DNA of 64,000 bases from an uncultured Clostridia bacterium. Lineage in GTDB: Bacteria > Bacillota > Clostridia > Oscillospirales > Acutalibacteraceae. Shown one piece after another: positions 1 to 64,000 of this stretch. The stretch spans positions 94,794 through 158,793 of the forward strand of contig CALWUY010000066.1 of the NCBI GenBank assembly GCA_944384855.1, written 5' to 3'. The position numbers and the translations under genes were made by a program. The first letter of the stretch is position 1. Each line of letters begins with the position of its first letter. A model generated the notes under the pieces. That model saw only the letters and a list, made by a program, of their open reading frames with translations. It made no database searches and had not been told where the DNA came from.

Positions 1-628
1 CACTACAGGCTTTTTTTACCAGAGCCTCATCAAACAAATATCCGTTTGATACCATTTCGGCTCCAAACTCCAACCCGGCATCGTTCAGACGATTCGAAAT
101 AATATCAATTGCCAAAGCATTGTAAAGAGGCTCTCCTCCGAACCACATAATATGGACCCGCTTACCGCAGGATTTTTTTAAAATGAAGTCAGCAACGTCT
201 CGTGCTGTCTCTGCAGTCATATTAGTTCGTTTGCAGGCAAGTTCAAAGCAATAAAAACATCTGGCATTACAGTCTGTTGTAGGATAAATTACGAAGGTAG
301 TAAGTGGGGATTTATCATTGACCGCCAGCAGCCGAAAAACAGTGTCGGTTTGCTTATAAAGCAAATAATCGTCAAATTCCGTCGGTACCAAAAACCAGTT
401 TTCAATTAAATAACGAACGCTGTCGTTGGAAGTATCAATATTACGAAAGGATTTTGCTTCCACGTTATCAAGAAGCAAAAACTCCCGGGTCATTAGGTTA
501 TACAAAAGCAAACCGTCAGGTGAATCGCAAGTTTGGAGATAGGTGAAAAAGCGTAATGAACCGCCGCTGTATTTCTGTTTTCCAGCAGCTTTAATAATTA
601 CATCTAACGGTTTATTGATTTGTATCAT
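1..628 (-). CDS. radical SAM/SPASM-type peptide maturase, 3' truncated by window edge
   Basis: This open frame was read directly from the minus strand and runs off the left edge, giving 209 residues. An N-terminal region of about 110 residues has the small, PqqD-like look of a RiPP recognition domain. It is followed by the radical SAM cluster motif CNARCFYC (C120, C124, C127) and the SAM-binding motif WFGGEPL at about 162-168. The C-terminal SPASM cysteines would lie outside the window. Such enzymes use a 4Fe-4S cluster and SAM to build thioether or C-C crosslinks in a precursor peptide. The 44-residue two-cysteine peptide encoded 219 bases upstream is the obvious candidate substrate. The ATG at 628 follows AAGGA with a 9-base spacer. 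The enzyme class is firm; its exact family and chemistry are inferred. An anaerobic sulfatase maturase-like role is the main alternative. Confidence 0.82.
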   Translation of the reverse strand, partial: MIQINKPLDVIIKAAGKQKYSGGSLRFFTYLQTCDSPDGLLLYNLMTREFLLLDNVEAKSFRNIDTSNDSVRYLIENWFLVPTEFDDYLLYKQTDTVFRLLAVNDKSPLTTFVIYPTTDCNARCFYCFELACKRTNMTAETARDVADFILKKSCGKRVHIMWFGGEPLYNALAIDIISNRLNDAGLEFGAEMVSNGYLFDEALVKKACS

Positions 629-813
629 AACGCTACATCCTTAAAATAAAATTATTTTTCTCAATTATGATCCGGGAACATTTTTATGAAAAGCCTTAAA
701 GAATTCTGTAAGCACTTTTAATGTTATAGTTATGTCTTTCTCAAATTTTAAATTTTAAACACACCGCTCAATCAAGCGAAATTTTATATTATTTAGCATC
801 TGTAATCAGTAAT

Positions 814-841
814 AACGCGGCTCCTTTACGGGAGCCGCGTT
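814..841 (-). terminator. hairpin between peptide gene and radical SAM gene
   Basis: Perfect 11-bp arms AACGCGGCTCC and GGAGCCGCGTT surround a 6-base loop, starting 6 bases after the stop of the peptide gene. No uninterrupted U-run follows on the minus strand. It may be a partial terminator or a stabilising 3' hairpin that gives more precursor than maturase transcript, a common layout in RiPP operons. Confidence 0.6.
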
Positions 842-847
842 AAGTAA

Positions 848-982
848 TTATGAAATAACAACTTTGTCACATTCGGGCGGCTTATCTCCACCGAAATCAG
901 TTGGAACATCCGGCTGAATGCAACCAGATGTTGTTACTATGTCAGAAACATCAAAACGAACTATTTCCAACTCTGCTTTCAT
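848..982 (-). CDS. 44-residue candidate RiPP precursor peptide
   Basis: This small gene is read from the minus strand, ATG at 982 to TAA at 848-850, with the ribosome binding site GAGGTG 7 bases upstream. The peptide starts MKAELEIVRFDVSDIVTTSG, a charged/hydrophobic leader-like half ending in a TTSG motif. The second half is rich in Pro, Asp and Gly and carries exactly two cysteines, C21 and C38. It lies 53 bases after the cohesin-like gene and is followed by a hairpin and then a radical SAM maturase, all on one strand. Leader plus short Cys-containing core plus adjacent maturase is the standard RiPP arrangement. Small peptides with similar D-V/I-T-T-S leaders occur in Clostridia, from memory, but no family name is assigned here. 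The modification, cleavage point and function are unknown. Confidence 0.72.
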   Translation of the reverse strand: MKAELEIVRFDVSDIVTTSGCIQPDVPTDFGGDKPPECDKVVIS

Positions 983-1035
983 TCTAAAACACCTCGATAT
1001 TAAACTATAAAAATAAACTTAAATAAAACCAAGAA

Positions 1036-2577
1036 TTAATAATTTGGCCAGTAATTACGTGCGGAAGCACCAAATGCAGCGGTTGCCCGATAAAGAGCCT
1101 GAGCTTCACTTTCTACTTCAACCATACCTGCTAAAAGGGATTCAACACTGGTTTCATATACCCAACTATTATTCTGTGTATCAGATATCGTCAGGGTAAT
1201 CTTCTTATCAGTATCAAATAAAGCCATCTTATCAAAGCTGAAACTGTATCCGCCAATATAAGAATACTTTAATTCATCTTCACTGAGATCAGCACCGTTC
1301 ATCGGGAAGCTTTTTTCTTCACCATCAGCCTTGGAATAATAAGACGCAGTAAAAGTCAAATCAGCCGGTGTTTTATGATCACTCTCAAGGAATGTATAAT
1401 AAAGGCTCGGAACGGCGAGCATCTGCAAACGAACCGCAGTGAACTGAGAATCACGACGACCGCCGATATCGGTCAATTTACCGTAATTAGTAGCATAGTC
1501 CTGATTAACATTTGCATTGGGAATATCAAATTCACTGATAAGCGGGTTACCCGGAGCGCCGGTTTTACCAAAGTAAAGTTGTGCTTCAGTACCGAGGTTA
1601 AGCATATCAACCATAAGAGAAGCAGTTGTTACATTAGATGAATTTACACTTGACTGATACATTTCATTAGCCAACTGAGACAAAGTCAACTTTTCATATG
1701 TATAATATCTTGTTGCGCCATCCTTGGTAACATAAAGCGTAAAAGTTATCGGAACACTCATTTCGCTAAGCGCAATATCAGAATAGGTTATATAATAACC
1801 ATGATACTGGGGCATAGAATTTTCATCACATGTTTCCTTTGTGAAAGTCTTACTAATGATATTGCCTGTATAGTTGTATGAAGGTCCTACAATTTCAGGC
1901 TTACTTACTACAAACTCAAAATCGTCATAAGGAGTTTTTGCAAGTGCAAGAGCAAAATAAATACCGAACGTATTGTCGATTGAGATTCTCTTAGCAGTTA
2001 TAACAGAAGCCAAAGACTCATCACGGACAGGTTTCTCAGGTTCTACAACATCCTCAACAACTTCAAAAGTGCCGAAAGTACCGGTAACGTCAACCAGTGT
2101 TTCGCCGTCTTCTGTTACTGAGAAAACGGGTGCCGGATACTCATATACCTGTGCAGCAGCATCTGCTTTAACTGTAGCGGCTATATTGAATGTTAAGGTT
2201 TCCATTGAATCGAGTTCGCCTAACTCAGCACCGAACAAGGAAAGGAATTTAACATAATAAACGCCGTCTTCCTGACCTATCTGATAATAGCCTGTACCTG
2301 TATCAGGGTTATAAGCTTCAAAATCTTCTCCGTTAAGCTTTACACTTTCAACACTGCCTATTGCAGAGGGAAGATTAAACCTTATCAGTGCACCTTGTAC
2401 ATTAATAAAATTAGAAACGGCGAAATCGATATTGACTGCGTCGCCTGCTTTTGCTTCAATAGCATTTGTAGAGTAAGTGGGTGTCACAGCGCTTGCCGGG
2501 ACCGCAGCTACAAATAGTGAAATGCAAAGCACCGCAGTTAAAAGGCAAGAGAGTGACTTTTTGAAAACTTTTTTCAT
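1036..2577 (-). CDS. secreted cohesin-like surface protein
   Basis: The product has 513 residues. The ATG at 2577 is preferred to upstream in-frame starts because AAGGAG precedes it and a clear signal peptide follows (MKKVFKKSL, a hydrophobic core, then VPASA at about residue 30). Residues of about 35-180 resemble a cohesin-type beta-sandwich: AGDAVNIDFAVSNF at the start, then alternating strands and a long Asp/Glu-rich loop. The rest holds two related modules. Each ends in a helical motif of the kind LMVDMLNLGTEAQLYF or ALYRATAAFGASARNYW, seen at the C-termini of many secreted clostridial proteins. No catalytic motif or membrane anchor is visible. It is probably the first gene of the unit that continues into the candidate RiPP peptide and maturase. 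Cohesin similarity is by pattern only; a generic adhesion beta-sandwich is possible. Confidence 0.7.
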   Translation of the reverse strand: MKKVFKKSLSCLLTAVLCISLFVAAVPASAVTPTYSTNAIEAKAGDAVNIDFAVSNFINVQGALIRFNLPSAIGSVESVKLNGEDFEAYNPDTGTGYYQIGQEDGVYYVKFLSLFGAELGELDSMETLTFNIAATVKADAAAQVYEYPAPVFSVTEDGETLVDVTGTFGTFEVVEDVVEPEKPVRDESLASVITAKRISIDNTFGIYFALALAKTPYDDFEFVVSKPEIVGPSYNYTGNIISKTFTKETCDENSMPQYHGYYITYSDIALSEMSVPITFTLYVTKDGATRYYTYEKLTLSQLANEMYQSSVNSSNVTTASLMVDMLNLGTEAQLYFGKTGAPGNPLISEFDIPNANVNQDYATNYGKLTDIGGRRDSQFTAVRLQMLAVPSLYYTFLESDHKTPADLTFTASYYSKADGEEKSFPMNGADLSEDELKYSYIGGYSFSFDKMALFDTDKKITLTISDTQNNSWVYETSVESLLAGMVEVESEAQALYRATAAFGASARNYWPNY

Positions 2578-2917
2578 AAAAATACTCCTTACTGGCATAA
2601 AGCCGATAAAATTAATAAACCATAGGTAAATTGAGAGTGGGAAATATACTATGGCTACATTTATTATATCAAGCTGTTTTTGAAAAAGCAAGTACAATTT
2701 TTATATTTTATCTCTACTTATATAAAAATTTAGTTTGATTTTTTGTGTAAATAGTCAAAAACTAAATCCCCGTACTGTTGATTCCGTTAACTGTTACATC
2801 ATTTTGCTGTATATTATAATGTAATCCCATATAAAAATCCTTTTTATAGGAGCCGCATATATATCGGTAAATCTTTCCGTTTAATTGTACCTACACATCA
2901 ATATTTTAATTTATGAA
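2578..2917. other. 340-bp intergenic region with promoter and weak AT-rich hairpin
   Basis: This stretch separates the GH38 gene from the cohesin-like gene, and no coding potential was found. It contains a good minus-strand sigma-A promoter at 2663-2691. Near 2828-2848 an AT-rich inverted repeat (TATAAAAA, TCC, TTTTTATA, with CC/GG flanks) could weakly terminate GH38 transcription. Confidence 0.5.
2663..2691 (-). promoter_or_regulatory. sigma-A promoter of the cohesin-like/RiPP unit
   Basis: On the minus strand TTGCTT is followed by a 17-bp spacer and a perfect TATAAT, about 80 bases ahead of the start codon at 2577. Confidence 0.65.
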
Positions 2918-5521
2918 TTACCGTCTTTTTAAAACCAGTGTTATTATCTTTTTAGCTCCAGCTTCGAGTTTTATTATACCTGAGTCTGACTCAATATCCT
3001 CAATCTCAGTTTCCCCAAGATTTGTCATCGCCGCACCAGAAAAAACGCTCTCATCAAATTTTATTGATGCAGTCTGCGTATCGTCAGATACATTATATAT
3101 CCTAAGCACCGCATCGTCGCTGTTTTCCGCCTTCTTTAACGCGGAAAATACTATGTAGTTTCCCTCGGTCTCAATAACAGCAGCGTTAACACCGATTGTT
3201 CCTGTATGCCTGCCGGTTTGAGATACCGCAGTAAAATCTCCCGCAAATGTATATGCCGAACGATAAGCCTCGGCTTTATACTCAGCTGAGTACGGTATTA
3301 CCGAATAGTTTAACGTCAATTCCTTTTTGAGCTGCATATCAGGAGTCGGAAAATCTCCCCAGTCACCCATTTCTCCTACCGCGCGCAGAAGCGTCAGCGC
3401 CATTGTGTTCTTTCCGTCCCGCAGAATTTCATACTCGTTATGTCCGCGGCCTGCTACAAGCAGTCCTCCATTTTCGTCTTCAATGCCGAAAAATGCCTGC
3501 ATGCGCTGTGTGTTTGACGGGTTTTCCCAACCCTGCCACGGCTTTATATTTCTTTTTATAACGTCAAACTGTCCGTCGGCAAATGCCGTGTCAGTTACGG
3601 TCTCCGTCGGGAAAAGCGCCCTTAACCTGTGATTCTCACTTTGATTGCTGATAGTCGTATTTATATCCAGCCTGTCAGACCCTGCCGATAATGTTACCTT
3701 TGTAACTATATTATGGGCTATAACATTTGCGGTTCTGTTCTTTTTACAGTCTATTCCTGCCGGAATATCTATCATGCTGCTGATTTTAAAGGTTACTCCG
3801 AGACAGTTATTCTCAATCAGACAGTATTCCGCAGACTTGGGATAAACCGTAATTCCGTCTTTTGTCTGTTTATAATTGTAAGATTCTCCGCAGTCCCCGG
3901 TATCTTCGTAAAGATTTATACCGCTGTATGTCTTTCCGGTTTTCTTTTCGGTCAGATCTATCGTTCCGTCGCTGTTGATTGAAAAGCTGAGCTTATCGTT
4001 TTCCGCTCCGTTTTCATATACTTTTATGCCGCTTTCTGCATTGCGCCGCTTTCCGGCTGTAAGGCTGTACATAAAACAGCCTATTCCTTTCAGACTGACC
4101 GCAAAACGCAGCCGGTAACACTGACGGTATTTAACCTGACGGAACTTATCTTTAGGAAGCGTATATGTAAACTTTTCCCCTAAATATTCCGCCTGCACAG
4201 GACACTCATTTCCGTCAGCATCTTTTATTACAATATTTTCCGGATCAATGTATTCATCCGTATATACCAATTTGTCTATTATATGCCTCGATGTCTGAGG
4301 ACTGGTATGGAATACAGCTATGTTTACATCCGCCATACCCGAGGTGTCTGCTCCGGCAAGTATATAATTCATAGCTTCTTCAAGCACGCCTTCCGCCACA
4401 TCGTATGCCTTGTCAAAACGGATATTCATTTCTCTCGGAACCGCGTCACAAGAGCAGCAGCATATTGAATCATGCGGATGACACTGCATAAGCTTTTTCC
4501 AGCCGTAGCGGAGCAAATCATAACGGTACTTATCTCCGTACACTGAAGCCAGTGTGCTGACCGGTTCGCTTAAATGGGCAAACATATTCTGGGTTTTATG
4601 ATTTTTCTGCTTTAAAGGAATATGTGTGGACGCCGTATCTATCAGCAGGTTTTTCCCCGCGGTATACTGTCCCTCAATTTCGCCGCGTATTGCCGCGAAA
4701 TTTTCGGTGTATGGTTTAATCGCTTTAATGTAATCTTTGAAATTACTGTGCTTTATCTCAACCCTGTCTCCGAAAATCTCGTTTGCTTTAGCAATAGATT
4801 CCGGTAAATCGCACTGTACAGGCTCATGATCGCAGCCGTTCATTCCGAGCAAATGTGGGGTCTTTGCAGCGCTTTCAAGAGATTCAATAAGTTCTCCGTA
4901 AACTTTTTTGATTTCTTCGGTGTCAGAAGAAGGGAGTTCATTAGCGTTATTGTACCAATCTTTGAACATAATGCCGTCTACGCGGCTTCCGTCAGCTCCG
5001 TACCATATTATTTCCTTATCATCGGAACTGTTCTGGTCGTCTACCTTGTTATCCGCCAATATTATTCCTATACCTCTTCCGAATACGGCGGTTTCTATGT
5101 TGAATCCCTTCAGTATCTGCGGAAGCTGCGATATATTTCCGAAAGCATCCGGCATATACCCGCATTCTACCGGCTCAAAACCGTTTTCTTTGCAGAACTT
5201 AAGCCCTTCTATCATATTTCGTATATTTGATTCTCCGCTTGTAAGATACTCATCCTGCAAAATATACCAGGGTCCTGTCTGGATACGGTCAGCTCTGATA
5301 AGAGCATAAAGACGATCTTTCATCTGCGGACGTATTTCAAGATAATCTTCTATCATTATTGTCTGGCCGTCCAGATGAAAATATCTGAAATTTTCGTCCT
5401 GCTCCATCTTCTCAATAAGACAGTCTATAAGCTCGACAAGCCTCATTCTGTGTTTTTCGAAGCTCATGTACCATTCCCTGTCCCAGTGAGTATGGGATAT
5501 TAGATGTAAAGTTTTTTTCAT
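2918..5521 (-). CDS. GH38 alpha-mannosidase, cytoplasmic
   Basis: The product has 867 residues and no signal peptide. GH38 enzymes are zinc-dependent retaining exo-alpha-mannosidases. The N-terminal HTHWDREW motif supplies zinc ligands H12 and D14, and MPDAFGN carries the expected nucleophile/zinc ligand D125. The later QCHPHDSIC segment supplies the family histidine. The C-terminal half is the usual beta-sandwich. Length is normal for bacterial GH38 of the MngB/mannosylglycerate-hydrolase-like group. It has its own near-consensus promoter, so it is transcribed separately from the upstream enzyme genes. The likely role is trimming imported mannose-containing oligosaccharides in the cytoplasm. 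The family is certain; linkage specificity is not readable from sequence. Confidence 0.93.
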   Translation of the reverse strand: MKKTLHLISHTHWDREWYMSFEKHRMRLVELIDCLIEKMEQDENFRYFHLDGQTIMIEDYLEIRPQMKDRLYALIRADRIQTGPWYILQDEYLTSGESNIRNMIEGLKFCKENGFEPVECGYMPDAFGNISQLPQILKGFNIETAVFGRGIGIILADNKVDDQNSSDDKEIIWYGADGSRVDGIMFKDWYNNANELPSSDTEEIKKVYGELIESLESAAKTPHLLGMNGCDHEPVQCDLPESIAKANEIFGDRVEIKHSNFKDYIKAIKPYTENFAAIRGEIEGQYTAGKNLLIDTASTHIPLKQKNHKTQNMFAHLSEPVSTLASVYGDKYRYDLLRYGWKKLMQCHPHDSICCCSCDAVPREMNIRFDKAYDVAEGVLEEAMNYILAGADTSGMADVNIAVFHTSPQTSRHIIDKLVYTDEYIDPENIVIKDADGNECPVQAEYLGEKFTYTLPKDKFRQVKYRQCYRLRFAVSLKGIGCFMYSLTAGKRRNAESGIKVYENGAENDKLSFSINSDGTIDLTEKKTGKTYSGINLYEDTGDCGESYNYKQTKDGITVYPKSAEYCLIENNCLGVTFKISSMIDIPAGIDCKKNRTANVIAHNIVTKVTLSAGSDRLDINTTISNQSENHRLRALFPTETVTDTAFADGQFDVIKRNIKPWQGWENPSNTQRMQAFFGIEDENGGLLVAGRGHNEYEILRDGKNTMALTLLRAVGEMGDWGDFPTPDMQLKKELTLNYSVIPYSAEYKAEAYRSAYTFAGDFTAVSQTGRHTGTIGVNAAVIETEGNYIVFSALKKAENSDDAVLRIYNVSDDTQTASIKFDESVFSGAAMTNLGETEIEDIESDSGIIKLEAGAKKIITLVLKRR

Positions 5522-5589
5522 ATACTGCTCCTCCAGGTGCCTCTAATAATTTAAAACACATATTTCAGTTATATAGTTATTTAGTTGTT

Positions 5590-5642
5590 ATACAGATAAA
5601 ATATCAACCTGTATTATACCATTGTTATCTGCCGTGTGTCAA
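5590..5642 (-). promoter_or_regulatory. near-consensus sigma-A promoter plus inverted repeat for GH38 gene
   Basis: TTGACA (5637-5642), an 18-bp spacer and TATAAT (5613-5618) lie on the minus strand about 90 bases ahead of the GH38 start. Overlapping the -10 and start site is an inverted repeat, ATACAG (5590-5595) and CTGTAT (5609-5614), that could bind a repressor. Confidence 0.7.
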
Positions 5643-5693
5643 GTAATTAAAAATTGTAATATTAAGTGAAAAATCCACCTGCAATATCGGCCT

Positions 5694-8090
5694 TTAAATC
5701 ATTGACAGCATCTCGCTGAATTCACCGTTTTTGAATAAAACGGTTTTGATCTCATAACCCAAAAACCTTAAATCAGCTTCATATTCTCCGACTCGCAGCT
5801 TTGTGACACAAGCAGTCTCATTGTTGTTGAACAGCCTGAAAACAAATCCTCCGTCTTCCTTATAAAGTGATGACAGGGTTATTTCTTTGCTTGAAACCTC
5901 TATTTTACTGACTTTATATCCCTTACCGTCCGGGAAAGCATTCACACTGTAAGGCTTTTCGCAAAATTCCAATGCCATCCTGTCATTTTCGCACGGTTCA
6001 TTCACCGACATCCTGAAACTGAAGGTATGCTTGCCCTGTTCTGCATAAGGAATGTAACGGTCGTCAGCAATAAGCTTGCGGTCTTCTATCGGGTGAGTAC
6101 AATATCCTATTCCCCGTATCAGTGTCAGATACAGATTTTCCGCGTCGGCACTGCAGCCGTATAAACAGTTATTGAACACACTTAGTGATTTTCCGTTTCC
6201 TCTCTTGAGACACACAAAACGCTGCGCTACATTTTCCCTGCCGTCACGCTCAAACTCATCCGTACCGTAGGCAGTCTGTCCGATAAATCCGCCTTCATTT
6301 GACGGTATCTTTAATTTAAGCGCTTTGTCTCTTTCATTCCAAAGCACATCAAGGCTTACATCTATATACGTAAGATCTTTATACATCTTATAACTTATAC
6401 GTACAGTGGAATCTCCCGCCTTAAAAAACGATTCCGCCTCTGTAAGAATATCGCCGTCCTCGATTATATGGACGTTTTCTATACCCTCAAAAATTCCATC
6501 AGACGAAAGGTCAGCGTCTGCCGGATTACTTCCGATCTTATCAATATCCCAGCCCCAGCTGTCAGGAGTGTCATCATACATAACCGGCAAAAACGCTCCT
6601 CCGGTTACATACTCGTTTCCGTCTACCCTAAAGCTTTCAATCAAACCGGTTTTTTTGGAAATCACAACCCTCTTGCACGAATCTTCAAACACGATATCGC
6701 CCTCTGCAACTTCGGGTTTCCCGGTAACCGGAACTTCTTTAAAGGTAACATCAAACCGTGCTGCTGAAAGCGCCGGAAGCTTTGCTCTGAACGCAATACG
6801 TTTACGGCGGTCATAGTTAATATTGGATTCCTGCTTGATTACCTGATTTGATATTATTTGCCCGTTATGCCTTACGGTGACCTCGTAGCAAACCGTATCC
6901 GAAATAATGGGATCCAGCACAAGAATTTCAGACTCAACAACAGTATCCCTGTCATATGCTGACGGATTGAACACAAATATCGGATATACCCCGTCGCCCG
7001 CCTTTACATCATCGTTTACAAGGGAGAAAAATGCCTTTTGCTTTAATTCCTTAAGCAGATACAAAGCATGATCCGCATGGTTTATAACGCTTTTTTCTGC
7101 GGTTTCGACCATTGTTCCGCTTAAAGAATCATGAAATTCCATCGTAAGCAATGCCCTTTCCGCATCTGAAAATGCATCGCTGTCCCAGACGTTTTTACCG
7201 TTAAGCTCAGCCGCAGCGCATAACTTTTCGGTCATATACAATGCGGTTTCCAATTCGATATGTTTCTGCTTTATCTTAGTAAGCGATGTATAGCATCCTA
7301 TCAGAAAATGAGAAAGCTGACCTGAATAATCAACATCAGGATTAACATCAGCGAAAAATTTTTCAGGAGTGCTGTGCAATATTTCGTACTCTTTTGTTTC
7401 CGCGATAAGGTCGTTTACATCCTTTAAATCTTTCCTCGACGGGTTGCCGCCGTGGTTTCCTACACCCCAAAGCGCAATACCAGTTTCGTAGGACTTCCAG
7501 CATTCCGCTTTTTTGGGGATAAATTCCTTGGCCTTGCTCGATTTTGTATCGTACATAAAATCATCGGCTATACGGCATACCTTGATTTTGCTGCCGTCAT
7601 ATCCCACCCAGTTGAACTGGTCTGCCGGAAGCTCTAAATACTGGGGCATTGGACGGCAGATAAGATAACTGTCATATCCGCATTTTTTCAGTATCTGTAC
7701 AAGTCCCCTTGAATGTCCGAATGAATCGAAATTTATTGCGGTGGTAGGTCTCACACCGAAATGTTTTTCAAAATATCTTATTCCGCTGCGAATCTGTCTT
7801 ACAAAACTCTCTCCTGAAGGCAGATGACAGTCCGGCTGAAGATACCATCCGCCCATAATGTGCCATTTGCCCGCCTTTACCAGCCGCTTTATCTTCTCAA
7901 ACAGCGAAGGATCGTACTCTCTGATATACTCATAAAGCAAAGCTTCATTGTGACAGAAAATATAATCATATTCATCACAGAATTCCGCTGCTGTTCTGAA
8001 TGTGGAGAGCGCAGCGGCTATACCCTCGTCAAAATCCCACATCCACACCGGGTCAAGATGTGAATTACACACAAGATGCAAACGCTTCAT
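5694..8090 (-). CDS. second GH38 alpha-mannosidase-family enzyme, cytoplasmic
   Basis: The product has 798 residues and no signal peptide. It belongs to the same family as the next gene downstream but to a distinct subgroup. The N-terminal SHLDPVW carries zinc ligands H11 and D13, INFDSFGHSRGL carries nucleophile D122, and FHDSLSGTMVE is the equivalent of the family HDS motif. The protein therefore keeps all catalytic positions. It starts 3 bases after the GH-A-like gene 8094-9083, which implies translational coupling in a three-gene unit with 9094-11928. Two divergent GH38 enzymes side by side suggest that two mannosidic linkages are handled. The substrate is inferred only. Confidence 0.92.
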   Translation of the reverse strand: MKRLHLVCNSHLDPVWMWDFDEGIAAALSTFRTAAEFCDEYDYIFCHNEALLYEYIREYDPSLFEKIKRLVKAGKWHIMGGWYLQPDCHLPSGESFVRQIRSGIRYFEKHFGVRPTTAINFDSFGHSRGLVQILKKCGYDSYLICRPMPQYLELPADQFNWVGYDGSKIKVCRIADDFMYDTKSSKAKEFIPKKAECWKSYETGIALWGVGNHGGNPSRKDLKDVNDLIAETKEYEILHSTPEKFFADVNPDVDYSGQLSHFLIGCYTSLTKIKQKHIELETALYMTEKLCAAAELNGKNVWDSDAFSDAERALLTMEFHDSLSGTMVETAEKSVINHADHALYLLKELKQKAFFSLVNDDVKAGDGVYPIFVFNPSAYDRDTVVESEILVLDPIISDTVCYEVTVRHNGQIISNQVIKQESNINYDRRKRIAFRAKLPALSAARFDVTFKEVPVTGKPEVAEGDIVFEDSCKRVVISKKTGLIESFRVDGNEYVTGGAFLPVMYDDTPDSWGWDIDKIGSNPADADLSSDGIFEGIENVHIIEDGDILTEAESFFKAGDSTVRISYKMYKDLTYIDVSLDVLWNERDKALKLKIPSNEGGFIGQTAYGTDEFERDGRENVAQRFVCLKRGNGKSLSVFNNCLYGCSADAENLYLTLIRGIGYCTHPIEDRKLIADDRYIPYAEQGKHTFSFRMSVNEPCENDRMALEFCEKPYSVNAFPDGKGYKVSKIEVSSKEITLSSLYKEDGGFVFRLFNNNETACVTKLRVGEYEADLRFLGYEIKTVLFKNGEFSEMLSMI

Positions 8091-8093
8091 ATT

Positions 8094-9083
8094 TTAAACC
8101 TCAAGCTCACTCATTATTTTTTTAACCGTCTCGCCAAGAGCTTTTACAGAAGGCTTCGGTTCAGGATTTCCTCCGTTTCTGTCGCATTTTACAAATCCGA
8201 AATGCGCTTCGCCGTGGAATCCTCCGTGCTGCTCGTCAAAGCAGGGTTCGTCCATCATTTCATAATATATAAGGCCCATACAGTTATCCGGGGTATCTCT
8301 GAAAATATGCTCGCAGAACTCACATACCCACGCCGCCTGCTCGGCGTCGCCCTCTTCGTCGGTCTTATCCTTATAGTTATATCCCCAGAAGTTGGTTTCG
8401 CATATAAGCACCGGCATATCGCCGAAATGCTCTTTCAGCCATTCCATTAAATCTAAAAACGATGATGCTTTCTCCGCATCGGAATACCAGTCAACACCCA
8501 TGATATCCCATTCGCAGCCGTGTTCTCTCAAATACTCGACATAATATGTATGCCACCAGGCAAATGCTACCATTGTTTTTACCTGAGGATCTGTCTCTTT
8601 TATGGCCTTTAACCTTCCTCTTACCGACGGCGCAGTTTTTGCAAGACGCACAGGATCGTATTCTTCGGGGATCATTCCGTCATATTTTACGCCTGTAAGA
8701 TTATATACATCCCCCATATCGGTATGCATCGCCGGAACGTCAAACTCAGGACCCACTTCGTAGATATCTACATATCCTTTCAGATTTTCACAAATCATTT
8801 TTTGATTTTTATAATCCTTTTCCTCTATTATATCGATATCCTCTTCAAAGCAGGTTCGGTCATCAACACATAGACTGAATTTCATTCCTCTTTTATGCAC
8901 CGCGTCGGCAACAGATTTTATATACGCTATTCCCGCATCGTCCACCGGCACAAAATTAAAGTTGATAAGATTTATACCCATCTGTTCGCAGTAGTCAAGA
9001 TTGCGCTCCAAAGTGTCCGCCGGATAAGATGGATATCCGCAGTTGTGAATATTCATGCCTACAATAAATTCTTTTTTACTCAT
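8094..9083 (-). CDS. cytoplasmic clan GH-A-like TIM-barrel protein
   Basis: The product has 329 residues, no signal peptide and no accessory domain. Its pattern is that of a clan GH-A (beta/alpha)8 glycosidase: an initial GMNIHNCGYPSYP strand, IYEVGPEFDV where the acid/base Glu (E113) is expected, the MGVDWY strand, and VLICETNFWG with candidate nucleophile E229. A conserved YYEMMDEP strand and a GFHGEAHFGF loop follow. The usual Asn before the acid/base Glu is replaced by Pro. It is a shorter paralogue of the secreted protein encoded just upstream (10-base gap) and of the anchored protein at 31190-32545. GH5, GH39 or GH79-like relatives are plausible; the exact family is not recognised and activity is unproven. 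Confidence 0.7.
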   Translation of the reverse strand: MSKKEFIVGMNIHNCGYPSYPADTLERNLDYCEQMGINLINFNFVPVDDAGIAYIKSVADAVHKRGMKFSLCVDDRTCFEEDIDIIEEKDYKNQKMICENLKGYVDIYEVGPEFDVPAMHTDMGDVYNLTGVKYDGMIPEEYDPVRLAKTAPSVRGRLKAIKETDPQVKTMVAFAWWHTYYVEYLREHGCEWDIMGVDWYSDAEKASSFLDLMEWLKEHFGDMPVLICETNFWGYNYKDKTDEEGDAEQAAWVCEFCEHIFRDTPDNCMGLIYYEMMDEPCFDEQHGGFHGEAHFGFVKCDRNGGNPEPKPSVKALGETVKKIMSELEV

Positions 9084-9093
9084 TTTTGAAACC

Positions 9094-11928
9094 TCATTTC
9101 AAATTATTTAAAATTTCTTTTTTAATCTGAATATAATTACGTATGTCCGGTTCTGCCGCGATTTTTCGGCAAAGCGCGAATTTTTGAACCGGCGTGAGCT
9201 CCGATGCCCCGAAAAAATATCTTTTTAACATAACCAAATCCGCGGAATTGATATATCCGTCGGCGTAAATATCGTTCTTTACTGCTATTTGCGCACTGTC
9301 GTAAATATTACTGCCGTCCGTTATTTTTATCTCCATTCCCGTAAACACAATACCTGAGTGTATGCTGATGCCGCCGCTGAAAATTTCGGCCGATCCGGCA
9401 AAGGCGCTTGACAGTTCGCTTACATCCGTACCCGCTTCCACGGCAATAAACCCGTCTGAAACGGTATATTTATCAGATTTCAGTCTGTAAACCGTACCGC
9501 ATATATTTCTGACAGTCAGACTTATGTTTCCGGCCTCTCCGGTATAATGCAGGGGATCTAAAGGCGCACCGTTGAAACCGAACATCCACAAATTAATTCC
9601 GCTCCAATCGGTTGTGCCGTAAAACTCGCTTTTAGGTATTTTGTAATGATGCCAACCGCCTGTTACCGACGTTTCATAGTCAAATATACTTTCCGTAAAG
9701 ACACGCTCGTTCCACTGATTACCCGACGAGGTAAGATTAAAGCAAAAAATGTATTCCGTACTGTCCGCCGCGGCTTTGAAAGCGCTGTAATCACTGTAAT
9801 TTATATCAAACTCAATATAATCCGCCTTTGACAAATCGACACTGCTCACAGTCTTGTTTAACCTGTCCCATAAATAATTGTAGGCTGCGCCCACAGTATT
9901 TGTGAGACCTTCACTGTCAATCTGTATGCCGTTTGACGGAAACCCGACAGCATACGCCGCCGTCACACAGATGTTTTTAATATTCATTGTTATGCCGCAG
10001 CTCTCGCCGGCAGCGATTCCGCTGCTGAACTCAAAGCTCATAAGCCATGTGTCTATATCCGACCAGTCTATTATACCGCCGCCGCCTGAGTTGTAAAAAA
10101 CAGATTTGGGTATTTTTACATGATACCATCCGTACCCCGAATACGAGGAATAATCAAATATATTTGCAGCCACCCAGCGTTCGGACCAGTAACCTGAAGA
10201 TGAAGTTACACTGAAATCAAGTCTTACACCTGTGCGTTCTATTCCGGATATCAGCTTTTCGTAATCGCTGAACTGTATGTCAAATTCGAAAAAGTCCGCG
10301 TTTTCCGCGTTTACCCCTTCAAAACCCACCTTACTGAAACGGGCGTAAGCATCTATATAATTCGCTCCCAGCACATTAAAACAGCCCTCTTTATCAAGCA
10401 CCGCTATGGCATTCTCCGGCATATCCGGCACAGACGCAGTGCCGCATATATTGCGAAAATAGAACTCCATTGAATACATATCGCCGATCATGTCGGTATT
10501 GTTTCCCTCAAGGAAAAACTGCCAGTTTTTTATTCCCGACCAGTCAGCCGCTCCGTTTTCGTTTCGTGTGAAGCCCGATACGGGCAGCTTTACATGATAC
10601 CAATTATTCCCCGTTTCAGCCAAATCGTTAAGAGTTATATTCGCGGCAGATGAATTACCGTATATATTTTCTCCCGACGAAAATCTTATCCACATGCTTA
10701 AGCCTTTACTGCTTAAAACTTCCCCGAAAGCTTCAATATCTCCGATTTTTATATCAAACTCTATATACTCGCAGTCGCTGAAGTCAGCAGGTCTCAGATT
10801 TTCTTTTTTATGCCTGTCTCCGAGATAATAGTAGAACCATCCCGGCGTATCCGCGAATGTCAGATGAGTCCCCTCAACATCAAGAACCGTTCTCGCGTAT
10901 CTGTCTGTCACCGGCTCGGGAATTACGCTTCCCCCGCCTAAAACAGACTGTAAATATGTATATATAGGTTTCGGCGACACCGATGTTTCGCTTAAAGAAT
11001 ACAGCAGTCCGAAATGCGATTCAGTATGGAAACTCACTCCGTTCTGAGTCTCAAATACCGGCTCATCCATAAGCTCGTAAAAAATCAGACCCTTTACCCT
11101 GTCTCTTGAATATGCCTTATCCATAAAATCGAACAGCAGACTGTATTCCGAAAGATTTTCAAAATCGGTATTCTCACTGCTCCATAAATTAGTTTCCGTT
11201 ATAATTACATCATGCGGAAATTTGCTGAGAACAGGCTCCAAAACCTGATTTATATCGCCCATATTAGTGTACCAGTCTATACCTATGACATCAAAGTCAA
11301 GACCGTTCTGGTACATATATAAAAGCGGAGCATAATGCAGATGCGAAAAATCTATAACCGTTTCAGCGGACGTTCCGGAGTTTCTCACACCCTCAACGGC
11401 GCTCTCATATTTGCTCATAAGGGTCAGTATATCGCTCATGTAATAATGATCTATGGAATCCCCTGCCGGTCCGTTTACCGGATATTTGTTAAGCAGTAAT
11501 TTTACCTCTTCCTCACCGCCTATTTCGTAATAATCTATATATCCGTAGCCGCTTTTGCCGTCATATCGTTTTGCCAATGCCTCATAATAGCTGCGGTTGT
11601 AATCAAGATCATCAGATAACGTCACGCATGCCATTACCTTAAGTCCGTAGCTGCTGCAGAGCGCGACTATGCGGTCTGTATAACTGAAATCGTACATATT
11701 GTTTCCGATGTTTACACGCAGTACCTTGACGCCCAATTCCGCCGCGGCCTTTACATATAGTTCAGGGTCAAGACTGTAATCCGGATAGCTCGTCGGGTGA
11801 ATGTTTACGCCCCATAAAAAGTCGCTTCTGGAAGTATATGAGGCAGAAGCCGATACCGGTATGCAAAAGATCGAGAAACTTAATATTATGCATAAAACTG
11901 CCGAAATAATACGTTTGCTTTTTTTCAT
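9094..11928 (-). CDS. secreted GH-A-like enzyme with three binding modules and dockerin-like tail
   Basis: The product has 944 residues. A signal peptide (about 1-30) is followed by a GH-A-like TIM barrel (about 35-335) with YYEIGGEEEV (acid/base candidate E139) and VIITETNLWS (nucleophile candidate E245). Three beta-rich modules of about 160 residues follow. Each has a phrase like IEFDIKxSDYxxF, then WYHVKLP, then DWSGIKxW, and ends in NICGT. The C-terminus has one EF-hand-like loop (NDIYADGYINSADLVMLKRY) and a helix NYIQIKKEIL, like a dockerin with a degenerate second half. RBS GGAGGAATAAA precedes the ATG. It is the first gene of a unit with 8094-9083 and 5694-8090. The modules recur in the next two upstream proteins. 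A surface polysaccharide-degrading role is inferred. Confidence 0.75.
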   Translation of the reverse strand: MKKSKRIISAVLCIILSFSIFCIPVSASASYTSRSDFLWGVNIHPTSYPDYSLDPELYVKAAAELGVKVLRVNIGNNMYDFSYTDRIVALCSSYGLKVMACVTLSDDLDYNRSYYEALAKRYDGKSGYGYIDYYEIGGEEEVKLLLNKYPVNGPAGDSIDHYYMSDILTLMSKYESAVEGVRNSGTSAETVIDFSHLHYAPLLYMYQNGLDFDVIGIDWYTNMGDINQVLEPVLSKFPHDVIITETNLWSSENTDFENLSEYSLLFDFMDKAYSRDRVKGLIFYELMDEPVFETQNGVSFHTESHFGLLYSLSETSVSPKPIYTYLQSVLGGGSVIPEPVTDRYARTVLDVEGTHLTFADTPGWFYYYLGDRHKKENLRPADFSDCEYIEFDIKIGDIEAFGEVLSSKGLSMWIRFSSGENIYGNSSAANITLNDLAETGNNWYHVKLPVSGFTRNENGAADWSGIKNWQFFLEGNNTDMIGDMYSMEFYFRNICGTASVPDMPENAIAVLDKEGCFNVLGANYIDAYARFSKVGFEGVNAENADFFEFDIQFSDYEKLISGIERTGVRLDFSVTSSSGYWSERWVAANIFDYSSYSGYGWYHVKIPKSVFYNSGGGGIIDWSDIDTWLMSFEFSSGIAAGESCGITMNIKNICVTAAYAVGFPSNGIQIDSEGLTNTVGAAYNYLWDRLNKTVSSVDLSKADYIEFDINYSDYSAFKAAADSTEYIFCFNLTSSGNQWNERVFTESIFDYETSVTGGWHHYKIPKSEFYGTTDWSGINLWMFGFNGAPLDPLHYTGEAGNISLTVRNICGTVYRLKSDKYTVSDGFIAVEAGTDVSELSSAFAGSAEIFSGGISIHSGIVFTGMEIKITDGSNIYDSAQIAVKNDIYADGYINSADLVMLKRYFFGASELTPVQKFALCRKIAAEPDIRNYIQIKKEILNNLK

Positions 11929-12010
11929 TTTATTCCTCCGAGTATCTGCCGTCCTTTAATTGCTGAAAACTTTAAAACGATACGCAAAATATTATTTTAA
12001 ATAAAAAGCA

Positions 12011-12040
12011 TTTATAAATATCCGATACTGTTTTTTACAA
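12011..12040 (-). promoter_or_regulatory. probable promoter of the 11928-5694 enzyme unit
   Basis: On the minus strand TTGTAA is followed by an 18-bp spacer and TATAAA, about 85 bases ahead of the start at 11928 and after a terminator. The match is moderate. Confidence 0.45.
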
Positions 12041-12096
12041 TTCTAAGATCCGAAAAAATAACAGAATCGGCGATTTATAAAGGTTTTTTATCTCAT

Positions 12097-12137
12097 AAAA
12101 AGCGGCAGAGACGGCAAAAGCCACCTCCGCCGCTTTT
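12097..12137 (-). terminator. Rho-independent terminator of the four-module gene
   Basis: Arms AAAGCGGC and GCCGCTTT extend through partly paired GGAGGTGGC/GCCGTCTC around a TTTT loop. The U-run TTTTT follows on the minus strand, 30 bases after the stop at 12168. Confidence 0.8.
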
Positions 12138-12167
12138 ATTGACCGGATTAAATTAGTCTTTCCGCCG

Positions 12168-14600
12168 TTAACCCTCAAGGATTGCATTCTTCATCTGAAT
12201 GTAATCAATAATTGTAGCTTCAGCGGTTTTGCTGCCTGTAAAGGCAACATTCTGAATTTCGGTAGCAGCAGCCGCACCGAAGTAGAACTTCTTTGCCGCG
12301 ACCATATCGCTTGCGGTAACGGCGCCGTCACCGTCGATATCGTTATCGATAACAAATGTAGCCTGATCGTATACCCAGCCGTCAAATTCACATCTGACGC
12401 TCATTCCGGTAACAACACTGCCGGAATCAACCGCTATGCCGTTTACGTCATACACCTTAGTCAGATCGGTTACAATATCAGAAACCTGTTTGTCTGTGCC
12501 GATAACTGCATATTCGTCAACCATAGTATATCCTGTCTTGTCAAAGCTGTAGGTTGTGCCGCAGATATTCTTTACTTCGATATTTACAGTTGAAAGCTCG
12601 CCGGTAGCTCCGTCAGGTGCATAGTTGAATCCGAACATCCAACTGTTTATGTTAGACCAGTCGCCGCTCTCGTCAACAAACAGACTTACCGGTACCGAGT
12701 AGTGATGCCAGCTGCCGTCCGCACCGGTTTCATAATCAAAAAGATTAGGAGATACGAAACGGTTAGCCCACTTTCCGGCAGAATCATTTGAAGAAAGGCT
12801 TATAACAAACGGATAACCCTTTGATTGCACATCTGACTTCAAAAGCTCGTAATCACTGATTTTAAGGTCAAATTCAATGTATTCGGCATTTGACAAATCA
12901 GCAGAAGCGTTTTTGTAAAGTCTGTCCCACATCCATACATAAGAATCGCCCACAGTGGTGCTTGAACCTCCTCTGTCGAGCAGGGCTACGACATTGCCGG
13001 GAAGCTCAGGCGCATCTAAGGCTGCATCGGGAAGCTCTTCTCTTACGGTACCGCAAATATTCTTAATAGTAAGCGTATCAGAACATAATTCACCGAAAGG
13101 CTTTTGTGTTCCGTCAGCAGCCGGGCTGTATAAATGCCATGTTGTTACATTTGACCAGTCGGTGGGTGTTTTGTCCCAAAGAACGAAAGCTGTCTTCGGA
13201 ATGATATAATGATACCATCCGTAACCCATATCATATTCGTAGTCTCTGATACTTGCGGCGGAACGGGCCTCCCAGGAAGGATTTTCCGTATTGGCAGAAG
13301 AAGTGATATTGATACTGAAATCTATATTATTAGTATCTAAATAGTTTGCAAACGCATTATAATCACTGTAATAGATATCAAACTCGATATAATCCGCGCC
13401 GGTCAAATCTACCGATAAATTACGCTTTGTAAATCTTCCTTCCCACCATTGAGCAGCCCAAGAGCCGTTATCTCCCAATGTGTTTGAGACACCTTCAGCA
13501 TCAAGCTCCGTCACAGCTTCTTCCGGCATTGATGGCTCAGTCACCGTCGTGCCGCAGATATTCGAGATAGCTACTATGTCCGCATAAACCTCGCCGACCG
13601 CCACTGCCGGTCCTTCTCCGATCAGATACCATGTATCTACAGCTGACCAGTCGATGGTTCCTTCTCTCTTATTAAATTCAGATTTGGGAATAACATAGTG
13701 ATACCAGCCGTTGCCTACTGCCTCTCCGTAGCCGAAAATACTGTTGCTGCTCACTCGTTCATCCCACATTCCAGCGTTTGAAGTAAGATCGATTCCAAAA
13801 TTAATTCCGTTGGTGTTCGCAAAGCTGACAAAGCTCTCGTAATCGCTGTAATAGATATCAAACTCAATATAATCCGCATTTGAAAAATCAGCCGCCGTCT
13901 GCTGAATCTTGTTAAATCTGCCATACATGTCAGTCATGGTATTTCCTGCATGATCGCCGACCTTTCCTGAATAACCCTCTGTATCAAGAACAGCAACAGC
14001 ATTTTCTGGCGATGCCGGAGGATTAGACTTTGTCGCGCAGATATTGATGATAGTAAGAGTCTCAGAACATAATTCACCGAACGGTTTCTGTGATCCGTCA
14101 GAAGCCGGGCTGTATAAATGCCATGTCTTAATATCAGACCAATCAGTAGGAATTTCGTCCCATGCGACAAAACTGCTCATAGGAACAATATAGTGATACC
14201 AGCCGTTGCCGATAGGAGTGCCGAAATAATTTATAACTGCTGCAGAACGGGAAGCCCACACGTTATCATTTGTAGAAGTAAAGTTAATACTGAAATTTAC
14301 ACCGTTTTCATTCATAAAAGCCGTAAAAGCTTCATAATCGCTGAACTTGATGTCAAACTCAATAAAATCCGCGTCTGAAACATCGGCGGACAAACCGGTT
14401 TTCGTAAAGCGGCCTTCCCACCACTGCGGAGCCCAATCTCCGTTGTCACCAAGTGTTTTAGATACTCCGTTTGCGTCAATTACCGCTATTGCATTGTCCG
14501 GAAGTGTAGGAGCTATCGGCTCTGTGGCCGATACTGCCAATACGGAAAATGAACTTAAAATTAATACTATGGATAAAACAAGTCCTAATATTTTTCTCAT
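12168..14600 (-). CDS. secreted four-module binding protein with dockerin-like tail, no catalytic domain
   Basis: The product has 810 residues from the ATG at 14600. Upstream in-frame ATGs lack a ribosome binding site, whereas this one has AAAGGGG upstream and a signal peptide directly after it. Four tandem modules of about 165 residues have the signature AVxDxxGxSxTLGDxG, then IEFDIxxSDYExF, GWYHYxIPKSxF, DWSxxxTWxL and NICGT, with conserved Trp and Asp. The C-terminus has a canonical calcium-loop DIDGDGAVTASDM followed by a second half reduced to DYIQMKNAIL. There is no glycosidase domain. The same modules occur in the flanking proteins, so a polysaccharide-binding scaffold role is likely. 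It has a separate leader of about 400 bases and its own terminator, suggesting independent, perhaps higher, expression. Confidence 0.72.
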   Translation of the reverse strand: MRKILGLVLSIVLILSSFSVLAVSATEPIAPTLPDNAIAVIDANGVSKTLGDNGDWAPQWWEGRFTKTGLSADVSDADFIEFDIKFSDYEAFTAFMNENGVNFSINFTSTNDNVWASRSAAVINYFGTPIGNGWYHYIVPMSSFVAWDEIPTDWSDIKTWHLYSPASDGSQKPFGELCSETLTIINICATKSNPPASPENAVAVLDTEGYSGKVGDHAGNTMTDMYGRFNKIQQTAADFSNADYIEFDIYYSDYESFVSFANTNGINFGIDLTSNAGMWDERVSSNSIFGYGEAVGNGWYHYVIPKSEFNKREGTIDWSAVDTWYLIGEGPAVAVGEVYADIVAISNICGTTVTEPSMPEEAVTELDAEGVSNTLGDNGSWAAQWWEGRFTKRNLSVDLTGADYIEFDIYYSDYNAFANYLDTNNIDFSINITSSANTENPSWEARSAASIRDYEYDMGYGWYHYIIPKTAFVLWDKTPTDWSNVTTWHLYSPAADGTQKPFGELCSDTLTIKNICGTVREELPDAALDAPELPGNVVALLDRGGSSTTVGDSYVWMWDRLYKNASADLSNAEYIEFDLKISDYELLKSDVQSKGYPFVISLSSNDSAGKWANRFVSPNLFDYETGADGSWHHYSVPVSLFVDESGDWSNINSWMFGFNYAPDGATGELSTVNIEVKNICGTTYSFDKTGYTMVDEYAVIGTDKQVSDIVTDLTKVYDVNGIAVDSGSVVTGMSVRCEFDGWVYDQATFVIDNDIDGDGAVTASDMVAAKKFYFGAAAATEIQNVAFTGSKTAEATIIDYIQMKNAILEG

Positions 14601-14989
14601 TTTATGAATATCCCCTTTCATTTTTTGCTGAAAAAACGCGCTGAATATAAAACCTATGGTGTATTCACCTCCGTTTTTACTATGTGCCGCAAAATGCTGC
14701 ATCCAGCGTAATAATCAGATCCGAGCCTAAACCCGTATTCTAACGGAAAACCCACTCTCTCTTATTAAAAACTCAATCTGACATCCCGCTTTATTTATGC
14801 TACCGTCAGCAAACTGACGGAAAGTAGCCGCAGTAAATAAGGAAATTTGTTTTTGACTCATATAACAATAATTCAGCACAGTCAAAATAAACTCTTTATA
14901 TTCCGTTTTTGCTTACTCTGATATAAAAACTCAAACTTTTATTGTAAACGCCGGGAATAAAAATTTTATGAACATCTTTCATTATTATA

Positions 14990-15017
14990 AGTATAGTTTT
15001 TACATCACATTAAGCAA
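14990..15017 (-). promoter_or_regulatory. candidate promoter for the four-module gene
   Basis: On the minus strand TTGCTT is followed by 16 bases and TATACT. A weaker alternative with TTGACT lies nearer the gene at about 14883, so the real start site is uncertain. Confidence 0.4.
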
Positions 15018-15063
15018 AATATACTGTACGCACTTATACCGACAACACTTTAAAACAAACTTG

Positions 15064-15090
15064 AAGGGGGAGGGAGTTCCCCTCCCCCTT
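15064..15090 (-). terminator. GC-rich hairpin after the nine-module surface gene
   Basis: Perfect 11-bp arms AAGGGGGAGGG and CCCTCCCCCTT with a 5-base loop begin 9 bases after the stop at 15099. The U-run is displaced, so it may be a terminator or an mRNA 3'-end stabiliser of the long operon. Confidence 0.65.
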
Positions 15091-15098
15091 TTCTGCTG

Positions 15099-18000
15099 TT
15101 ATTTAACCTTTTTCCTTTTTTTGATGAAATAAACAGCTGTTATTATACCGGCTACCGCTACCAGTTCAGCAGCAAGGGCTATAATCAGCCAAAGATACTG
15201 TGTTACCACATTATTGACTGTTTTCTTTACAACCTGAGTATCGGTTATAACAGGTGCCTCTCCCGGCTCATTTTCGACTGTCCCGCCCGGAATCACTTCT
15301 TCATCGTAAAAGTCATCCCAGTCGTCGCCGAAATCATAATCGTCACCGAAAGGATCATCACCGTAGTTGATATTAAGCGTAGTATTTCCGGTTTTGGAAA
15401 TATAGCGGAGATTATCAACTTTTACAGTTACTCGCTCGGTATATTTCTCTGACTGGAAGCTCGCTTTATCGCACTGAATAATTATAGATTTTATTTGTGT
15501 AAGATCAGGCGAACCTTCGGTAATATGGCTCGAATCAAATGAAATTTCAATAGAATTCCATCCGTTCTTAAGCGATCCGAGATTAAGCTTCCAGCTATAG
15601 TAATCTCCTACGCCGCGTACATCAGACGAAATAACAAATGACATTTCTGCTCTTTGGGTTAAAAGCTCAATATCACTTACAAAGAAATCAAACTTGAATG
15701 TTTTGGCATCGCTTATATCAGCCGTTTCATTGAATATGTAACGAAGCTGGTTAGTACGGAGCGTCTGATCAAACAGAATATTGCTGATACTTGCCTCACC
15801 CTCGGTTTTGTAATCAGTATCAACAGTTACTGATGCCGGGTTCCAAGTGCCGTTTTCATCGAACAGAGATTCGGCAGTATTGATATAAACTGCATTTTTA
15901 TCCGGCATTGAAGGCTTATCGGAATCTTTCGGGATTTCTATGTAGGGTCTCTCGGTTGTCGCGCAGACATTTATTATCTTTAATGTAACATCTGCAATAG
16001 CACTGCTGTCTCCCTGAATGTTGTCACCCAAAAAGCTGAGCATAAACGATGTAACCGACGTGCTGTCATAGGGGTCGCCTTCGCCCGCGCTTATAAAGTC
16101 ACTCATCGGAATCTTTATGTGGTTCCAGCCGTCCTGCGTTACCTGATCGTAGAAATAGGATATAATGCGGCTGAAATAGCGCGAAGTCTCATACTGTTCA
16201 GGATCTCCTGATGAAATGCCGACTATTATATCCATATCGTTGGCTTCCATCGCATCCTTGACAGCCTTATAATCCTCTACGTAGAAATCGAATTCCAGAT
16301 AATCGGCAACCGAAATATCAAACGGTCCCAAATCCTGCTGGAACATACGGTCGGCAAGCCATGAGAACGCGCTGCCCGGCGTATTGGTAAGTCCTCTGTA
16401 ATTGATAGTGGCTATAATATTTTTAGGAAGTTCCGGAGCGTCGGACTCAACAATTCCGATTATATTGCAAACCCACATTCTTGAGTTCGCATATTTGCCT
16501 ACTTTGGACGTATCAGATGAATACAGTCTCCAGCAGACTACATTCTTAAGATCCTCAGGATTTTCAGACGTCACAGATCCGGAGGGGATAATTATCTCGT
16601 TCCAGCCTGATTTTTCTATCTGACCAGCTATTTCGATCTTATTGAGATAGTGTATTCCGTCGCCGTCCTTAACACCGAATACTAAACCGAGGTTATCGGG
16701 CAGCGCATTTGGATCGTCAACATAAACTTGCAGGGAAATGTATTTTCCTGCCGTAAGATCTCCTTCAACGATTGTATCGCTTGCAAATCTGTCGGATATC
16801 TTGTCATAGGTATCATTTTCGCTGCTTCCGAAAGTGCCGAGCACACCCATCTGATCGATAAGTGAAACAGCATCGCTCGCGTAATTGGGGCGAATCATCG
16901 GATTGTCTTCCAGAGGAGTCGCGCAGATATTCATTATTCTGATAGCAAAGTTGGCAAGTTCACCCGTCTCTGCGTACATATTCGTGCCGTCGAAGCCTAT
17001 CATCCAGAGATTGATGGCCTCCCAGTCGATATGACCAACGTTTGCAGTGTTGAAATCCTCCATCGGAATCTTGAAATGCCACCAGCCGTTTTCTCCCTCG
17101 ATAGCATAGTGCAAAATATCGCCGACGAAGTAACGGTCGGTCCATTGCTGCCCTGAAGAAGTCAGATGGAACGACATGGTAAGATCGAGCTCGTTAAGAG
17201 TTCTTGCAAGCTTCATGAAATCATCAAAATGAGCGTCAAACTCAATGTAGCCCGCATTTGAAACGTCAGCCGGTTCTGTTTTCTTGTAAAGTCTGTCAAA
17301 GCTATGAACAAACTGGGTGCCTATAGTATTCTCCATGCCGGGTTCGTCTATTATTACGGTAGCGCTTTCCGGCATGTCGGGCGCCGTAGCGTCGACCATA
17401 CCTGCTATATTGCATATCCAGAGCCGGCAGTCAGCATTGCCGCCTACTGCGGAACCGTTATTGGATGTAAGCCTCCAGACAGCGACATTTTTAAGATCTT
17501 CGGTATTCTGGAACTTGATATCTTTTACAAGAATCAATACTTCGTTCCAGCCGTCATTTACTATCTGGTTCTTTATGTTTACAGCCTCGCAATACCTGTA
17601 CCCCTCGCCGTCTTTGACACCGAAAGAAATCGACAGGTCGTCAGGCAAAGCGTCCGCATCATCTACATAAACATTCATAAATACTTTTTTGGAGGCGGTA
17701 AGATCTCCGCTTATTATACTTGTATTTGTAAATGTTTCGGATAACTGGCTGTATGTGTCTTCCGTCGAATCGCCGATTGTACCGCTTATACCCAGCTGGT
17801 CGATTACATAAAGCGCTTCGGATATAAGCGCCGGGCGGAAAATATCGTTTTCGCCTTTTGAAGTGGCGCAGACATTTTTAACATTCAGGAAATAATCTGC
17901 AAATTCTCCGGTATCAGCATAGAGGTTGGCGCCTTCAAAGCCTATAAACCAGTTCATTATATTGGTAAGGTCGATTTCGCCCATATTTACATTAACAAAA

Positions 18001-19868
18001 TCGGCAATCGGTATTTTGAAGTGATACCAGTCATTCTCTCCCTTTGAAGCGTAAGCGTTGATATCGTTGGTACGCTCGCGGTTATACCATATATTTTCAT
18101 TTGAAGCCAGGTTGAAGGTAATAAATATACCGAGTTCACTTGCCTTCTTATTAAGCGCCACATAATCCTGATATTTCATATCAAACTCAATGTAATCTGC
18201 CTGTGAAATATCAACTGAGGGATCCACTCTTTTTACAATACGGTCGCAAAGCTGAACAAACTGCGTTCCTAATGTATTTGAAGCACCGGCTATATCTATG
18301 ACAGTGACTACATTTTCGGGCATTTCAGGAATATCGACTGTACCGCGGATATTTGAAATTGTTAGCGTGTCGCTGTAAATATCACCGAATCCGACATCAG
18401 CGTTTTCACCGAACAGCATCCAGAAATTAACTGCCGACCAGTCTGCTCCGCTGTCCTGCCTTACTGTGAAAGCGGATTTAGGAATGGTGTAATGATACAA
18501 TCCATCTCCCATATCGACGCCGTAGCTCATTATATCCACGGCAGAGCGGTCTGCCCACGCCTGACCGGAAGAGGTCAGATGCAGCCCAAAGCTGTAATTA
18601 TTGGTTTCTATATAATTTTTGAAGTTTTCGTAATTAGAATATTTTATATCAAATTCAATAAAGTCAACAGCCGAAAGATCTACGGCATCAACGTTTTTTA
18701 CAAATCTTCCTTCAAACCAGTTGGCTCTCCAGTCGCCGTTGTCGCCGAGAGTTTTTGATACGCCGTCTTCATCAATCATCACCTCTGTACCCGAGGGATC
18801 TTCAGACGCTTCTGATGTGCCGCAGATATTCGAAATTGTAAGAGTGTCGCTGTAAATATCACCGAATCCGACATCGGCATTTTCGCCGAACAGCATCCAG
18901 AAATTAACTGCCGACCAGTCTACTCCGCTGTCCTGCCTTACTGTGAAATCGGATTTCGGGATAGCGTAATGATACAATCCGTCTCCCATATCGACGCCGT
19001 AGCTCATTATATCCACGGCAGAGCGATCTGCCCACGCCTGACCGGAAGAGGTCAGATGCAGCCCAAAGCTGTAATTATTGGTTTCTATATAATTTTTGAA
19101 GTTTTCGTAATTAGAATACTTGATATCAAACTCTATGAAGTCAGCGTCCGAAAGATCGGTAGCATTAACTATCTTTACAAATCTGCCCTCAAACCAGTTG
19201 GCTCTCCAGTCGCCATTATCTCCGAGAGTCTTAGACACTCCGTCTTCGTCCAGCATTACCGCCGACTCTGAAGGCAAATCAGAAGATTTAACGGTGCCGC
19301 AGATATTTTTTACTGTAATAGAAACAGTCGCCAGTTCTCCGGTAGAATCAGCGGAAAATGCGGGATTGTTGAATCCGAACATCCAGTGCTTTACCTGCGT
19401 CCAGTCGATAATAGAAGCGTCTCCCTGTCCGAAATACGCAACAGGTATAGAGAAGTGGTGCCAATCGCCGGATGTCCCGGTCTCAAAGCCGAAAATATTC
19501 GGGGAAACACCGCGGTTAGCCCATCTGCCTGAGCCCGAAGCCAGATTAAAGGTAAGCGGATTTCCGCTGCTTTCGGTATATGACTTTATCGCTTCGTAAT
19601 CGCTGAATTTTACATCAAAATCAATGTTGGAAGCAACGGTAAAATCGAAAATTCCAATATTTTCCTTGTATAATCGGTCCCACAGCCATACAAATACATC
19701 GCCTACTGTATTGCTGCCGCCTTCTTCATCCAGCACTACTACTGCGTTTTCCGGAAGCGTGGGCTCCTCAGCGAAAGCGAAAATCCCCGCAAGCGGTATC
19801 ATTACAGACAAGACAATTGAAATTGCAGCTATAATGGATAAGAGTTTCAAACTAATCTTTTTTGTCAT
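15099..19868 (-). CDS. giant nine-module membrane-anchored surface protein
   Basis: The product has 1589 residues. A signal peptide (about 1-33) is followed by nine modules. Modules 1-4, 6 and 8 are the IEFDxxxxDY / WxHxxIP / xxWMxGF / NICGT type seen in the two preceding entries. Modules 5 and 7 are a second type (IDQxGxxGTxG, VYVDDxxALPD, FGVKDG, then WICNI). Module 9 is a divergent version. Then come an Asp-rich linker (GDDYDFGDDWDDFYDE), a transmembrane helix at about 1556-1578 and the basic tail KKRKKVK, a cytoplasmic stop-transfer. Modules 2 and 3 are nearly identical at DNA level. It starts 16 bases after the permease gene, so it is the last gene of the transport operon. No catalytic motif is seen; a cell-surface glycan-capture role next to the importers is inferred. 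Confidence 0.75.
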   Translation of the reverse strand: MTKKISLKLLSIIAAISIVLSVMIPLAGIFAFAEEPTLPENAVVVLDEEGGSNTVGDVFVWLWDRLYKENIGIFDFTVASNIDFDVKFSDYEAIKSYTESSGNPLTFNLASGSGRWANRGVSPNIFGFETGTSGDWHHFSIPVAYFGQGDASIIDWTQVKHWMFGFNNPAFSADSTGELATVSITVKNICGTVKSSDLPSESAVMLDEDGVSKTLGDNGDWRANWFEGRFVKIVNATDLSDADFIEFDIKYSNYENFKNYIETNNYSFGLHLTSSGQAWADRSAVDIMSYGVDMGDGLYHYAIPKSDFTVRQDSGVDWSAVNFWMLFGENADVGFGDIYSDTLTISNICGTSEASEDPSGTEVMIDEDGVSKTLGDNGDWRANWFEGRFVKNVDAVDLSAVDFIEFDIKYSNYENFKNYIETNNYSFGLHLTSSGQAWADRSAVDIMSYGVDMGDGLYHYTIPKSAFTVRQDSGADWSAVNFWMLFGENADVGFGDIYSDTLTISNIRGTVDIPEMPENVVTVIDIAGASNTLGTQFVQLCDRIVKRVDPSVDISQADYIEFDMKYQDYVALNKKASELGIFITFNLASNENIWYNRERTNDINAYASKGENDWYHFKIPIADFVNVNMGEIDLTNIMNWFIGFEGANLYADTGEFADYFLNVKNVCATSKGENDIFRPALISEALYVIDQLGISGTIGDSTEDTYSQLSETFTNTSIISGDLTASKKVFMNVYVDDADALPDDLSISFGVKDGEGYRYCEAVNIKNQIVNDGWNEVLILVKDIKFQNTEDLKNVAVWRLTSNNGSAVGGNADCRLWICNIAGMVDATAPDMPESATVIIDEPGMENTIGTQFVHSFDRLYKKTEPADVSNAGYIEFDAHFDDFMKLARTLNELDLTMSFHLTSSGQQWTDRYFVGDILHYAIEGENGWWHFKIPMEDFNTANVGHIDWEAINLWMIGFDGTNMYAETGELANFAIRIMNICATPLEDNPMIRPNYASDAVSLIDQMGVLGTFGSSENDTYDKISDRFASDTIVEGDLTAGKYISLQVYVDDPNALPDNLGLVFGVKDGDGIHYLNKIEIAGQIEKSGWNEIIIPSGSVTSENPEDLKNVVCWRLYSSDTSKVGKYANSRMWVCNIIGIVESDAPELPKNIIATINYRGLTNTPGSAFSWLADRMFQQDLGPFDISVADYLEFDFYVEDYKAVKDAMEANDMDIIVGISSGDPEQYETSRYFSRIISYFYDQVTQDGWNHIKIPMSDFISAGEGDPYDSTSVTSFMLSFLGDNIQGDSSAIADVTLKIINVCATTERPYIEIPKDSDKPSMPDKNAVYINTAESLFDENGTWNPASVTVDTDYKTEGEASISNILFDQTLRTNQLRYIFNETADISDAKTFKFDFFVSDIELLTQRAEMSFVISSDVRGVGDYYSWKLNLGSLKNGWNSIEISFDSSHITEGSPDLTQIKSIIIQCDKASFQSEKYTERVTVKVDNLRYISKTGNTTLNINYGDDPFGDDYDFGDDWDDFYDEEVIPGGTVENEPGEAPVITDTQVVKKTVNNVVTQYLWLIIALAAELVAVAGIITAVYFIKKRKKVK
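18345..19250 (-). repeat. recent tandem duplication of a 477-bp module
   Basis: Two copies offset by 477 bp (159 codons), about 18345-18773 and 18822-19250, differ at only scattered positions. For example, the stretch from about 18541 to 18640 matches 19018 to 19117 with one difference seen. The duplication is in frame and creates modules 2 and 3 of the giant surface protein. Confidence 0.85.
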
Positions 19869-19884
19869 TTTTCTACCTCCCGTA

Positions 19885-20826
19885 TTATCCTACGATACCG
19901 CTGGTCTCTATTCCCTGAATAATCTTCTTCTGAAAGATACAGTAGAAAATCAACAGCGGAACTACCCCAAGCAATGCCGCGGTATTAACATATACATACT
20001 GTATTGCGTCGTTTATCCCACCGAAAATAGTGGAATTCAACAGACTTACTACCGACGGAATAAACTTTACTCCTCCGTCAAGCAAACCCGAATAAAATGT
20101 ATCTGTCCACTGCCATGCAAAAGACAGAGAGAATACTACTACCAGCATTGACTTCGCCATTGGAAGTATTACCTCAAAATATGTGCGGTAAGGTCCTGAC
20201 CCGTCAACATAGGCTGCCTCTATAAGCTCCTTTGGTATTCCTATATAATACTGACGCATAAGTATTACAAAAATACCCGCCCTGAACCCGAGACATGTCG
20301 CTGAAAGCAGAATCGTCGGGAAAATCGTGTTAGTAAGCTGTATCCCTTCGCTTCCGAATAATCCGAACAGACCGAAAATATCAAAAAATCTGAACTTTGT
20401 GAAAAGCGGCAGGGATACCGTCTGTATCGGCATAAGCATAGTAAGCACCACTATGCCGAATAAGATTTTGACTCCCGGGAACTTGAACCTTGCCAGACCG
20501 TAACCGACAAACGCCGCCGAAAAGCTTGTAAACACAGCGGCAACTACAGCATAAATCAAAGTATTCACAAATCCTGCCGGAAAATCTGTTTCGGTGAAAA
20601 TGTATTTAATGTTGTCAAGCGTCCAGTCCTGCGGTATCTGTATTACCAGAGGATTATACAGGTCCGAATCCGACATGAAGGATGACAGTATTTTAAATAT
20701 AAAAGGATAAATGATGATATATGACAGACCTAAAAGCAGAATATATATCGGTATTTTCGCAAGAGCATTCAGAATCTTCCGCTTTTGCTTCTGCGTCATT
20801 GCTCCCCTTAAATTCATCTTGCTCAT
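19885..20826 (-). CDS. ABC sugar transporter permease, MalG-type
   Basis: The product has 313 residues and six predicted membrane helices. The cytoplasmic EAA loop reads EAAYVDGSGPYRTYFEVILP, the coupling helix that contacts the ATPase and the hallmark of binding-protein-dependent permeases. Its size and the C-terminal GIETSGIVG fit the MalG/CUT1 group. It overlaps the upstream permease gene by 4 bases, so the two form a heterodimer pair. No ATPase gene occurs in the window. A shared MsmX/MsiK-type ATPase elsewhere is expected from what is known of Gram-positive CUT1 systems. Confidence 0.92.
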   Translation of the reverse strand: MSKMNLRGAMTQKQKRKILNALAKIPIYILLLGLSYIIIYPFIFKILSSFMSDSDLYNPLVIQIPQDWTLDNIKYIFTETDFPAGFVNTLIYAVVAAVFTSFSAAFVGYGLARFKFPGVKILFGIVVLTMLMPIQTVSLPLFTKFRFFDIFGLFGLFGSEGIQLTNTIFPTILLSATCLGFRAGIFVILMRQYYIGIPKELIEAAYVDGSGPYRTYFEVILPMAKSMLVVVFSLSFAWQWTDTFYSGLLDGGVKFIPSVVSLLNSTIFGGINDAIQYVYVNTAALLGVVPLLIFYCIFQKKIIQGIETSGIVG

Positions 20827-21749
20827 GCGCTCACCCCTTTGTTTCCGCGGTTTGCTATCTTAACAAATATAAATGAAACCAACGACAGCAGCACCAATAT
20901 CACCAGGAAATGCAGCCATGCCATTGCCGCAGCTTCACCGTATTTGCCTCCGTTGAACGCCGATTCATTTATATAGGTGAGCAGCGCCGTATCGCTTCTT
21001 GTTATGCTCTCAACAAAAGTATATATGACATTAACTATCATCATAGGCGAAAGCATGGGAAGCGTTATCTTCCAGAAGGTTTCCCATGATGAAGCTCCCT
21101 CTACCAAAGCGGCTTCGTATATAGACGGCGAAACAGACTGTATTCCTGCCAGGAATATAAGTATCTGCACACCTGAACGGTTTACTATATTGAGTATTCC
21201 GCTGGTCATTGACGAAAGAAAAGATATCAAATCGGGATCAAGATTAAAATTCTGCAAAAGGGTTGTCGTATCGCCTAAAGCGCTGAATAACTCGGAATTA
21301 TTTTCACGCGACAGTGTATTTATCGCCGACATAAGCATATTTGATGAATCTATTTCGGCCAGCATACCGGTACATACAATAACCGGCAGGAAAAACACTG
21401 TTCTGAAAATACCTCTGCCCTTTATGTTGAGATTGAGAACAACCGCAATAAAGAGTGAAAATATCATAATTACCGGCAATGTGGTTATCAGTGTGCGTAC
21501 ATCGGATATCAGCAGCTGCGTGAAATTCGGGTCGGTCCTGAGCGCATATTTATAATTGGCAATACCTACAAAATTCAGCTCTACACCGTTTTCAATGTTG
21601 AGTTCGTTAAACGAATACTGTATACCTGAAATAAAAACCGGAATAAATATTAAAATCAGACCTATTATCAAAGGAAGGCTGAAAACCAATCCGCAATATT
21701 GATTGTCTCTGTGGCTGTTAAGCTTCCTTTTGGGGTTTTTGTTTTTCAA
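20823..21749 (-). CDS. ABC sugar transporter permease, MalF-type
   Basis: The product has 308 residues, six membrane helices and an EAA loop EAALVEGASSWETFWKITLP. It starts with TTG at 21749 after a strong AGGAGGAAGGG site. It carries an insertion of about 50 residues (SSNMLMSAINTLSRENNSEL onward) in an external loop between helices. Stop/start overlap with the MalG-type gene shows translational coupling. This pair follows the DUF5696 gene and is distinct from the second pair at 26505-28296. Confidence 0.92.
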   Translation of the reverse strand: MKNKNPKRKLNSHRDNQYCGLVFSLPLIIGLILIFIPVFISGIQYSFNELNIENGVELNFVGIANYKYALRTDPNFTQLLISDVRTLITTLPVIMIFSLFIAVVLNLNIKGRGIFRTVFFLPVIVCTGMLAEIDSSNMLMSAINTLSRENNSELFSALGDTTTLLQNFNLDPDLISFLSSMTSGILNIVNRSGVQILIFLAGIQSVSPSIYEAALVEGASSWETFWKITLPMLSPMMIVNVIYTFVESITRSDTALLTYINESAFNGGKYGEAAAMAWLHFLVILVLLSLVSFIFVKIANRGNKGVSA

Positions 21750-21762
21750 TTTGCCCTTCCTC

Positions 21763-24369
21763 CTATCCTCTGATAATTAAATAGCCGCCTGCTTCTACCT
21801 TGCCGGATCCGGTATCGTAACCCGTTTCGCCGTAGTTTGTGTAAATCTTTGTTCCGTCTTCATAAACCGAACAATAAACGTTGGATGCAACCTCCGTACT
21901 GTCTGTTATGGCTGAAGAACTCAGAACCTCCAGCGCATCACCGTAATCAGCATAAGCAGATATTATTTCATCCTTGACGTATTCATAATTTATGGCAAAA
22001 TATCTGCTGTAATCGGTTTTCTTTAACTGCTCTATATTGTCACTTGCGACAAGATATGTCGGCGTTACGCCGCATCGCAGACAGTCAAGCAGCAGCGAGT
22101 TGCTTTCACCTTCAAGGTTGATCGGTTTGCTGTGAAGCTTTATGCTGCCGGAAACCACTATCTGAAGGAACGGAACCGAAACGCTTTCGCCTGAAAGTCC
22201 CGACGAGCTGCACGGCACTTCTTCGAGTGTATCCGCATAAGGCAGTACATAAGCGTTTGCACCGTCAAAATTAAGAGTGATTTTTTCCGAACTGCTTTTA
22301 AGCAGATTTTCGACATACTCAATAGACTGCTGACGGTTTACGCTGTGCCGCTCTGAAAAATCAGCCACAAGGTAATTGCCGAGTGTATTTAAAGTTATCG
22401 CCGAAATATCGTTTTTCACCGCGCTTGACGTAAGCTTTTCAGCATACTTTTCGTATTTCACCGGAGAAGTTATATAAAGTGAGCTCTCCTTCATCTCGGA
22501 GAAAGAACGGTATTCATAAAATTCGGCCGTTGAAAGCTCCAGCGTCTGGCATGCCGACGATTTGACACCGAAACCGTCAAACATACGGTTGTATTTTGTG
22601 AGTAAAAACTCATTTCCCTGTGTCAAAGATATTCCTTCCTGCTGACAGTACTCGGCCAGATCTTTGTATCCGCTTTTGCCGCCCTGTTTTGAAGAAAAAC
22701 GTATTTTATTCGAAATAGTGGCGTCAAGCCCTTTTTTCTCCCATCCAAGCATAGACAGCGAGAGGTTTTCGATTCCTTCTTCCTTAAGGTCTTTCAAAAT
22801 ATTCATCGCATCCTCGTAGGAGGTGAATACCATTTCCGATTTATACGGAATTCCCAGAAAATCCTTTTCAATCAGCGCCGCGCCTATCGTCTGAACGGCT
22901 ATTTTTTCTTCTTTTTTATCCTCTGTCTTGAATCCTTTTGAAGACAGGTAATTTCGGTAAATTTCTGCCATTCCGGTGTAGTTCGCCTTTTCGCCTGTCA
23001 AAAAGTAGTAATCAACCGAATAATCACAGGTGTACCGGTTCTCATCGCTTATGTATATATTTTGGGTCGAACCCATTGAAACAATCTTCGGCTGCGTGAC
23101 CGAAGGCTCATTTTCCGTATACAGAAATCTGTTGTAAACCGCATAGTACTGACCGTTCGGGCCTCCTAACAGGGCTACTATGAAATCCGCCACATCACCC
23201 GAAGTAATAACCGCGGCAAACGCCGATCCGTCATTTCTTACCGCGCCGAATACCGGAAGATGATAGGTCTCGCCGGTGGAAAGCTCAAACGGTTCATCTG
23301 TAACCGGATTTTCTCCGTATACCCTGCCCGCAATTGCAGTCTGCCTTGTATCCGGCTGACCGTTTATGTTTATAAGCGCCCCGGAACCGTCAGGAACAAA
23401 TAAATATCCTTTTCCACCGCTTTGCGGCTTATCGCATCCGAAATACGGAAGCAAAGATATCTCCAAGAGCTGAAATCCGTCGCTGCATACTATCGATTCA
23501 TTGGGTATAGTTGCCGTCAGTCCGTTCTCTGTCAGAACGTACTCTACACGAAGCTTGAAATTAGGATATACCTGGTTTTCAATTTCAATTCCCAGTTTTT
23601 CCATGTCACTGGTGTAATCCTCGTATGTGTATCCTGCCTCCGAGAAAATATCGCTTATATCTTCTCTGTCCTTGTCGGTGACCATACCCTCTTCCAGTAC
23701 ATAAAGTTCCTTATCCTTGAGCGTCGGATACTTTGCGAGCATCTCCTCGTTCACATAACCGTCACTGCTGTAAAGTGAATAAAACGCTGACAGTTTTCTT
23801 GAGTCGCGGTTCTCAAGATTTGAAGTATATTTTTCGTAATCTTCAACTGTCATGGCAATCGGAACTATAAGTTTTCCTTTATCCTCGCCTATAGAAAGAT
23901 TGACCGCCACACCGTTTTCATATATCTCAGACGAAAACTGACCGAAACTCAGACAGTCCTGTGAGGACCACAAATTCTGGTTGTTGAATTCGCTGTCATA
24001 AAAGGATACTATTACCTGAGATTCATAATTATTTTTAACGTCTCCGGTATACATCGGATCAGTCGCGGCATCATAAGGGTTCGAGGTAAAAATTTCACCG
24101 CTTGCCTTATTTTTTATTCCCAGAGTCATGTCGGCTGTATTGTAATAAAGCTCGAGACTGCCGTTTTCGGTAATCTTCCGCATACCGTTAAGCATTTCCT
24201 GTGCAGAGGCAAACGAAAGCGACATTTCTGCGGGAGCCCCCTCGACCGTCTCAATTAAAGCTCCAAGTCGACTGTCAGCCCCGGATTCTTCAGAACCGTC
24301 GGCCGATACCGGCACCGCGGTTACTGCAAGCATTAATGCCAAAGCACCGGATAAAACCTTTTTAAACAT
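21763..24369 (-). CDS. secreted DUF5696-family protein
   Basis: The product has 868 residues from the ATG at 24369 (RBS GAGGT; earlier ATG lacks a site), with signal peptide cleaved near VPVSA. The N-terminal half is beta-rich, with phrases like GYLFVPDGSGALININ and TGETYHLPVFGAVRNDG, like a glycosidase supersandwich. The C-terminal half looks like a TIM barrel: YEDAMNILKDLKEEGIENLS, then LSMLGWEKKG, then EKITLNFDGANAYVLPYAD. I recognise the family as DUF5696, which in Paenibacillus and Clostridia sits next to YIP1 proteins and CUT1 permeases, as it does here. No function has been established for it. A glycoside-hydrolase-like fold acting outside the membrane on the imported glycan is inference; no catalytic residue can be named. 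Confidence 0.72.
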   Translation of the reverse strand: MFKKVLSGALALMLAVTAVPVSADGSEESGADSRLGALIETVEGAPAEMSLSFASAQEMLNGMRKITENGSLELYYNTADMTLGIKNKASGEIFTSNPYDAATDPMYTGDVKNNYESQVIVSFYDSEFNNQNLWSSQDCLSFGQFSSEIYENGVAVNLSIGEDKGKLIVPIAMTVEDYEKYTSNLENRDSRKLSAFYSLYSSDGYVNEEMLAKYPTLKDKELYVLEEGMVTDKDREDISDIFSEAGYTYEDYTSDMEKLGIEIENQVYPNFKLRVEYVLTENGLTATIPNESIVCSDGFQLLEISLLPYFGCDKPQSGGKGYLFVPDGSGALININGQPDTRQTAIAGRVYGENPVTDEPFELSTGETYHLPVFGAVRNDGSAFAAVITSGDVADFIVALLGGPNGQYYAVYNRFLYTENEPSVTQPKIVSMGSTQNIYISDENRYTCDYSVDYYFLTGEKANYTGMAEIYRNYLSSKGFKTEDKKEEKIAVQTIGAALIEKDFLGIPYKSEMVFTSYEDAMNILKDLKEEGIENLSLSMLGWEKKGLDATISNKIRFSSKQGGKSGYKDLAEYCQQEGISLTQGNEFLLTKYNRMFDGFGVKSSACQTLELSTAEFYEYRSFSEMKESSLYITSPVKYEKYAEKLTSSAVKNDISAITLNTLGNYLVADFSERHSVNRQQSIEYVENLLKSSSEKITLNFDGANAYVLPYADTLEEVPCSSSGLSGESVSVPFLQIVVSGSIKLHSKPINLEGESNSLLLDCLRCGVTPTYLVASDNIEQLKKTDYSRYFAINYEYVKDEIISAYADYGDALEVLSSSAITDSTEVASNVYCSVYEDGTKIYTNYGETGYDTGSGKVEAGGYLIIRG

Positions 24370-24379
24370 TATCTCTACC

Positions 24380-26497
24380 TCACATACGGTAATTAAGTTC
24401 ACTGACCACGCTGCCGATCGCCGAAATCATCTGACCGCTCAGGCTTATAAATACAAGCACTATGAACAGCATGAATAACATTCCGACTATCGTAAGCAGA
24501 CATACAAGTATGTTTTTGCCGAAAGAATAATCGTGAACAGTCATAGATCCGAAGAATATAAGCATCAGCATCCACAGAATGATAATTGTAGAAACCATTC
24601 CCAATATGCTCAGTTCGTCAGAAACCAGCAGATAACTTATAAGCGTGCATGGAATGGTGAAAAGAGCATACGGCATACTTGAATAGCATACTGCTATATA
24701 TACATCTTTAAAGGTACCTTTACCGTCCATCAACGTGGTAAAGCACATGTTGCAGACCACAAACAGCAATAAACCGAGTATGATGGTCAAAGAAGACGTA
24801 AGCGAACCCTGGCTGTCACCGAGGTATGAACCGCCGAGATTTGCCACTACTGAGCTTACCATTGTTACAGCAAGAATTATTGTGGCAGATTTCACGGAAC
24901 CGCGTTTTTCAGCCTTGAGTCCCCAGAATGCCTGAAGCGGATGCAGCAGTACAAAGAAACCGTACAGCAGCTGATCGCTGAGCTTTCCGCTCGCTGATAC
25001 TTCTGTAACCTTTTCATTATGCCGGTTTATCTTTTTGAACAGAATAATTACTGCCGCTAATATTGCCACGAACGCAATAAATATAAGCAGTCCGTACTTA
25101 TCAAGTATTTCTTCGCGGTAAAGCTTGAAAGCCTGACCGTAATATGTCTTGTTTCCTATCAGTCTGAAATATGACATAGCCTCTTTGTATTCTTCGTTTT
25201 CAAGCAGGTTCTTGCCTATGCCGAGGTATGCCATATCAAAATTGTTGTTTTTGGCCAAAATTTGTTCCCAGAGTTTTGCCGCTTCGTCGTACTGACGCTT
25301 TTCCTGAAGCGCCAGAACCTGATCTATAAGCTTTGCGTACTCAGTTTTTCTCGAAACGGTTATCGAAGCGGTTATGCTGTCAAGCGCGTAAATGCTGTCA
25401 CCGTTATGCGTCATTGAACAAAGGTTGGTGTAAAGTCCCTCAAAACTTCCTTCACCGCCGAACGCGTACAGCAGATTTCCGTTTGAATCGTAAAAATACA
25501 TCTTGCCCGCGGCTGAATCCACAAGGGCGTAAACCCCGTTTTCCAGCAGTTCAACCTCGTTTATTTCGGAAGGATCGCTCGCTTCCTTACCCGTATATGC
25601 GTCAAACAGAATATTTCCTACCGGAGGGAAAAAGCCGTTTCTTTTAAGTACATCGGTACCGGACGGATTTATTTTCTTTATAGGAGCGTATGTGCTGTCG
25701 GTACTGCGCGCCCAGATTGAAGAATATAAATCGTAACGGTCAATCTGAGAGCTCGTCACATATATAAATCCTTTTTCGTCTATCGTAAGATTGCTGTATT
25801 CCACCGGAACGTAACTCGTGGTGCGTTCTAACTGCTCTTCTGTCATAAACGCACGCCTCAAAAGCTCCATGGCATTTACCGAAACCTTCTGCGCGCCTAT
25901 AAACGACTCAAAACCGCCTTCGCTGTCAAGCGCTATTACACCCATGTTGGTATTCTTTGAAACAACATATACCCTTTTGGCAGAATCCACAGCAACGGCT
26001 TTTGGATTATATTTGAAGTTTTCCGGAAGTATGTCGGCCGACAAAGTCGGAAGTTCTTTGTAAAAATTAAAATTTTTGTCGAATATAATAATTCTGCCGT
26101 TGTCAGTATCCGCAACATAAAGATATCCGTCCTCTGTTACAAATACTCCCATCGGATTCAAGAACGCATCCTGCTTGTCACCGTTCTGAAATTGAGATAT
26201 TATATGCACCATTTCAAAATCGGTGTTTGCAATAACTATGCGGTTGTTGCCCGAATCGGCAATATAAATATACCCGCTGTTTTCATCATAAAGTATATCC
26301 TGCGGCTCCTTTAGCGTTCCGGCACCGTCTATCTGCGAAACTACTTCGCGTACCGTGTAGGCGTCAGGCGTTATCTGGACATTTCCGTCATACGAATAGG
26401 AAAAGGTTTCGTAACTTTCCTCGGCAGATACGCACAGTCCCAACACTGATATCAGGATAATAAAAATACTTAAAAATCTGATTAATTGTTTTGTCAT
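24380..26497 (-). CDS. NHL beta-propeller/TPR/YIP1 membrane protein
   Basis: The product has 705 residues. A signal/anchor segment is followed by an extracytoplasmic six-bladed NHL-type propeller (about 55-385). Its repeats read PQDILYDENSGYIYIADSGN and ADTDNGRIIIFD. A TPR-like helical stretch (about 390-460, QYDEAAKLWEQIL), a membrane helix at about 467-488, and a five-helix YIP1-type membrane domain (about 505-705, LLHPLQAFWGLKAEKRGS) follow. Gap to DUF5696 is 10 bases after correcting that start. Similar fusions accompany DUF5696 genes in other Firmicutes as far as I know. A sensory or scaffold role linking outside glycan binding to the membrane is possible, but no function is known. Confidence 0.78.
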   Translation of the reverse strand: MTKQLIRFLSIFIILISVLGLCVSAEESYETFSYSYDGNVQITPDAYTVREVVSQIDGAGTLKEPQDILYDENSGYIYIADSGNNRIVIANTDFEMVHIISQFQNGDKQDAFLNPMGVFVTEDGYLYVADTDNGRIIIFDKNFNFYKELPTLSADILPENFKYNPKAVAVDSAKRVYVVSKNTNMGVIALDSEGGFESFIGAQKVSVNAMELLRRAFMTEEQLERTTSYVPVEYSNLTIDEKGFIYVTSSQIDRYDLYSSIWARSTDSTYAPIKKINPSGTDVLKRNGFFPPVGNILFDAYTGKEASDPSEINEVELLENGVYALVDSAAGKMYFYDSNGNLLYAFGGEGSFEGLYTNLCSMTHNGDSIYALDSITASITVSRKTEYAKLIDQVLALQEKRQYDEAAKLWEQILAKNNNFDMAYLGIGKNLLENEEYKEAMSYFRLIGNKTYYGQAFKLYREEILDKYGLLIFIAFVAILAAVIILFKKINRHNEKVTEVSASGKLSDQLLYGFFVLLHPLQAFWGLKAEKRGSVKSATIILAVTMVSSVVANLGGSYLGDSQGSLTSSLTIILGLLLFVVCNMCFTTLMDGKGTFKDVYIAVCYSSMPYALFTIPCTLISYLLVSDELSILGMVSTIIILWMLMLIFFGSMTVHDYSFGKNILVCLLTIVGMLFMLFIVLVFISLSGQMISAIGSVVSELNYRM

Positions 26498-26504
26498 ATC
26501 TCCC

Positions 26505-27371
26505 TCAATCCTTCATACCGGAAGTTGCAACCGTTTCTAGCACGTTGCTTTGAGTTATTACAAACACCAGCACCGGCACTATCATCATAATTACCGAAGC
26601 CGCCGCCGCTGCACCCTGACGTGCAATTCCGCCCGCCATTATCTGTGACAGAGCATAATTAAGCGTCTTGAGACTCTCGGTTTGTATATAGGTTGTTCCT
26701 CCCTGACCCCATAAGCCCTGGAATGAAAAAATTATAAGGGTCAGCCATGCGGGCTTTACAAGCGGCATTACTATCCGCCAGAATATCGTAAATTCATTGG
26801 CTCCGTCAATATGCGCGGATTCTATAAGCGCGTCGGGAATAGAGGTCTCCATAAACTGCTTCATAAGGTAAAGACCCAAAGAAGAACAGAAGGCAGGCAG
26901 AATGATCGACCAGTGTGTATCAATCAGACCTAACTTTGACATTATAAGATAGGAAGGTACCGTGATTACCACTGCGCTGAACATAAGTGACAATACTATT
27001 ACCTGGAACATTATGTTTCTTCCCGGGAAATCGTGCTTGGCAAGCGCGTACGCGCAAAGCGAGGAAATCAGGATATGACCCGCTGTTCCCACTACCGATA
27101 TAGTAAGCGTATTGGATACATAGCGTGAAAACGGTACCCAGCTGTCACCCATAAGGCTTAACAAGTCGCGGTAGTTGCTCAATGTGGGGTTCTCAACAAA
27201 AAATTTAGGAGGATATATCCATAACTCACTCAGCGGTTTGATCGAGTTGGATACAGCGTATACCAGAGGAAGCGCCATAAATACTCCCATGGCTGCCAGA
27301 AAAATCGAAATGACAATATTGCCGCCTCTGGATCTGTTCAAATATATCTTTTTTGGTTTTTTCCGTATCAT
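26505..27371 (-). CDS. ABC sugar transporter permease, MalG-type (second pair)
   Basis: The product has 289 residues from the ATG at 27371. A tandem ATG at 27374 and a longer upstream frame exist, but AAGGGG sits 6 bases before 27371. It has six membrane helices, EAA loop ESAHIDGANEFTIFWRIVMP and C-terminal VATSGMKD typical of CUT1 MalG-like permeases. It lies directly after its partner permease (19-base gap) and 7 bases before the NHL/YIP1 gene in transcription order. Confidence 0.92.
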   Translation of the reverse strand: MIRKKPKKIYLNRSRGGNIVISIFLAAMGVFMALPLVYAVSNSIKPLSELWIYPPKFFVENPTLSNYRDLLSLMGDSWVPFSRYVSNTLTISVVGTAGHILISSLCAYALAKHDFPGRNIMFQVIVLSLMFSAVVITVPSYLIMSKLGLIDTHWSIILPAFCSSLGLYLMKQFMETSIPDALIESAHIDGANEFTIFWRIVMPLVKPAWLTLIIFSFQGLWGQGGTTYIQTESLKTLNYALSQIMAGGIARQGAAAAASVIMMIVPVLVFVITQSNVLETVATSGMKD

Positions 27372-27390
27372 CATATTCCCCTTACCCCCG

Positions 27391-28296
27391 TTATTTACCG
27401 ATTGAAGAAATAAATCTTTTCGCAAACTGGTTAAAGGAAATCATAAGTACAAACAATACCACGGCTATCGCTGAAGCATATCCCATTTCAAAACGGGTGG
27501 TGCCGTAGTCAGTAAGATGATTCATTATGGTATGAGCTACATAATCGGTTGTAGGATATCCGCATATCGCAGTAATAACCGCGCCTACATTAAACGCGCT
27601 TGTTATACTCATAACCGCACTGAAAATCATCTGCGGTTTAAGCATCGGTATTGTAATGTACCAAAGCTCCTGCCAGCGGTTGCGTATACCGTCAATGGCA
27701 CCCGCTTCAAAGTAGGTTTTATCCACACCCTGAAATGCCGCGATCATTGAAAGGAATCCGGTTCCGAGACTGGTCCATAGAGATACGATTATAACTACCG
27801 GCATTATGTAATCAGTGTTCTGTAAAAACTGTATGGGTTCGTTGATAAAACCAAGCCGGATCAAAAGTCCGTTTATATATCCGTAATCGTCACCGCTGAA
27901 AAGTATACCCCATATAAGGTAAGCATTTCCCGATATTGAAGGGGCATAAAACAGCAGTGTGACAAATGAGCGTATCTTCGGTGTAAGCTCATTTATGAAC
28001 CATGCGCAGATAAGGCTTAAAAGATATCCCCCCGGTCCTAAAATCACACCCAGAATAAGCGTGTTTTTTACACCAGTCATAAATACACTGTCTTTAAGAA
28101 AAAGCCGGCCGTAATTTTCAAGTCCCACAAAGGTGGGCATCTGCAGAACATTGAAGGAGGTAAGACTCAAAAACATGGCAATTACTACCGGAAGTACCGT
28201 AAATATCGTAAACAGTATCATATACGGTGCCACAAACAGATAGGAAACCTTGCTTTTGCGCATACGCTGCAAAGTATATTTAGTTTTATTTCTCAT
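27391..28296 (-). CDS. ABC sugar transporter permease, MalF-type (second pair)
   Basis: The product has 301 residues from the ATG at 28296, which has GAGGTG 7 bases upstream. The longer frame would overlap the previous gene by 50 bases. Six helices are visible, with EAA loop EAGAIDGIRNRWQELWYITIP. The start overlaps the end of the preceding solute-binding protein gene by 11 bases, linking that binding protein to this permease pair. Confidence 0.92.
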   Translation of the reverse strand: MRNKTKYTLQRMRKSKVSYLFVAPYMILFTIFTVLPVVIAMFLSLTSFNVLQMPTFVGLENYGRLFLKDSVFMTGVKNTLILGVILGPGGYLLSLICAWFINELTPKIRSFVTLLFYAPSISGNAYLIWGILFSGDDYGYINGLLIRLGFINEPIQFLQNTDYIMPVVIIVSLWTSLGTGFLSMIAAFQGVDKTYFEAGAIDGIRNRWQELWYITIPMLKPQMIFSAVMSITSAFNVGAVITAICGYPTTDYVAHTIMNHLTDYGTTRFEMGYASAIAVVLFVLMISFNQFAKRFISSIGK

Positions 28297-31159
28297 TCTG
28301 CAGCACCTCGTTAAACTCTTTCCTCTTCTGAGCAAGCTCCTCGTTGAATTCCTTTACATACTGTGTAAGCACCTCTGCCGGATCCTCACCCATTGTCTGC
28401 TCTTCGGAACCGTTGTAAGTACGGTTGAAAGCGAATGTCAGCACACGGTCAAGATAATATCCGCCCGGTACCTGCGGGATGGCGTCAACATTTTTCAGCT
28501 GTTCTGTAAGATTACGGTATTCGCTGCTGCTCCATGCCATAAGCGAAAGCGCCTCGTTGTTGGCGGAATTGACCTTCGCGCAGTTTCCCAGCAGGCTTTC
28601 CATACGCATTCCGTAATCGCTCTGTACCTGCGGTGACATGTACCATTTCATGAATTCCCACGCAGTATCCTTGTTTTGGGAGGTTTCCATCAGCATCATA
28701 TATGTTGTGGTGCCGACAGAAACATTATTTATATTTCCGTTTTCGTCCTCAGTTCCCGGAATAGGAACCATTTCCCAAAGTCCCTTTATTTCGGGAGCAA
28801 ATGCAATAAGCTGGTTGTAAACGGTGTAATTTTGGATTGCCAACGGCATTTCACCTGTTCTGAAACGGTTCGCGAAATCAAATGTTACAGGTGAATCGTA
28901 AAGTGTGAATAATTCACAGAAATCCACAAAAGACTCAAGACAGGTATTGGATTTAAGATTTGTATACTTGCCGTCTTCGATGTAGAATTCGCCGCCGTTC
29001 TGATAAAGCAGCACGGCATACATGCTTGAATCGTGGGGAATACCCACTTCCATACCGTTATACTGCAGGGATGGAATAAGCTTCTTTAACTCCGTCCAGG
29101 TTTTCGGGACCTCCCAGCCGTATTCCTCAAATATGTCGGTACGGTAGAACATCATATTAAATCCGAAGGTCTGCGGCATTCCGTATACGCCGCCGTTAAG
29201 CCTTGCAGGCTTGATCGCGGCCTCGGAAAACTGCGAGAAAACTTCGTCGTAATCTTCAAATTCGGTCAGGTCAACCACCGCGCCGCGCAGCGCGTAGTCA
29301 ACCGGTTCTGTAGTCAGACAGTCGAAGGCTACATCCGGCGCTATACCCGCTATTACAGACTGCAGCAACGTGCCTGTAGGAACTATCTTGAGATTTACCG
29401 TGACATTATGTTCTTTTGTATATGTGCTGCTCATAAGATCACGCACTATTTCTCCCTGGTCACGGCCGCTCTGAATCCATACAGTCAGTTCTTCCCTGTC
29501 TTCTGAATCTGCGCCCTCAGTCTGACCGATAGAACTGTAATCGGTTACGTAAGACGCAAGAAAGCTTTTTATCGAAAACGCAAGCTTTTCAAAGAACCCT
29601 TTTTCAGCCTTCGGAAGTTCACTGCCTTCAGGCTGTATGAATATCCGGTCAATCTCCAGCGGCTGCTCGATAGCAGACAGCAGCCATGAGCTGAGCGATC
29701 CCAAATTGGATTTGAACTGCTTGAGATTTTCGGCAATACTGCGTGGCTTTTCAGTCATCTTGTCTATCTGAAAAACAAGCTTATCTATAATCGATGTATA
29801 ACTTCCGGACGCTCCGGCCTGTTCCTTTATGTCTTCAACACAGGCTCTGAGATTATCGGATATCTCCGCCATTTCCTCAATTTCATCGGGGATCAGCTCA
29901 TCAAAGCCGTAGTCACGGTTAACATCAGGCGAACTTCCCGTTATCATCACTATGCGCCTGTAAATTCTGTTTAAAGAATTGAGCGCCGCATTTACTTCAC
30001 TTACTATCTGAGAAACATCGCCTGATACCGCTTCCAGAGTTATGGTATGCTCTCCCGCTTCAAGCCAGAAAGCATAAGTCGTTTCACCGTCTCCCAGCTT
30101 TTCACACTGCCAGGCTGAATCATAGTCAAAATGAATCTTCGCAGCCTCGCTGAACGGAACCTTTCCGTCTATATAAAGCTTGCGGCTGGCGAATATACCG
30201 TCGGACAAATTCTGACGGTAACGTATGCCTATTTCGTACATTCCCGACGCATCTGCCGTAAACTTCCAGGTAATTGCGTCGCCTACCGTCTTCCAGCTCG
30301 ATGCGCCTACGGTATTAAGCTTAAGCGCTACTGCCGACTGCGGCGTTGTAGCAGGGGAAGTCCTGTCTGTTGTAGGCAAAACCGTAGCAGAATTTTTCTC
30401 GCTGAACGCTTCGCCCTCAATTATTATCGGATCTGTCTCTGCAGCAGCTGATCCGTCGTATTGTTTCTCGTATTCCGCATAATCTATCACAGTTTCCAAA
30501 GGTAAAAATTCTATGGCAGAAACAGCGACTTTACCTCTCGATCCTGTAAATTTGATGCTGTGCTGACCCTGCTTTAAACTGAATACAAAGGGAGTATCGG
30601 TATATCCGGTTGAATCCGACACATCATAAGTATTCCAGCGCAGGATCTCTTCTGAGGCCGGCATAATATCGTTGCCGGCCACATTGGTTTCAAATTCTCC
30701 GTTTGACTGAGTAAAGGTTCTCCTCATACTTATCAGCGAAGCTTCCTTGAATGGTGTTTTACCGTCAATCTCAAGTTCCAATTCCAGATTTCCTCCGGAT
30801 TTTTCCGCCGCCGCATAAGTAATCCGCAGCATATAAGCACAGTCTCTCTCCGCTGTGAAAACCCATTCGGCATTGCCGGTATCTGGAATTACCACCGCAT
30901 CCTTGCCAAGCTCGTGTATATTTTCAACTATTGAAACATCATCAGAATGCTGTGTCGGGTTAAGCGCATCAACTGTTATTTTCCCTTCGGTATCCGGTAC
31001 CGCGGGATTATCCTGCGTATACTGCGAATATGTAATAAGTGAATTTGTACTGCCGGTGTCAGCAGCTGATACAGCGCTCACGGTATAGTTCCCTGCTACA
31101 GTTGTAAAAAGCAGGGAAATTACGGTTACAGCAGAAATTAAAGATTTCTTTTTAAGCAT
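28286..31159 (-). CDS. solute-binding protein with 550-residue N-terminal extension
   Basis: The product has 957 residues with a signal peptide (about 1-32) but no lipobox cysteine. Two beta-sandwich modules follow (about 60-220 and 235-395). Each has a carbohydrate-binding-like pattern: WVFTAERDCAYMLRITY and ITWKFTADASGMYEIGIRYR, then LEIDGKTPF and LYIDGKVPF. A helical linker (about 395-550) precedes a family 1 extracellular solute-binding domain (about 555-945; TYMMLMETSQNKDTAWEFMKW is typical). CUT1 binding proteins are usually about 420-550 residues, so this is a fusion. How it is held at the membrane without a lipid anchor is unclear. It is translationally coupled to the permease at 28296. 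It probably captures oligosaccharides for that permease pair. Confidence 0.82.
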   Translation of the reverse strand: MLKKKSLISAVTVISLLFTTVAGNYTVSAVSAADTGSTNSLITYSQYTQDNPAVPDTEGKITVDALNPTQHSDDVSIVENIHELGKDAVVIPDTGNAEWVFTAERDCAYMLRITYAAAEKSGGNLELELEIDGKTPFKEASLISMRRTFTQSNGEFETNVAGNDIMPASEEILRWNTYDVSDSTGYTDTPFVFSLKQGQHSIKFTGSRGKVAVSAIEFLPLETVIDYAEYEKQYDGSAAAETDPIIIEGEAFSEKNSATVLPTTDRTSPATTPQSAVALKLNTVGASSWKTVGDAITWKFTADASGMYEIGIRYRQNLSDGIFASRKLYIDGKVPFSEAAKIHFDYDSAWQCEKLGDGETTYAFWLEAGEHTITLEAVSGDVSQIVSEVNAALNSLNRIYRRIVMITGSSPDVNRDYGFDELIPDEIEEMAEISDNLRACVEDIKEQAGASGSYTSIIDKLVFQIDKMTEKPRSIAENLKQFKSNLGSLSSWLLSAIEQPLEIDRIFIQPEGSELPKAEKGFFEKLAFSIKSFLASYVTDYSSIGQTEGADSEDREELTVWIQSGRDQGEIVRDLMSSTYTKEHNVTVNLKIVPTGTLLQSVIAGIAPDVAFDCLTTEPVDYALRGAVVDLTEFEDYDEVFSQFSEAAIKPARLNGGVYGMPQTFGFNMMFYRTDIFEEYGWEVPKTWTELKKLIPSLQYNGMEVGIPHDSSMYAVLLYQNGGEFYIEDGKYTNLKSNTCLESFVDFCELFTLYDSPVTFDFANRFRTGEMPLAIQNYTVYNQLIAFAPEIKGLWEMVPIPGTEDENGNINNVSVGTTTYMMLMETSQNKDTAWEFMKWYMSPQVQSDYGMRMESLLGNCAKVNSANNEALSLMAWSSSEYRNLTEQLKNVDAIPQVPGGYYLDRVLTFAFNRTYNGSEEQTMGEDPAEVLTQYVKEFNEELAQKRKEFNEVLQNEK

Positions 31160-31189
31160 CCTACAGACCTCCGGCAGAATTTTGTTGAA

Positions 31190-32545
31190 CTATTTCTTGA
31201 ATAATTTACTGACAAAAGGCGGTTTTATTACAAAAACCACAAGGGCTGCTGCCCCGAGAAGAATTATTACCGCACTTCCCACAATAAACCAAAGCCATGG
31301 GAATACATTTGTCGTGTTGGTAGTAACCATTTCCCTTACTACCGTATTTCGTATGGGCTCCAATTCAGGAGCTTCCGTTACCAATTCTATCTCCGACGAT
31401 ACCGTTGTGTCGGAACTGTTATTATTATCATCATAGGACGTGTTTGGCTGTGATTCCTCAGGCGCAGACACTGTTGGCGATGAAACAGACTCTTCTTCCT
31501 CAGGCGGATCATAAGTAACCGGGACTTTAGTAACCGGACCTCCGCCCCACAGTTCCTGCACCTTATAATATATAGGCTTGTAACGCTTTATCGAACCGCC
31601 TTCACCAGTTTCGCACAAACCGAAATGTGCTTCCTGGGTAAAATCACTGCTGTTGTTGTAAAATTCGGGTTCATCCTTAAGCTCATATATAATAAGGCTT
31701 TTTACTCTCGGAGTAGCATAAGCTACATCCATAAATTCAAAAAGTAAATTATAGGTATCCAAGTCTTCCTGATCATCCTCAGGACCGGTCCAGAGGTTTG
31801 TTTCGGTAATGAATATATCGTGCGGGAATTTTTCAAGCACCGGCTCCAGAACCGTCTCTAATGGTCCCATATTTGTGTACCAGTCAAGACCGATAATATC
31901 AAAGTCAAGACCGTGCTGGTGCATATACAGAAGCGGAGCATAATGAAGGTGCGAAAAATCTATTACAACCTTGCTGGTGCTTACGTTTCTGATACCTTTT
32001 ATGCAGCTGGCATAAAGCTTCTGCCATTTTATAAGGTCGGACTCATAATAATGCTCGAACATATCTCCGTTAGGTCCGTTGACAGGATACTTGTTGTTAA
32101 GCATTTTTACGTCTTCTTCAGCGCCGACCTCAAAATAATCAATAAAACCGTGTCCGTTTTTACCGTTATAACGGGTGGCCAGCATTTCAAAATAAGCAGT
32201 ATTAAGTTCAAGCATATCTTCTTCGTATGTTGCAAATCTGGATAAAACCAAAATATCCATACCGTATTCATCGCAAAGCTTAACGCACTTGTCAAGATAC
32301 TCAAGACCATACATATCAAGCTGCTGGTTGAAACCTATTCTGAACAGCTTTGCTCCTGTTTCCGCAGTAGCCTTTATGTATTCTTCGGGATCATCCCTGC
32401 CGTAGCTTGAATACAAATAGTCGTGGGAAGTCACGCCCCACATAAAATCTGTTCTTCCCGTATACTTGGCACCGGCAGCTGTAGCCGGAGCCGAAATTCC
32501 TGCAAGCAATACGGCCGTAACTATAAGAGCAAGTATTTTTTTCAT
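31190..32545 (-). CDS. membrane-anchored clan GH-A-like protein
   Basis: The product has 451 residues. A signal peptide (about 1-24) precedes a TIM-barrel domain (about 28-335) strongly similar to the secreted protein at 9094. It has DYFEVGAEEDVKML (acid/base candidate E143, Ala in place of the usual Asn), FSHLHYAPLLYMHQHGLDFD, and IFITETNLWTGP (nucleophile candidate E248). A Ser/Pro/Glu linker leads to a C-terminal transmembrane helix (about 410-438) and basic tail PFVSKLFKK. It sits between the two solute-binding protein genes, so it likely acts at the outer face of the membrane beside the importer. Family assignment is open. Confidence 0.75.
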   Translation of the reverse strand: MKKILALIVTAVLLAGISAPATAAGAKYTGRTDFMWGVTSHDYLYSSYGRDDPEEYIKATAETGAKLFRIGFNQQLDMYGLEYLDKCVKLCDEYGMDILVLSRFATYEEDMLELNTAYFEMLATRYNGKNGHGFIDYFEVGAEEDVKMLNNKYPVNGPNGDMFEHYYESDLIKWQKLYASCIKGIRNVSTSKVVIDFSHLHYAPLLYMHQHGLDFDIIGLDWYTNMGPLETVLEPVLEKFPHDIFITETNLWTGPEDDQEDLDTYNLLFEFMDVAYATPRVKSLIIYELKDEPEFYNNSSDFTQEAHFGLCETGEGGSIKRYKPIYYKVQELWGGGPVTKVPVTYDPPEEEESVSSPTVSAPEESQPNTSYDDNNNSSDTTVSSEIELVTEAPELEPIRNTVVREMVTTNTTNVFPWLWFIVGSAVIILLGAAALVVFVIKPPFVSKLFKK

Positions 32546-32585
32546 ATTTACCCCCTGTTTGCAAAATGCTTCAATACCTTCAGTC

Positions 32586-32607
32586 CCCGCCGGTAATTTC
32601 CGGCGGG
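32586..32607 (-). terminator. intercistronic hairpin after first solute-binding protein gene
   Basis: Arms CCCGCCGG and CCGGCGGG with a 6-base loop sit between genes 32622 and 32545. There is no U-run. Such hairpins after binding-protein genes typically protect the upstream message so the binding protein is made in excess. Confidence 0.65.
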
Positions 32608-32621
32608 AACGGTATAACTAT

Positions 32622-34151
32622 CTACTTTAATTTTTCAGTAAATTCCTTTATAGCCGCTACGCAAGCGCTCTTTGTTGACTGGATATGAGAAGCAACGGCA
32701 GTGTTCTTTTTTCCTACCCAATCCCAGATTACACGGTATGTGCCAGAAAGAATTGCTTCGTTTGTGTTACCAATTGACTGAGCTACTGTAAGCTTCTGTC
32801 CATCAGCCGCGATATCCATATTCTCGCCGGATTCGTCATCGCGGAAATAACGGGCTGTATAATCGTCTCTTACCATTTCGTTAAGGTCTTCTGAAAGGTA
32901 CGCATAAGCCTGCAGATACGATCCTGCGTTCTGTTTTTCCTTGTCGCTCAGTCCCTTCGGAATCATAAGAACGGTGCTGTTCCAGTTAACCGCTGCGTGA
33001 TACTGACCGTCATTCTTGTTGCTCGGGAACGGAAGGAATCCGAAATCATCATCCATATCGCTGAACTGACTTACATTTGCTGCCGGCGCATAGAAGAACA
33101 AAGCTTTTCCGGTAGAGAACATTTTGATACGGTCTTTGTCAGAACCGCCGATTCCGTATGAATAAGAATCCTTTACTATCTGTCCCGCAAGAGTAATGGC
33201 ATTCATTACATCCGAATTTTCCATGTTGTAGTTGATGTTTCCGTTCTTGTCGACCGTGAGCATCTTTACTCCGCAAGCCTCAAGCACGCTGGGCGCAAAT
33301 GCAGATTCAGTATCTATGTAAGTGATTCCCCAGCGGTCTTCGGTAGTCATACCGGGTTTGCCGTCCATGTCTTTAACCGCTTTGGCAGCGATCTCACGCA
33401 TTTTAGCGATGGTCCACTGCTTATCTTCAACCATCTTGTAAAGCTGAGTATCAGAGTATCCGATCTCTTCCAGAATTCTCTTGTTGAAGAATATACCCTG
33501 CGCAGATGCATAAATGTTGATAGGCTCTGCAACATACCAAGTGCCGCCGCCGTAAGTTGAAGCCTCTACCGCGCCGCCTACATTCAAGTAATCCTGAGAT
33601 AAATCAATGGTTGATATCTTACTTAGATCTTCCGCAAGCTTGTTGGCAACCATACCTGCCGTAGCATGTGCGTTGAGCGCTATAATATGCGCAAAACTTT
33701 TTCCCGAAGAAATGGTTGTGAAAGCAAGTGTCTGAAGCTGACCTGCTGCAATGCTCTTATTGTCTATTTTACAGTTAAGATCTTTTTCAAGTTTTTTGAG
33801 CATGCTTATTCTCGAATTATCGCTTTTTGTAGTAGCTTTTGCCGAACTGTCAAAGATTTTTTCTGTAACGGAATATATTGTGAGGGTAGCTCCTCCGAGA
33901 TCAACTCCGTCGAGAGGATTTTTTCCGGTATTCTGTTGGCCTCCGGAAGAATTACCGTTATTATTGTTGCCGTTATCTCCGTTCGAACCGGTTCCGCCGG
34001 AAGTGTTTCCCTCCTGAGTCCCGGTCTGCACTCCGCTTCCCTCGATCAGATAATCCGAAGTAGTGGTAGTTGTTGTTGTATTGTTACAACCTGCGAACAA
34101 GCAGACTGTCATACACAATACAAGTAAAATTGCTGAGATTTTTTTGATCAT
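32622..34151 (-). CDS. lipoprotein solute-binding protein, first gene of transport operon
   Basis: The product has 509 residues from the ATG at 34151 (GGAG 7 bases upstream). A lipoprotein signal ends LFAGC with C22 as the lipid-modified residue. A Thr-rich then Gly/Asn-rich linker (about 23-80) precedes a family 1 extracellular solute-binding fold: GGATLTIYS, later GKALFFYAPAANVSQF and FGFLPFPSNKNDGQYH. The Asn/Gly linker spaces the domain from the membrane. It directly follows the strong regulated promoter and is isolated from the next gene by a hairpin, consistent with the high expression usual for binding proteins. The sugar bound is unknown. Confidence 0.88.
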   Translation of the reverse strand: MIKKISAILLVLCMTVCLFAGCNNTTTTTTTSDYLIEGSGVQTGTQEGNTSGGTGSNGDNGNNNNGNSSGGQQNTGKNPLDGVDLGGATLTIYSVTEKIFDSSAKATTKSDNSRISMLKKLEKDLNCKIDNKSIAAGQLQTLAFTTISSGKSFAHIIALNAHATAGMVANKLAEDLSKISTIDLSQDYLNVGGAVEASTYGGGTWYVAEPINIYASAQGIFFNKRILEEIGYSDTQLYKMVEDKQWTIAKMREIAAKAVKDMDGKPGMTTEDRWGITYIDTESAFAPSVLEACGVKMLTVDKNGNINYNMENSDVMNAITLAGQIVKDSYSYGIGGSDKDRIKMFSTGKALFFYAPAANVSQFSDMDDDFGFLPFPSNKNDGQYHAAVNWNSTVLMIPKGLSDKEKQNAGSYLQAYAYLSEDLNEMVRDDYTARYFRDDESGENMDIAADGQKLTVAQSIGNTNEAILSGTYRVIWDWVGKKNTAVASHIQSTKSACVAAIKEFTEKLK

Positions 34152-34338
34152 AATGATACTCCATTCTGCCATATTGGCTATTTTTTATTATTTAGGACTG
34201 CAGCAGGAAGTCCAAACAACGCGTTTTACGGGTTGTTTTAAATGCCGAAATATGAATTTTCTTTTTTAAAATACAAATTTGTATTATTTTGTATTTTATT
34301 CAAAAAAATATATACGAATCGACATTACTTTTGTTTAT

Positions 34339-34367
34339 TTTATACCATATTTTTTGTCAAGTGTCAA
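34339..34367 (-). promoter_or_regulatory. sigma-A promoter of the 19-kb transport operon
   Basis: On the minus strand TTGACA (34362-34367) is followed by a 17-bp spacer and TATAAA (34339-34344). The palindrome at 34270-34285 falls about 50 bases downstream of the start site, as a transcriptional roadblock would. Confidence 0.75.
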
Positions 34368-34468
34368 GCAATATTTTCATTCAATCACTATAATTCCAAT
34401 ATTTGTATCTTTAACTTATGTTTTTATTTGTATTTTCTTACAATTTTGGAACGATATGTATTTTTTCC

Positions 34469-34502
34469 TTGACAACATTCTTTTATTTGATTAAACTATA
34501 AT
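34469..34502 (+). promoter_or_regulatory. probable promoter of the regulator gene
   Basis: A perfect TTGACA at 34469-34474 is followed 17 bp later by TAAACT. A perfect TATAAT lies at 34497-34502 but with a 22-bp spacer. Either could serve, so the exact -10 is undecided. Confidence 0.4.
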
Positions 34503-34543
34503 CAGTATTTTTATTTAACTTACCGATTGGAGAATTTACCGTA

Positions 34544-35599
34544 ATGTCAAAACCGAGCAATAAATGCAACGGTGTTATCAACACATTGAAAGAAAAAATA
34601 GCTGAAGGATTTTTCCCCGTTTTTTCGAAAATTCCGTCTGAAACCCAACTTTGTAATATGTTCGATGTCAGCAGAGTAACAATCAGAAAGGCACTTGAAT
34701 CGCTTAAGTCTGAAGGTCTGATTGAATCACGTCAGGGCAGCGGATACTTTGTAAGCGCTGATAATATCAAAAACCTTATTCCCGTAATTATGTCCTCTTC
34801 AAGCGATGCTTTCCGAATGAGCGAAATATATCAGGGAATTCAGGACTTTTTTTCTAATACTAAATTTGATCCTCTAATGCTGCTCAGCGAAAATAACCCC
34901 AACAAAGAAAGGGAACTCATTTCCGAATATTACAATAACGGATTTTCTAATATGCTGATTATCCCATATTCCAGCGCCACAAATGTAGGTTTTTACCAGT
35001 CATTTATGAATTCAAATGTAAATTTTGTATTTATTGATACAAAGCCCGATAAACTTGACTGCAATTATGTAGCAAGCTGCAATTTCACCGGAGGGTATCT
35101 TGCAACTAAGCATCTTATAGATTTAGGTCACCGCAGAATTTGTTACTGTGCCAATGACGAAATAGAAAATGCAAATACACTTATCCAGCGTCTGGCCGGA
35201 TATAAGCTTGCCCTCACAGATCACGGCATTAAAATAGATCCCAATCTGATATTTTCTAAAAAAGTGTTTTCAATCAAAGAGCATGCCAACGAGTGCATTT
35301 TAAGAAGCCCTGACGCTACGGCATACTTCTGCACTTCAGATGCCGTGGCGCTAGCCATATCCAATCTGACTTCAAAAAAATCGCGCAAAGTGGCAATAAT
35401 AGGATTTGATAATCTTTCATTTGCAGAAACTTCCACACCGTCAATTTCTTCGGTCGACCAGAATTTCTACGAAATAGGCCGCTGCGCTGCGGAATTGCTG
35501 TATAATCATATCATTAAACACAGTAAATCATTTGACAATAAATTTATTCCCATAAAAATAATACCGCGGAGCACTACTCTCAACAGCAAATTAATTTGA
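34544..35599 (+). CDS. GntR/LacI-type (AraR-like) transcriptional regulator
   Basis: The product has 351 residues. The N-terminal winged helix (about 8-72) is of GntR type: FFPVFSKIPSETQLCNMFDV followed by SRVTIRKALESLKSEGLIES. The C-terminal part (about 78-350) is a LacI/periplasmic-binding-protein-like sensor (YLATKHLIDLGHRRICY, then IIGFDNLSFAETSTPSISSV). This GntR-DNA-binding plus LacI-sensor combination is that of AraR. It is divergent from the transport operon and shares the operator region. It is inferred to repress that operon and release on binding a sugar from the imported glycan. The effector cannot be read from sequence. Confidence 0.88.
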   Translation: MSKPSNKCNGVINTLKEKIAEGFFPVFSKIPSETQLCNMFDVSRVTIRKALESLKSEGLIESRQGSGYFVSADNIKNLIPVIMSSSSDAFRMSEIYQGIQDFFSNTKFDPLMLLSENNPNKERELISEYYNNGFSNMLIIPYSSATNVGFYQSFMNSNVNFVFIDTKPDKLDCNYVASCNFTGGYLATKHLIDLGHRRICYCANDEIENANTLIQRLAGYKLALTDHGIKIDPNLIFSKKVFSIKEHANECILRSPDATAYFCTSDAVALAISNLTSKKSRKVAIIGFDNLSFAETSTPSISSVDQNFYEIGRCAAELLYNHIIKHSKSFDNKFIPIKIIPRSTTLNSKLI

Positions 35600-35617
35600 T
35601 GTTTTAATGTTCAGGCA

Positions 35618-35657
35618 TAAAAAAACCACAGACATTTTAGTCTGTGGGATTTTTTTA
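35618..35657. terminator. bidirectional terminator between regulator and rplA
   Basis: Arms CCACAGAC and GTCTGTGG with a 6-base loop are flanked by an A-run before and a T-run after. It serves both converging genes. Confidence 0.9.
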
Positions 35658-36353
35658 TTAAACGCCGAATTTAGCTACATTGAGTTTAATTCCGGGACCC
35701 ATTGTTGTTGCTATTACGCAAGACTTGATGTACTGTCCCTTGGTCGCCGCAGGCTTAGCCTTTATTATCGCTCCCATCAAAGCGTCAAAATTCTGCTGAA
35801 GCTTTTCAGGACCGAATGACACTTTACCGATCGGGCAGTGAATAATATTTGTCTTATCAAGACGGTACTCTATCTTACCTGCCTTCGCCTCGGTAACAGC
35901 CTTGGCTACATCGGTAGTTACAGTTCCTGCCTTAGGAGTCGGCATAAGTCCGCGCGGGCCCAAAACCTTACCTAAACGTCCCACAACACCCATCATATCC
36001 GGTGTAGCTATAACAACATCAAAATCCAGCCAGTTTTCATTCTGAATCTTGGCCACTAACTCTTCGGCTCCCACATAGTCCGATCCTGCTTCCTCAGCTG
36101 CTTTGGCATTATCTCCTTTAGTCAAAACCAAAGTTCTTATCGTTTTACCGGTTCCGTTAGGAAGAACTACCGCACCGCGGACCTGCTGGTCGGCATGACG
36201 TGAGTCAACACCCAAACGAACATGAATTTCTACAGTTTCGTCAAACTTTGCAGTACCGGTTTTTACAGCAACCTCAACTGCTTCATTTACATCGTAAAGC
36301 TTACCTTTTTCAATAAGCTTTGCACTCTCATTATACTTTTTTCCGTGTTTCAT
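35658..36353 (-). CDS. rplA: 50S ribosomal protein L1
   Basis: The product has 231 residues, the usual length. [14 protein letters not shown] at the start, then [17 protein letters not shown] and FRx-type RNA-binding strands are family signatures. L1 binds the mobile L1 stalk of 23S rRNA and in many bacteria represses its own rplK-rplA mRNA. GGGAGG precedes the ATG. It is the last gene of the rpmG-secE-nusG-rplK-rplA unit. The rplJ-rplL genes that usually follow are not adjacent here; a terminator and the sugar regulator come instead. Confidence 0.98.
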
Positions 36354-36406
36354 TGTTTACCTCCCAATAAGTGGTTAAATCGGAATTTTCCTCCCACAAG
36401 AGAGAA

Positions 36407-36832
36407 TTAATCGACTACTTCCACACCCATACTTCTTGCGGTACCAGCTATCATACTCATTGCTGATTCTATACTTGCCGCATTAAGATCGGGCATTTTT
36501 GTTTCTGCAATCTTCTTTATCTGCTCTTTGGTAATTTTGGCAACCTTGTTTTTATTAGGTGTGCCCGAAGCACTCTCTATACCGCAAGCCTTCTTGATGA
36601 GAACGGCCGCAGGCGGAGTTTTGGTGACAAAACTGAATGAACGGTCTGCGTAAACGGTTATTACAACCGGAATAATGAGACCTGCATCATTTTTTGTCCT
36701 TTCATTAAACTCCTTTGTGAACGCCATAATATTGACGCCGTGCTGACCTAAAGCAGGACCTACCGGCGGTGCCGGTGTAGCCTTACCTGCAGGAATCTGC
36801 AGCTTGATATAACCTGTGATTTTCTGAGCCAT
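36407..36832 (-). CDS. rplK: 50S ribosomal protein L11
   Basis: The product has 141 residues, normal length. Signature stretches are [20 protein letters not shown] and the C-terminal RNA-binding domain ending [12 protein letters not shown]11 sits in the GTPase-associated centre and takes part in the stringent response. GGAGGTG precedes the ATG. It is coupled to rplA by a 53-base spacer and preceded by a structured leader. Confidence 0.98.
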
Positions 36833-36852
36833 TTATTTGCACCTCCATTATT

Positions 36853-36930
36853 CGTGGTAACAGTACCTCACGGTACTTGGCGGAACGGTCATATTCCGTC
36901 CCTCCCACCGTGGCGTAAATTTTTTACGCC
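36853..36930 (-). promoter_or_regulatory. structured leader of rplK, possible L1 autoregulatory site
   Basis: Upstream of rplK the mRNA has GTGGGAGGG (36900-36908) that can pair through GTGG with CCAC in TTACCACG (36853-36860). Purine-rich internal bulges and an inner GTACCGTGAGGTAC hairpin lie between them. A second hairpin, GGCGTAAA/TTTACGCC, lies next to it. The layout recalls the L1-binding leader of L11 operons; this is by memory of the general pattern. Confidence 0.45.
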
Positions 36931-36967
36931 GGATTTCAATAAGCATTTCTGCATATTAACTAAACTT

Positions 36968-37498
36968 TTAATCGTCCGCAAGTGAAATCTGGTCTAACTC
37001 CAGTTCTACCGGGGTTTCTCTTCCGAACATCGAAAGAACTACGCATACACTGTTGTTCGCAGTATCCACTGTCTTAACCTTTCCTGCGTAGCCTTCAAGA
37101 GGACCGCTGATAATTTTAACATTATCGCCCTCACTGTAGCCTACCTCAACGCTGTGCTTCTCAACGCCTAACGCTACAACCTCTTCATCAGTAAGCGGAA
37201 CAGGCTTGGAGGCCGGTCCCACAAATCCGGTGCAGCCGCGTATATTTCTTACAACATACCAGCTGTCATCTGTTACGATCATTTTGATCATTACATAACC
37301 CGGGAAAATTTTGCGCTCTACCTCGCGCTTTTTATCGTCCTTAATCTCTGTGACGGTCTCGGTAGGAATTTTAATTTCCTGTATCAGATCCTGCATACCG
37401 CGGCTTTCAACCATTGTAGCAAGATCGCTGGCTACCTTGTTTTCATATCCTGAATAGGTATGTACCACATACCATTTCGCTTCTGTTGTATCAGACAT
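36968..37498 (-). CDS. nusG: transcription termination/antitermination factor NusG
   Basis: The product has 176 residues. The N-terminal NGN domain (KWYVVHTYSGYENKVASDL, then FPGYVMIKM and GCTGFVGP) is followed by the C-terminal KOW domain (EGDNVKIISGPLEGYAG). NusG binds RNA polymerase and couples it to Rho or the ribosome. It lies 16 bases after secE and ahead of rplK, the classical order. Confidence 0.98.
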   Translation of the reverse strand: MSDTTEAKWYVVHTYSGYENKVASDLATMVESRGMQDLIQEIKIPTETVTEIKDDKKREVERKIFPGYVMIKMIVTDDSWYVVRNIRGCTGFVGPASKPVPLTDEEVVALGVEKHSVEVGYSEGDNVKIISGPLEGYAGKVKTVDTANNSVCVVLSMFGRETPVELELDQISLADD

Positions 37499-37514
37499 GA
37501 TTTACCTCCGAAGC

Positions 37515-38210
37515 TTAACCTTCTATACCTAATACAAGATTAAGCAACTGACCCAGACCGAAGTCTATGACCCAAATCAATATACCTACTATCAGGCACA
37601 TGATAAGAACTATAACAGTATTCTTTACAACGTCCCTGGGGCCCGGCCATACGATCTTCTTGACTTCACTTTTGTAGTCTCTGAAAAACCGCGCAATCCT
37701 TTTCGGAATTGTGATTTTTTCACCGTTGGAAGCCTTAACCTCAAGATAATCGTCAATCAAAAGATATGCTATCGATAAGACAGTGAAAATGAATAATACC
37801 GCAACTATTACCCAAGGAATTGCTGTATGCGTAATCTCGGTTACATTTTCAAGCGGACGCTTGTCGATAAACTTCGTAGGATGTGAAGCCGCAATAACCA
37901 GCATATAAATTGCTGCTCCCAATCCGATAGCCGACGCTGCATAGCGAGCCTTTTTATATTTGATAGCCAAAAAGCTTGAAACCGCTCCTACAAGCGTAAG
38001 GAAAAAGCATACCAAGATATCTGCGGATCTCGCCATATCATAAGTGACACCGGCAATTTCCACCTTGCTTCCGAACGCCAGCTGCGCCGCTACAAAGGAA
38101 GCTTCGTTTCCGTTTGTAGTGATTGTCGCAAAACTTGTAAAGAAGAGCACAAGCGAAGCTAAACCGAAAACAATTGCTGCATAGCGGCAAATATTATTAA
38201 CAGCTTTCAT
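37515..38210 (-). CDS. secE: preprotein translocase subunit SecE with N-terminal membrane extension
   Basis: The product has 231 residues against about 60-75 for typical Gram-positive SecE. The last 60 or so residues are canonical: an amphipathic FRDYKSEVKKIVWPGPRDVV helix, then one transmembrane helix, the part that clamps SecY. The first 165 residues add four hydrophobic helices (about 8-28, 65-83, 89-107, 131-150) with no recognised family. The frame is continuous, and GGGAGG precedes the ATG at 38210 so the extension is translated. It is placed between rpmG and nusG as usual. The role of the extra domain is unknown. Confidence 0.9.
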   Translation of the reverse strand: MKAVNNICRYAAIVFGLASLVLFFTSFATITTNGNEASFVAAQLAFGSKVEIAGVTYDMARSADILVCFFLTLVGAVSSFLAIKYKKARYAASAIGLGAAIYMLVIAASHPTKFIDKRPLENVTEITHTAIPWVIVAVLFIFTVLSIAYLLIDDYLEVKASNGEKITIPKRIARFFRDYKSEVKKIVWPGPRDVVKNTVIVLIMCLIVGILIWVIDFGLGQLLNLVLGIEG

Positions 38211-38222
38211 TTGTTTACCTCC

Positions 38223-38372
38223 CTACTTAGTTTCCTTGTGTAGGGTGTGCTTTTTGCAGAACCTACAATACTTGTTCATTTCAAGCCTGTCCGGATCGTT
38301 TTTCTTGTTTTTCATCGTGTTGTAATTGCGCTGCTTACACTCGGTGCAAGCCAAAGTGATTTTAACTCTCAT
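38223..38372 (-). CDS. rpmG: 50S ribosomal protein L33
   Basis: The product has 49 residues, read from the minus strand from the ATG at 38372 to TAG at 38223. The zinc-ribbon form is present: CTEC near residue 9 and CRFC near residue 36. [17 protein letters not shown] is diagnostic. GGGAGGTG precedes the start. It is the first gene of the unit, 12 bases before secE. Too short for many ORF screens. Confidence 0.96.
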
Positions 38373-38645
38373 AACGGCACCTCCCGCTTTACGGAAATAT
38401 TTTTTGCTTTTACTCTAACTGTCGTAAAAGTAAACGCCTCCCTCGTCCCAGGCAAGAATACCGCGCCGGTCCACTACATCTGGAAGCAAACCGAAAGCAC
38501 TGCACAATATATTCCTGACCCCGAGCATTACGGTTCTTATTGCAAAAAAAAAGAACCTCCAGAGGTGATAAAATTATACCACACATCACCTCTGAGGTCA
38601 AGTACTTTTTTTGCAAAACGCAATTTTTCAAAAATCCGGTCCGGA
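38373..38645 (-). other. rpmG leader and intergenic region
   Basis: A 190-base leader lies between the promoter at 38573-38601 and rpmG. It contains a small TTTTAC/GTAAAA stem near 38405-38430. No tRNA-Trp gene, often found ahead of secE, is visible. The GH95 gene ends at its right edge. Confidence 0.5.
38551..38601 (-). promoter_or_regulatory. overlapping terminator and promoter ahead of rpmG
   Basis: On the minus strand TTGACC, a 17-bp spacer and TATAAT form a strong promoter (38573-38601). A 10-bp inverted repeat, CAGAGGTGAT (38560-38569) and ATCACCTCTG (38585-38594), brackets the -10. A run of nine T follows shortly after, so for transcripts arriving from the GH95 gene the same DNA forms a Rho-independent terminator. 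Confidence 0.7.
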
Positions 38646-40985
38646 TTATGCCCTTATGAATCTTAGTGTATATTCTTTCGCTTTTTCTAAGTACACTTCT
38701 GTTTGCCTGCTTCCGCCTTCAAAAACATATTTGCCGCCGATAACCGCTTTCTTTCTTTGATCTTTTACATTTGAAAACATACATACGGTTCCGCCCGACT
38801 CATCCCATTCTATGCTGCAGCTTATGTTTCCTCTTGCCAGAATTCCAGATATCCTCCCGCTTTTCCATTTATCAGGCACGGCAGGCAGTATGAATACATC
38901 GTCATTCTGCGACTGCAGCAGCATTTCATTAACTGCTGCGCTGAATCCTATGTTCGCATCAATCTGAAACGGCGCCTCGCGTATATCCCCGCACATAACC
39001 GGTCCCATACGCCGCCAGTCATTATGAAGCGTAAAAAAGTTGTTGAGCACAGTCGTAGCCCCTATTGTTTCCAAAATCTTCAGAGAAGTATTCCCCTGCT
39101 CCATCCGTGCGAATACAGCCGCTAAGTTGACCATACTCCAGCTTGACATTTCTGACAGTCCTTTTGTCAGTCTCAGCACCGCCGCTTTTACAAATGCCTC
39201 AAAAAGCGGAGAATCTTTACCGATTTCACATCCGGGAAATACAGGATATATATGGCTTTGATGACGGTGTTCATAATTGTCCTCAAAAAAGACATCGTTC
39301 CATTCGCGCACGCTTCCGTCTGCGTTAATCGCATACGGCGGCAGTTTTGAAATCATTTTTTCCCATACTTCTGTTTTTTCTTTATACTGTCCGGTTATCC
39401 GGCACCCCGCAAGCAGATTGGTAAGCAGTTCCTTAACCGCCGCTATGTCCATACATGCATTCCTGGCAGTCTCCACTTCTCTGCCGTACTTGCGCTTTAT
39501 ATTCAACGGTGTGTTTTCAGGCGATACAGAAGGAGAAAACTCCAAATATCCGTTTTTATCCTCTCTCAGAAAATCTTCGTAGAACAAGGCTGCCTCATAC
39601 ATGAACGGCAGCGCATGCTCCCTGAGATATGCCTCATCACAGGTAAATCTGTAATAATCCCAGAAATGCTGCGATATCCATGCCGCCGCTGCGGTCCAAT
39701 TAATAATATGATTGCTTAATTCCTTTGCAATGCCCGATTCAGGTGTATTTACAGAACATATATAAATTCCCCTGCATCCGTAAAGCCTTCGGGCATTGAT
39801 TCTGAAATCCTCTATAAACCCTTCGGTGTAGTCCAGCGCCAGACGCAGAAACGAAGGCAGATTCCCGCTTAAAGACTGCCAGTATATCATCTGGAAATTT
39901 ATGTTATACATATAAAACGCCCACATCGCCGGATATGATCCTGACCAAAGCCCTGTGAGATGGCAGGGAAGCGTTCCGGAATCAGAAGTGGCGCATATAA
40001 ACAGATACCTGCCGTAAGAATACATTTTCTCGATAAATTCATCAGACGCGTTTCCGTCAAATGCTTCAAGCAAAAGTTCCTCGTTGGAAGTATCCTCATC
40101 TGTTTGAGAAAGAGAAAAATCCACCCCGCAAAACAGCCGTGAATGAATCGCAGTATGTTTTTCAAGCTCATCGTCATAGTCAAAACCTGCCGACAGCTCA
40201 TCTTTCAGCTCTTTGAAACATTCTTCCTTCTTGCCGCCCGTAAAAAGTTTTACCGCTGTCAGTATATATCCCGCGTCCGAAACCCTGATCTTACCGTCCG
40301 AGTCAGTCATGACTCCGTCGGTAAAAACTCTGCCTACGGCGCCGTATTCTCCGTTCGCTTTTTCATACACGGAATTACATCTGCTGCAAAAATACAGGTA
40401 ACTTCCCTCCGAAAACTTGTCGCTCGGATACTGACCCGCCGCTCCCGTAACTTCGTTATTATGGACGTCAAACGAAATATCGGCGCATATTTTTCCCTTT
40501 TCGCTCGACCTGTAAACGGTAAATACGGTATCTTCCGCTCTTGATACAAATACCGACCTTGTATATCCTACTCCTCCGGAAGTCCAGCTTACCGTAACTT
40601 CCGCTTTCTTCATATCTATTACCCGCCTGTAATCAGATACGGCAGACAATACTTCGGTATCAATATTAAGATCGCACAGCGGCAGCGGATATGCTATACC
40701 GCCTTTATATCCTCTGCGCTTAAGTTCATCCGAAAATACACGGTCAGCCTCCTCAATGCGGCGGCTTTCTATAAGCCTGCGGATTTCAGGCAGACAATAA
40801 CTTACATCAGGTAACTCTCCGCATGGATCGCCTTTCCAAAGCAGGCTGTGATTCAGAAGAATTTTTTCACGCGCGGCTCCTCCGTAAACCAAGGCTCCTA
40901 TTTTGCCGTTTCCGCAGGGCGCGCCTTCCCTCCACATTTCTCTGTGCCAGCTTGCAGGGTATCTCATTACAAGTTTACTTTTCAT
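38646..40985 (-). CDS. GH95 alpha-L-fucosidase, cytoplasmic
   Basis: The product has 779 residues and no signal peptide. N-terminal GNGKIGALVYGGAAREKILL and NHSLLWKGD are GH95 signatures. The (alpha/alpha)6 barrel carries NINFQMIYW (the Asn pair that activates water), SPSVSPENTPL (general-acid Glu) and QIDANIGFSAAVNEML (catalytic Asp). GH95 enzymes are inverting fucosidases acting on alpha-1,2-fucosyl glycans, or galactosidases in some cases. It lies 17 bases after uppP and is probably cotranscribed with it. A cytoplasmic fucosidase fits use of imported host or plant glycans, consistent with the mannosidases nearby. Confidence 0.92.
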   Translation of the reverse strand: MKSKLVMRYPASWHREMWREGAPCGNGKIGALVYGGAAREKILLNHSLLWKGDPCGELPDVSYCLPEIRRLIESRRIEEADRVFSDELKRRGYKGGIAYPLPLCDLNIDTEVLSAVSDYRRVIDMKKAEVTVSWTSGGVGYTRSVFVSRAEDTVFTVYRSSEKGKICADISFDVHNNEVTGAAGQYPSDKFSEGSYLYFCSRCNSVYEKANGEYGAVGRVFTDGVMTDSDGKIRVSDAGYILTAVKLFTGGKKEECFKELKDELSAGFDYDDELEKHTAIHSRLFCGVDFSLSQTDEDTSNEELLLEAFDGNASDEFIEKMYSYGRYLFICATSDSGTLPCHLTGLWSGSYPAMWAFYMYNINFQMIYWQSLSGNLPSFLRLALDYTEGFIEDFRINARRLYGCRGIYICSVNTPESGIAKELSNHIINWTAAAAWISQHFWDYYRFTCDEAYLREHALPFMYEAALFYEDFLREDKNGYLEFSPSVSPENTPLNIKRKYGREVETARNACMDIAAVKELLTNLLAGCRITGQYKEKTEVWEKMISKLPPYAINADGSVREWNDVFFEDNYEHRHQSHIYPVFPGCEIGKDSPLFEAFVKAAVLRLTKGLSEMSSWSMVNLAAVFARMEQGNTSLKILETIGATTVLNNFFTLHNDWRRMGPVMCGDIREAPFQIDANIGFSAAVNEMLLQSQNDDVFILPAVPDKWKSGRISGILARGNISCSIEWDESGGTVCMFSNVKDQRKKAVIGGKYVFEGGSRQTEVYLEKAKEYTLRFIRA

Positions 40986-41002
40986 AAATACCTCCCTGAT
41001 TT

Positions 41003-41806
41003 TTACATTCTGAATACAGCTATGCCTATAATTATTACTCCTATTACAATACGGTATATCGCAAATACCTTATAACTGCCTTTTTTGAGGAAATCCAAAA
41101 GAAATCTGATTACAAGCAGTCCCGATATAAAACTTGACAGTACACCGAATAAGAAAGACAAATTGAACTCAAAATCTCCCAGGCTTACAAGAGTGGCCGC
41201 CGCAACTATCGGCGCCGAAAGCAGAAAAGAAAACCTCGCCGCGCTTTCCCTGTCAAGTTTAAGCGCCCTGGCCGCTGTCATTGTGATACCGGAGCGGGAA
41301 ACACCCGGTACTGCTGCTGCAAGCGACTGTGAAACACCTATGAGCATTGCCTGTTTAAAGCTTACATCTTCAATCTGTACTTCGGCTTGTGCCTTTTTAT
41401 CCACTATGTAAAGCACTATACCCATAACTATCAGCGCAGCAGATATTATTATCATTTCAAGATTAATATTATCTCCTATTGCAAAGTCAACCGCTTTCTC
41501 AAATACAAGCGCCAGAATTCCGGCAGGAACAGATGCGATAACCAGATACCAAAAAAGCTTTCCCTCTATTGTCTTCTTTCTTTTTACGACTAATTTTATT
41601 CCTCCGCTTACCATATTGACCCAATCCTTAAAAAAATGAACCAAAATGGCAAAAAGTGTACCGATATGCAATGCCAAATCAAACGATTCGGTAATTTCCC
41701 ATTTGAAAACCCAAGGGAAAATATTTAAATGTGCCGAAGATGAAACCGGAAGAAATTCAGTTAATCCCTGTATAACCCCTAAAAACACCGACCTGAGAAT
41801 ATCCAA
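41003..41806 (-). CDS. uppP: undecaprenyl-diphosphatase (BacA/UppP)
   Basis: The product has 267 residues starting at TTG 41806 (MDILRSVFLGVIQGLTEF after initiation). A GTG at 41818 is possible but overlaps the GGGTG ribosome site. LTEFLPVSSSAH and PGVSRSGITMTAAR are the two signature active-site regions of this integral membrane enzyme. It dephosphorylates undecaprenyl pyrophosphate to recycle the wall lipid carrier. It has about eight membrane helices. A promoter overlaps the glgA terminator upstream. Confidence 0.95.
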   Translation of the reverse strand: MDILRSVFLGVIQGLTEFLPVSSSAHLNIFPWVFKWEITESFDLALHIGTLFAILVHFFKDWVNMVSGGIKLVVKRKKTIEGKLFWYLVIASVPAGILALVFEKAVDFAIGDNINLEMIIISAALIVMGIVLYIVDKKAQAEVQIEDVSFKQAMLIGVSQSLAAAVPGVSRSGITMTAARALKLDRESAARFSFLLSAPIVAAATLVSLGDFEFNLSFLFGVLSSFISGLLVIRFLLDFLKKGSYKVFAIYRIVIGVIIIGIAVFRM

Positions 41807-41979
41807 CAAAACAATCACCCTATGTCCGTAATAATAAAAAAAACTTAGAAAAGTTATAATGTCATTTCAAATGTAAAAATCAGCTGTATTGATTTTACTG
41901 TTCAGTCGTTATACCGGCATAACAGCGCAGCTTAAATATATCTGATACTTGCAGCGATATGCCGTCTTGCAGTGATAAC

Positions 41980-42019
41980 ATTATAAAAGGGTTACACTTT
42001 TTTTGCAACCCTTTTATAA
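41980..42019 (-). promoter_or_regulatory. glgA terminator overlapping uppP promoter
   Basis: A perfect 13-bp inverted repeat, TTATAAAAGGGTT and AACCCTTTTATAA, lies 16 bases after the glgA stop and can terminate it. Within the same DNA TTGCAA (42003-42008), a 17-bp spacer and TATAAT (41980-41985) make a minus-strand promoter for uppP. Confidence 0.65.
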
Positions 42020-42034
42020 AATAATTATACTATT

Positions 42035-43456
42035 TTATTTTCCTGTAATTTCTTTGTATAACTTTATATATGCGTTTGCAGATTTTGACCAGCTGTTATC
42101 ACAGCTCATGGCACGCTCTTTAAGCTTTTTCCATCCCTGTCTGTCAGAATATCCTGCGAGGGCCCTCCACACTGTGTTCTGCATGTCATGAGCGTTATAC
42201 GACTTGAAGGTAAAACCGTTTCCCACTCCGTCACCGCTGTCCGAAATGGTATCGTTAAGTCCTCCGGTTTCTCTCACAATAGGAATCGTTCCGTATCTCA
42301 AAGCTACCATCTGCGCCAGACCGCAGGGTTCGCTCTGACTCGGCATAAGAAATATATCCGCTCCCGCATAAATCCTGTGCGCCAGCTGGGGATTGAATCC
42401 CAACTTAAGTCCTACCTTATCAGGATACCTTAATGCCATGTCATGGAAAAATGTTTCAAATTCCCATTCCCCTGAACCTAATATGGTAAACTGAACATCC
42501 GCCTTTAAAAGTTCCTCAAAGACGCATTTTACAAGATCTATTCCTTTATGTTTTACTAAACGTGTCACTATCCCTATTACCGGCACATCCGGTCTCTGCG
42601 GCAATGAAAGTTCTTCCTGAAGCTTCTGCTTGTTATAATCTTTTCCTGATAAATCCGATACCGAATAATTCCTGTAAATCAGATTATCCGTTTCAGGATT
42701 GTATACATCGCAGTCTATCCCGTTTACTATTCCGGTAAGTTTATATGTGAATTGTTTTAAAATACTGTCAAGCCCGTACGAATAATACGGATCCAGGATT
42801 TCTTTTGCATAAGTAGGAGAAACAGTGGTAACCTTATCCGAACACTGAATAGCGCCTTTCATAAAGTTTATGCAGTTGTCATAATCAATCAGGCTTTCTT
42901 TTTCGGGCGGCAGCCCCAGTACGTCGCCTGTGAGCTCATACCCGTATTTTCCCTGATACTGTATATTATGAATGGTAAATACGGTTTTTATATTCCTGTA
43001 CGGATCGCTGTATTTATAAAAACAGTCAAGGTATACCGGAATAAGCGCCGTCTGCCAGTCATTGCAGTGTATTACATCCGGCACAAAGTTTATGTGAGGT
43101 ATAACTTCAAGCACTGCCCGAGAGAAAAACGCATAACGTTCTGCGTCATCATAATGACCGTACAGACCGTCCCGGTTAAAGTAATACTGGTTATCAATAA
43201 GGTAATATATCACCCCGTCCACATGAGCTTCAAATACACCGCAGTACTGCCTTCTCCACGCTACCGGAACCGTAATATTGCAGATAAATGTCATTTTATC
43301 CCTCATTTCCTGCGTTACGCAGGCATATAGAGGCATTATGACCCGGCAGCCTATAAATCTTTTTCTCAGCGCCTTAGGCAAAGCCCCGGCAACATCGGCA
43401 AGTCCTCCGGACATGGCAAACGGATATGCCTCGCTGGCGGCAAACAAAACTTTCAT
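42035..43456 (-). CDS. glgA: glycogen synthase (ADP-glucose, GT5)
   Basis: The product has 473 residues from the ATG at 43456 (AGGAGGAAG site). The N-terminal MKVLFAASEAYPFAMSGGLA is the GT5 donor loop; the usual KTGGL is MSGGL here, a change at the ADP-glucose phosphate-contact lysine position. C-terminal MPSQSEPCGLAQMVALRYG is the conserved glycosyltransferase Glu region. The enzyme elongates alpha-1,4-glucan from ADP-glucose. It is the last gene of the glycogen operon, 24 bases after glgD, with a terminator following. Confidence 0.95.
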   Translation of the reverse strand: MKVLFAASEAYPFAMSGGLADVAGALPKALRKRFIGCRVIMPLYACVTQEMRDKMTFICNITVPVAWRRQYCGVFEAHVDGVIYYLIDNQYYFNRDGLYGHYDDAERYAFFSRAVLEVIPHINFVPDVIHCNDWQTALIPVYLDCFYKYSDPYRNIKTVFTIHNIQYQGKYGYELTGDVLGLPPEKESLIDYDNCINFMKGAIQCSDKVTTVSPTYAKEILDPYYSYGLDSILKQFTYKLTGIVNGIDCDVYNPETDNLIYRNYSVSDLSGKDYNKQKLQEELSLPQRPDVPVIGIVTRLVKHKGIDLVKCVFEELLKADVQFTILGSGEWEFETFFHDMALRYPDKVGLKLGFNPQLAHRIYAGADIFLMPSQSEPCGLAQMVALRYGTIPIVRETGGLNDTISDSGDGVGNGFTFKSYNAHDMQNTVWRALAGYSDRQGWKKLKERAMSCDNSWSKSANAYIKLYKEITGK

Positions 43457-43479
43457 AACTTCCTCCTGTTTCACTCTGA

Positions 43480-44598
43480 TTATACTATCTCATTCTTTTT
43501 AATGAAAAAATGCTTTTGCTGTGTACCTTTAAGCACCATTCCTTTTCCCACAGCGGCATTCTTATCGGATACTACATAGTTAAGCTGAGCATCCGCTCCG
43601 ATAGATGTCTCCTGCATAAGTATGCAGTTTTCCACTGACGCGCCTCTTTCTATTTTTACTCCCCTGAACAAAATACTGTTTCTGACTGTACCCTCAATTA
43701 CGCATCCGTCAGCTATTATGCAGTTTTTTACCTCAGCCTTTGTACCGTACCTTGTAGGCATATCGTCGCGCGTCTTAGTATATATGGGACGGCTGCGGTT
43801 AAATAACTGTCTCCTCACATCCGCATCAAGCAAATCCATGCTTGCCTGATAATAACTGTCAGCGCTCTTAAGAAATGCGGCATATTCTTTATGCTCAAAA
43901 CCGATAACCTTAAACTGTCTCACCTTTTTTGCCAGGACATCTGCAAAGAAATCGGTCAGATCCTCCTCATAAGCCTTTTCAATAAGTTCCAGCAGCAAAT
44001 GCCGGTTTATTATTGTAACTCCCAGACCGTAAGCCGCTTGTTTGCCCACTGAAACATCAAAATCTATTCTGGTTACCTTATTGCACGAATCTAATGCGAG
44101 CACAAGATTATCTGTGCTCTCCGTGACCGCGGCGCTTTTTTTATATAACAGCGTTATATCGGCTTCCTGCGCAATATGTTCTTCTACCGCAGCCGAAATG
44201 TCAATATTTGCCAGGACATTTGTATGGCAAATTACAAAATACTCGCTTTGGCACCGGCTGATAAACTCTCTGATTCCGTAAAGCGCGTCCACCGTTCCGT
44301 TATATTTTTTTACCCCGCTGGTAAGGTAGGGAGGAAACAAATACAATCCTCCGTTTTTACGGTCAAGTTCCCAGTGCACACCGTTGCCTACATGATCCAT
44401 AAGCGAACGGTAATTCTCCTTTGTTATTATTCCGACTGTATTTATATCTGCATTCACCAGATTGGACAGTGCAAAATCTATCAAACGGTATCTCGCGCCG
44501 AACGGAACCGAAGCCATAGAACGCTTGGCTGTCAGCTTTTTTAAAAAGCTGTCACCTGAATTGGCGAAAACAATTCCCGCTACTGCTGATGCTCTCAT
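43480..44598 (-). CDS. glgD: glucose-1-phosphate adenylyltransferase subunit GlgD
   Basis: The product has 372 residues with a nucleotidyltransferase N-domain ([20 protein letters not shown], then [18 protein letters not shown]) and left-handed beta-helix C-domain ([19 protein letters not shown]). The catalytic signature is altered: no GGxGxRL loop, and [20 protein letters not shown] at the N-terminus. This fits the non-catalytic GlgD subunit of Firmicutes that pairs with GlgC. It overlaps glgC by 4 bases (ATGA), implying equal synthesis of both subunits. Confidence 0.95.
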
Positions 44599-45809
44599 AC
44601 TGTTTCTTCCTCCTTAATGCTTTCGGTTATCATCTTATTCGCGCTTATTTTCGCTTTTTTACCGATATTCAGATTGGCGCCTACAACCGTTATGCCCCAG
44701 CCTTCACTTCCTGTTACCGCAGGATCCGCACCTATGTCGGCATCCTCTTCCACCACAACATTTTCGGCTATTATGGAATATTTCACACTCGCTCCCTTTT
44801 TAATCACCGCTCCGGGCATAATAAGCGAGTATTCCACACTTGCTCCCTCTTCTATCAAAACATTTTCAAACAACACCGAATAATCTATACTTCCGTAAAT
44901 TTCGCATCCGTCTGTTATAAGAGAATTTTCCACATTTGCCTTGTCTGCTACATACTGCGGAGGCATTCCCGTATTCCTTGAATAAATACGCCAGTTTTTG
45001 TCCGATAAATCAAGGTTGATTTTCGGGTTAAGCAAATCCAGATTCGCATCCCACAGCGAATTCACCGTTCCCACATCCTTCCAGTAATCGTTGAAACGGT
45101 ATACTTTCAAAAGTTCCTTCGCGTTAAGCATGGCCGGTATAATATTTTTTCCGAAATCATTTGCAGAATCGGGATTTTTCTCGTCTTCGGTAAGATATTT
45201 TTTAAGTTTATCCCACTTGAAAACATATATTCCCATGGAAGCCAAATTGCTTTTGGGATGTTTCGGCTTTTCTTCAAACTCATAAATGGTGTCATTTTCG
45301 TCGGTATTCATAATTCCGAAACGCGTGGCCTCTTCCATAGACACTTCCAGTACCGATATGGTACATGCCGCGCCGGTTTCGATGTGGTTCTTTATCATCT
45401 TGGAATAATCCATTTTATAGATATGATCACCCGATAAAATCAGCACATTTTCAGGATTGTACCGCTCTATAAACTCTATATTCTGATAAATTGCGTTTGC
45501 GGTTCCTTTATACCAGCCTTCGCCGTCCTGTCCCTGATAAGGCGGGAGAATATGCACTCCTCCGCTTATACGGTCAAGATCCCACGGTTTTCCCGAACCT
45601 ATATAATCGTTAAGTTCCAAAGGTTTATACTGAGTAAGAATGCCTACCGTATCTATACCGGAATTTGCACAGTTTGAAAGCGGAAAATCTATAATACGGT
45701 ATTTGCCGCCGTAGGGTACGGCAGGCTTGGCAATTTTGCTGGTGAGAACCCCCAGTCTGCTGCCTTGTCCTCCCGCCAGCAGCATAGCCACACATTTTTT
45801 GTTTTTCAA
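44595..45809 (-). CDS. glgC: glucose-1-phosphate adenylyltransferase catalytic subunit
   Basis: The product has 404 residues starting at TTG 45809, with GGGAG 8 bases upstream; the frame extends 6 codons further to another TTG without a site. The N-terminal [17 protein letters not shown] and [19 protein letters not shown] are the pyrophosphorylase signature, [20 protein letters not shown] the substrate loop. A C-terminal beta-helix follows. It makes ADP-glucose for glycogen, normally the regulated step. It pairs with GlgD. Confidence 0.95.
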
Positions 45810-45901
45810 AAAAAACACTCCCGTCAATTTATTTTTACTCCGGACCGCCGTTTCATATATACAGACCTATACAGACCGGATTTTTGATGCGCTTTAATAT
45901 T

Positions 45902-47779
45902 TTATGAGTTCTTCGTATCTCTTCCCTTCGGCACTGTATAAAAGCTTACCGACATTGCCGGTATTTCTATATTCAATGAATAATCATATCCGTGCATCGG
46001 TTTCTTTTCAGCACGGAATCCCGCCCTGCGCGGTTCTGTCTTCCCGCCGTACTTGGTATCGTCGGAACAGAATATACGCTTATAATTCCCCGCTTTAGGA
46101 ACACCTATGCGGTAATTCGTGCGTTCGACCGGCACAAAATTGCATACGGCGATTATTTCATCGCCCGCCTTATTTATACGCCGGAAAGCTATTATGCTTT
46201 GTGTATAATCATCATTGGATATCCATTTAAAGCCTTCCCATGAATAATCTATCTCCCAGAACTGTGAATGCTCAAGATAAAACTCATTAAGCTTTTCGGT
46301 GTATTTAAGCATATTCCTATGGGGTTCATAATCCATCAGCAGCCAATCCAGCTCTTTTTCGTAATTCCATTCTATAAACTGGGCAAACTCCTGCCCCATA
46401 AACAAAAGCTTTTTACCGGGATGAGCCATCATATACGCGTAAAACGCTTTGAGCCCCGCAAACTTCATATCATATTCTCCCGGCATTTTGCTTATCATGG
46501 AACATTTGCCGTGTACCACCTCATCATGTGATATAGGCAGTATGAAATTTTCTGAAAATGCATAGAAAAACGAAAAAGTAAGACAGTCGTGATTGTTCTT
46601 CCTGAAATAAGGGTCAAGAGACATATATCTCAGCATATCGTTCATCCAGCCCATATTCCACTTGAAATTAAAGCCTAATCCTCCGTCAAACGCCGGCTTT
46701 GTCACCATAGGCCAGGCGGTGGATTCCTCCGCTATCATCAGCACGCTTTCGTTCGCTTCAAACGCCGCCCGGTTTACCTCCCTTAAAAATTCTACCGCTT
46801 CAAGGTTTTCTCTTCCGCCGTAAATGTTCGGCAGCCACTCTCCGTCACGTCTGCCGTAATCAAGGTAAAGCATAGACGCCACCGCATCGACCCTCAGTCC
46901 GTCTATATGGAACTCCTTAAGCCAGTACACCGCGCTCGATACCAGAAAACTCTTTACCTGAGGCTTTCCGTAATCGAACACTACCGTACCCCATTCCTTA
47001 TGCTCTCCTTTTCGCCAGTCCTCATATTCATAACAGGCAGTCCCGTCAAATCGGAAAAGTCCGTGTTCGTCTCTCGGAAAATGAGCCGGCACCCAGTCCA
47101 GTATGACCCCTATTCCGTTAACATGCATTATGTCGACAAACTTTTTGAAATCCAGCGGTGTTCCGTAACGCGATGTGGGAGCGAAATACCCCGTCACCTG
47201 ATATCCCCACGATCCCTCAAACGGATATTCCGTTACCGGCATAAGCTCTACATGAGTGTAGTGCATTTTTTTCAAATACTCTGAAAGTTCTTCCGCCAGT
47301 TTAACATAATCGTAAGGATTTCCGTCGTCATACCTGCGCCATGAACCCGCGTGAAGCTCATATATATTTACGGGGGATTCATATATATTTACTGACTTGC
47401 GGCTTTTTACCCACTGCGAATCGTTCCAATTATATTTATCCTGCCTGTAAATCTTGGAACAGTTACCCGGTGCAGTTTCAAAGTGTTGTGCATAAGGGTC
47501 TGATTTCAAAACGGTATTACCGTCTTTGGAAATTATTGCATATTTATAATTGTCATACTCTGACAGCCCCGAAATCTCCGTACTCCAGATTCCCTCGCCC
47601 TCAGAGGCCATCGGATTGCACTGCTGATCCCATCCGTTGAAATCACCCACAACCGAAACAGCTTCGGCATTAGGAGCCCACACCCTGAAAAAAACCTTGT
47701 TTTTTTTCATAAACGAACCGAAATATTTATAAGAATCGGTTAAAATACTTGTGTGGAAACTGTTTGGAACTTCTATCAT
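45902..47779 (-). CDS. glgB: 1,4-alpha-glucan branching enzyme (GH13)
   Basis: The product has 625 residues, short-form GlgB. The N-terminal CBM48 ([20 protein letters not shown]) is followed by the GH13 barrel with [30 protein letters not shown] (nucleophile Asp), IAEESTAWP (acid/base Glu) and [12 protein letters not shown]. It makes alpha-1,6 branches in glycogen. AAGGAG lies 7 bases before the ATG. It is the first gene of the glgB-glgC-glgD-glgA operon and has a strong promoter. Confidence 0.96.
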
Positions 47780-48042
47780 ATACTAACTCCTTAATATTAA
47801 CAACATCAGTAATTATATATATATTATAACAACACTGTTATACTTTTGCAAGTAAATTTTGTGAAAAATCTGAAATAAAAGTAAAATCCATACCGTGTAA
47901 ACTGTTAAAATTGCACAAGATTTGCTTGATATCGACCTATAACAACACTTTTTATACTTTTTTTCACAAAGATGTTGAAAACTCAAAACCTAAATGATAT
48001 AATGAGTATTAAACGGCAGACTAATTTTTTGGAGGTATTTTA
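47780..48042. promoter_or_regulatory. divergent glgB/degV promoter region
   Basis: For glgB, minus strand, TTGCAA (47846-47851), a 17-bp spacer and TATAAT (47823-47828), with extended -10 TGT. For degV, plus strand, TTGAAA (47975-47980), a 17-bp spacer and TATAAT (47998-48003). The motif TATAACAACACT followed by TTATACTTTT occurs twice, at about 47825-47847 and 47939-47962, the first copy overlapping the glgB promoter. Confidence 0.7.
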
Positions 48043-48900
48043 TTGAATAACAATATTATAATTTCAAGTGACAGTACAACCGACTTGAGTCCCGAACTAA
48101 AAGAACGGTATAATGTTAAAACACTTCCTCTGGGAGTTGCATTGGGGGATAAAACCTACCATGACGGCGTTGATATCACGCCCGATGACATTTATGAGCA
48201 TCACAGAAAAACCGGAGAGCTTCCGAAAACTGCAGCTGCCAATATTAATGACTGCATTGATTTCTTCAAACCATTTGTAGATGACGGAAAAACCGTTATC
48301 CACTTTTCGATCAGCTCTGAAATGTCTTCCACCTACAACAACTGCTCCCTTGCTGCCGCAGATCTCGGGAATGTTTTTGTAATAGATACCAAGAATCTTT
48401 CCACAGGAGGAGGACTGCTGGTTATAGCCGCTGCCGAAATGGCCGCTAAAGGCATGTCCGCCGAAGACATAGTATCCGAGGTGGAAAAACTGGTTCCCTG
48501 CGTAGACGCGTCGTTTGTAATAGATAACCTTGAGTACCTATACAAAGGCGGAAGGTGCTCGGCAGTAGCCGTATTCGGTGCAAATATTCTTAAACTGAAG
48601 CCTTGCATTGAAGTTAAAAACGGAGCGATGGGGGTAGGGAAAAAATACCGCGGAAAATTCAGCGATGTTGTGCTGGAATATGCCAAGGAACGCATAGGCG
48701 ACGGCAGTGATATCGATTTGGACCGTGTTTTTGTAACTCATGCCGGATGTGATATGGAGATTGTCCAAAGCGTAGTGAACCAGGTTAAAGCTTTGGCTCC
48801 TTTCAAAGAAGTATTCCTGACGAGAGCCGGATGCACTATTTCCTCCCATTGCGGCGCGAATACACTCGGTGTGCTTTTTATCAGAAAGAATCCGGTATAA
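48043..48900 (+). CDS. DegV family fatty-acid-binding protein
   Basis: The product has 285 residues starting at TTG, with GGAGG 7 bases upstream. ISSDSTTDLSPELKERYNV, the GELPKTAAANI loop, HFSISSEMSSTYNN and GANILKLKPCIEVKNG are the DegV signature. DegV/FakB-like proteins hold a fatty acid and can present it to the FakA kinase for phosphorylation. No FakA gene is nearby. Monocistronic: own promoter and a terminator pair after it. Confidence 0.93.
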   Translation: MNNNIIISSDSTTDLSPELKERYNVKTLPLGVALGDKTYHDGVDITPDDIYEHHRKTGELPKTAAANINDCIDFFKPFVDDGKTVIHFSISSEMSSTYNNCSLAAADLGNVFVIDTKNLSTGGGLLVIAAAEMAAKGMSAEDIVSEVEKLVPCVDASFVIDNLEYLYKGGRCSAVAVFGANILKLKPCIEVKNGAMGVGKKYRGKFSDVVLEYAKERIGDGSDIDLDRVFVTHAGCDMEIVQSVVNQVKALAPFKEVFLTRAGCTISSHCGANTLGVLFIRKNPV

Positions 48901-48930
48901 TTTTTGAATTTAATATTCTGAGTAAACATT

Positions 48931-48965
48931 AAACCCTCTGTTGCATAGAATACAGCAGGGGGTTT
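48931..48965 (+). terminator. imperfect hairpin after degV
   Basis: AAACCCTCTG pairs imperfectly with CAGCAGGGGGTTT. No U-run follows, so it is probably accessory to the next hairpin. Confidence 0.4.
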
Positions 48966-49042
48966 CAGGGATATCCCGTAATATCGGCGGTAGTCAGCTT
49001 TTTATCTTTAAAATTACCGATACACCCCTTTTAATATAGATG

Positions 49043-49070
49043 GGCTGTCGCAGAAGCGGCAGCCTTTATT
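49043..49070 (+). terminator. Rho-independent terminator after degV
   Basis: GGCTGTCGC and GCGGCAGCC form a 9-bp stem around AGAA, followed by TTTATTTATT. The M14 gene converges from the right. Confidence 0.85.
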
Positions 49071-49140
49071 TATTAAAAATCAAAGTCATATATTATCAGC
49101 TGTCTGTTTGACATACGCTATGCCGGATGTTAAAATTATA

Positions 49141-50043
49141 TTACATTATACTGCACAGTATTAACATTTCCCTTATATGCATGTATATACTTTCGGCGGT
49201 CTCTATAGGCAGCGGATTTTTCCCCTTGCCTATTTCGACCGTAAACCCGGGACGGTTAAACTCATCAATAAACCAATCCTTAAATCCGCCGCCCGTAGCT
49301 ATACTGATTGGAATATCCAACGCATAACCGCTTGAAGTTGCCATTATTTCTGCCATTTTCCTGCTCCTGGGCGGTTCCCTTTTACCGTAGCTCCAATATA
49401 TAACTTCGCCCTGGCTGTGAAGTGCGGTTACATGGCGTATATCAGCCTTACGGCAGAGTTCGGTCAGCGCTATTGTTTCGGGTTCGCTCTCGGGTTTGTA
49501 TCCACCAAATCTTGTGGGAGAAGGTCCGTAAATTCCTTCTTTCCTTTCAAGTTCGCGAAGTTCCTCCCATCCGGCGTCAAAATTATGGTTTATATCTACA
49601 CCTCTGGCATTGGCGTTCCAGTGTTCAAAATCATATTTACAGATTTTAGCAAGACTTTCAGCCTTATCCGCACAGCCCAGACTTCCCAGAAGCGAAATAT
49701 CGCATCCGTCAGGATTCACACAGGGTATAAATATTATTCCTCTGCCTCTCAAAGCGCGGCGCACATTTATACCGGATATATATCCGTCTGTCTCCACGGC
49801 GTCGGCGAGTTCTTCAATAAACATTAAAAGCACATTAGATGTTATACGTTCACTGCCGTGAAACGCAGCCGCAATCAGCGCGTACTGAGGCGCCGCCCCT
49901 ATTTTCAGCGCAGTTATCGACTTTCCCATGCAGCTTCGTCCAATGGTGCTTTTTCTTATAAACCGATATTTTTCACATAAACCTTCAATTACTTTCTGCC
50001 TGCCCAGATAATTATATTCCCTTGAATTTACAATGCGTTCCAT
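49141..50043 (-). CDS. M14 family zinc carboxypeptidase, cytoplasmic
   Basis: The product has 300 residues from the ATG at 50043 (GAGGAG site) and no signal peptide. The zinc site reads AAAFHGSERI (His, Glu) and TALHSQGEVIYW (His); VNPDGCD, GVDINHNFDAGW and FTVEIGKGKNP (catalytic Glu) complete the M14 pattern. The closest known type by pattern is gamma-D-glutamyl-meso-diaminopimelate peptidase (MpaA/ENP1-like). A peptidoglycan-peptide recycling role is therefore inferred. It is divergent from the NUDIX gene with a 73-base gap. Confidence 0.88.
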   Translation of the reverse strand: MERIVNSREYNYLGRQKVIEGLCEKYRFIRKSTIGRSCMGKSITALKIGAAPQYALIAAAFHGSERITSNVLLMFIEELADAVETDGYISGINVRRALRGRGIIFIPCVNPDGCDISLLGSLGCADKAESLAKICKYDFEHWNANARGVDINHNFDAGWEELRELERKEGIYGPSPTRFGGYKPESEPETIALTELCRKADIRHVTALHSQGEVIYWSYGKREPPRSRKMAEIMATSSGYALDIPISIATGGGFKDWFIDEFNRPGFTVEIGKGKNPLPIETAESIYMHIREMLILCSIM

Positions 50044-50116
50044 TTTGCTCACTCCTCTTATACCCTGCATAAGAATTAAACTGCTACTACTAATATATTT
50101 ACGGAGGAATAAAATA

Positions 50117-50671
50117 ATGAATCTTAATGAAAAACAGCTTGAATCCGAGTATATTTACAAAGGAAAAGTCATCAGTCTCAGACGTGACACCGCGATGCTG
50201 CCCGACGGCAATACTGCGGTAAGGGAAGTCGTAGAGCATAACGGCGGAGTATGCGTGGCGGCGCTTACAGAGAGTAACGAAATTATTTTTGTAAGGCAGT
50301 TTCGGTATCCGTATTTTGAAACAGTACTCGAAATACCGGCAGGCAAGCGCGACAGTGCCGATGAAGACCCGCTTGAATGCGGAAAGCGTGAACTCCGGGA
50401 AGAAACCGGAGCCGAGGCTGAAAATTTCATATTTTTAGGACAGTTATATCCCTCACCCGGATATTGCGGAGAAATTATATGGATGTACGCTGCAACGGGG
50501 CTCACCTTCGGAGAGACACATCTTGACAGCGATGAATTTTTAAACTCGGAAAAAATACCAATGGAAAAAGCGATGGAAATGATTTTAAACGGCGAAATAA
50601 AAGACGCCAAGACACAGGCTGCGGTTTTAAAACTTAAATTTTTAGCTGACAGCGGAAAACTTTCAGAATAA
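50117..50671 (+). CDS. NUDIX hydrolase, ADP-ribose pyrophosphatase type
   Basis: The product has 184 residues from the ATG at 50117, with GGAGG 9 bases upstream; the longer frame starts inside the divergent gene. The NUDIX box is present as AGKRDSADEDPLECGKRELR followed by EETGAEA, with one extra residue in the loop before the first Glu compared with the canonical G-x5-E. The VLEIPAG and LYPSPGYCGE segments are typical of ADP-ribose pyrophosphatases, which convert ADP-ribose to AMP and ribose 5-phosphate. It is the first gene of a plus-strand operon. Confidence 0.93.
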   Translation: MNLNEKQLESEYIYKGKVISLRRDTAMLPDGNTAVREVVEHNGGVCVAALTESNEIIFVRQFRYPYFETVLEIPAGKRDSADEDPLECGKRELREETGAEAENFIFLGQLYPSPGYCGEIIWMYAATGLTFGETHLDSDEFLNSEKIPMEKAMEMILNGEIKDAKTQAAVLKLKFLADSGKLSE

Positions 50672-50713
50672 CAATCCCTAATACCCGAATAATATTTTAA
50701 CGGGGTGATGATT

Positions 50714-51217
50714 TTGCGGCTATCTAAAAATATTTATGCTTTTCTTATAATCGGAATTTTAGGCACACTCGGACATTTTGTATACGAATGGACCGGAAAT
50801 AATGTGCTGGCAGGACTTATATTTCCTGTAAACGAAAGTATATGGGAGCATTTGAAGCTTATTTTTTTCCCGGCGTCCGTATATTTTCTGGCAGAATATC
50901 TTTTATCTGACAGAAAAGACGAAAACTATATACCTTCCGCAATAAAAAGCATATTCTGCGGTATGCTGTCTGTTGTGGTACTGTACTACACAATAAGCGG
51001 CATAATAGGAAAAAATATTGACTTTATAAACATTCTGATATTTTTTGCGGCAGTATTCATTACCGTTTACAAACGCAATAAATATATTTCGGAAGGAGAA
51101 GAGTTTTCCGAAAAACAGAGAACTTTTCTTATAATTTCCTTTATTGCCACGGCGGTATTATTTATGATATGGAGCTATTTCCCGCCTAAAATAGGCATAT
51201 TTATATCTGCTCAATAA
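50714..51217 (+). CDS. DUF6512-like membrane protein
   Basis: The product has about 168 residues. GTG 50705, ATG 50708 and TTG 50714 are all possible starts; TTG is chosen because GGGGTG lies 8 bases before it and overlaps the others. Four to five hydrophobic helices are visible, with the motif FPVNESIWEHLKLIFFP, which I associate with the DUF6512 family. No function is known. It sits between NUDIX and cytidine deaminase genes in one operon. Confidence 0.75.
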   Translation: MRLSKNIYAFLIIGILGTLGHFVYEWTGNNVLAGLIFPVNESIWEHLKLIFFPASVYFLAEYLLSDRKDENYIPSAIKSIFCGMLSVVVLYYTISGIIGKNIDFINILIFFAAVFITVYKRNKYISEGEEFSEKQRTFLIISFIATAVLFMIWSYFPPKIGIFISAQ

Positions 51218-51233
51218 GAAGAAGGACGTAAAA

Positions 51234-51638
51234 ATGAACAGTAAAAAATTAATTGATGAAGCAATAAAAGCTATGGAAAATTCTTATTCGCCTTATTCCC
51301 GTTTCAAAGTGGGAGCAGCGCTTCTGTGCGGAAACGGCAGGATATACAGCGGCTGCAATATTGAAAACGCAGCCTTCCCGGCAGGAATATGCGCAGAAAG
51401 AACAGCTTTTTTCAAGGCTGTATCGGAGGGTAATACGGATTTTAAAGCCATTGCCGTAGTCGGCGGAAACAGCGGTAATATAAAAAGCTTTTGTTATCCG
51501 TGCGGAATATGCCGGCAGGTGTTTTCCGAATTTTGCGGAAGCGATTTCAAAATAATACTCTTTGACGGTGAAAGCATCAAAGAACTTAGCTTAAAAGAAC
51601 TTTTACCTTTTGGATTTGGAAGTGAAAATTTATGCTGA
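51234..51638 (+). CDS. cdd: cytidine deaminase
   Basis: The product has 134 residues, the tetrameric short form. The zinc site is GICAERTAFFKAV (Cys, catalytic Glu) and YPCGICRQVFSEF (two Cys). YSPYSRFKVGAALL near the start binds the nucleoside. It converts cytidine and deoxycytidine to uridine forms, which the next gene product cleaves. Its stop overlaps the pdp start by 7 bases. Confidence 0.97.
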   Translation: MNSKKLIDEAIKAMENSYSPYSRFKVGAALLCGNGRIYSGCNIENAAFPAGICAERTAFFKAVSEGNTDFKAIAVVGGNSGNIKSFCYPCGICRQVFSEFCGSDFKIILFDGESIKELSLKELLPFGFGSENLC

Positions 51639-52936
51639 TGACTGATATTATAGCAAAAAAACGGGATAAAATTGAACTTGACGAAAAGGAAATCGGATTT
51701 TTTATAAGCGGAGCTGCTGACGGGAGTATTCCGGATTATCAGCTATCAGCACTGCTGATGGCGATTTATTTAAACGGAATGACAGAAAATGAAACTGTAT
51801 ATATGACTCTGCATATGGCAAGGAGCGGGGACATGCTTGACCTGTCGGCGCTCGGCGATAAAACAGTAGATAAGCACAGCACCGGCGGAGTCGGAGATAA
51901 AACGACCTTGGTCTGTGCTCCCATAGCCGCGGCTCTCGGCTGTACAGTGGCAAAAATGTCCGGCAGAGGATTGGGACACACCGGCGGCACAGTTGACAAG
52001 TTTGAATCAATAACAGGATACAAAACCTCGATTACCACAGAAGAATTTTTGTCTACAGCTGAAAAGTTCGGTCTCTGCATTACCGGTCACAGTAAAAACT
52101 TTACCCCTGCCGACAGCAAATTATATTCTCTCCGCGACGTCACCGCAACGGTGGAGAGCATACCGCTTATAGCGTCTAGCATAATGAGCAAGAAAATCGC
52201 CGCAGGAGCAAAAAATATCCTGCTTGATGTTAAATACGGCAACGGCGCGTTTATGAAGGATGCCGCTTCGGCCGAAATCTTAGCCGGAGAAATGATAAAA
52301 ATCGGGAATAATCTCGGCAGAAATACCAGAGCGCTTATAACCGATATGAATATACCTTTAGGCAGAGCGGTGGGAAACTCGGTTGAAGTAAAAGAAGCCG
52401 TGGACATACTTAACGGACACGGCGACAAGAGACTTACGGAACTTTGCATAGCTTTAGCGGCAAATATGTACAGTCTTTGCTTTAAATGCGATATTGAAGA
52501 CGCAAAACTCAAGGCCCGCAGAGTTATTGATGACGGAACGGCTTTTAAAAAATTATGTCAGTCAGTATCGGCGCTGGGAGGAGACTGTGATCTTCTCACC
52601 GGTAAAAGGGACTTTCCTGCCGCCGACGGCAGCATAGACATTTATGCCGAATGCAACGGATATATTTCGGATATTGACAGCATGACGGTGGGAAAGGCAT
52701 CGGGTACAGCAGGAGCAGGAAGAGAAACAGCAGATGAGAAAATTGATTATTCAGCCGGAATAATCCTTCATAAAACCTACGGTGACAAAGTAACAAAGGG
52801 TGAAAAAATTGCCACCGTTATGGGAAAACGTCAAAAGATAAGCGATGCCGCTTTACTTCTTGAAAGCGCTTTTTCTTACTCAGGGAAACGGCCTCCCGAA
52901 AAACCCGTTGTATATAAAATGATAGAGAGGATATAA
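51632..52936 (+). CDS. pdp: pyrimidine-nucleoside phosphorylase
   Basis: The product has 434 residues. KHSTGGVGDKTTLVCAPIAA and KMSGRGLGHTGGTVDKFESI are the signature of the thymidine/pyrimidine phosphorylase family. The enzyme splits uridine, deoxyuridine and thymidine with phosphate to give base and sugar 1-phosphate. It follows cdd with overlapping codons, a standard salvage pair. An in-frame ATG two codons later is an alternative start. Confidence 0.96.
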   Translation: MLMTDIIAKKRDKIELDEKEIGFFISGAADGSIPDYQLSALLMAIYLNGMTENETVYMTLHMARSGDMLDLSALGDKTVDKHSTGGVGDKTTLVCAPIAAALGCTVAKMSGRGLGHTGGTVDKFESITGYKTSITTEEFLSTAEKFGLCITGHSKNFTPADSKLYSLRDVTATVESIPLIASSIMSKKIAAGAKNILLDVKYGNGAFMKDAASAEILAGEMIKIGNNLGRNTRALITDMNIPLGRAVGNSVEVKEAVDILNGHGDKRLTELCIALAANMYSLCFKCDIEDAKLKARRVIDDGTAFKKLCQSVSALGGDCDLLTGKRDFPAADGSIDIYAECNGYISDIDSMTVGKASGTAGAGRETADEKIDYSAGIILHKTYGDKVTKGEKIATVMGKRQKISDAALLLESAFSYSGKRPPEKPVVYKMIERI

Positions 52937-53307
52937 TGATGCCTATTACGGAAAATCCGGTGCACGTTTACGAGCCTACCCCACTACAGTGCGGACAGGC
53001 AGTACTTGCAATGCTGTCAGGCAAGACGGTTGACGAAATAATAAAAATATGCGAAACCGAAAATGAAACCACCTTAAAACAGATGTTTTATACACTTGAA
53101 AAATGCGGGATATCTTATATCGGCAAACGTATGGCAGCATATACCAAAGATGATCTGCCTCAAATATGTTTACTTAGCCTTGAGACTCCCCATTGCTGGC
53201 ACTGGTCGCTGTATTACAAAGGAACTTTTTTAGATCCCGAATACGGAATTTTGAATGATTTCCCGCCGTCTGAGCGGCGTTATTACTGGGAAATTTGCTC
53301 AGGATGA
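52936..53307 (+). CDS. small C39-like cysteine peptidase-domain protein
   Basis: The product has 123 residues and consists of little more than one papain-like C39 domain. LQCGQAVLAMLSGK holds candidate nucleophile C19, and HWSLYYKGTFLDPEYG holds H89 and D100. Together they make a plausible Cys-His-Asp triad. No signal peptide or ABC domain is present. The start overlaps the pdp stop. Stand-alone C39-like proteins of this size are annotated in Firmicutes, but the substrate is unknown. Its presence in a nucleoside-salvage operon is unexplained. Confidence 0.7.
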   Translation: MMPITENPVHVYEPTPLQCGQAVLAMLSGKTVDEIIKICETENETTLKQMFYTLEKCGISYIGKRMAAYTKDDLPQICLLSLETPHCWHWSLYYKGTFLDPEYGILNDFPPSERRYYWEICSG

Positions 53308-53386
53308 AATATTTATATTGACTGCGGCTAACGTATTTGTTAGAATTCTTAATAAGAAATTTTTAATAAAAAAGAGTGTGATACAA

Positions 53387-54031
53387 ATGAAAAAAATCAA
53401 ATTGCTTTTCCAGGGCGACAGTATTACGGATGCCGGCAGGAACCGTGAAGACTGCCACGACCTTGGAGAAGGATACCCGAAGTATGCTGCAAAATATATG
53501 CGCGAAAAATATCCCGATGTGGAATTTGAGTTTATAGACCTCGGAATAAGCGGAAACCAGACTGTACATTTAGTCGAGCGTCTGCAGAGCGATTTTATAG
53601 ATGTCCAGCCTGATATAGTGTCAATACTTATCGGTATAAATGACGTATGGCATTATTCCGGAAATATCAACGAGTCGGACAACAAAGTACAGTGGCTTGA
53701 CGATAAATTGTTCGAAGAACGTCTGCGCACTGTTCTTTCTGCTGTAAAGGAAAAAACAAACGCTAAAATAATGCTGCTTGAGCCGTTTCTGATTCCTGTG
53801 CAAGACAAGCTTTATTTCCGCGAGGATTTATATAAAAAGATTGAAATTGAAAGAAAGCTGGCCCGTGAGTTCGCCGACGTTTATATGCCTACGGACGGAC
53901 TGCTCTGCTCGGCGTTTATCGGAGACGACCCGATTTCCTTTGCGGAAGACGGCGTTCATCCCACCGCTAAAGGTGCGGATTACATAGGAAAACTTTATGC
54001 CGAATATATATATCCGCTAATCGAAAAATAA
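53387..54031 (+). CDS. SGNH/GDSL hydrolase
   Basis: The product has 214 residues from the ATG at 53387; the longer frame overlaps the previous gene and lacks a site. Block I FQGDSITDAG has catalytic S12, block II LGISGNQTV, block III LIGINDVW and block V DGVHPTAKG (Asp and His). There is no signal peptide, so it is probably a cytoplasmic esterase such as a carbohydrate de-acetylase or a lysophospholipase-like enzyme. It is the last gene of the operon before a strong terminator. Confidence 0.92.
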   Translation: MKKIKLLFQGDSITDAGRNREDCHDLGEGYPKYAAKYMREKYPDVEFEFIDLGISGNQTVHLVERLQSDFIDVQPDIVSILIGINDVWHYSGNINESDNKVQWLDDKLFEERLRTVLSAVKEKTNAKIMLLEPFLIPVQDKLYFREDLYKKIEIERKLAREFADVYMPTDGLLCSAFIGDDPISFAEDGVHPTAKGADYIGKLYAEYIYPLIEK

Positions 54032-54038
54032 GATTTTT

Positions 54039-54075
54039 AATCCCGTCCGGTTTTTATTTCGGACGGGATTTTTTT
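54039..54075 (+). terminator. Rho-independent terminator of the salvage operon
   Basis: Perfect 11-bp arms AATCCCGTCCG and CGGACGGGATT are followed by TTTTT, 8 bases after the SGNH stop. Confidence 0.93.
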
Positions 54076-54103
54076 AAGATTTATTTAAGCAGTTTCAAAA
54101 TCC

Positions 54104-54132
54104 TTGATAAATCATAAGGATAGTGTTATAAT
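54104..54132 (+). promoter_or_regulatory. sigma-A promoter of the penicillin-binding protein gene
   Basis: TTGATA, a 17-bp spacer and extended -10 TGTTATAAT, about 55 bases before the start codon. Confidence 0.75.
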
Positions 54133-54192
54133 AACCTCATATTAAAAATCGGCGTTATCATACTGAAGATACATATTTTATGAGGTTTAATT

Positions 54193-56487
54193 ATGGAAAA
54201 AGTTTTTAAAAAACTGTGTGTTTACTTATCATATATACTGATAGCTGTAACCGCTCTTTCGGTTTTTGCCATACCGGTTTATGTGGAATCCGACCGTAAA
54301 ATAGACTTCTTTTCCGCGAGCGCTATTTCAGATACAATAAAAAATATGGAAATGAATATGACTTCAGTCATATATGTTCAGAATTCAAAGGGAAACTGGG
54401 AAGAATACCAGCGCATCCACGGGAACGAAAACCGTATATGGGTCGGCATTGATAAAATGCCGGAAAATTTGCTCAATGCATTCATTGCAATAGAAGACGA
54501 ACGCTTTTATGAGCATTCCGGCGTTGACTGGAAGCGCACGTTAGGGGCGGTAGGAAATCTTTTCCTGAAATACGACGATTCACAGTTCGGCGGTTCTACA
54601 ATCACTCAGCAATTGATTAAAAATGTCACTTTGGACAACGAAAAAAGCCCCCTGCGCAAATTCAGGGAAATCATACGGGCAATGCTTGTGGAAACCCACC
54701 TGAACAAGACCGAGATTTTAGAGGCTTATCTCAACACTATTTCATTAGGCAATGGTATTTGCGGGGTTCAGGTAGCGGCAAACTATTATTTTAATAAAGA
54801 TGTAAGCGAGCTTACCTTGACAGAATGTGCTGCTCTTGCGGCAATCACTAAAAATCCTTCAAAATATAATCTTTTGACAGGAATGGACGCAAATCTGACG
54901 CGGCGAAATACTGTGCTTGATAAAATGCTTGAGCTTGAGATGATAAGTCTCAAGGATTACGCATCGGCGCATAATCAGCCGGTAACTCTGGATACTTCAA
55001 GAGAGGACGATCTTGAAGCGGAAGTAAACAATTACTTTGTAGACGCCCTTATCGAGCAGGTTATTGCGGATCTGGCTGAAAAGTACGGCTGCAGCGAAGA
55101 TATCGCTTCCACAATGCTCTACAACGGCGGTTATAAAATATACTCTACTATAAAGCCCGATATTCAGGCTGAAATGGAAAAAGTATACCTTAACACATAT
55201 AAATATTTCAATCTCAAAGGCAAAAACGCCGACGGTGACAGCGTGAACGTTCAGTCTGCAATGACCATAACCGACTATCAGGGGCATATTGTAGGCATAG
55301 TAGGCGGAGTAGGTGAAAAAACCGTTAACCGAGGACTTAACCGCGCCACATCCGCTCCGCGCCAGCCCGGAAGTACCATGAAACCGATAGGCGTATATGC
55401 ATTGGCGATTGAAAACGACATTGTGCACTATACCTCAAGAGTTCTCGATAAACCTATAGAAAACTATTACAGCGACGGAAGAAGCGGTCCTGAAGAATGG
55501 TACGGATATTACAAGGGATATATCAGACTTAATTATGCCATAAGAAAATCGGCGAACACTATCCCCGTAAGATTGCTGCAGGAAGTAGGCATTGTAAATT
55601 CCTACAATTTCCTTACTCAAAAGCTTCATTTGCAATATCTTACCGAACAGGATAAAAACCTGTCATCGCTGGCTTTAGGCGGATGCGTATACGGTATGAC
55701 TACAACAGAATCTGCCGCCGCCTATGCCATTTTCGGAAATAACGGTGTATATTTCAAGCCTACAACTTACTATAAGATTGAAAAAACCAACGGCGAAGTA
55801 GTGCTTGAGGCTGATACAAAAGGCGAACAGGTGATAAGTCCGGCTACCGCAACAATAATGAATCATCTTTTACAGGAAGTAGTATACGGCAGCGAAGGTA
55901 CCGGCGCGGGCATTGCCAGCTACAATTCTATGAAAGCCTACGCAAAAACAGGTACTTCAAGTGAATCAAACGATTTATGGATGGTTGCGGGTACTCCTTA
56001 CTACGTGGGCTCGGTATGGTATGGTTTCGACATGCCTCAGGAGATAAAAAGCACCTCCGCCGCGGCTACGGTATGGCGTGAAGTAATGCGTCAGGTGCAT
56101 AAAGGGCTCGAAAAGAAAACCTTTACTGACAGCGACGATGTTTACAAAATAGGTTCCGGTTACTATAAAAAAGGTACTGAGCCGGATAATGCATATTACG
56201 GAGGTTCATCCTCATCTACGTCAAGCGTAACCTCTACTCCGTCGTCTTCAAGCGAAACCCCGTCATCTACTCCGTCATCACCGGATGATACCGTGACCAG
56301 CGTACCGTCGTCAAGCGAACCCACTTCATCGAGCGAACCCACTTCGTCGAGTGAGCCTACTTCGTCGAGTGAACCCACTTCGTCGAGCGAACCCACTTCA
56401 TCGAGTGAACCCACTTCATCGAGTGAACCCACTTCGTCGAGCGAACCCGCTTCTACCCCATCAGGCTCAAATCATCCACCGAATTAG
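54193..56487 (+). CDS. class A penicillin-binding protein (bifunctional)
   Basis: The product has 764 residues. A short cytoplasmic tail and signal-anchor (about 8-28) are followed by the GT51 transglycosylase (IAIEDERFYEHSGVDWKR with catalytic Glu, then GGSTITQQLIKN) and a transpeptidase domain. The latter has SxxK in PGSTMKPIG, SxN in RKSANTIPV and KTG in AYAKTGTSS. It polymerises and crosslinks peptidoglycan outside the membrane. The C-terminus is a Ser/Thr/Pro tail of about 90 residues ending in eight SSSEPT-type repeats. Monocistronic. Confidence 0.96.
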   Translation: MEKVFKKLCVYLSYILIAVTALSVFAIPVYVESDRKIDFFSASAISDTIKNMEMNMTSVIYVQNSKGNWEEYQRIHGNENRIWVGIDKMPENLLNAFIAIEDERFYEHSGVDWKRTLGAVGNLFLKYDDSQFGGSTITQQLIKNVTLDNEKSPLRKFREIIRAMLVETHLNKTEILEAYLNTISLGNGICGVQVAANYYFNKDVSELTLTECAALAAITKNPSKYNLLTGMDANLTRRNTVLDKMLELEMISLKDYASAHNQPVTLDTSREDDLEAEVNNYFVDALIEQVIADLAEKYGCSEDIASTMLYNGGYKIYSTIKPDIQAEMEKVYLNTYKYFNLKGKNADGDSVNVQSAMTITDYQGHIVGIVGGVGEKTVNRGLNRATSAPRQPGSTMKPIGVYALAIENDIVHYTSRVLDKPIENYYSDGRSGPEEWYGYYKGYIRLNYAIRKSANTIPVRLLQEVGIVNSYNFLTQKLHLQYLTEQDKNLSSLALGGCVYGMTTTESAAAYAIFGNNGVYFKPTTYYKIEKTNGEVVLEADTKGEQVISPATATIMNHLLQEVVYGSEGTGAGIASYNSMKAYAKTGTSSESNDLWMVAGTPYYVGSVWYGFDMPQEIKSTSAAATVWREVMRQVHKGLEKKTFTDSDDVYKIGSGYYKKGTEPDNAYYGGSSSSTSSVTSTPSSSSETPSSTPSSPDDTVTSVPSSSEPTSSSEPTSSSEPTSSSEPTSSSEPTSSSEPTSSSEPTSSSEPASTPSGSNHPPN
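56311..56454 (+). repeat. eight tandem 18-bp repeats encoding SSSEPT
   Basis: Unit TCGAGYGAACCCACTTCR is repeated eight times in frame within the penicillin-binding protein tail. Synonymous third-base variation among units suggests slippage tempered by selection on protein sequence. Confidence 0.93.
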
Positions 56488-56499
56488 TATAGTTTGTAA

Positions 56500-56530
56500 A
56501 AAGGAGACCTTAAAGGTCTCCTTTAATTTT
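56500..56530. terminator. bidirectional terminator between PBP and U32 genes
   Basis: AAAGGAGACC and GGTCTCCTTT with a 5-base loop, A-rich before and T-rich after, between two converging genes. Confidence 0.88.
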
Positions 56531-58592
56531 ATATCGTTCCCCTGTAATAAAGTCCTCTTGTATATTCGGTATCTGCACAGGTTCCGTTTTTATATGCGTC
56601 AATTACATATCTTACCCTTTCGGGTGTCTCACCGGTAAAATAAAGCAGAATAAAATCCAACCCGACAAGCTCTTCCCGCCTGTCTGCAAGCCATATAGGA
56701 CGGCTGTTTAGCATTTCACTGTATCCGCCCCTGCATCTTACCGGAAATCTTACTCCCATACGGTCGGTTATGAACCCTTTCCTATCGCATTCAGCACAGG
56801 AAACGCCGTTTTTCAGCGGACAGTTTCTGAACAGCATAAGCGGAATATTTCCGTAAGCAATGATTCCTTTTTTTACATCGGAACAAAGAGCGGTTATATC
56901 TCCGAGTTTTTCTTCGCAGGATATTATCGCCGCTTCTATGCCCCAATCTGCGAGGACTTTCAGCGATTCGCTGTTTGAAATATTAAGTCCCTGGTCGCCT
57001 AAAGGCTTCAATCCGGCTTTTCGGGCAAGCGATATATGTGACAGATTCCCGCAAAAAGCCGCTTCTGCTCCGGCCGCTTTGAATTCGCGCAGGCACCTTA
57101 AAATTTCTTTTTCGTTTGTTATTCCTCTCGGTATATCGGCAATTACCGGAACACCTATATTACACAGCTTTCCCGGATCCTCTTCAATCGGCACCGCAAC
57201 CGCCGCTATATCCGAAAAATCTTCCGGTATCTGCGAAAGAGTTTCAACCCTTATCACGATTTTTATACTGTCCGGCTTTTTTGCATACCCACGGGATTTA
57301 TTATAAACAGCGCTGCTTTTTCTAAAGGCTATTTCACTGCGCTTTCGGTCTAATACCTCTGCAGCCTCTCTTCTTAAAGCATTTAATTCTCCCGCGCTTA
57401 CAAACAAATCTTTTCCCAATATAATATCGGTTTCTTTTACATAGTACGGCGTATCTCCGAGCTTCAAAATACTCTTTTTTACGCTTTGCTCGTCAGCGGC
57501 GCGGCTGACGGCGGTCTGCGGAACATTTCCGCGTACTTCGGCTGTATTCTCGCCGTCACTCATGATTAGCCTGACAGGCTTTCCGGCTGTAATTTCCGCC
57601 TTTATAAAGACAGGCACGCTTTTTCTTTCAAAGCGATATAATTCATGTATGACCGGAAACGCTCTGTCAGCGGAAACCACATCTTCCTTTGTACGGATTC
57701 CGAACATATCTTTTCCGGTTTCGCCGTCAAAATATCCCGATGTAAAACCCGACCGTGAAAAAACATTTTTAAGAGTATCTGAAATTTCCGCACTTACACT
57801 CCCGCAGTCCAAAGCCTGACGGCAGGCAGTCGTAGCCGCCGCCACATATTCCGGACGTTTCATTCTTCCCTCGATTTTAAATGACCTGACACCGCATTTA
57901 TACAGATCTCCTATTTTGTCTAACAGTGACAAATCTTTAAGGCTCAAGTCGTACCCGGTGCCGTTTTTTACCTTAAACGGCAAGCGGCACGGTCCCGCGC
58001 AAAGTCCTCTGTTACCGCTGCGCGAACCTAAAAAGGCTGAAAGCAGGCATTGCCCGGACACGCTCATACAAAGCGCTCCGTGCACAAAGGCCTCCACCGT
58101 TATACCAAGTTCTCCCGCCATTTTGCAAAACCCGCAAAGCTCCGTCTCAGACATTTCGCGCCCCGCAACCACCTGACAAAACCCGAGTTCTTTAAGCAGC
58201 GGAAGGCTTGAAGGCGAATGTACCGACATCTGCGTAGAAGAGTGCAGCTTTAAATCCGGAATTTTATCGCGCAGTATACGCGCGAGTCCCAAATCCTGGA
58301 TTATTATACCGTCTATACCGGCGTTGTATGCCGATTTTGCAAGCAAAAAAGCAGATTCAAGCTCAGTTTCCTTTATAAGAATATTAAGGGTAAGATAAAC
58401 TCTTACCCCTCTTATATGGCAGTATTTTACCGCTTGTTCAAGTTCTTCAATAGAAAAATTTTCAGCATTTCGTCGTGCCGAAAACTCATGTGTTCCGAGA
58501 TATACTGCATCTGCGCCGCAGCGCACCGCGGCGACCAGCATTTCCATATTGCCGGCAGGCGAAAGAATTTCGGCTTTTTTAACGTTCTGCAT
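56529..58592 (-). CDS. U32 family peptidase / RlhA-like hydroxylation protein
   Basis: The product has 687 residues from the ATG at 58592 (AAGGA 8 bases upstream; a TTG seven codons earlier lacks one). The N-terminal ILSPAGNMEMLVAAVRCGAD and the AFVHGALCMSVSGQCLLS stretch followed by CAGPCRLPF are U32 signatures with iron-sulphur-type cysteines. The C-terminal part corresponds to the DUF3656 and second cysteine region (FRNCPLKNGVSCAECDRKGF). The E. coli relative RlhA hydroxylates 23S rRNA C2501, and other U32 members modify tRNA, so an RNA-hydroxylation role is more likely than proteolysis. Confidence 0.9.
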   Translation of the reverse strand: MQNVKKAEILSPAGNMEMLVAAVRCGADAVYLGTHEFSARRNAENFSIEELEQAVKYCHIRGVRVYLTLNILIKETELESAFLLAKSAYNAGIDGIIIQDLGLARILRDKIPDLKLHSSTQMSVHSPSSLPLLKELGFCQVVAGREMSETELCGFCKMAGELGITVEAFVHGALCMSVSGQCLLSAFLGSRSGNRGLCAGPCRLPFKVKNGTGYDLSLKDLSLLDKIGDLYKCGVRSFKIEGRMKRPEYVAAATTACRQALDCGSVSAEISDTLKNVFSRSGFTSGYFDGETGKDMFGIRTKEDVVSADRAFPVIHELYRFERKSVPVFIKAEITAGKPVRLIMSDGENTAEVRGNVPQTAVSRAADEQSVKKSILKLGDTPYYVKETDIILGKDLFVSAGELNALRREAAEVLDRKRSEIAFRKSSAVYNKSRGYAKKPDSIKIVIRVETLSQIPEDFSDIAAVAVPIEEDPGKLCNIGVPVIADIPRGITNEKEILRCLREFKAAGAEAAFCGNLSHISLARKAGLKPLGDQGLNISNSESLKVLADWGIEAAIISCEEKLGDITALCSDVKKGIIAYGNIPLMLFRNCPLKNGVSCAECDRKGFITDRMGVRFPVRCRGGYSEMLNSRPIWLADRREELVGLDFILLYFTGETPERVRYVIDAYKNGTCADTEYTRGLYYRGTI

Positions 58593-58612
58593 ATCATCTT
58601 TCCTTAAAAGCA

Positions 58613-58647
58613 AAAATCTGTTACAAACACATTGTAACAGATTTTTC
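58613..58647 (-). terminator. terminator of the DMT transporter gene
   Basis: Perfect 15-bp arms AAAAATCTGTTACAA and TTGTAACAGATTTTT with loop ACACA lie just after the transporter stop and just before the U32 start. The tract is symmetric, so it could act on both strands. It also contains a TGTTACAAT -10-like element that might drive U32. Confidence 0.8.
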
Positions 58648-58670
58648 GCTGAAAATAAAGTTTTATATTT

Positions 58671-59564
58671 TTATCCAAACGGATTACAGAGCAAAACAAC
58701 CGCAATGATTCCTATAATCAGACCGATCCACTTTTGCAATGAAAGTTTTTCCTTAAAAACTATGACCGCTGCAAGTGAAGTAAGCACCAATCCGCCTCCG
58801 TTAACAACAGGAAAAAATACCGCTGTGTCTATCACGCCCGAAAGATAAAGATTGAGTTTATTGTTGAATGCGACACATACACCGTCGATAATCATAAATA
58901 ATATGAGCGTTGCATATATGCCTGACCTCAGTTTTCCTCCTACAGATCCTTCTTTAATGAACCTTGCGTTAATGATCATGCCTATCAATGAAAAAACTAC
59001 CGAAACCGTAAACGCTATTACCAAAAACTCATCCAGTTCGTCTTTGTATTCCGTTGACTGATGCCATCTCTGCATAACACCTATTGAACCTGTGCATATA
59101 AACGCGAGAGCACAGAAAACAAGCCATTTAACCGACGCGGATTTTTGCTCTGCCTTGAAGTCTACCGAGCATATAAGGCATATCATCATAAGCGCTATTC
59201 CCACATATTGTACCGGATAAATTTTTTCATTCCATATAAACCTGCCTGAAAGCGTAGGTATCAGCGTAGACAGCGAAGTTATCACCGCGGTATACGAGTA
59301 AGGTCCGCTGTTCATAGCCTGCATGCTGGAAATTTTTTGAACGGTCGTTATAAGTCCGAAAAGCAGACCTGTCATCACTGTAAATGCGGAAGCCTTAAAC
59401 CCTCCCGCCATAAACAAAAGCACCAGTGCACATACTACCGACACCGCCATATTGAATATGTAGTACATTTTTATATTTCCGCCGAATCGGTTTACAAAGC
59501 CCTTGTCTATCATTCCTGCGAAAAGGCAGGCTGACATAGAAACTGCTAAAAGTACAGCTGTCAT
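58671..59564 (-). CDS. DMT/EamA-type transporter, ten helices
   Basis: The product has 297 residues from the ATG at 59564; a GTG four codons upstream lies in the AGGGGTG ribosome site. Ten hydrophobic helices in two halves are the drug/metabolite transporter plan, with SSMQAMNSGPYSYTAVIT and FFPVVNGGGLVLTSLAAVI as the repeat-end motifs. The substrate is unknown. It lies between the lipoprotein gene and the U32 gene. Confidence 0.85.
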   Translation of the reverse strand: MTAVLLAVSMSACLFAGMIDKGFVNRFGGNIKMYYIFNMAVSVVCALVLLFMAGGFKASAFTVMTGLLFGLITTVQKISSMQAMNSGPYSYTAVITSLSTLIPTLSGRFIWNEKIYPVQYVGIALMMICLICSVDFKAEQKSASVKWLVFCALAFICTGSIGVMQRWHQSTEYKDELDEFLVIAFTVSVVFSLIGMIINARFIKEGSVGGKLRSGIYATLILFMIIDGVCVAFNNKLNLYLSGVIDTAVFFPVVNGGGLVLTSLAAVIVFKEKLSLQKWIGLIIGIIAVVLLCNPFG

Positions 59565-59704
59565 TTTTAAAATCACCCCTTAAAATAAATTATTACTCGC
59601 TGCGTTTCCGCACAGCCGCATTAATATCAAACGAACCGCGTATTTCTATGTGCGATTTCAGCAAACCGGGCAGATATACACAGTATGACTGCCGTAATAT
59701 ACTG

Positions 59705-61057
59705 TCACTTTTTATTGTAAGAATCATAAATGGATTTTACCGTATCTTCAAAATCAAGTCCCAGATAATAAACACCGCTTTCTGCGTAAGGTTTTATCAT
59801 AGCCACTCCCATAAATTGTCTTGCAAGCGGCTGGTGACATGGCAACAGCAAATGCCCGTTACCTGAGGATATCTCGGTGATTTCTTTATGAAGCTGCTCT
59901 AAAACCTTTCCGTGCGTTCCCATAGGCTGAAGCATAAACCATGTGCTTTCATCCTTTCCCCACGGAGTTATTGTGCCGGTGGGATATACCGTATCTGTCC
60001 ATACATTGCAGTTATCAAACTCCACTATATAAGGATTTTCTTTGGTCATCCATCCGTTAGGATTAAGGCCTCCGGCACTTCTGCCGTATATCGAATCCAG
60101 ATACCCCTCTGTGATTTTAACCGGCATGGATCCGTCCTCTCCCATAACCTGTCCGGTATCATCAGGCCGTATGGGGAAAGTATGAAAATCATAAATCAGC
60201 TTGCGTTCTGTATAATCAGACGGGAATTCCTTGTCAGAATAGGTCACATAATCAGGGTCGTACGCGTGGGAGCTTATCAGTACGAAATTTCTTCTGCCAT
60301 GCTCTTTTGCATACTCCCGCAGCATGTCGAAAACCTCACGGAAATTTTTCATGTTACGGCGCAGGTCATAGTGTATATCCTTTGAACCTATCAGCATGGT
60401 CTGTCCCATGTGCAGACACTCATAACCGGCATCAATATAAAATGTTCCCCAGTAGTAAAACCACATTTTTGTTTCGGTTTTCGTGATATCCGGAACTGAA
60501 TAATGCTCCTCTCCCCAATGGTTGTCGGCAAAGTCAGTATTCCACATATCCTCGTATCTGAAAGTACGGTCCTCAGGTTCCAGACCGAAAGCCTTGAAAA
60601 CATATTCGGGAATCTTTACCGTATCGGTAAAACGCTTATAACAGGTTTCAAAAATCGCTGCCTCCAAAATTATATCGGCATCAAACTCATGTACTTCATC
60701 GGCGCCTTCCGTTATGTACTGCTTATAATAATCAACATTCATATCTTTGGGATAATTCCAAAAATATGCGGCGCGTCCGATATACTTAGGTCTTACCTTG
60801 CGGATAAACTCCATATCCCTTTCAAATGTCGGGTTAAATCCGTCAGGCGCAGTTCCGTACTGTGACATGCTGATAAGACCGTTGAATGTCATCGCTTTAT
60901 TAAGATAATTATGTAATACCTCTTCGGAAAGCTTTCCGTCTTTCACAGAATAATCCAACCCGTCATCAGACGCTTTTGCAGAGCGTCCGCCGCAGCCGGC
61001 CGCGGACACGAAAACAGCGGCTGACAAAAGTAAGCAAATCATAAGTTTTGGTTTCAT
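59705..61057 (-). CDS. unrecognised secreted lipoprotein, possibly TIM-barrel
   Basis: The product has 450 residues. A lipoprotein signal ends VSAAGC with the lipidated Cys at residue 22. The mature part has no family I recognise. It has the mixed alpha/beta rhythm of a barrel (FIRKVRPKYIGRAAYFW, then DADIILEAAIFE, then FVLISSHAYDP) and many aromatic residues. It also has scattered His/Asp/Glu in HLLLPCHQPLARQFMGV and MWFYYWGTFYIDAGYE, which would suit sugar binding or hydrolysis. GAGGAG precedes the ATG, and a palindrome ATTTGAATCAAAT (61077-61089) lies 20 bases before it. Neighbouring genes give no clue. Function unknown. Confidence 0.6.
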   Translation of the reverse strand: MKPKLMICLLLSAAVFVSAAGCGGRSAKASDDGLDYSVKDGKLSEEVLHNYLNKAMTFNGLISMSQYGTAPDGFNPTFERDMEFIRKVRPKYIGRAAYFWNYPKDMNVDYYKQYITEGADEVHEFDADIILEAAIFETCYKRFTDTVKIPEYVFKAFGLEPEDRTFRYEDMWNTDFADNHWGEEHYSVPDITKTETKMWFYYWGTFYIDAGYECLHMGQTMLIGSKDIHYDLRRNMKNFREVFDMLREYAKEHGRRNFVLISSHAYDPDYVTYSDKEFPSDYTERKLIYDFHTFPIRPDDTGQVMGEDGSMPVKITEGYLDSIYGRSAGGLNPNGWMTKENPYIVEFDNCNVWTDTVYPTGTITPWGKDESTWFMLQPMGTHGKVLEQLHKEITEISSGNGHLLLPCHQPLARQFMGVAMIKPYAESGVYYLGLDFEDTVKSIYDSYNKK

Positions 61058-61251
61058 AATAACTCCTCGACATTAGATTTGAATCAAATGTATTGCAAAC
61101 AATATAGCTGTAATTACATATACACCATATATTCTCGATTTTAGCATAAGGTTTTATAGAATCGTAACGATTTATTTTTTTATAGTATACTGACAACAAT
61201 CCCTGCCAATAAACGAGTTTTATCTAATAACGGCATTCAATTAAATATGAT

Positions 61252-63144
61252 TTATTCAAATTTTCTGTCATATAACATTGCCGCAATCAACACTACAAAA
61301 CAAGATCCGGCATTATGTACCAGCGCGCCTGTTGTAGGATTCAGCAGTTGCATAAGCGAAAGCACAATAGCCGCAAAATTTATGCACATTGATAAGGTTA
61401 TGCTGAATTTAATTGTAGCCACTGTAGCATTCGACAAACGTTTTAAATACGGTATTTTTGAAATATCATCGGTCATAAGGGCAATATCTGCTGCCTCTAC
61501 GGCAATATCGCTTCCCATGCTCCCCATAGCAACACCCACATCCGCAATTTTTAACGCCGGCGCATCATTTACACCGTCACCTATCATGCACACCTTACGC
61601 CCGCAGCTCCTCATTTCCTCCAAATTATGTACTTTCTGTTCCGGTAACAACTCAGCTCTAACATCAGTAATTCCGGCTATCTGTGCAAAGTAATCGGCAG
61701 TCTTACGGCTGTCACCCGTAAGCAAAACCGTATCGGTATGCATATCGGCCAGACGCATAACCATTTCTTTCGCCTGTGGACGCAGTACATCAGATAATGC
61801 TATTACCCCTATACAAATTCCGTCTTCCGCTACAATTACAACAGCCTTACCTTCTGAACATAGTCTCTCAAAAATATTGCGCATATCAATATCCGGTATT
61901 ACTCCGTGCTCTTCAAGATATTTTTCACTGCCGCAAATGATGATCCTTCCTGAAACTTCTGCACAAACGCCCTTTCCTGCATCCATCCTGAAAGAATCAG
62001 GTTCTTTCAACGATATGTTCTTTTCCTTTGCGCTGGCAACAATGGCCTTTCCCAAAGGATGTTCACTTTTTATTTCTGCGCAGGCTGCTACATAAAACAG
62101 ATTTTTTTCATTTGTCTCTGCCGAGAACGATATTATATCACTTACTTCCAGCCTTCCATATGTAAGAGTTCCGGTTTTATCGAAAGCAATGGTGTTTACC
62201 TTGCCCATTTTTTCAAGCGCTTCTCCTGATTTTATGATTACACCTTGTTTTGTTGCCTGCCCAATAGCCGCCATAATTGCAGTAGGTGTCGCAAGCACGA
62301 GAGCACAAGGACAAAATACCACCAGTACTGTAACTGCAGTAACAATATTATAAGTAAATACGTATGCTAAAATCGCAATCAAAAGAGCCGCCGGAACCAG
62401 CCAACTGGCAGCTCGATCAGCTATCCGCTGCATAGGAGCCTGCTTACTTTGAGCCTCTTCGACCATGCTTATCAGCTTTTGCAAAGAGCTATCCTTACCT
62501 ACTTTTGTAGCCGTAATATCAATTGCGCCGAACATGTTAATCGTACCGCTGTAAACACTTTCCCCGGCACTTTTATCAACCGGTAAACTCTCACCCGTCA
62601 TTACTGACTGATCAACAGAAGTTTCCCCACTGAGAATTGTTCCGTCTACCGGTATGGTCTCACCGGGTAATATGCGTAGTATATCGCCTATACAAATATC
62701 CTCTGCAGGTATTATTTCTTCAGATCCGTCATTAATTCTACGCCCCTGTACAGGAGTCAAGCTAATAAGTTTTTTAAGCCCTTTTTTAGCTCTGTCGGTC
62801 GTAGCATCCTCAAGCAGAGCACCTATTGCCATTATAAATGCTACTTCTCCTGCCGCGAAAAGATCTCCGATTAAAATTGCAGCAACCATTGCAATCGAAA
62901 TCAGCAAAGCGGAAGATATCTTACTAATCCCCGGATTATAAATAATCCTATGTACAGCAAGGTATAGCATCGGAATCCCGCTTATAATTACTGTTACCCA
63001 CGCCGGATCAAAAAGCATAAATTTTAGCTCAACCCCATTTCCGAACTCGTTTGCAATATGAGGTATAAGATCAAACAATAAAAATACTCCGGAAACTATC
63101 GTCATCGTTAATCCCGACAGAAAATCATTAATCTTCTTTATCAT
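61252..63144 (-). CDS. P1B-type heavy-metal-translocating ATPase
   Basis: The product has 630 residues from the ATG at 63144 (GGAG 6 bases upstream). TGES in SVMTGESLPVDKS, the metal-binding CPC in VVFCPCALVLATPTAI, phosphorylation motif FDKTGTLTYG, HP locus SEHPLGKA and GDGVNDAP are all present. There is no N-terminal metal-binding domain. The last helix reads GALVHNAGSCFVVL. This His-Asn form differs from the Asp of Zn/Cd pumps and recalls Mn/Zn-type CtpC pumps. It exports a transition metal at the membrane. The small ORF upstream is probably cotranscribed. Confidence 0.93.
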   Translation of the reverse strand: MIKKINDFLSGLTMTIVSGVFLLFDLIPHIANEFGNGVELKFMLFDPAWVTVIISGIPMLYLAVHRIIYNPGISKISSALLISIAMVAAILIGDLFAAGEVAFIMAIGALLEDATTDRAKKGLKKLISLTPVQGRRINDGSEEIIPAEDICIGDILRILPGETIPVDGTILSGETSVDQSVMTGESLPVDKSAGESVYSGTINMFGAIDITATKVGKDSSLQKLISMVEEAQSKQAPMQRIADRAASWLVPAALLIAILAYVFTYNIVTAVTVLVVFCPCALVLATPTAIMAAIGQATKQGVIIKSGEALEKMGKVNTIAFDKTGTLTYGRLEVSDIISFSAETNEKNLFYVAACAEIKSEHPLGKAIVASAKEKNISLKEPDSFRMDAGKGVCAEVSGRIIICGSEKYLEEHGVIPDIDMRNIFERLCSEGKAVVIVAEDGICIGVIALSDVLRPQAKEMVMRLADMHTDTVLLTGDSRKTADYFAQIAGITDVRAELLPEQKVHNLEEMRSCGRKVCMIGDGVNDAPALKIADVGVAMGSMGSDIAVEAADIALMTDDISKIPYLKRLSNATVATIKFSITLSMCINFAAIVLSLMQLLNPTTGALVHNAGSCFVVLIAAMLYDRKFE

Positions 63145-63169
63145 ATCATACTCCAGTCCATACAGCATT

Positions 63170-63358
63170 TTACATATTTGTTATAGAAAATGTGCAATCC
63201 GGCATACAGAAATTTGTCGTTCCTGCCATAGTTGTAAAAATCACCGTTTCAGCAAAATATAACCCGGTAAAAACTATATCTTCATTCATTTTAAAATATG
63301 CCTGCTTATATTTCCTCAAATAGTCAAGCTGTACTTTGTCAGAAATCAAATCTGCCAT
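63170..63358 (-). CDS. small hypothetical protein upstream of metal ATPase
   Basis: The open frame has 62 residues from an ATG at 63358, with a GTG five codons earlier possible. No clear ribosome binding site is seen. The sequence ends in FCMPDCTFSITNM with a CxxxC pair that could bind metal. It is 25 bases before the ATPase start and downstream of a promoter, so it may be the first gene of that unit. It could equally be leader sequence. Confidence 0.35.
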   Translation of the reverse strand: MADLISDKVQLDYLRKYKQAYFKMNEDIVFTGLYFAETVIFTTMAGTTNFCMPDCTFSITNM

Positions 63359-63572
63359 TTCAGTAAAAAGCACACTACAGCCGTTAAAATTAAAGATACT
63401 ATTTGGTTCCTAAACGGTTTTATCTCCAAATTATTTTTCCGTATTTCTTCGGTATCTTTACTCTTGCAAAACCGTCTCATCAAAATACTCTTTAGGCATG
63501 AATACAATAACATCATTACATCATGTCCAAAGTTATAATATGTAAAAGATATTTAACTTTTTATTTTTATAT

Positions 63573-63600
63573 ATTATAACAACAGACGTTGAAAATCAAG
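63573..63600 (-). promoter_or_regulatory. extended -10 promoter of the metal ATPase unit
   Basis: On the minus strand TGTTATAAT, preceded at 15-16 bp by CTTGATT. This is the same TGTTGTTATAAT block as the glgB promoter. The untranslated leader would be about 200 bases. Confidence 0.5.
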
Positions 63601-63802
63601 CCGATTTTATTTAAAAAACTGAAAATGACACTGTGAAATTTCTTCAGAAAATCAAATAAAGCTTTTATAATGGCACCTGCCAGAAAATTCTTCTTTCAAA
63701 ACTGATAAATACCTGATAAACCCAAAATTTATAGAAAATTACATTTCCCGGTATCTCAACAATTTTACATACTTCGTCTCGAAAAGCCATATCGCAAAAG
63801 AA

Positions 63803-63829
63803 CTGACTCCGCATTAATTGCAGAGTCAG
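63803..63829 (+). terminator. hairpin of uncertain orientation
   Basis: CTGACTCCGCA and TGCAGAGTCAG pair with one mismatch around a 5-base loop, with T-rich sequence following on the plus strand. No gene in the window ends here on that strand, so it may be a remnant or belong to an element extending right. Confidence 0.45.
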
Positions 63830-63937
63830 CCTGTTTAATAATTAAAAATTATATAAAATATATTATAATTATAATTTTTGCAAATTGCAATAGCAACCTG
63901 CAATAGTTCACAGAAAAGTAACGATTTGTAGCAGAAT

Positions 63938-63988
63938 GATGTTGGATTGCGAAGAGAGGGCGAAGCCCGAGCGGAGAAATCCAACATC
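63938..63988. repeat. GC-rich imperfect palindrome at window edge
   Basis: Perfect outer 11-bp arms GATGTTGGATT and AATCCAACATC, inner GGGC-GAA-GCCC, separated by purine-rich 9-base segments. It is set in otherwise AT-rich DNA. It looks like a dispersed intergenic palindromic repeat or the end of a mobile element. Confidence 0.5.
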
Positions 63989-64000
63989 GGAGCCGGCGAC

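Follow-up and report, generated by a model that had tools for sequence, protein, structure and literature searches.

RiPPs are mostly seen as antibiotics, signals or cofactors. PEP-CTERM with exosortase, in turn, constitutes a C-terminal sorting-tag system. The ranthipeptide/SCIFF maturases CteB and PapB combine a leader peptide with a radical SAM/SPASM enzyme and with Cys residues located near Asp or Glu (excerpts of PMC8326336 and PMC9413430). CteB has seven SPASM cysteines (excerpt of PMC10352776), and PapB joins Cys to Asp/Glu, tolerating 0–6 intervening residues (excerpt of PMC9413430). Lasso peptide clusters such as those of paeninodin and pseudomycoidin include an HPr-kinase homologue and a nucleotidyltransferase (excerpt of PMC8498205).

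The locus described here, from an uncultured Clostridia bacterium, resembles each of these systems in part. It likewise joins a leader peptide to a radical SAM/SPASM enzyme with seven SPASM cysteines, but the family spacing is CX2[DE] instead of CX3D (in the own peptide, CX3D occurs at C21 alone), and a surface protein and a kinase are attached to the system. With the lasso clusters it shares an HprK-like fold, the PqqD and NTP_transf_5 genes that adjoin the kinase in some relatives, and a core ending in Ser; nevertheless, this C-terminal Ser is not conserved across the peptide family and no lasso cyclase was noticed in the loci. The likeness to PEP-CTERM, seen in a single bacterial family (f17), is a short C-terminal tail common to several surface proteins of one genome, but the tail here is mostly a separate leader peptide and can carry crosslinkable Cys. 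Cellulosomal cohesins are matched only in fold by the surface protein model, not in sequence. No description of a RiPP precursor paired with such a surface protein was found in the open-licence PMC literature, a scope that leaves out most subscription papers and all preprints. Our main reading, with a probability of roughly 55%, is that the locus forms a RiPP-type unit linked to a surface protein, in which the peptide is guided by its leader and modified, and its core acts together with the protein.

Organization of the Locus

The window, i.e., the whole stretch of 64,000 nucleotides that was analysed, holds most of the unit. All parts are present as in the preliminary description, made from the letters of the DNA, and lie on the minus strand:

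1036–2577, minus strand: gene of the secreted surface protein (P0004), 513 aa from an inner ATG
2059–2478, minus strand: N-terminal beta domain of the surface protein (residues 34–173), strands in the AlphaFold model
1042–2019, minus strand: C-terminal domain (CTD) of the surface protein, built from two repeats, each a beta-sandwich with helices, C-terminal end ALYRATAAFGASARNYWPNY
848–982, minus strand: precursor peptide gene (P0003), 44 aa
813–842, minus strand: RNA hairpin of 12 pairs between the peptide and radical SAM genes, z −5.29
1–628, minus strand: 5′ part of the radical SAM/SPASM maturase gene, continuing left of the window
G000:C66:94027-95421: match of the whole radical SAM gene, 465 aa
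C66:93287-93994, outside the window to the left: HPr-kinase-like gene, next after the radical SAM gene

The surface protein gene lies 53 nt from the peptide gene, as first noticed. Window position 1 truncates the radical SAM gene, which is complete once the left flank is read; the kinase gene lay beyond what the preliminary description covered. The transporter and protease that it proposed to look for are absent from the surface gene to the opposite-strand genes beyond the kinase (flank and window), and the own locus has no exporter, peptidase or PqqD gene. In a genome of the same genus (G532), the order is CTD, peptide, radical SAM, PqqD and kinase. The promoter formerly assigned to the surface gene gained no support, since the scan returned 10 promoter-like sites versus 8.9 in shuffles, i.e., no better than chance. 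The terminator scan also did no better than shuffles and did not call the 813–842 hairpin, for which Rfam gave no match.

Precursor Peptide and Radical SAM Enzyme

The peptide comprises a leader (M1–S19, leader family A2) and a core (G20–S44) with cysteines at 21 and 38 and a C-terminal Ser44, in agreement with its first description, and it is the sole significant member of the peptide family in its genome. A leader peptide adjoins 34 of the 49 non-Bacteroidales relatives of the radical SAM enzyme; among 31 of these relatives that contributed no sequence to the HMM, 16 still have one. Recurrence of the leader in related loci led to rejection of a chance open reading frame, and the earlier concern that the peptide might be unconserved beside the maturase was discarded as well. 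In 25 aligned peptides, Asp14 is invariant, Ser19 is kept in at least 90% and the core is variable: a short precursor with a conserved leader and a variable core. Some genomes hold several peptides, and some of these share one tail.

The enzyme has 465 aa, the CNARCFYC and GGEP motifs noticed at the outset, and seven SPASM cysteines, found where the preliminary description proposed to look for them; both sets of motifs are invariant across 33 aligned sequences. The RiPP plan, i.e., a leader peptide adjacent to its own maturase with CX3CX2C and SPASM cysteines, is in consequence supported. As regards known families, (i) the best NCBIfam matches, TIGR04463 (132.7 bits; cut-off 525) and the Clo7bot model TIGR04334 (90.2 bits; cut-off 600), fall below their cut-offs, so membership was rejected, and the same holds for every NCBIfam model among the matches listed (25 of 32 families); (ii) an anaerobic sulfatase maturase, previously named as the outcome that would overturn the RiPP reading, was rejected, since the scanned genes of the locus include no sulfatase, and those 25 of 32 families no sulfatase-maturase model; and (iii) SCIFF, with six Cys in forty-five residues, was rejected for a peptide with two. 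The sole solved relative at the thresholds used is 5wgg/5why, which we take to be CteB. A comparison of the first 105 residues of the enzyme with PqqD, made as an RRE check, revealed no similarity (hhalign probability 0.3%). The L013 enzyme has a C-terminal extension that resembles PqqD by eye.

Concerning the chemistry, an acid occupies the Cys+3 position at 29 of the 67 family cysteines (shuffle value 0.20; 0 of 1000 shuffles as high), and the enrichment after Cys is confined to that position, which suggests, at the level of sequence patterns, Cys-to-Asp/Glu thioethers as the family chemistry. In seven further peptides the count was 6/12 (shuffle p 0.08). The own peptide has no acid at +3 of either Cys; C21, in C-IQP-D, has one at +4. 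The single crosslink class requiring two Cys that was initially proposed is unlikely for the family, because 12 of the 33 listed cores carry one Cys.

Surface Protein and Its C-Terminal Domain

The surface protein consists of a signal-peptide-like N-terminus, a beta domain and the two-repeat CTD (AlphaFold model, mean pLDDT 77.7). The beta domain is 37% identical to L016 and 27% to L004. The label "cohesin-like" given to this protein gained no support from the sequence: Foldseek searches with the whole model did return cohesins (4ums, E 2.1e-6; 4uyp_C, TM 0.60 by target), intermixed with antibody and other Ig-fold chains and reported without the matched part of the model, but no cohesin family was matched in Pfam at E up to 1, and no cohesin was found when the N-terminal domain was compared with PDB sequences, so that a cohesin identity by sequence was rejected. 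Judging from the model, the N-terminal beta domain possibly adopts a cohesin fold.

The CTD profile gave nothing convincing against PDB sequences, and any Pfam or NCBIfam family had a match in at most one of 19 CTD members. The surface protein is the single CTD match of its genome. Genomes with a CTD number 47/394 in the order and 22/391 in the class (three common to both), with at least seven copies in some. From these counts and the single own copy, the CTD is widespread but patchy, and the expectation of a universal clostridial surface-protein domain was rejected. The N-termini of other CTD proteins differ, e.g., Listeria-Bacteroides repeats.

Pairing of the Surface Protein With the Peptide

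A CTD-protein gene occurs in 18/79 related loci, with a peptide immediately downstream in 16 of the 18. When CTD genes were sought independently, with a peptide HMM trained on radical SAM loci only, a leader-type peptide followed 29/62 CTD genes versus 1/85 control genes (Fisher 2e-12), at a spacing of −4 to 143 nt (≤29 nt in 22/29); a second sample gave 12/23. No HMM peptide follows the other 33/62 terminal CTD genes, or 11/23 in the second sample. The suspected link between peptide and surface protein thus gains support. The pairing spans several Clostridia families and Coriobacteria-titled loci, and most independently found pairs have no radical SAM gene. A surface gene in first position, formerly considered unusual, therefore belongs to a recurring arrangement that also exists without the enzyme.

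It is unlikely that the peptide is an ordinary secreted RiPP (a ranthipeptide- or sactipeptide-type antimicrobial or signal), with the surface protein as a co-regulated bystander or self-protection factor. Such a product would suit the enzyme relatives that have peptides but no nearby CTD gene, some of which also carry ABC exporters and S24-like peptidases, as well as the Bacteroidales- or Prevotella-titled loci, 29/30 of which lack a CTD gene. But CTD genes also pair with Cys-free leader peptides in stretches without a radical SAM gene, acidic tails are fused to CTD proteins, and a bystander has no obvious reason for keeping the pairing.

The fixed gene order with its short spacing would also suit an autoinducer-like element for regulation or sensing, which would monitor or control how the surface protein is made or displayed; several peptides per genome, some with a shared tail, fit it too, as does the title of a paper cited in PMC8326336 on ranthipeptides in clostridial quorum sensing. 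This seems rather improbable: no regulator recurs in the CTD loci (gene clusters listed, by eye), and a diffusible signal would not predict fused tails.

Within the DNA stretch examined per locus, a radical SAM gene accompanies 7/8 CTD-linked peptides with a core Cys and 0/31 Cys-free ones (Fisher 5e-7); L138, with a core Cys and no such gene, is the exception. The 31 of 39 lacking both might be taken for never-matured cytosolic helpers or export adaptors of the surface protein, with the enzymes acting on other substrates. This idea is very improbable, given the Cys rule itself, the acid enrichment at Cys+3 only and L284, where a Cys-free peptide is directly followed by kinase, PqqD and S24-like genes.

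Of the eight CTD proteins that extend 15–20 residues beyond the CTD, seven carry an acidic tail that resembles the peptide core; all such fused tails belong to one bacterial family (f17), and the second sample has none. The own core is Trp-free and bears no resemblance to these tails. L214, an SLH-protein frame running into a peptide, is a weak candidate for a fusion because a strong ribosome site precedes its inner ATG.

Kinase and Companion Genes

The kinase model matches HprK/P (Foldseek 1kkm, E 2.3e-6, probability 1.00, with a TM of only 0.33–0.43), and its P-loop, GTGKTTH, accompanies residues invariant in 25 aligned sequences; it is HPr-kinase-like in both fold and P-loop. It is present in 14/15 peptide genomes, versus 6/17 genomes for radical SAM, and hence follows the peptide more widely. 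It often adjoins PqqD, S24-like peptidase and nucleotidyltransferase genes; PqqD genes adjoin some relatives, and L284 combines CTD, peptide, kinase, PqqD, S24 and nucleotidyltransferase without radical SAM. By analogy with the lasso clusters, it is plausible that the precursor peptide would be a substrate of this enzyme. Among the exceptions, G436 (81% complete) has 10 peptide places and no kinase match, and in G018 the peptide match has an internal stop and the kinase match is weak and partial.

Proposed Mechanism

The main reading builds on observed gene order, conservation, complete catalytic motifs, the Cys-radical SAM rule, kinase co-occurrence and fused tails. The 44-aa peptide would be recruited via its leader; the radical SAM/SPASM enzyme would form thioethers between acidic side chains and Cys of the core, namely C21 and perhaps also C38; a peptide hydroxyl would receive phosphate from the HPr-kinase-like enzyme; and the leader would be removed near the conserved TS|G. 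The core would then act outside the cell, jointly with the surface protein encoded by the CTD gene ahead of the peptide gene. In relatives, it may be the separately encoded counterpart of the acidic tail fused to the CTD in one family. Crosslinking and phosphorylation would be optional, and the surface protein would have the peptide as a partner or tail with a gene of its own. The steps that we infer are the type of bond, the phosphorylation and the residue that carries it, leader removal, export and contact with the CTD.

A bolder version, doubtful at present, sees here a general route by which surface proteins are completed: a small peptide gene with a RiPP leader would supply the C-terminal tail of a secreted protein, a cytoplasmic HprK/PqqD/S24-peptidase/nucleotidyltransferase cassette would process it, and the product would attach to the CTD by binding or by a covalent bond; radical SAM/SPASM enzymes would crosslink Cys-bearing tails, and some lineages would instead have fused an unmodified tail to the protein.

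Counting against the main reading are the partial CTD pairing, the tails restricted to f17, own cysteines without a +3 acid, the RRE result, an own locus without exporter, peptidase or PqqD, and the exceptions G436, G018, L138, L033 and L060, the last two with a peptide and, over a distance of about 6 kb, no CTD gene.

Significance

A RiPP-type precursor is tied here, by gene order, to large surface-type proteins through a CTD unnamed in Pfam and NCBIfam. The recurrence of this pairing in distant relatives points to a little-explored way to equip surface proteins with a modified peptide, and the Cys rule together with the CX2[DE] pattern makes the chemistry open to direct test. Should the peptide finish up on the protein, bacterial surfaces would be built with the help of radical SAM chemistry and peptide kinases, and a single shared device would carry the variable N-termini as its payloads.

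Organization of the Locus

The window (G000:C66:94794-158793, G000 being its genome) is continued left of position 1 by a readable flanking stretch (L003). Taken together, they contain the following unit:

1036-2577, minus strand: surface protein gene (513 aa), first in the unit, 53 nt from the peptide gene
848-982, minus strand: peptide gene (44 aa), second in the unit
Between the peptide gene and the next gene: strong RNA hairpin
From 628 leftward past position 1, minus strand: radical SAM/SPASM gene (465 aa), 32 nt before the next gene
Left of the latter, minus strand: HPr-kinase-like gene (235 aa), last in the unit

Beyond the kinase-like gene, a YetF-like gene and a DUF4363 gene lie on the opposite strand and, in consequence, the unit ends there. 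The preliminary description had proposed a locus of peptide, radical SAM maturase and surface protein gene: this is borne out, and the locus is richer by the kinase-like gene. As for the flank, in which SPASM cysteines, a transporter and a protease might have been expected, it completes the enzyme (465 aa) with seven such cysteines; transporter, peptidase and PqqD genes are all absent from the unit. Elsewhere in the same genome there are five PqqD matches. To the right of the unit (window 2918-8090) lie two glycoside-hydrolase-like genes, by eye of the alpha-mannosidase type, and a third similar gene is found at L003 2773-5184.

The Peptide Family

Bacterial and archaeal genomes were scanned for relatives of the enzyme; 137 were found, and 79 loci (36-44% identity) were kept. 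A leader HMM trained on 22 peptides (own peptide included) detects a same-strand peptide no more than 3 kb away in 34/49 loci not titled Bacteroidales or Prevotella vs. 1/30 so titled (34/50 and 1/29 if L068 is sorted into the other group). The leader proposed earlier thus recurs beside radical SAM genes, also in 16 of the 31 non-Bacteroidales loci without a training sequence; four more peptides (L071, L072, L055, L073) were recognized by eye. The kinase-like gene is present in 27/79 loci and the gene for the C-terminal domain (CTD) of the surface protein in 18/79; these counts, like those of the leader, are lower bounds, many loci ending at contig edges. The leader consensus is roughly xEIVxFxxxDVITTS, with Asp14 invariant and Ser19 nearly so (25 members), and the window's genome has one significant match. 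The peptide gene is, then, real.

Several variants were observed: (i) in L036 (5036-5185), the core is internally duplicated (CPNDTGFG twice); (ii) in L209, L213, and L229, leader peptides follow non-CTD genes (metabolic-type, SLH-type and secreted-type, respectively), the L229 tail being identical to that of a CTD-linked peptide; and (iii) in L214 (580-1617), an uninterrupted frame joins an SLH-type protein to a leader peptide with its own strong ribosome site, and both fused and separate forms may be made.

The Surface Protein and Its Pairing With the Peptide

The CTD (~240 aa) is common to the window's surface protein and 18 proteins from related loci, and no family in Pfam or NCBIfam matches two or more of these 19. 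The peptide directly follows the CTD gene in 16/18 cases (none was found after L030 and L068). A signal-peptide-like N-terminus was seen by eye in 5/19 proteins (own, L004, L007, L016, L072), many others being cut at a contig end. The N-terminal parts differ, with Listeria-Bacteroides repeats in three of six scanned (L036, L061, L075). The structure model of the window's protein has two repeats, each a beta-sandwich plus helices. Its earlier designation as cohesin-like may apply to the N-terminal domain: cohesins are among the Foldseek matches of the model (matched range not reported), but there is no sequence match to cohesin.

Searching with the CTD profile alone, 47/394 genomes of the order and 22/391 of the class were positive (G000, G066, and G217 common to both). 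In the order search, 90 stretches out of 111 places were read, leaving out the weakest; they contain 93 distinct CTD frames, and in 62 of these the CTD is terminal with 250 nt or more of sequence downstream. A leader-type peptide follows 29 of these 62 genes (own locus counted) vs. 1/85 other genes in the same stretches (Fisher 2e-12), the sole control gene with a peptide sitting in a CTD locus. Of the 33 misses, 19 come from a single genus (genomes G434, G489, and G523, three in all), and some show a peptide-like frame by eye. In the second sample (class search), the peptide follows the CTD gene in 12/23, with L196 repeating L175. In L089 and L092, both from one genus, the CTD gene precedes a different small four-Cys peptide, and the 1.5 kb read contains no match to radical SAM.

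Eight CTD proteins run 15-20 residues past the CTD: seven of these tails are acidic and six end in Trp. No HMM peptide follows any of the eight, and the second sample holds no tailed CTD protein. Over the final 18 residues, the acidic fraction is 0.31 in tailed proteins, 0.26 in peptides, 0.06 in bare CTD ends and 0.14 in control genes; Trp stands within the last two residues in 6/8, 7/29, 0/63, and 5/479, respectively. One genome (G355) has both forms, i.e., peptides ending in EDEDETGILPW and CTD proteins ending in DEDESEIIPW and DVDETEISVW. In ~382 kb read from it (overlaps included, contigs chosen because they hold such genes), 3/265 proteins of at least 120 aa end in W or Wx, two being these CTD proteins. 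The seven acidic tails all come from a single family (f17) and the core in the window is not of this type; hence, at this locus, it is leader homology and gene position that suggest the core as a tail counterpart.

The Radical SAM Enzyme and the Predicted Crosslink

The CX3CX2C motif, GGEP and the seven SPASM cysteines are intact and invariant across 33 aligned sequences. The best curated-model score is 132.7 bits (TIGR04463, cut-off 525), with lower scores for the other models shown and, therefore, the enzyme fits no curated maturase family. At the thresholds applied, 5wgg/5why (CteB) is its only relative with a solved structure. CteB, Tte1186, and QhpD are described as having seven SPASM cysteines each (PMC10352776).

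Other arrangements also occur among the relatives. L013 (5983-7575, Bacteroidales) encodes a maturase with a C-terminal extension, PqqD-like by eye; L010, L028, and L005 have two to three tandem maturase relatives with one detected peptide upstream; and G240:C57:4873-6189 is a relative with one in-frame TGA in the profile search. By eye, genes for an ABC exporter, an HlyD-like protein and a large signaling-type lipoprotein adjoin the maturase gene in L020 (uncultured bacterium) and in L024 (Prevotellaceae), which is a different RiPP arrangement.

The radical SAM gene accompanies 7/8 CTD-linked peptides with a core Cys and 0/31 without (own locus and the L196/L175 repeat excluded; usually 1-3 kb downstream covered). 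One of the seven (L119) has a weak match (30.5 bits) cut by the contig end, and the exception (L138) has no radical SAM gene within ~3 kb. In the window's genus, the peptide of G532 contains Cys and the genome also has radical SAM, PqqD and kinase genes, while G066, where a Cys-free peptide follows a CTD gene, gave no match to radical SAM.

In 33 non-Bacteroidales cores, an acid stands at Cys+3 in 29/67 cases (0.43) vs. 0.20 in shuffles (0/1000 as high; kinship ignored), and none of the remaining offsets between -6 and +6 is conspicuous. Per locus, CX2[DE] occurs in 20/30 vs. 9.7 in shuffles (kinship ignored). Seven further peptides have the acid at Cys+3 in 6/12 (shuffle p 0.08). A study on PapB describes Cys joined to Asp or Glu at CX3D, CX0-6D being also accepted (PMC9413430). 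Considering both this chemistry and the enrichment, Cys-to-acid thioethers are the best guess for the family. The window's peptide has Asp at +4 of C21 and no acid at +3 of C38, a spacing that argues against simply transferring the pattern to it.

The Kinase-Like Protein and Its Cassette

The kinase-like protein matches no Pfam family. The structural matches of its model (pLDDT 93.9) are to HprK/P and to ATP-dependent PEP carboxykinases (E from 2e-6 upward, TM 0.3-0.5), and all 25 relatives aligned keep its P-loop and N-x-D-x-P motif unchanged. In 15 genomes chosen for CTD-linked peptides, the peptide was matched in 15 and the kinase in 14; adding two genomes of the same genus, the kinase is present in 16/17 and the radical SAM enzyme in 6/17. 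Among 28 genomes chosen solely for lacking the CTD, three have a strong kinase match (E ≤1e-40, a limit set afterwards) and four the peptide, the three within the four (Fisher 0.001). In another three genomes the kinase match was weak and partial, and one of the three, G018, has a peptide match.

Of 19 stretches holding the kinase, 11 have a flagged PqqD (that of L294 falls in a questionable frame of 265 aa), six an S24-like peptidase and four NTP_transf_5. A compact relative (L284 915-5773) encodes a CTD protein, a Cys-free peptide, the kinase, PqqD, the S24-like peptidase and an NTP_transf_5 nucleotidyltransferase, without radical SAM. In L281 (1364-10268), HPr-kinase-like, PqqD and ABC exporter genes lie beside capsule/exopolysaccharide-synthesis-like genes (by eye).

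In lasso clusters, an HPr kinase homologue is reported to phosphorylate the precursor at a C-terminal Ser, and hexoses are attached to that phosphate by a nucleotidyltransferase (PMC8498205). The core in the window likewise ends in Ser, but this residue is not conserved in the peptide family.

Proposed Mechanism

The data themselves establish the gene order, its recurrence, the preserved motifs, the link of core Cys to the radical SAM gene, the co-occurrence with the kinase and, in one family, the fused tails. By analogy with known families, the SPASM enzyme would make thioether bonds in the peptide and the kinase would phosphorylate it. More speculatively, the leader might be cut between TS and G, and the core might be exported by some route and then bound or joined to the CTD. 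Since the locus has no exporter or peptidase of its own, cleavage and export would need genes located elsewhere. In its chemistry, the system is a variant of radical SAM RiPP systems; what is new is that a RiPP-type peptide is tied to a surface protein whose domain has no name.
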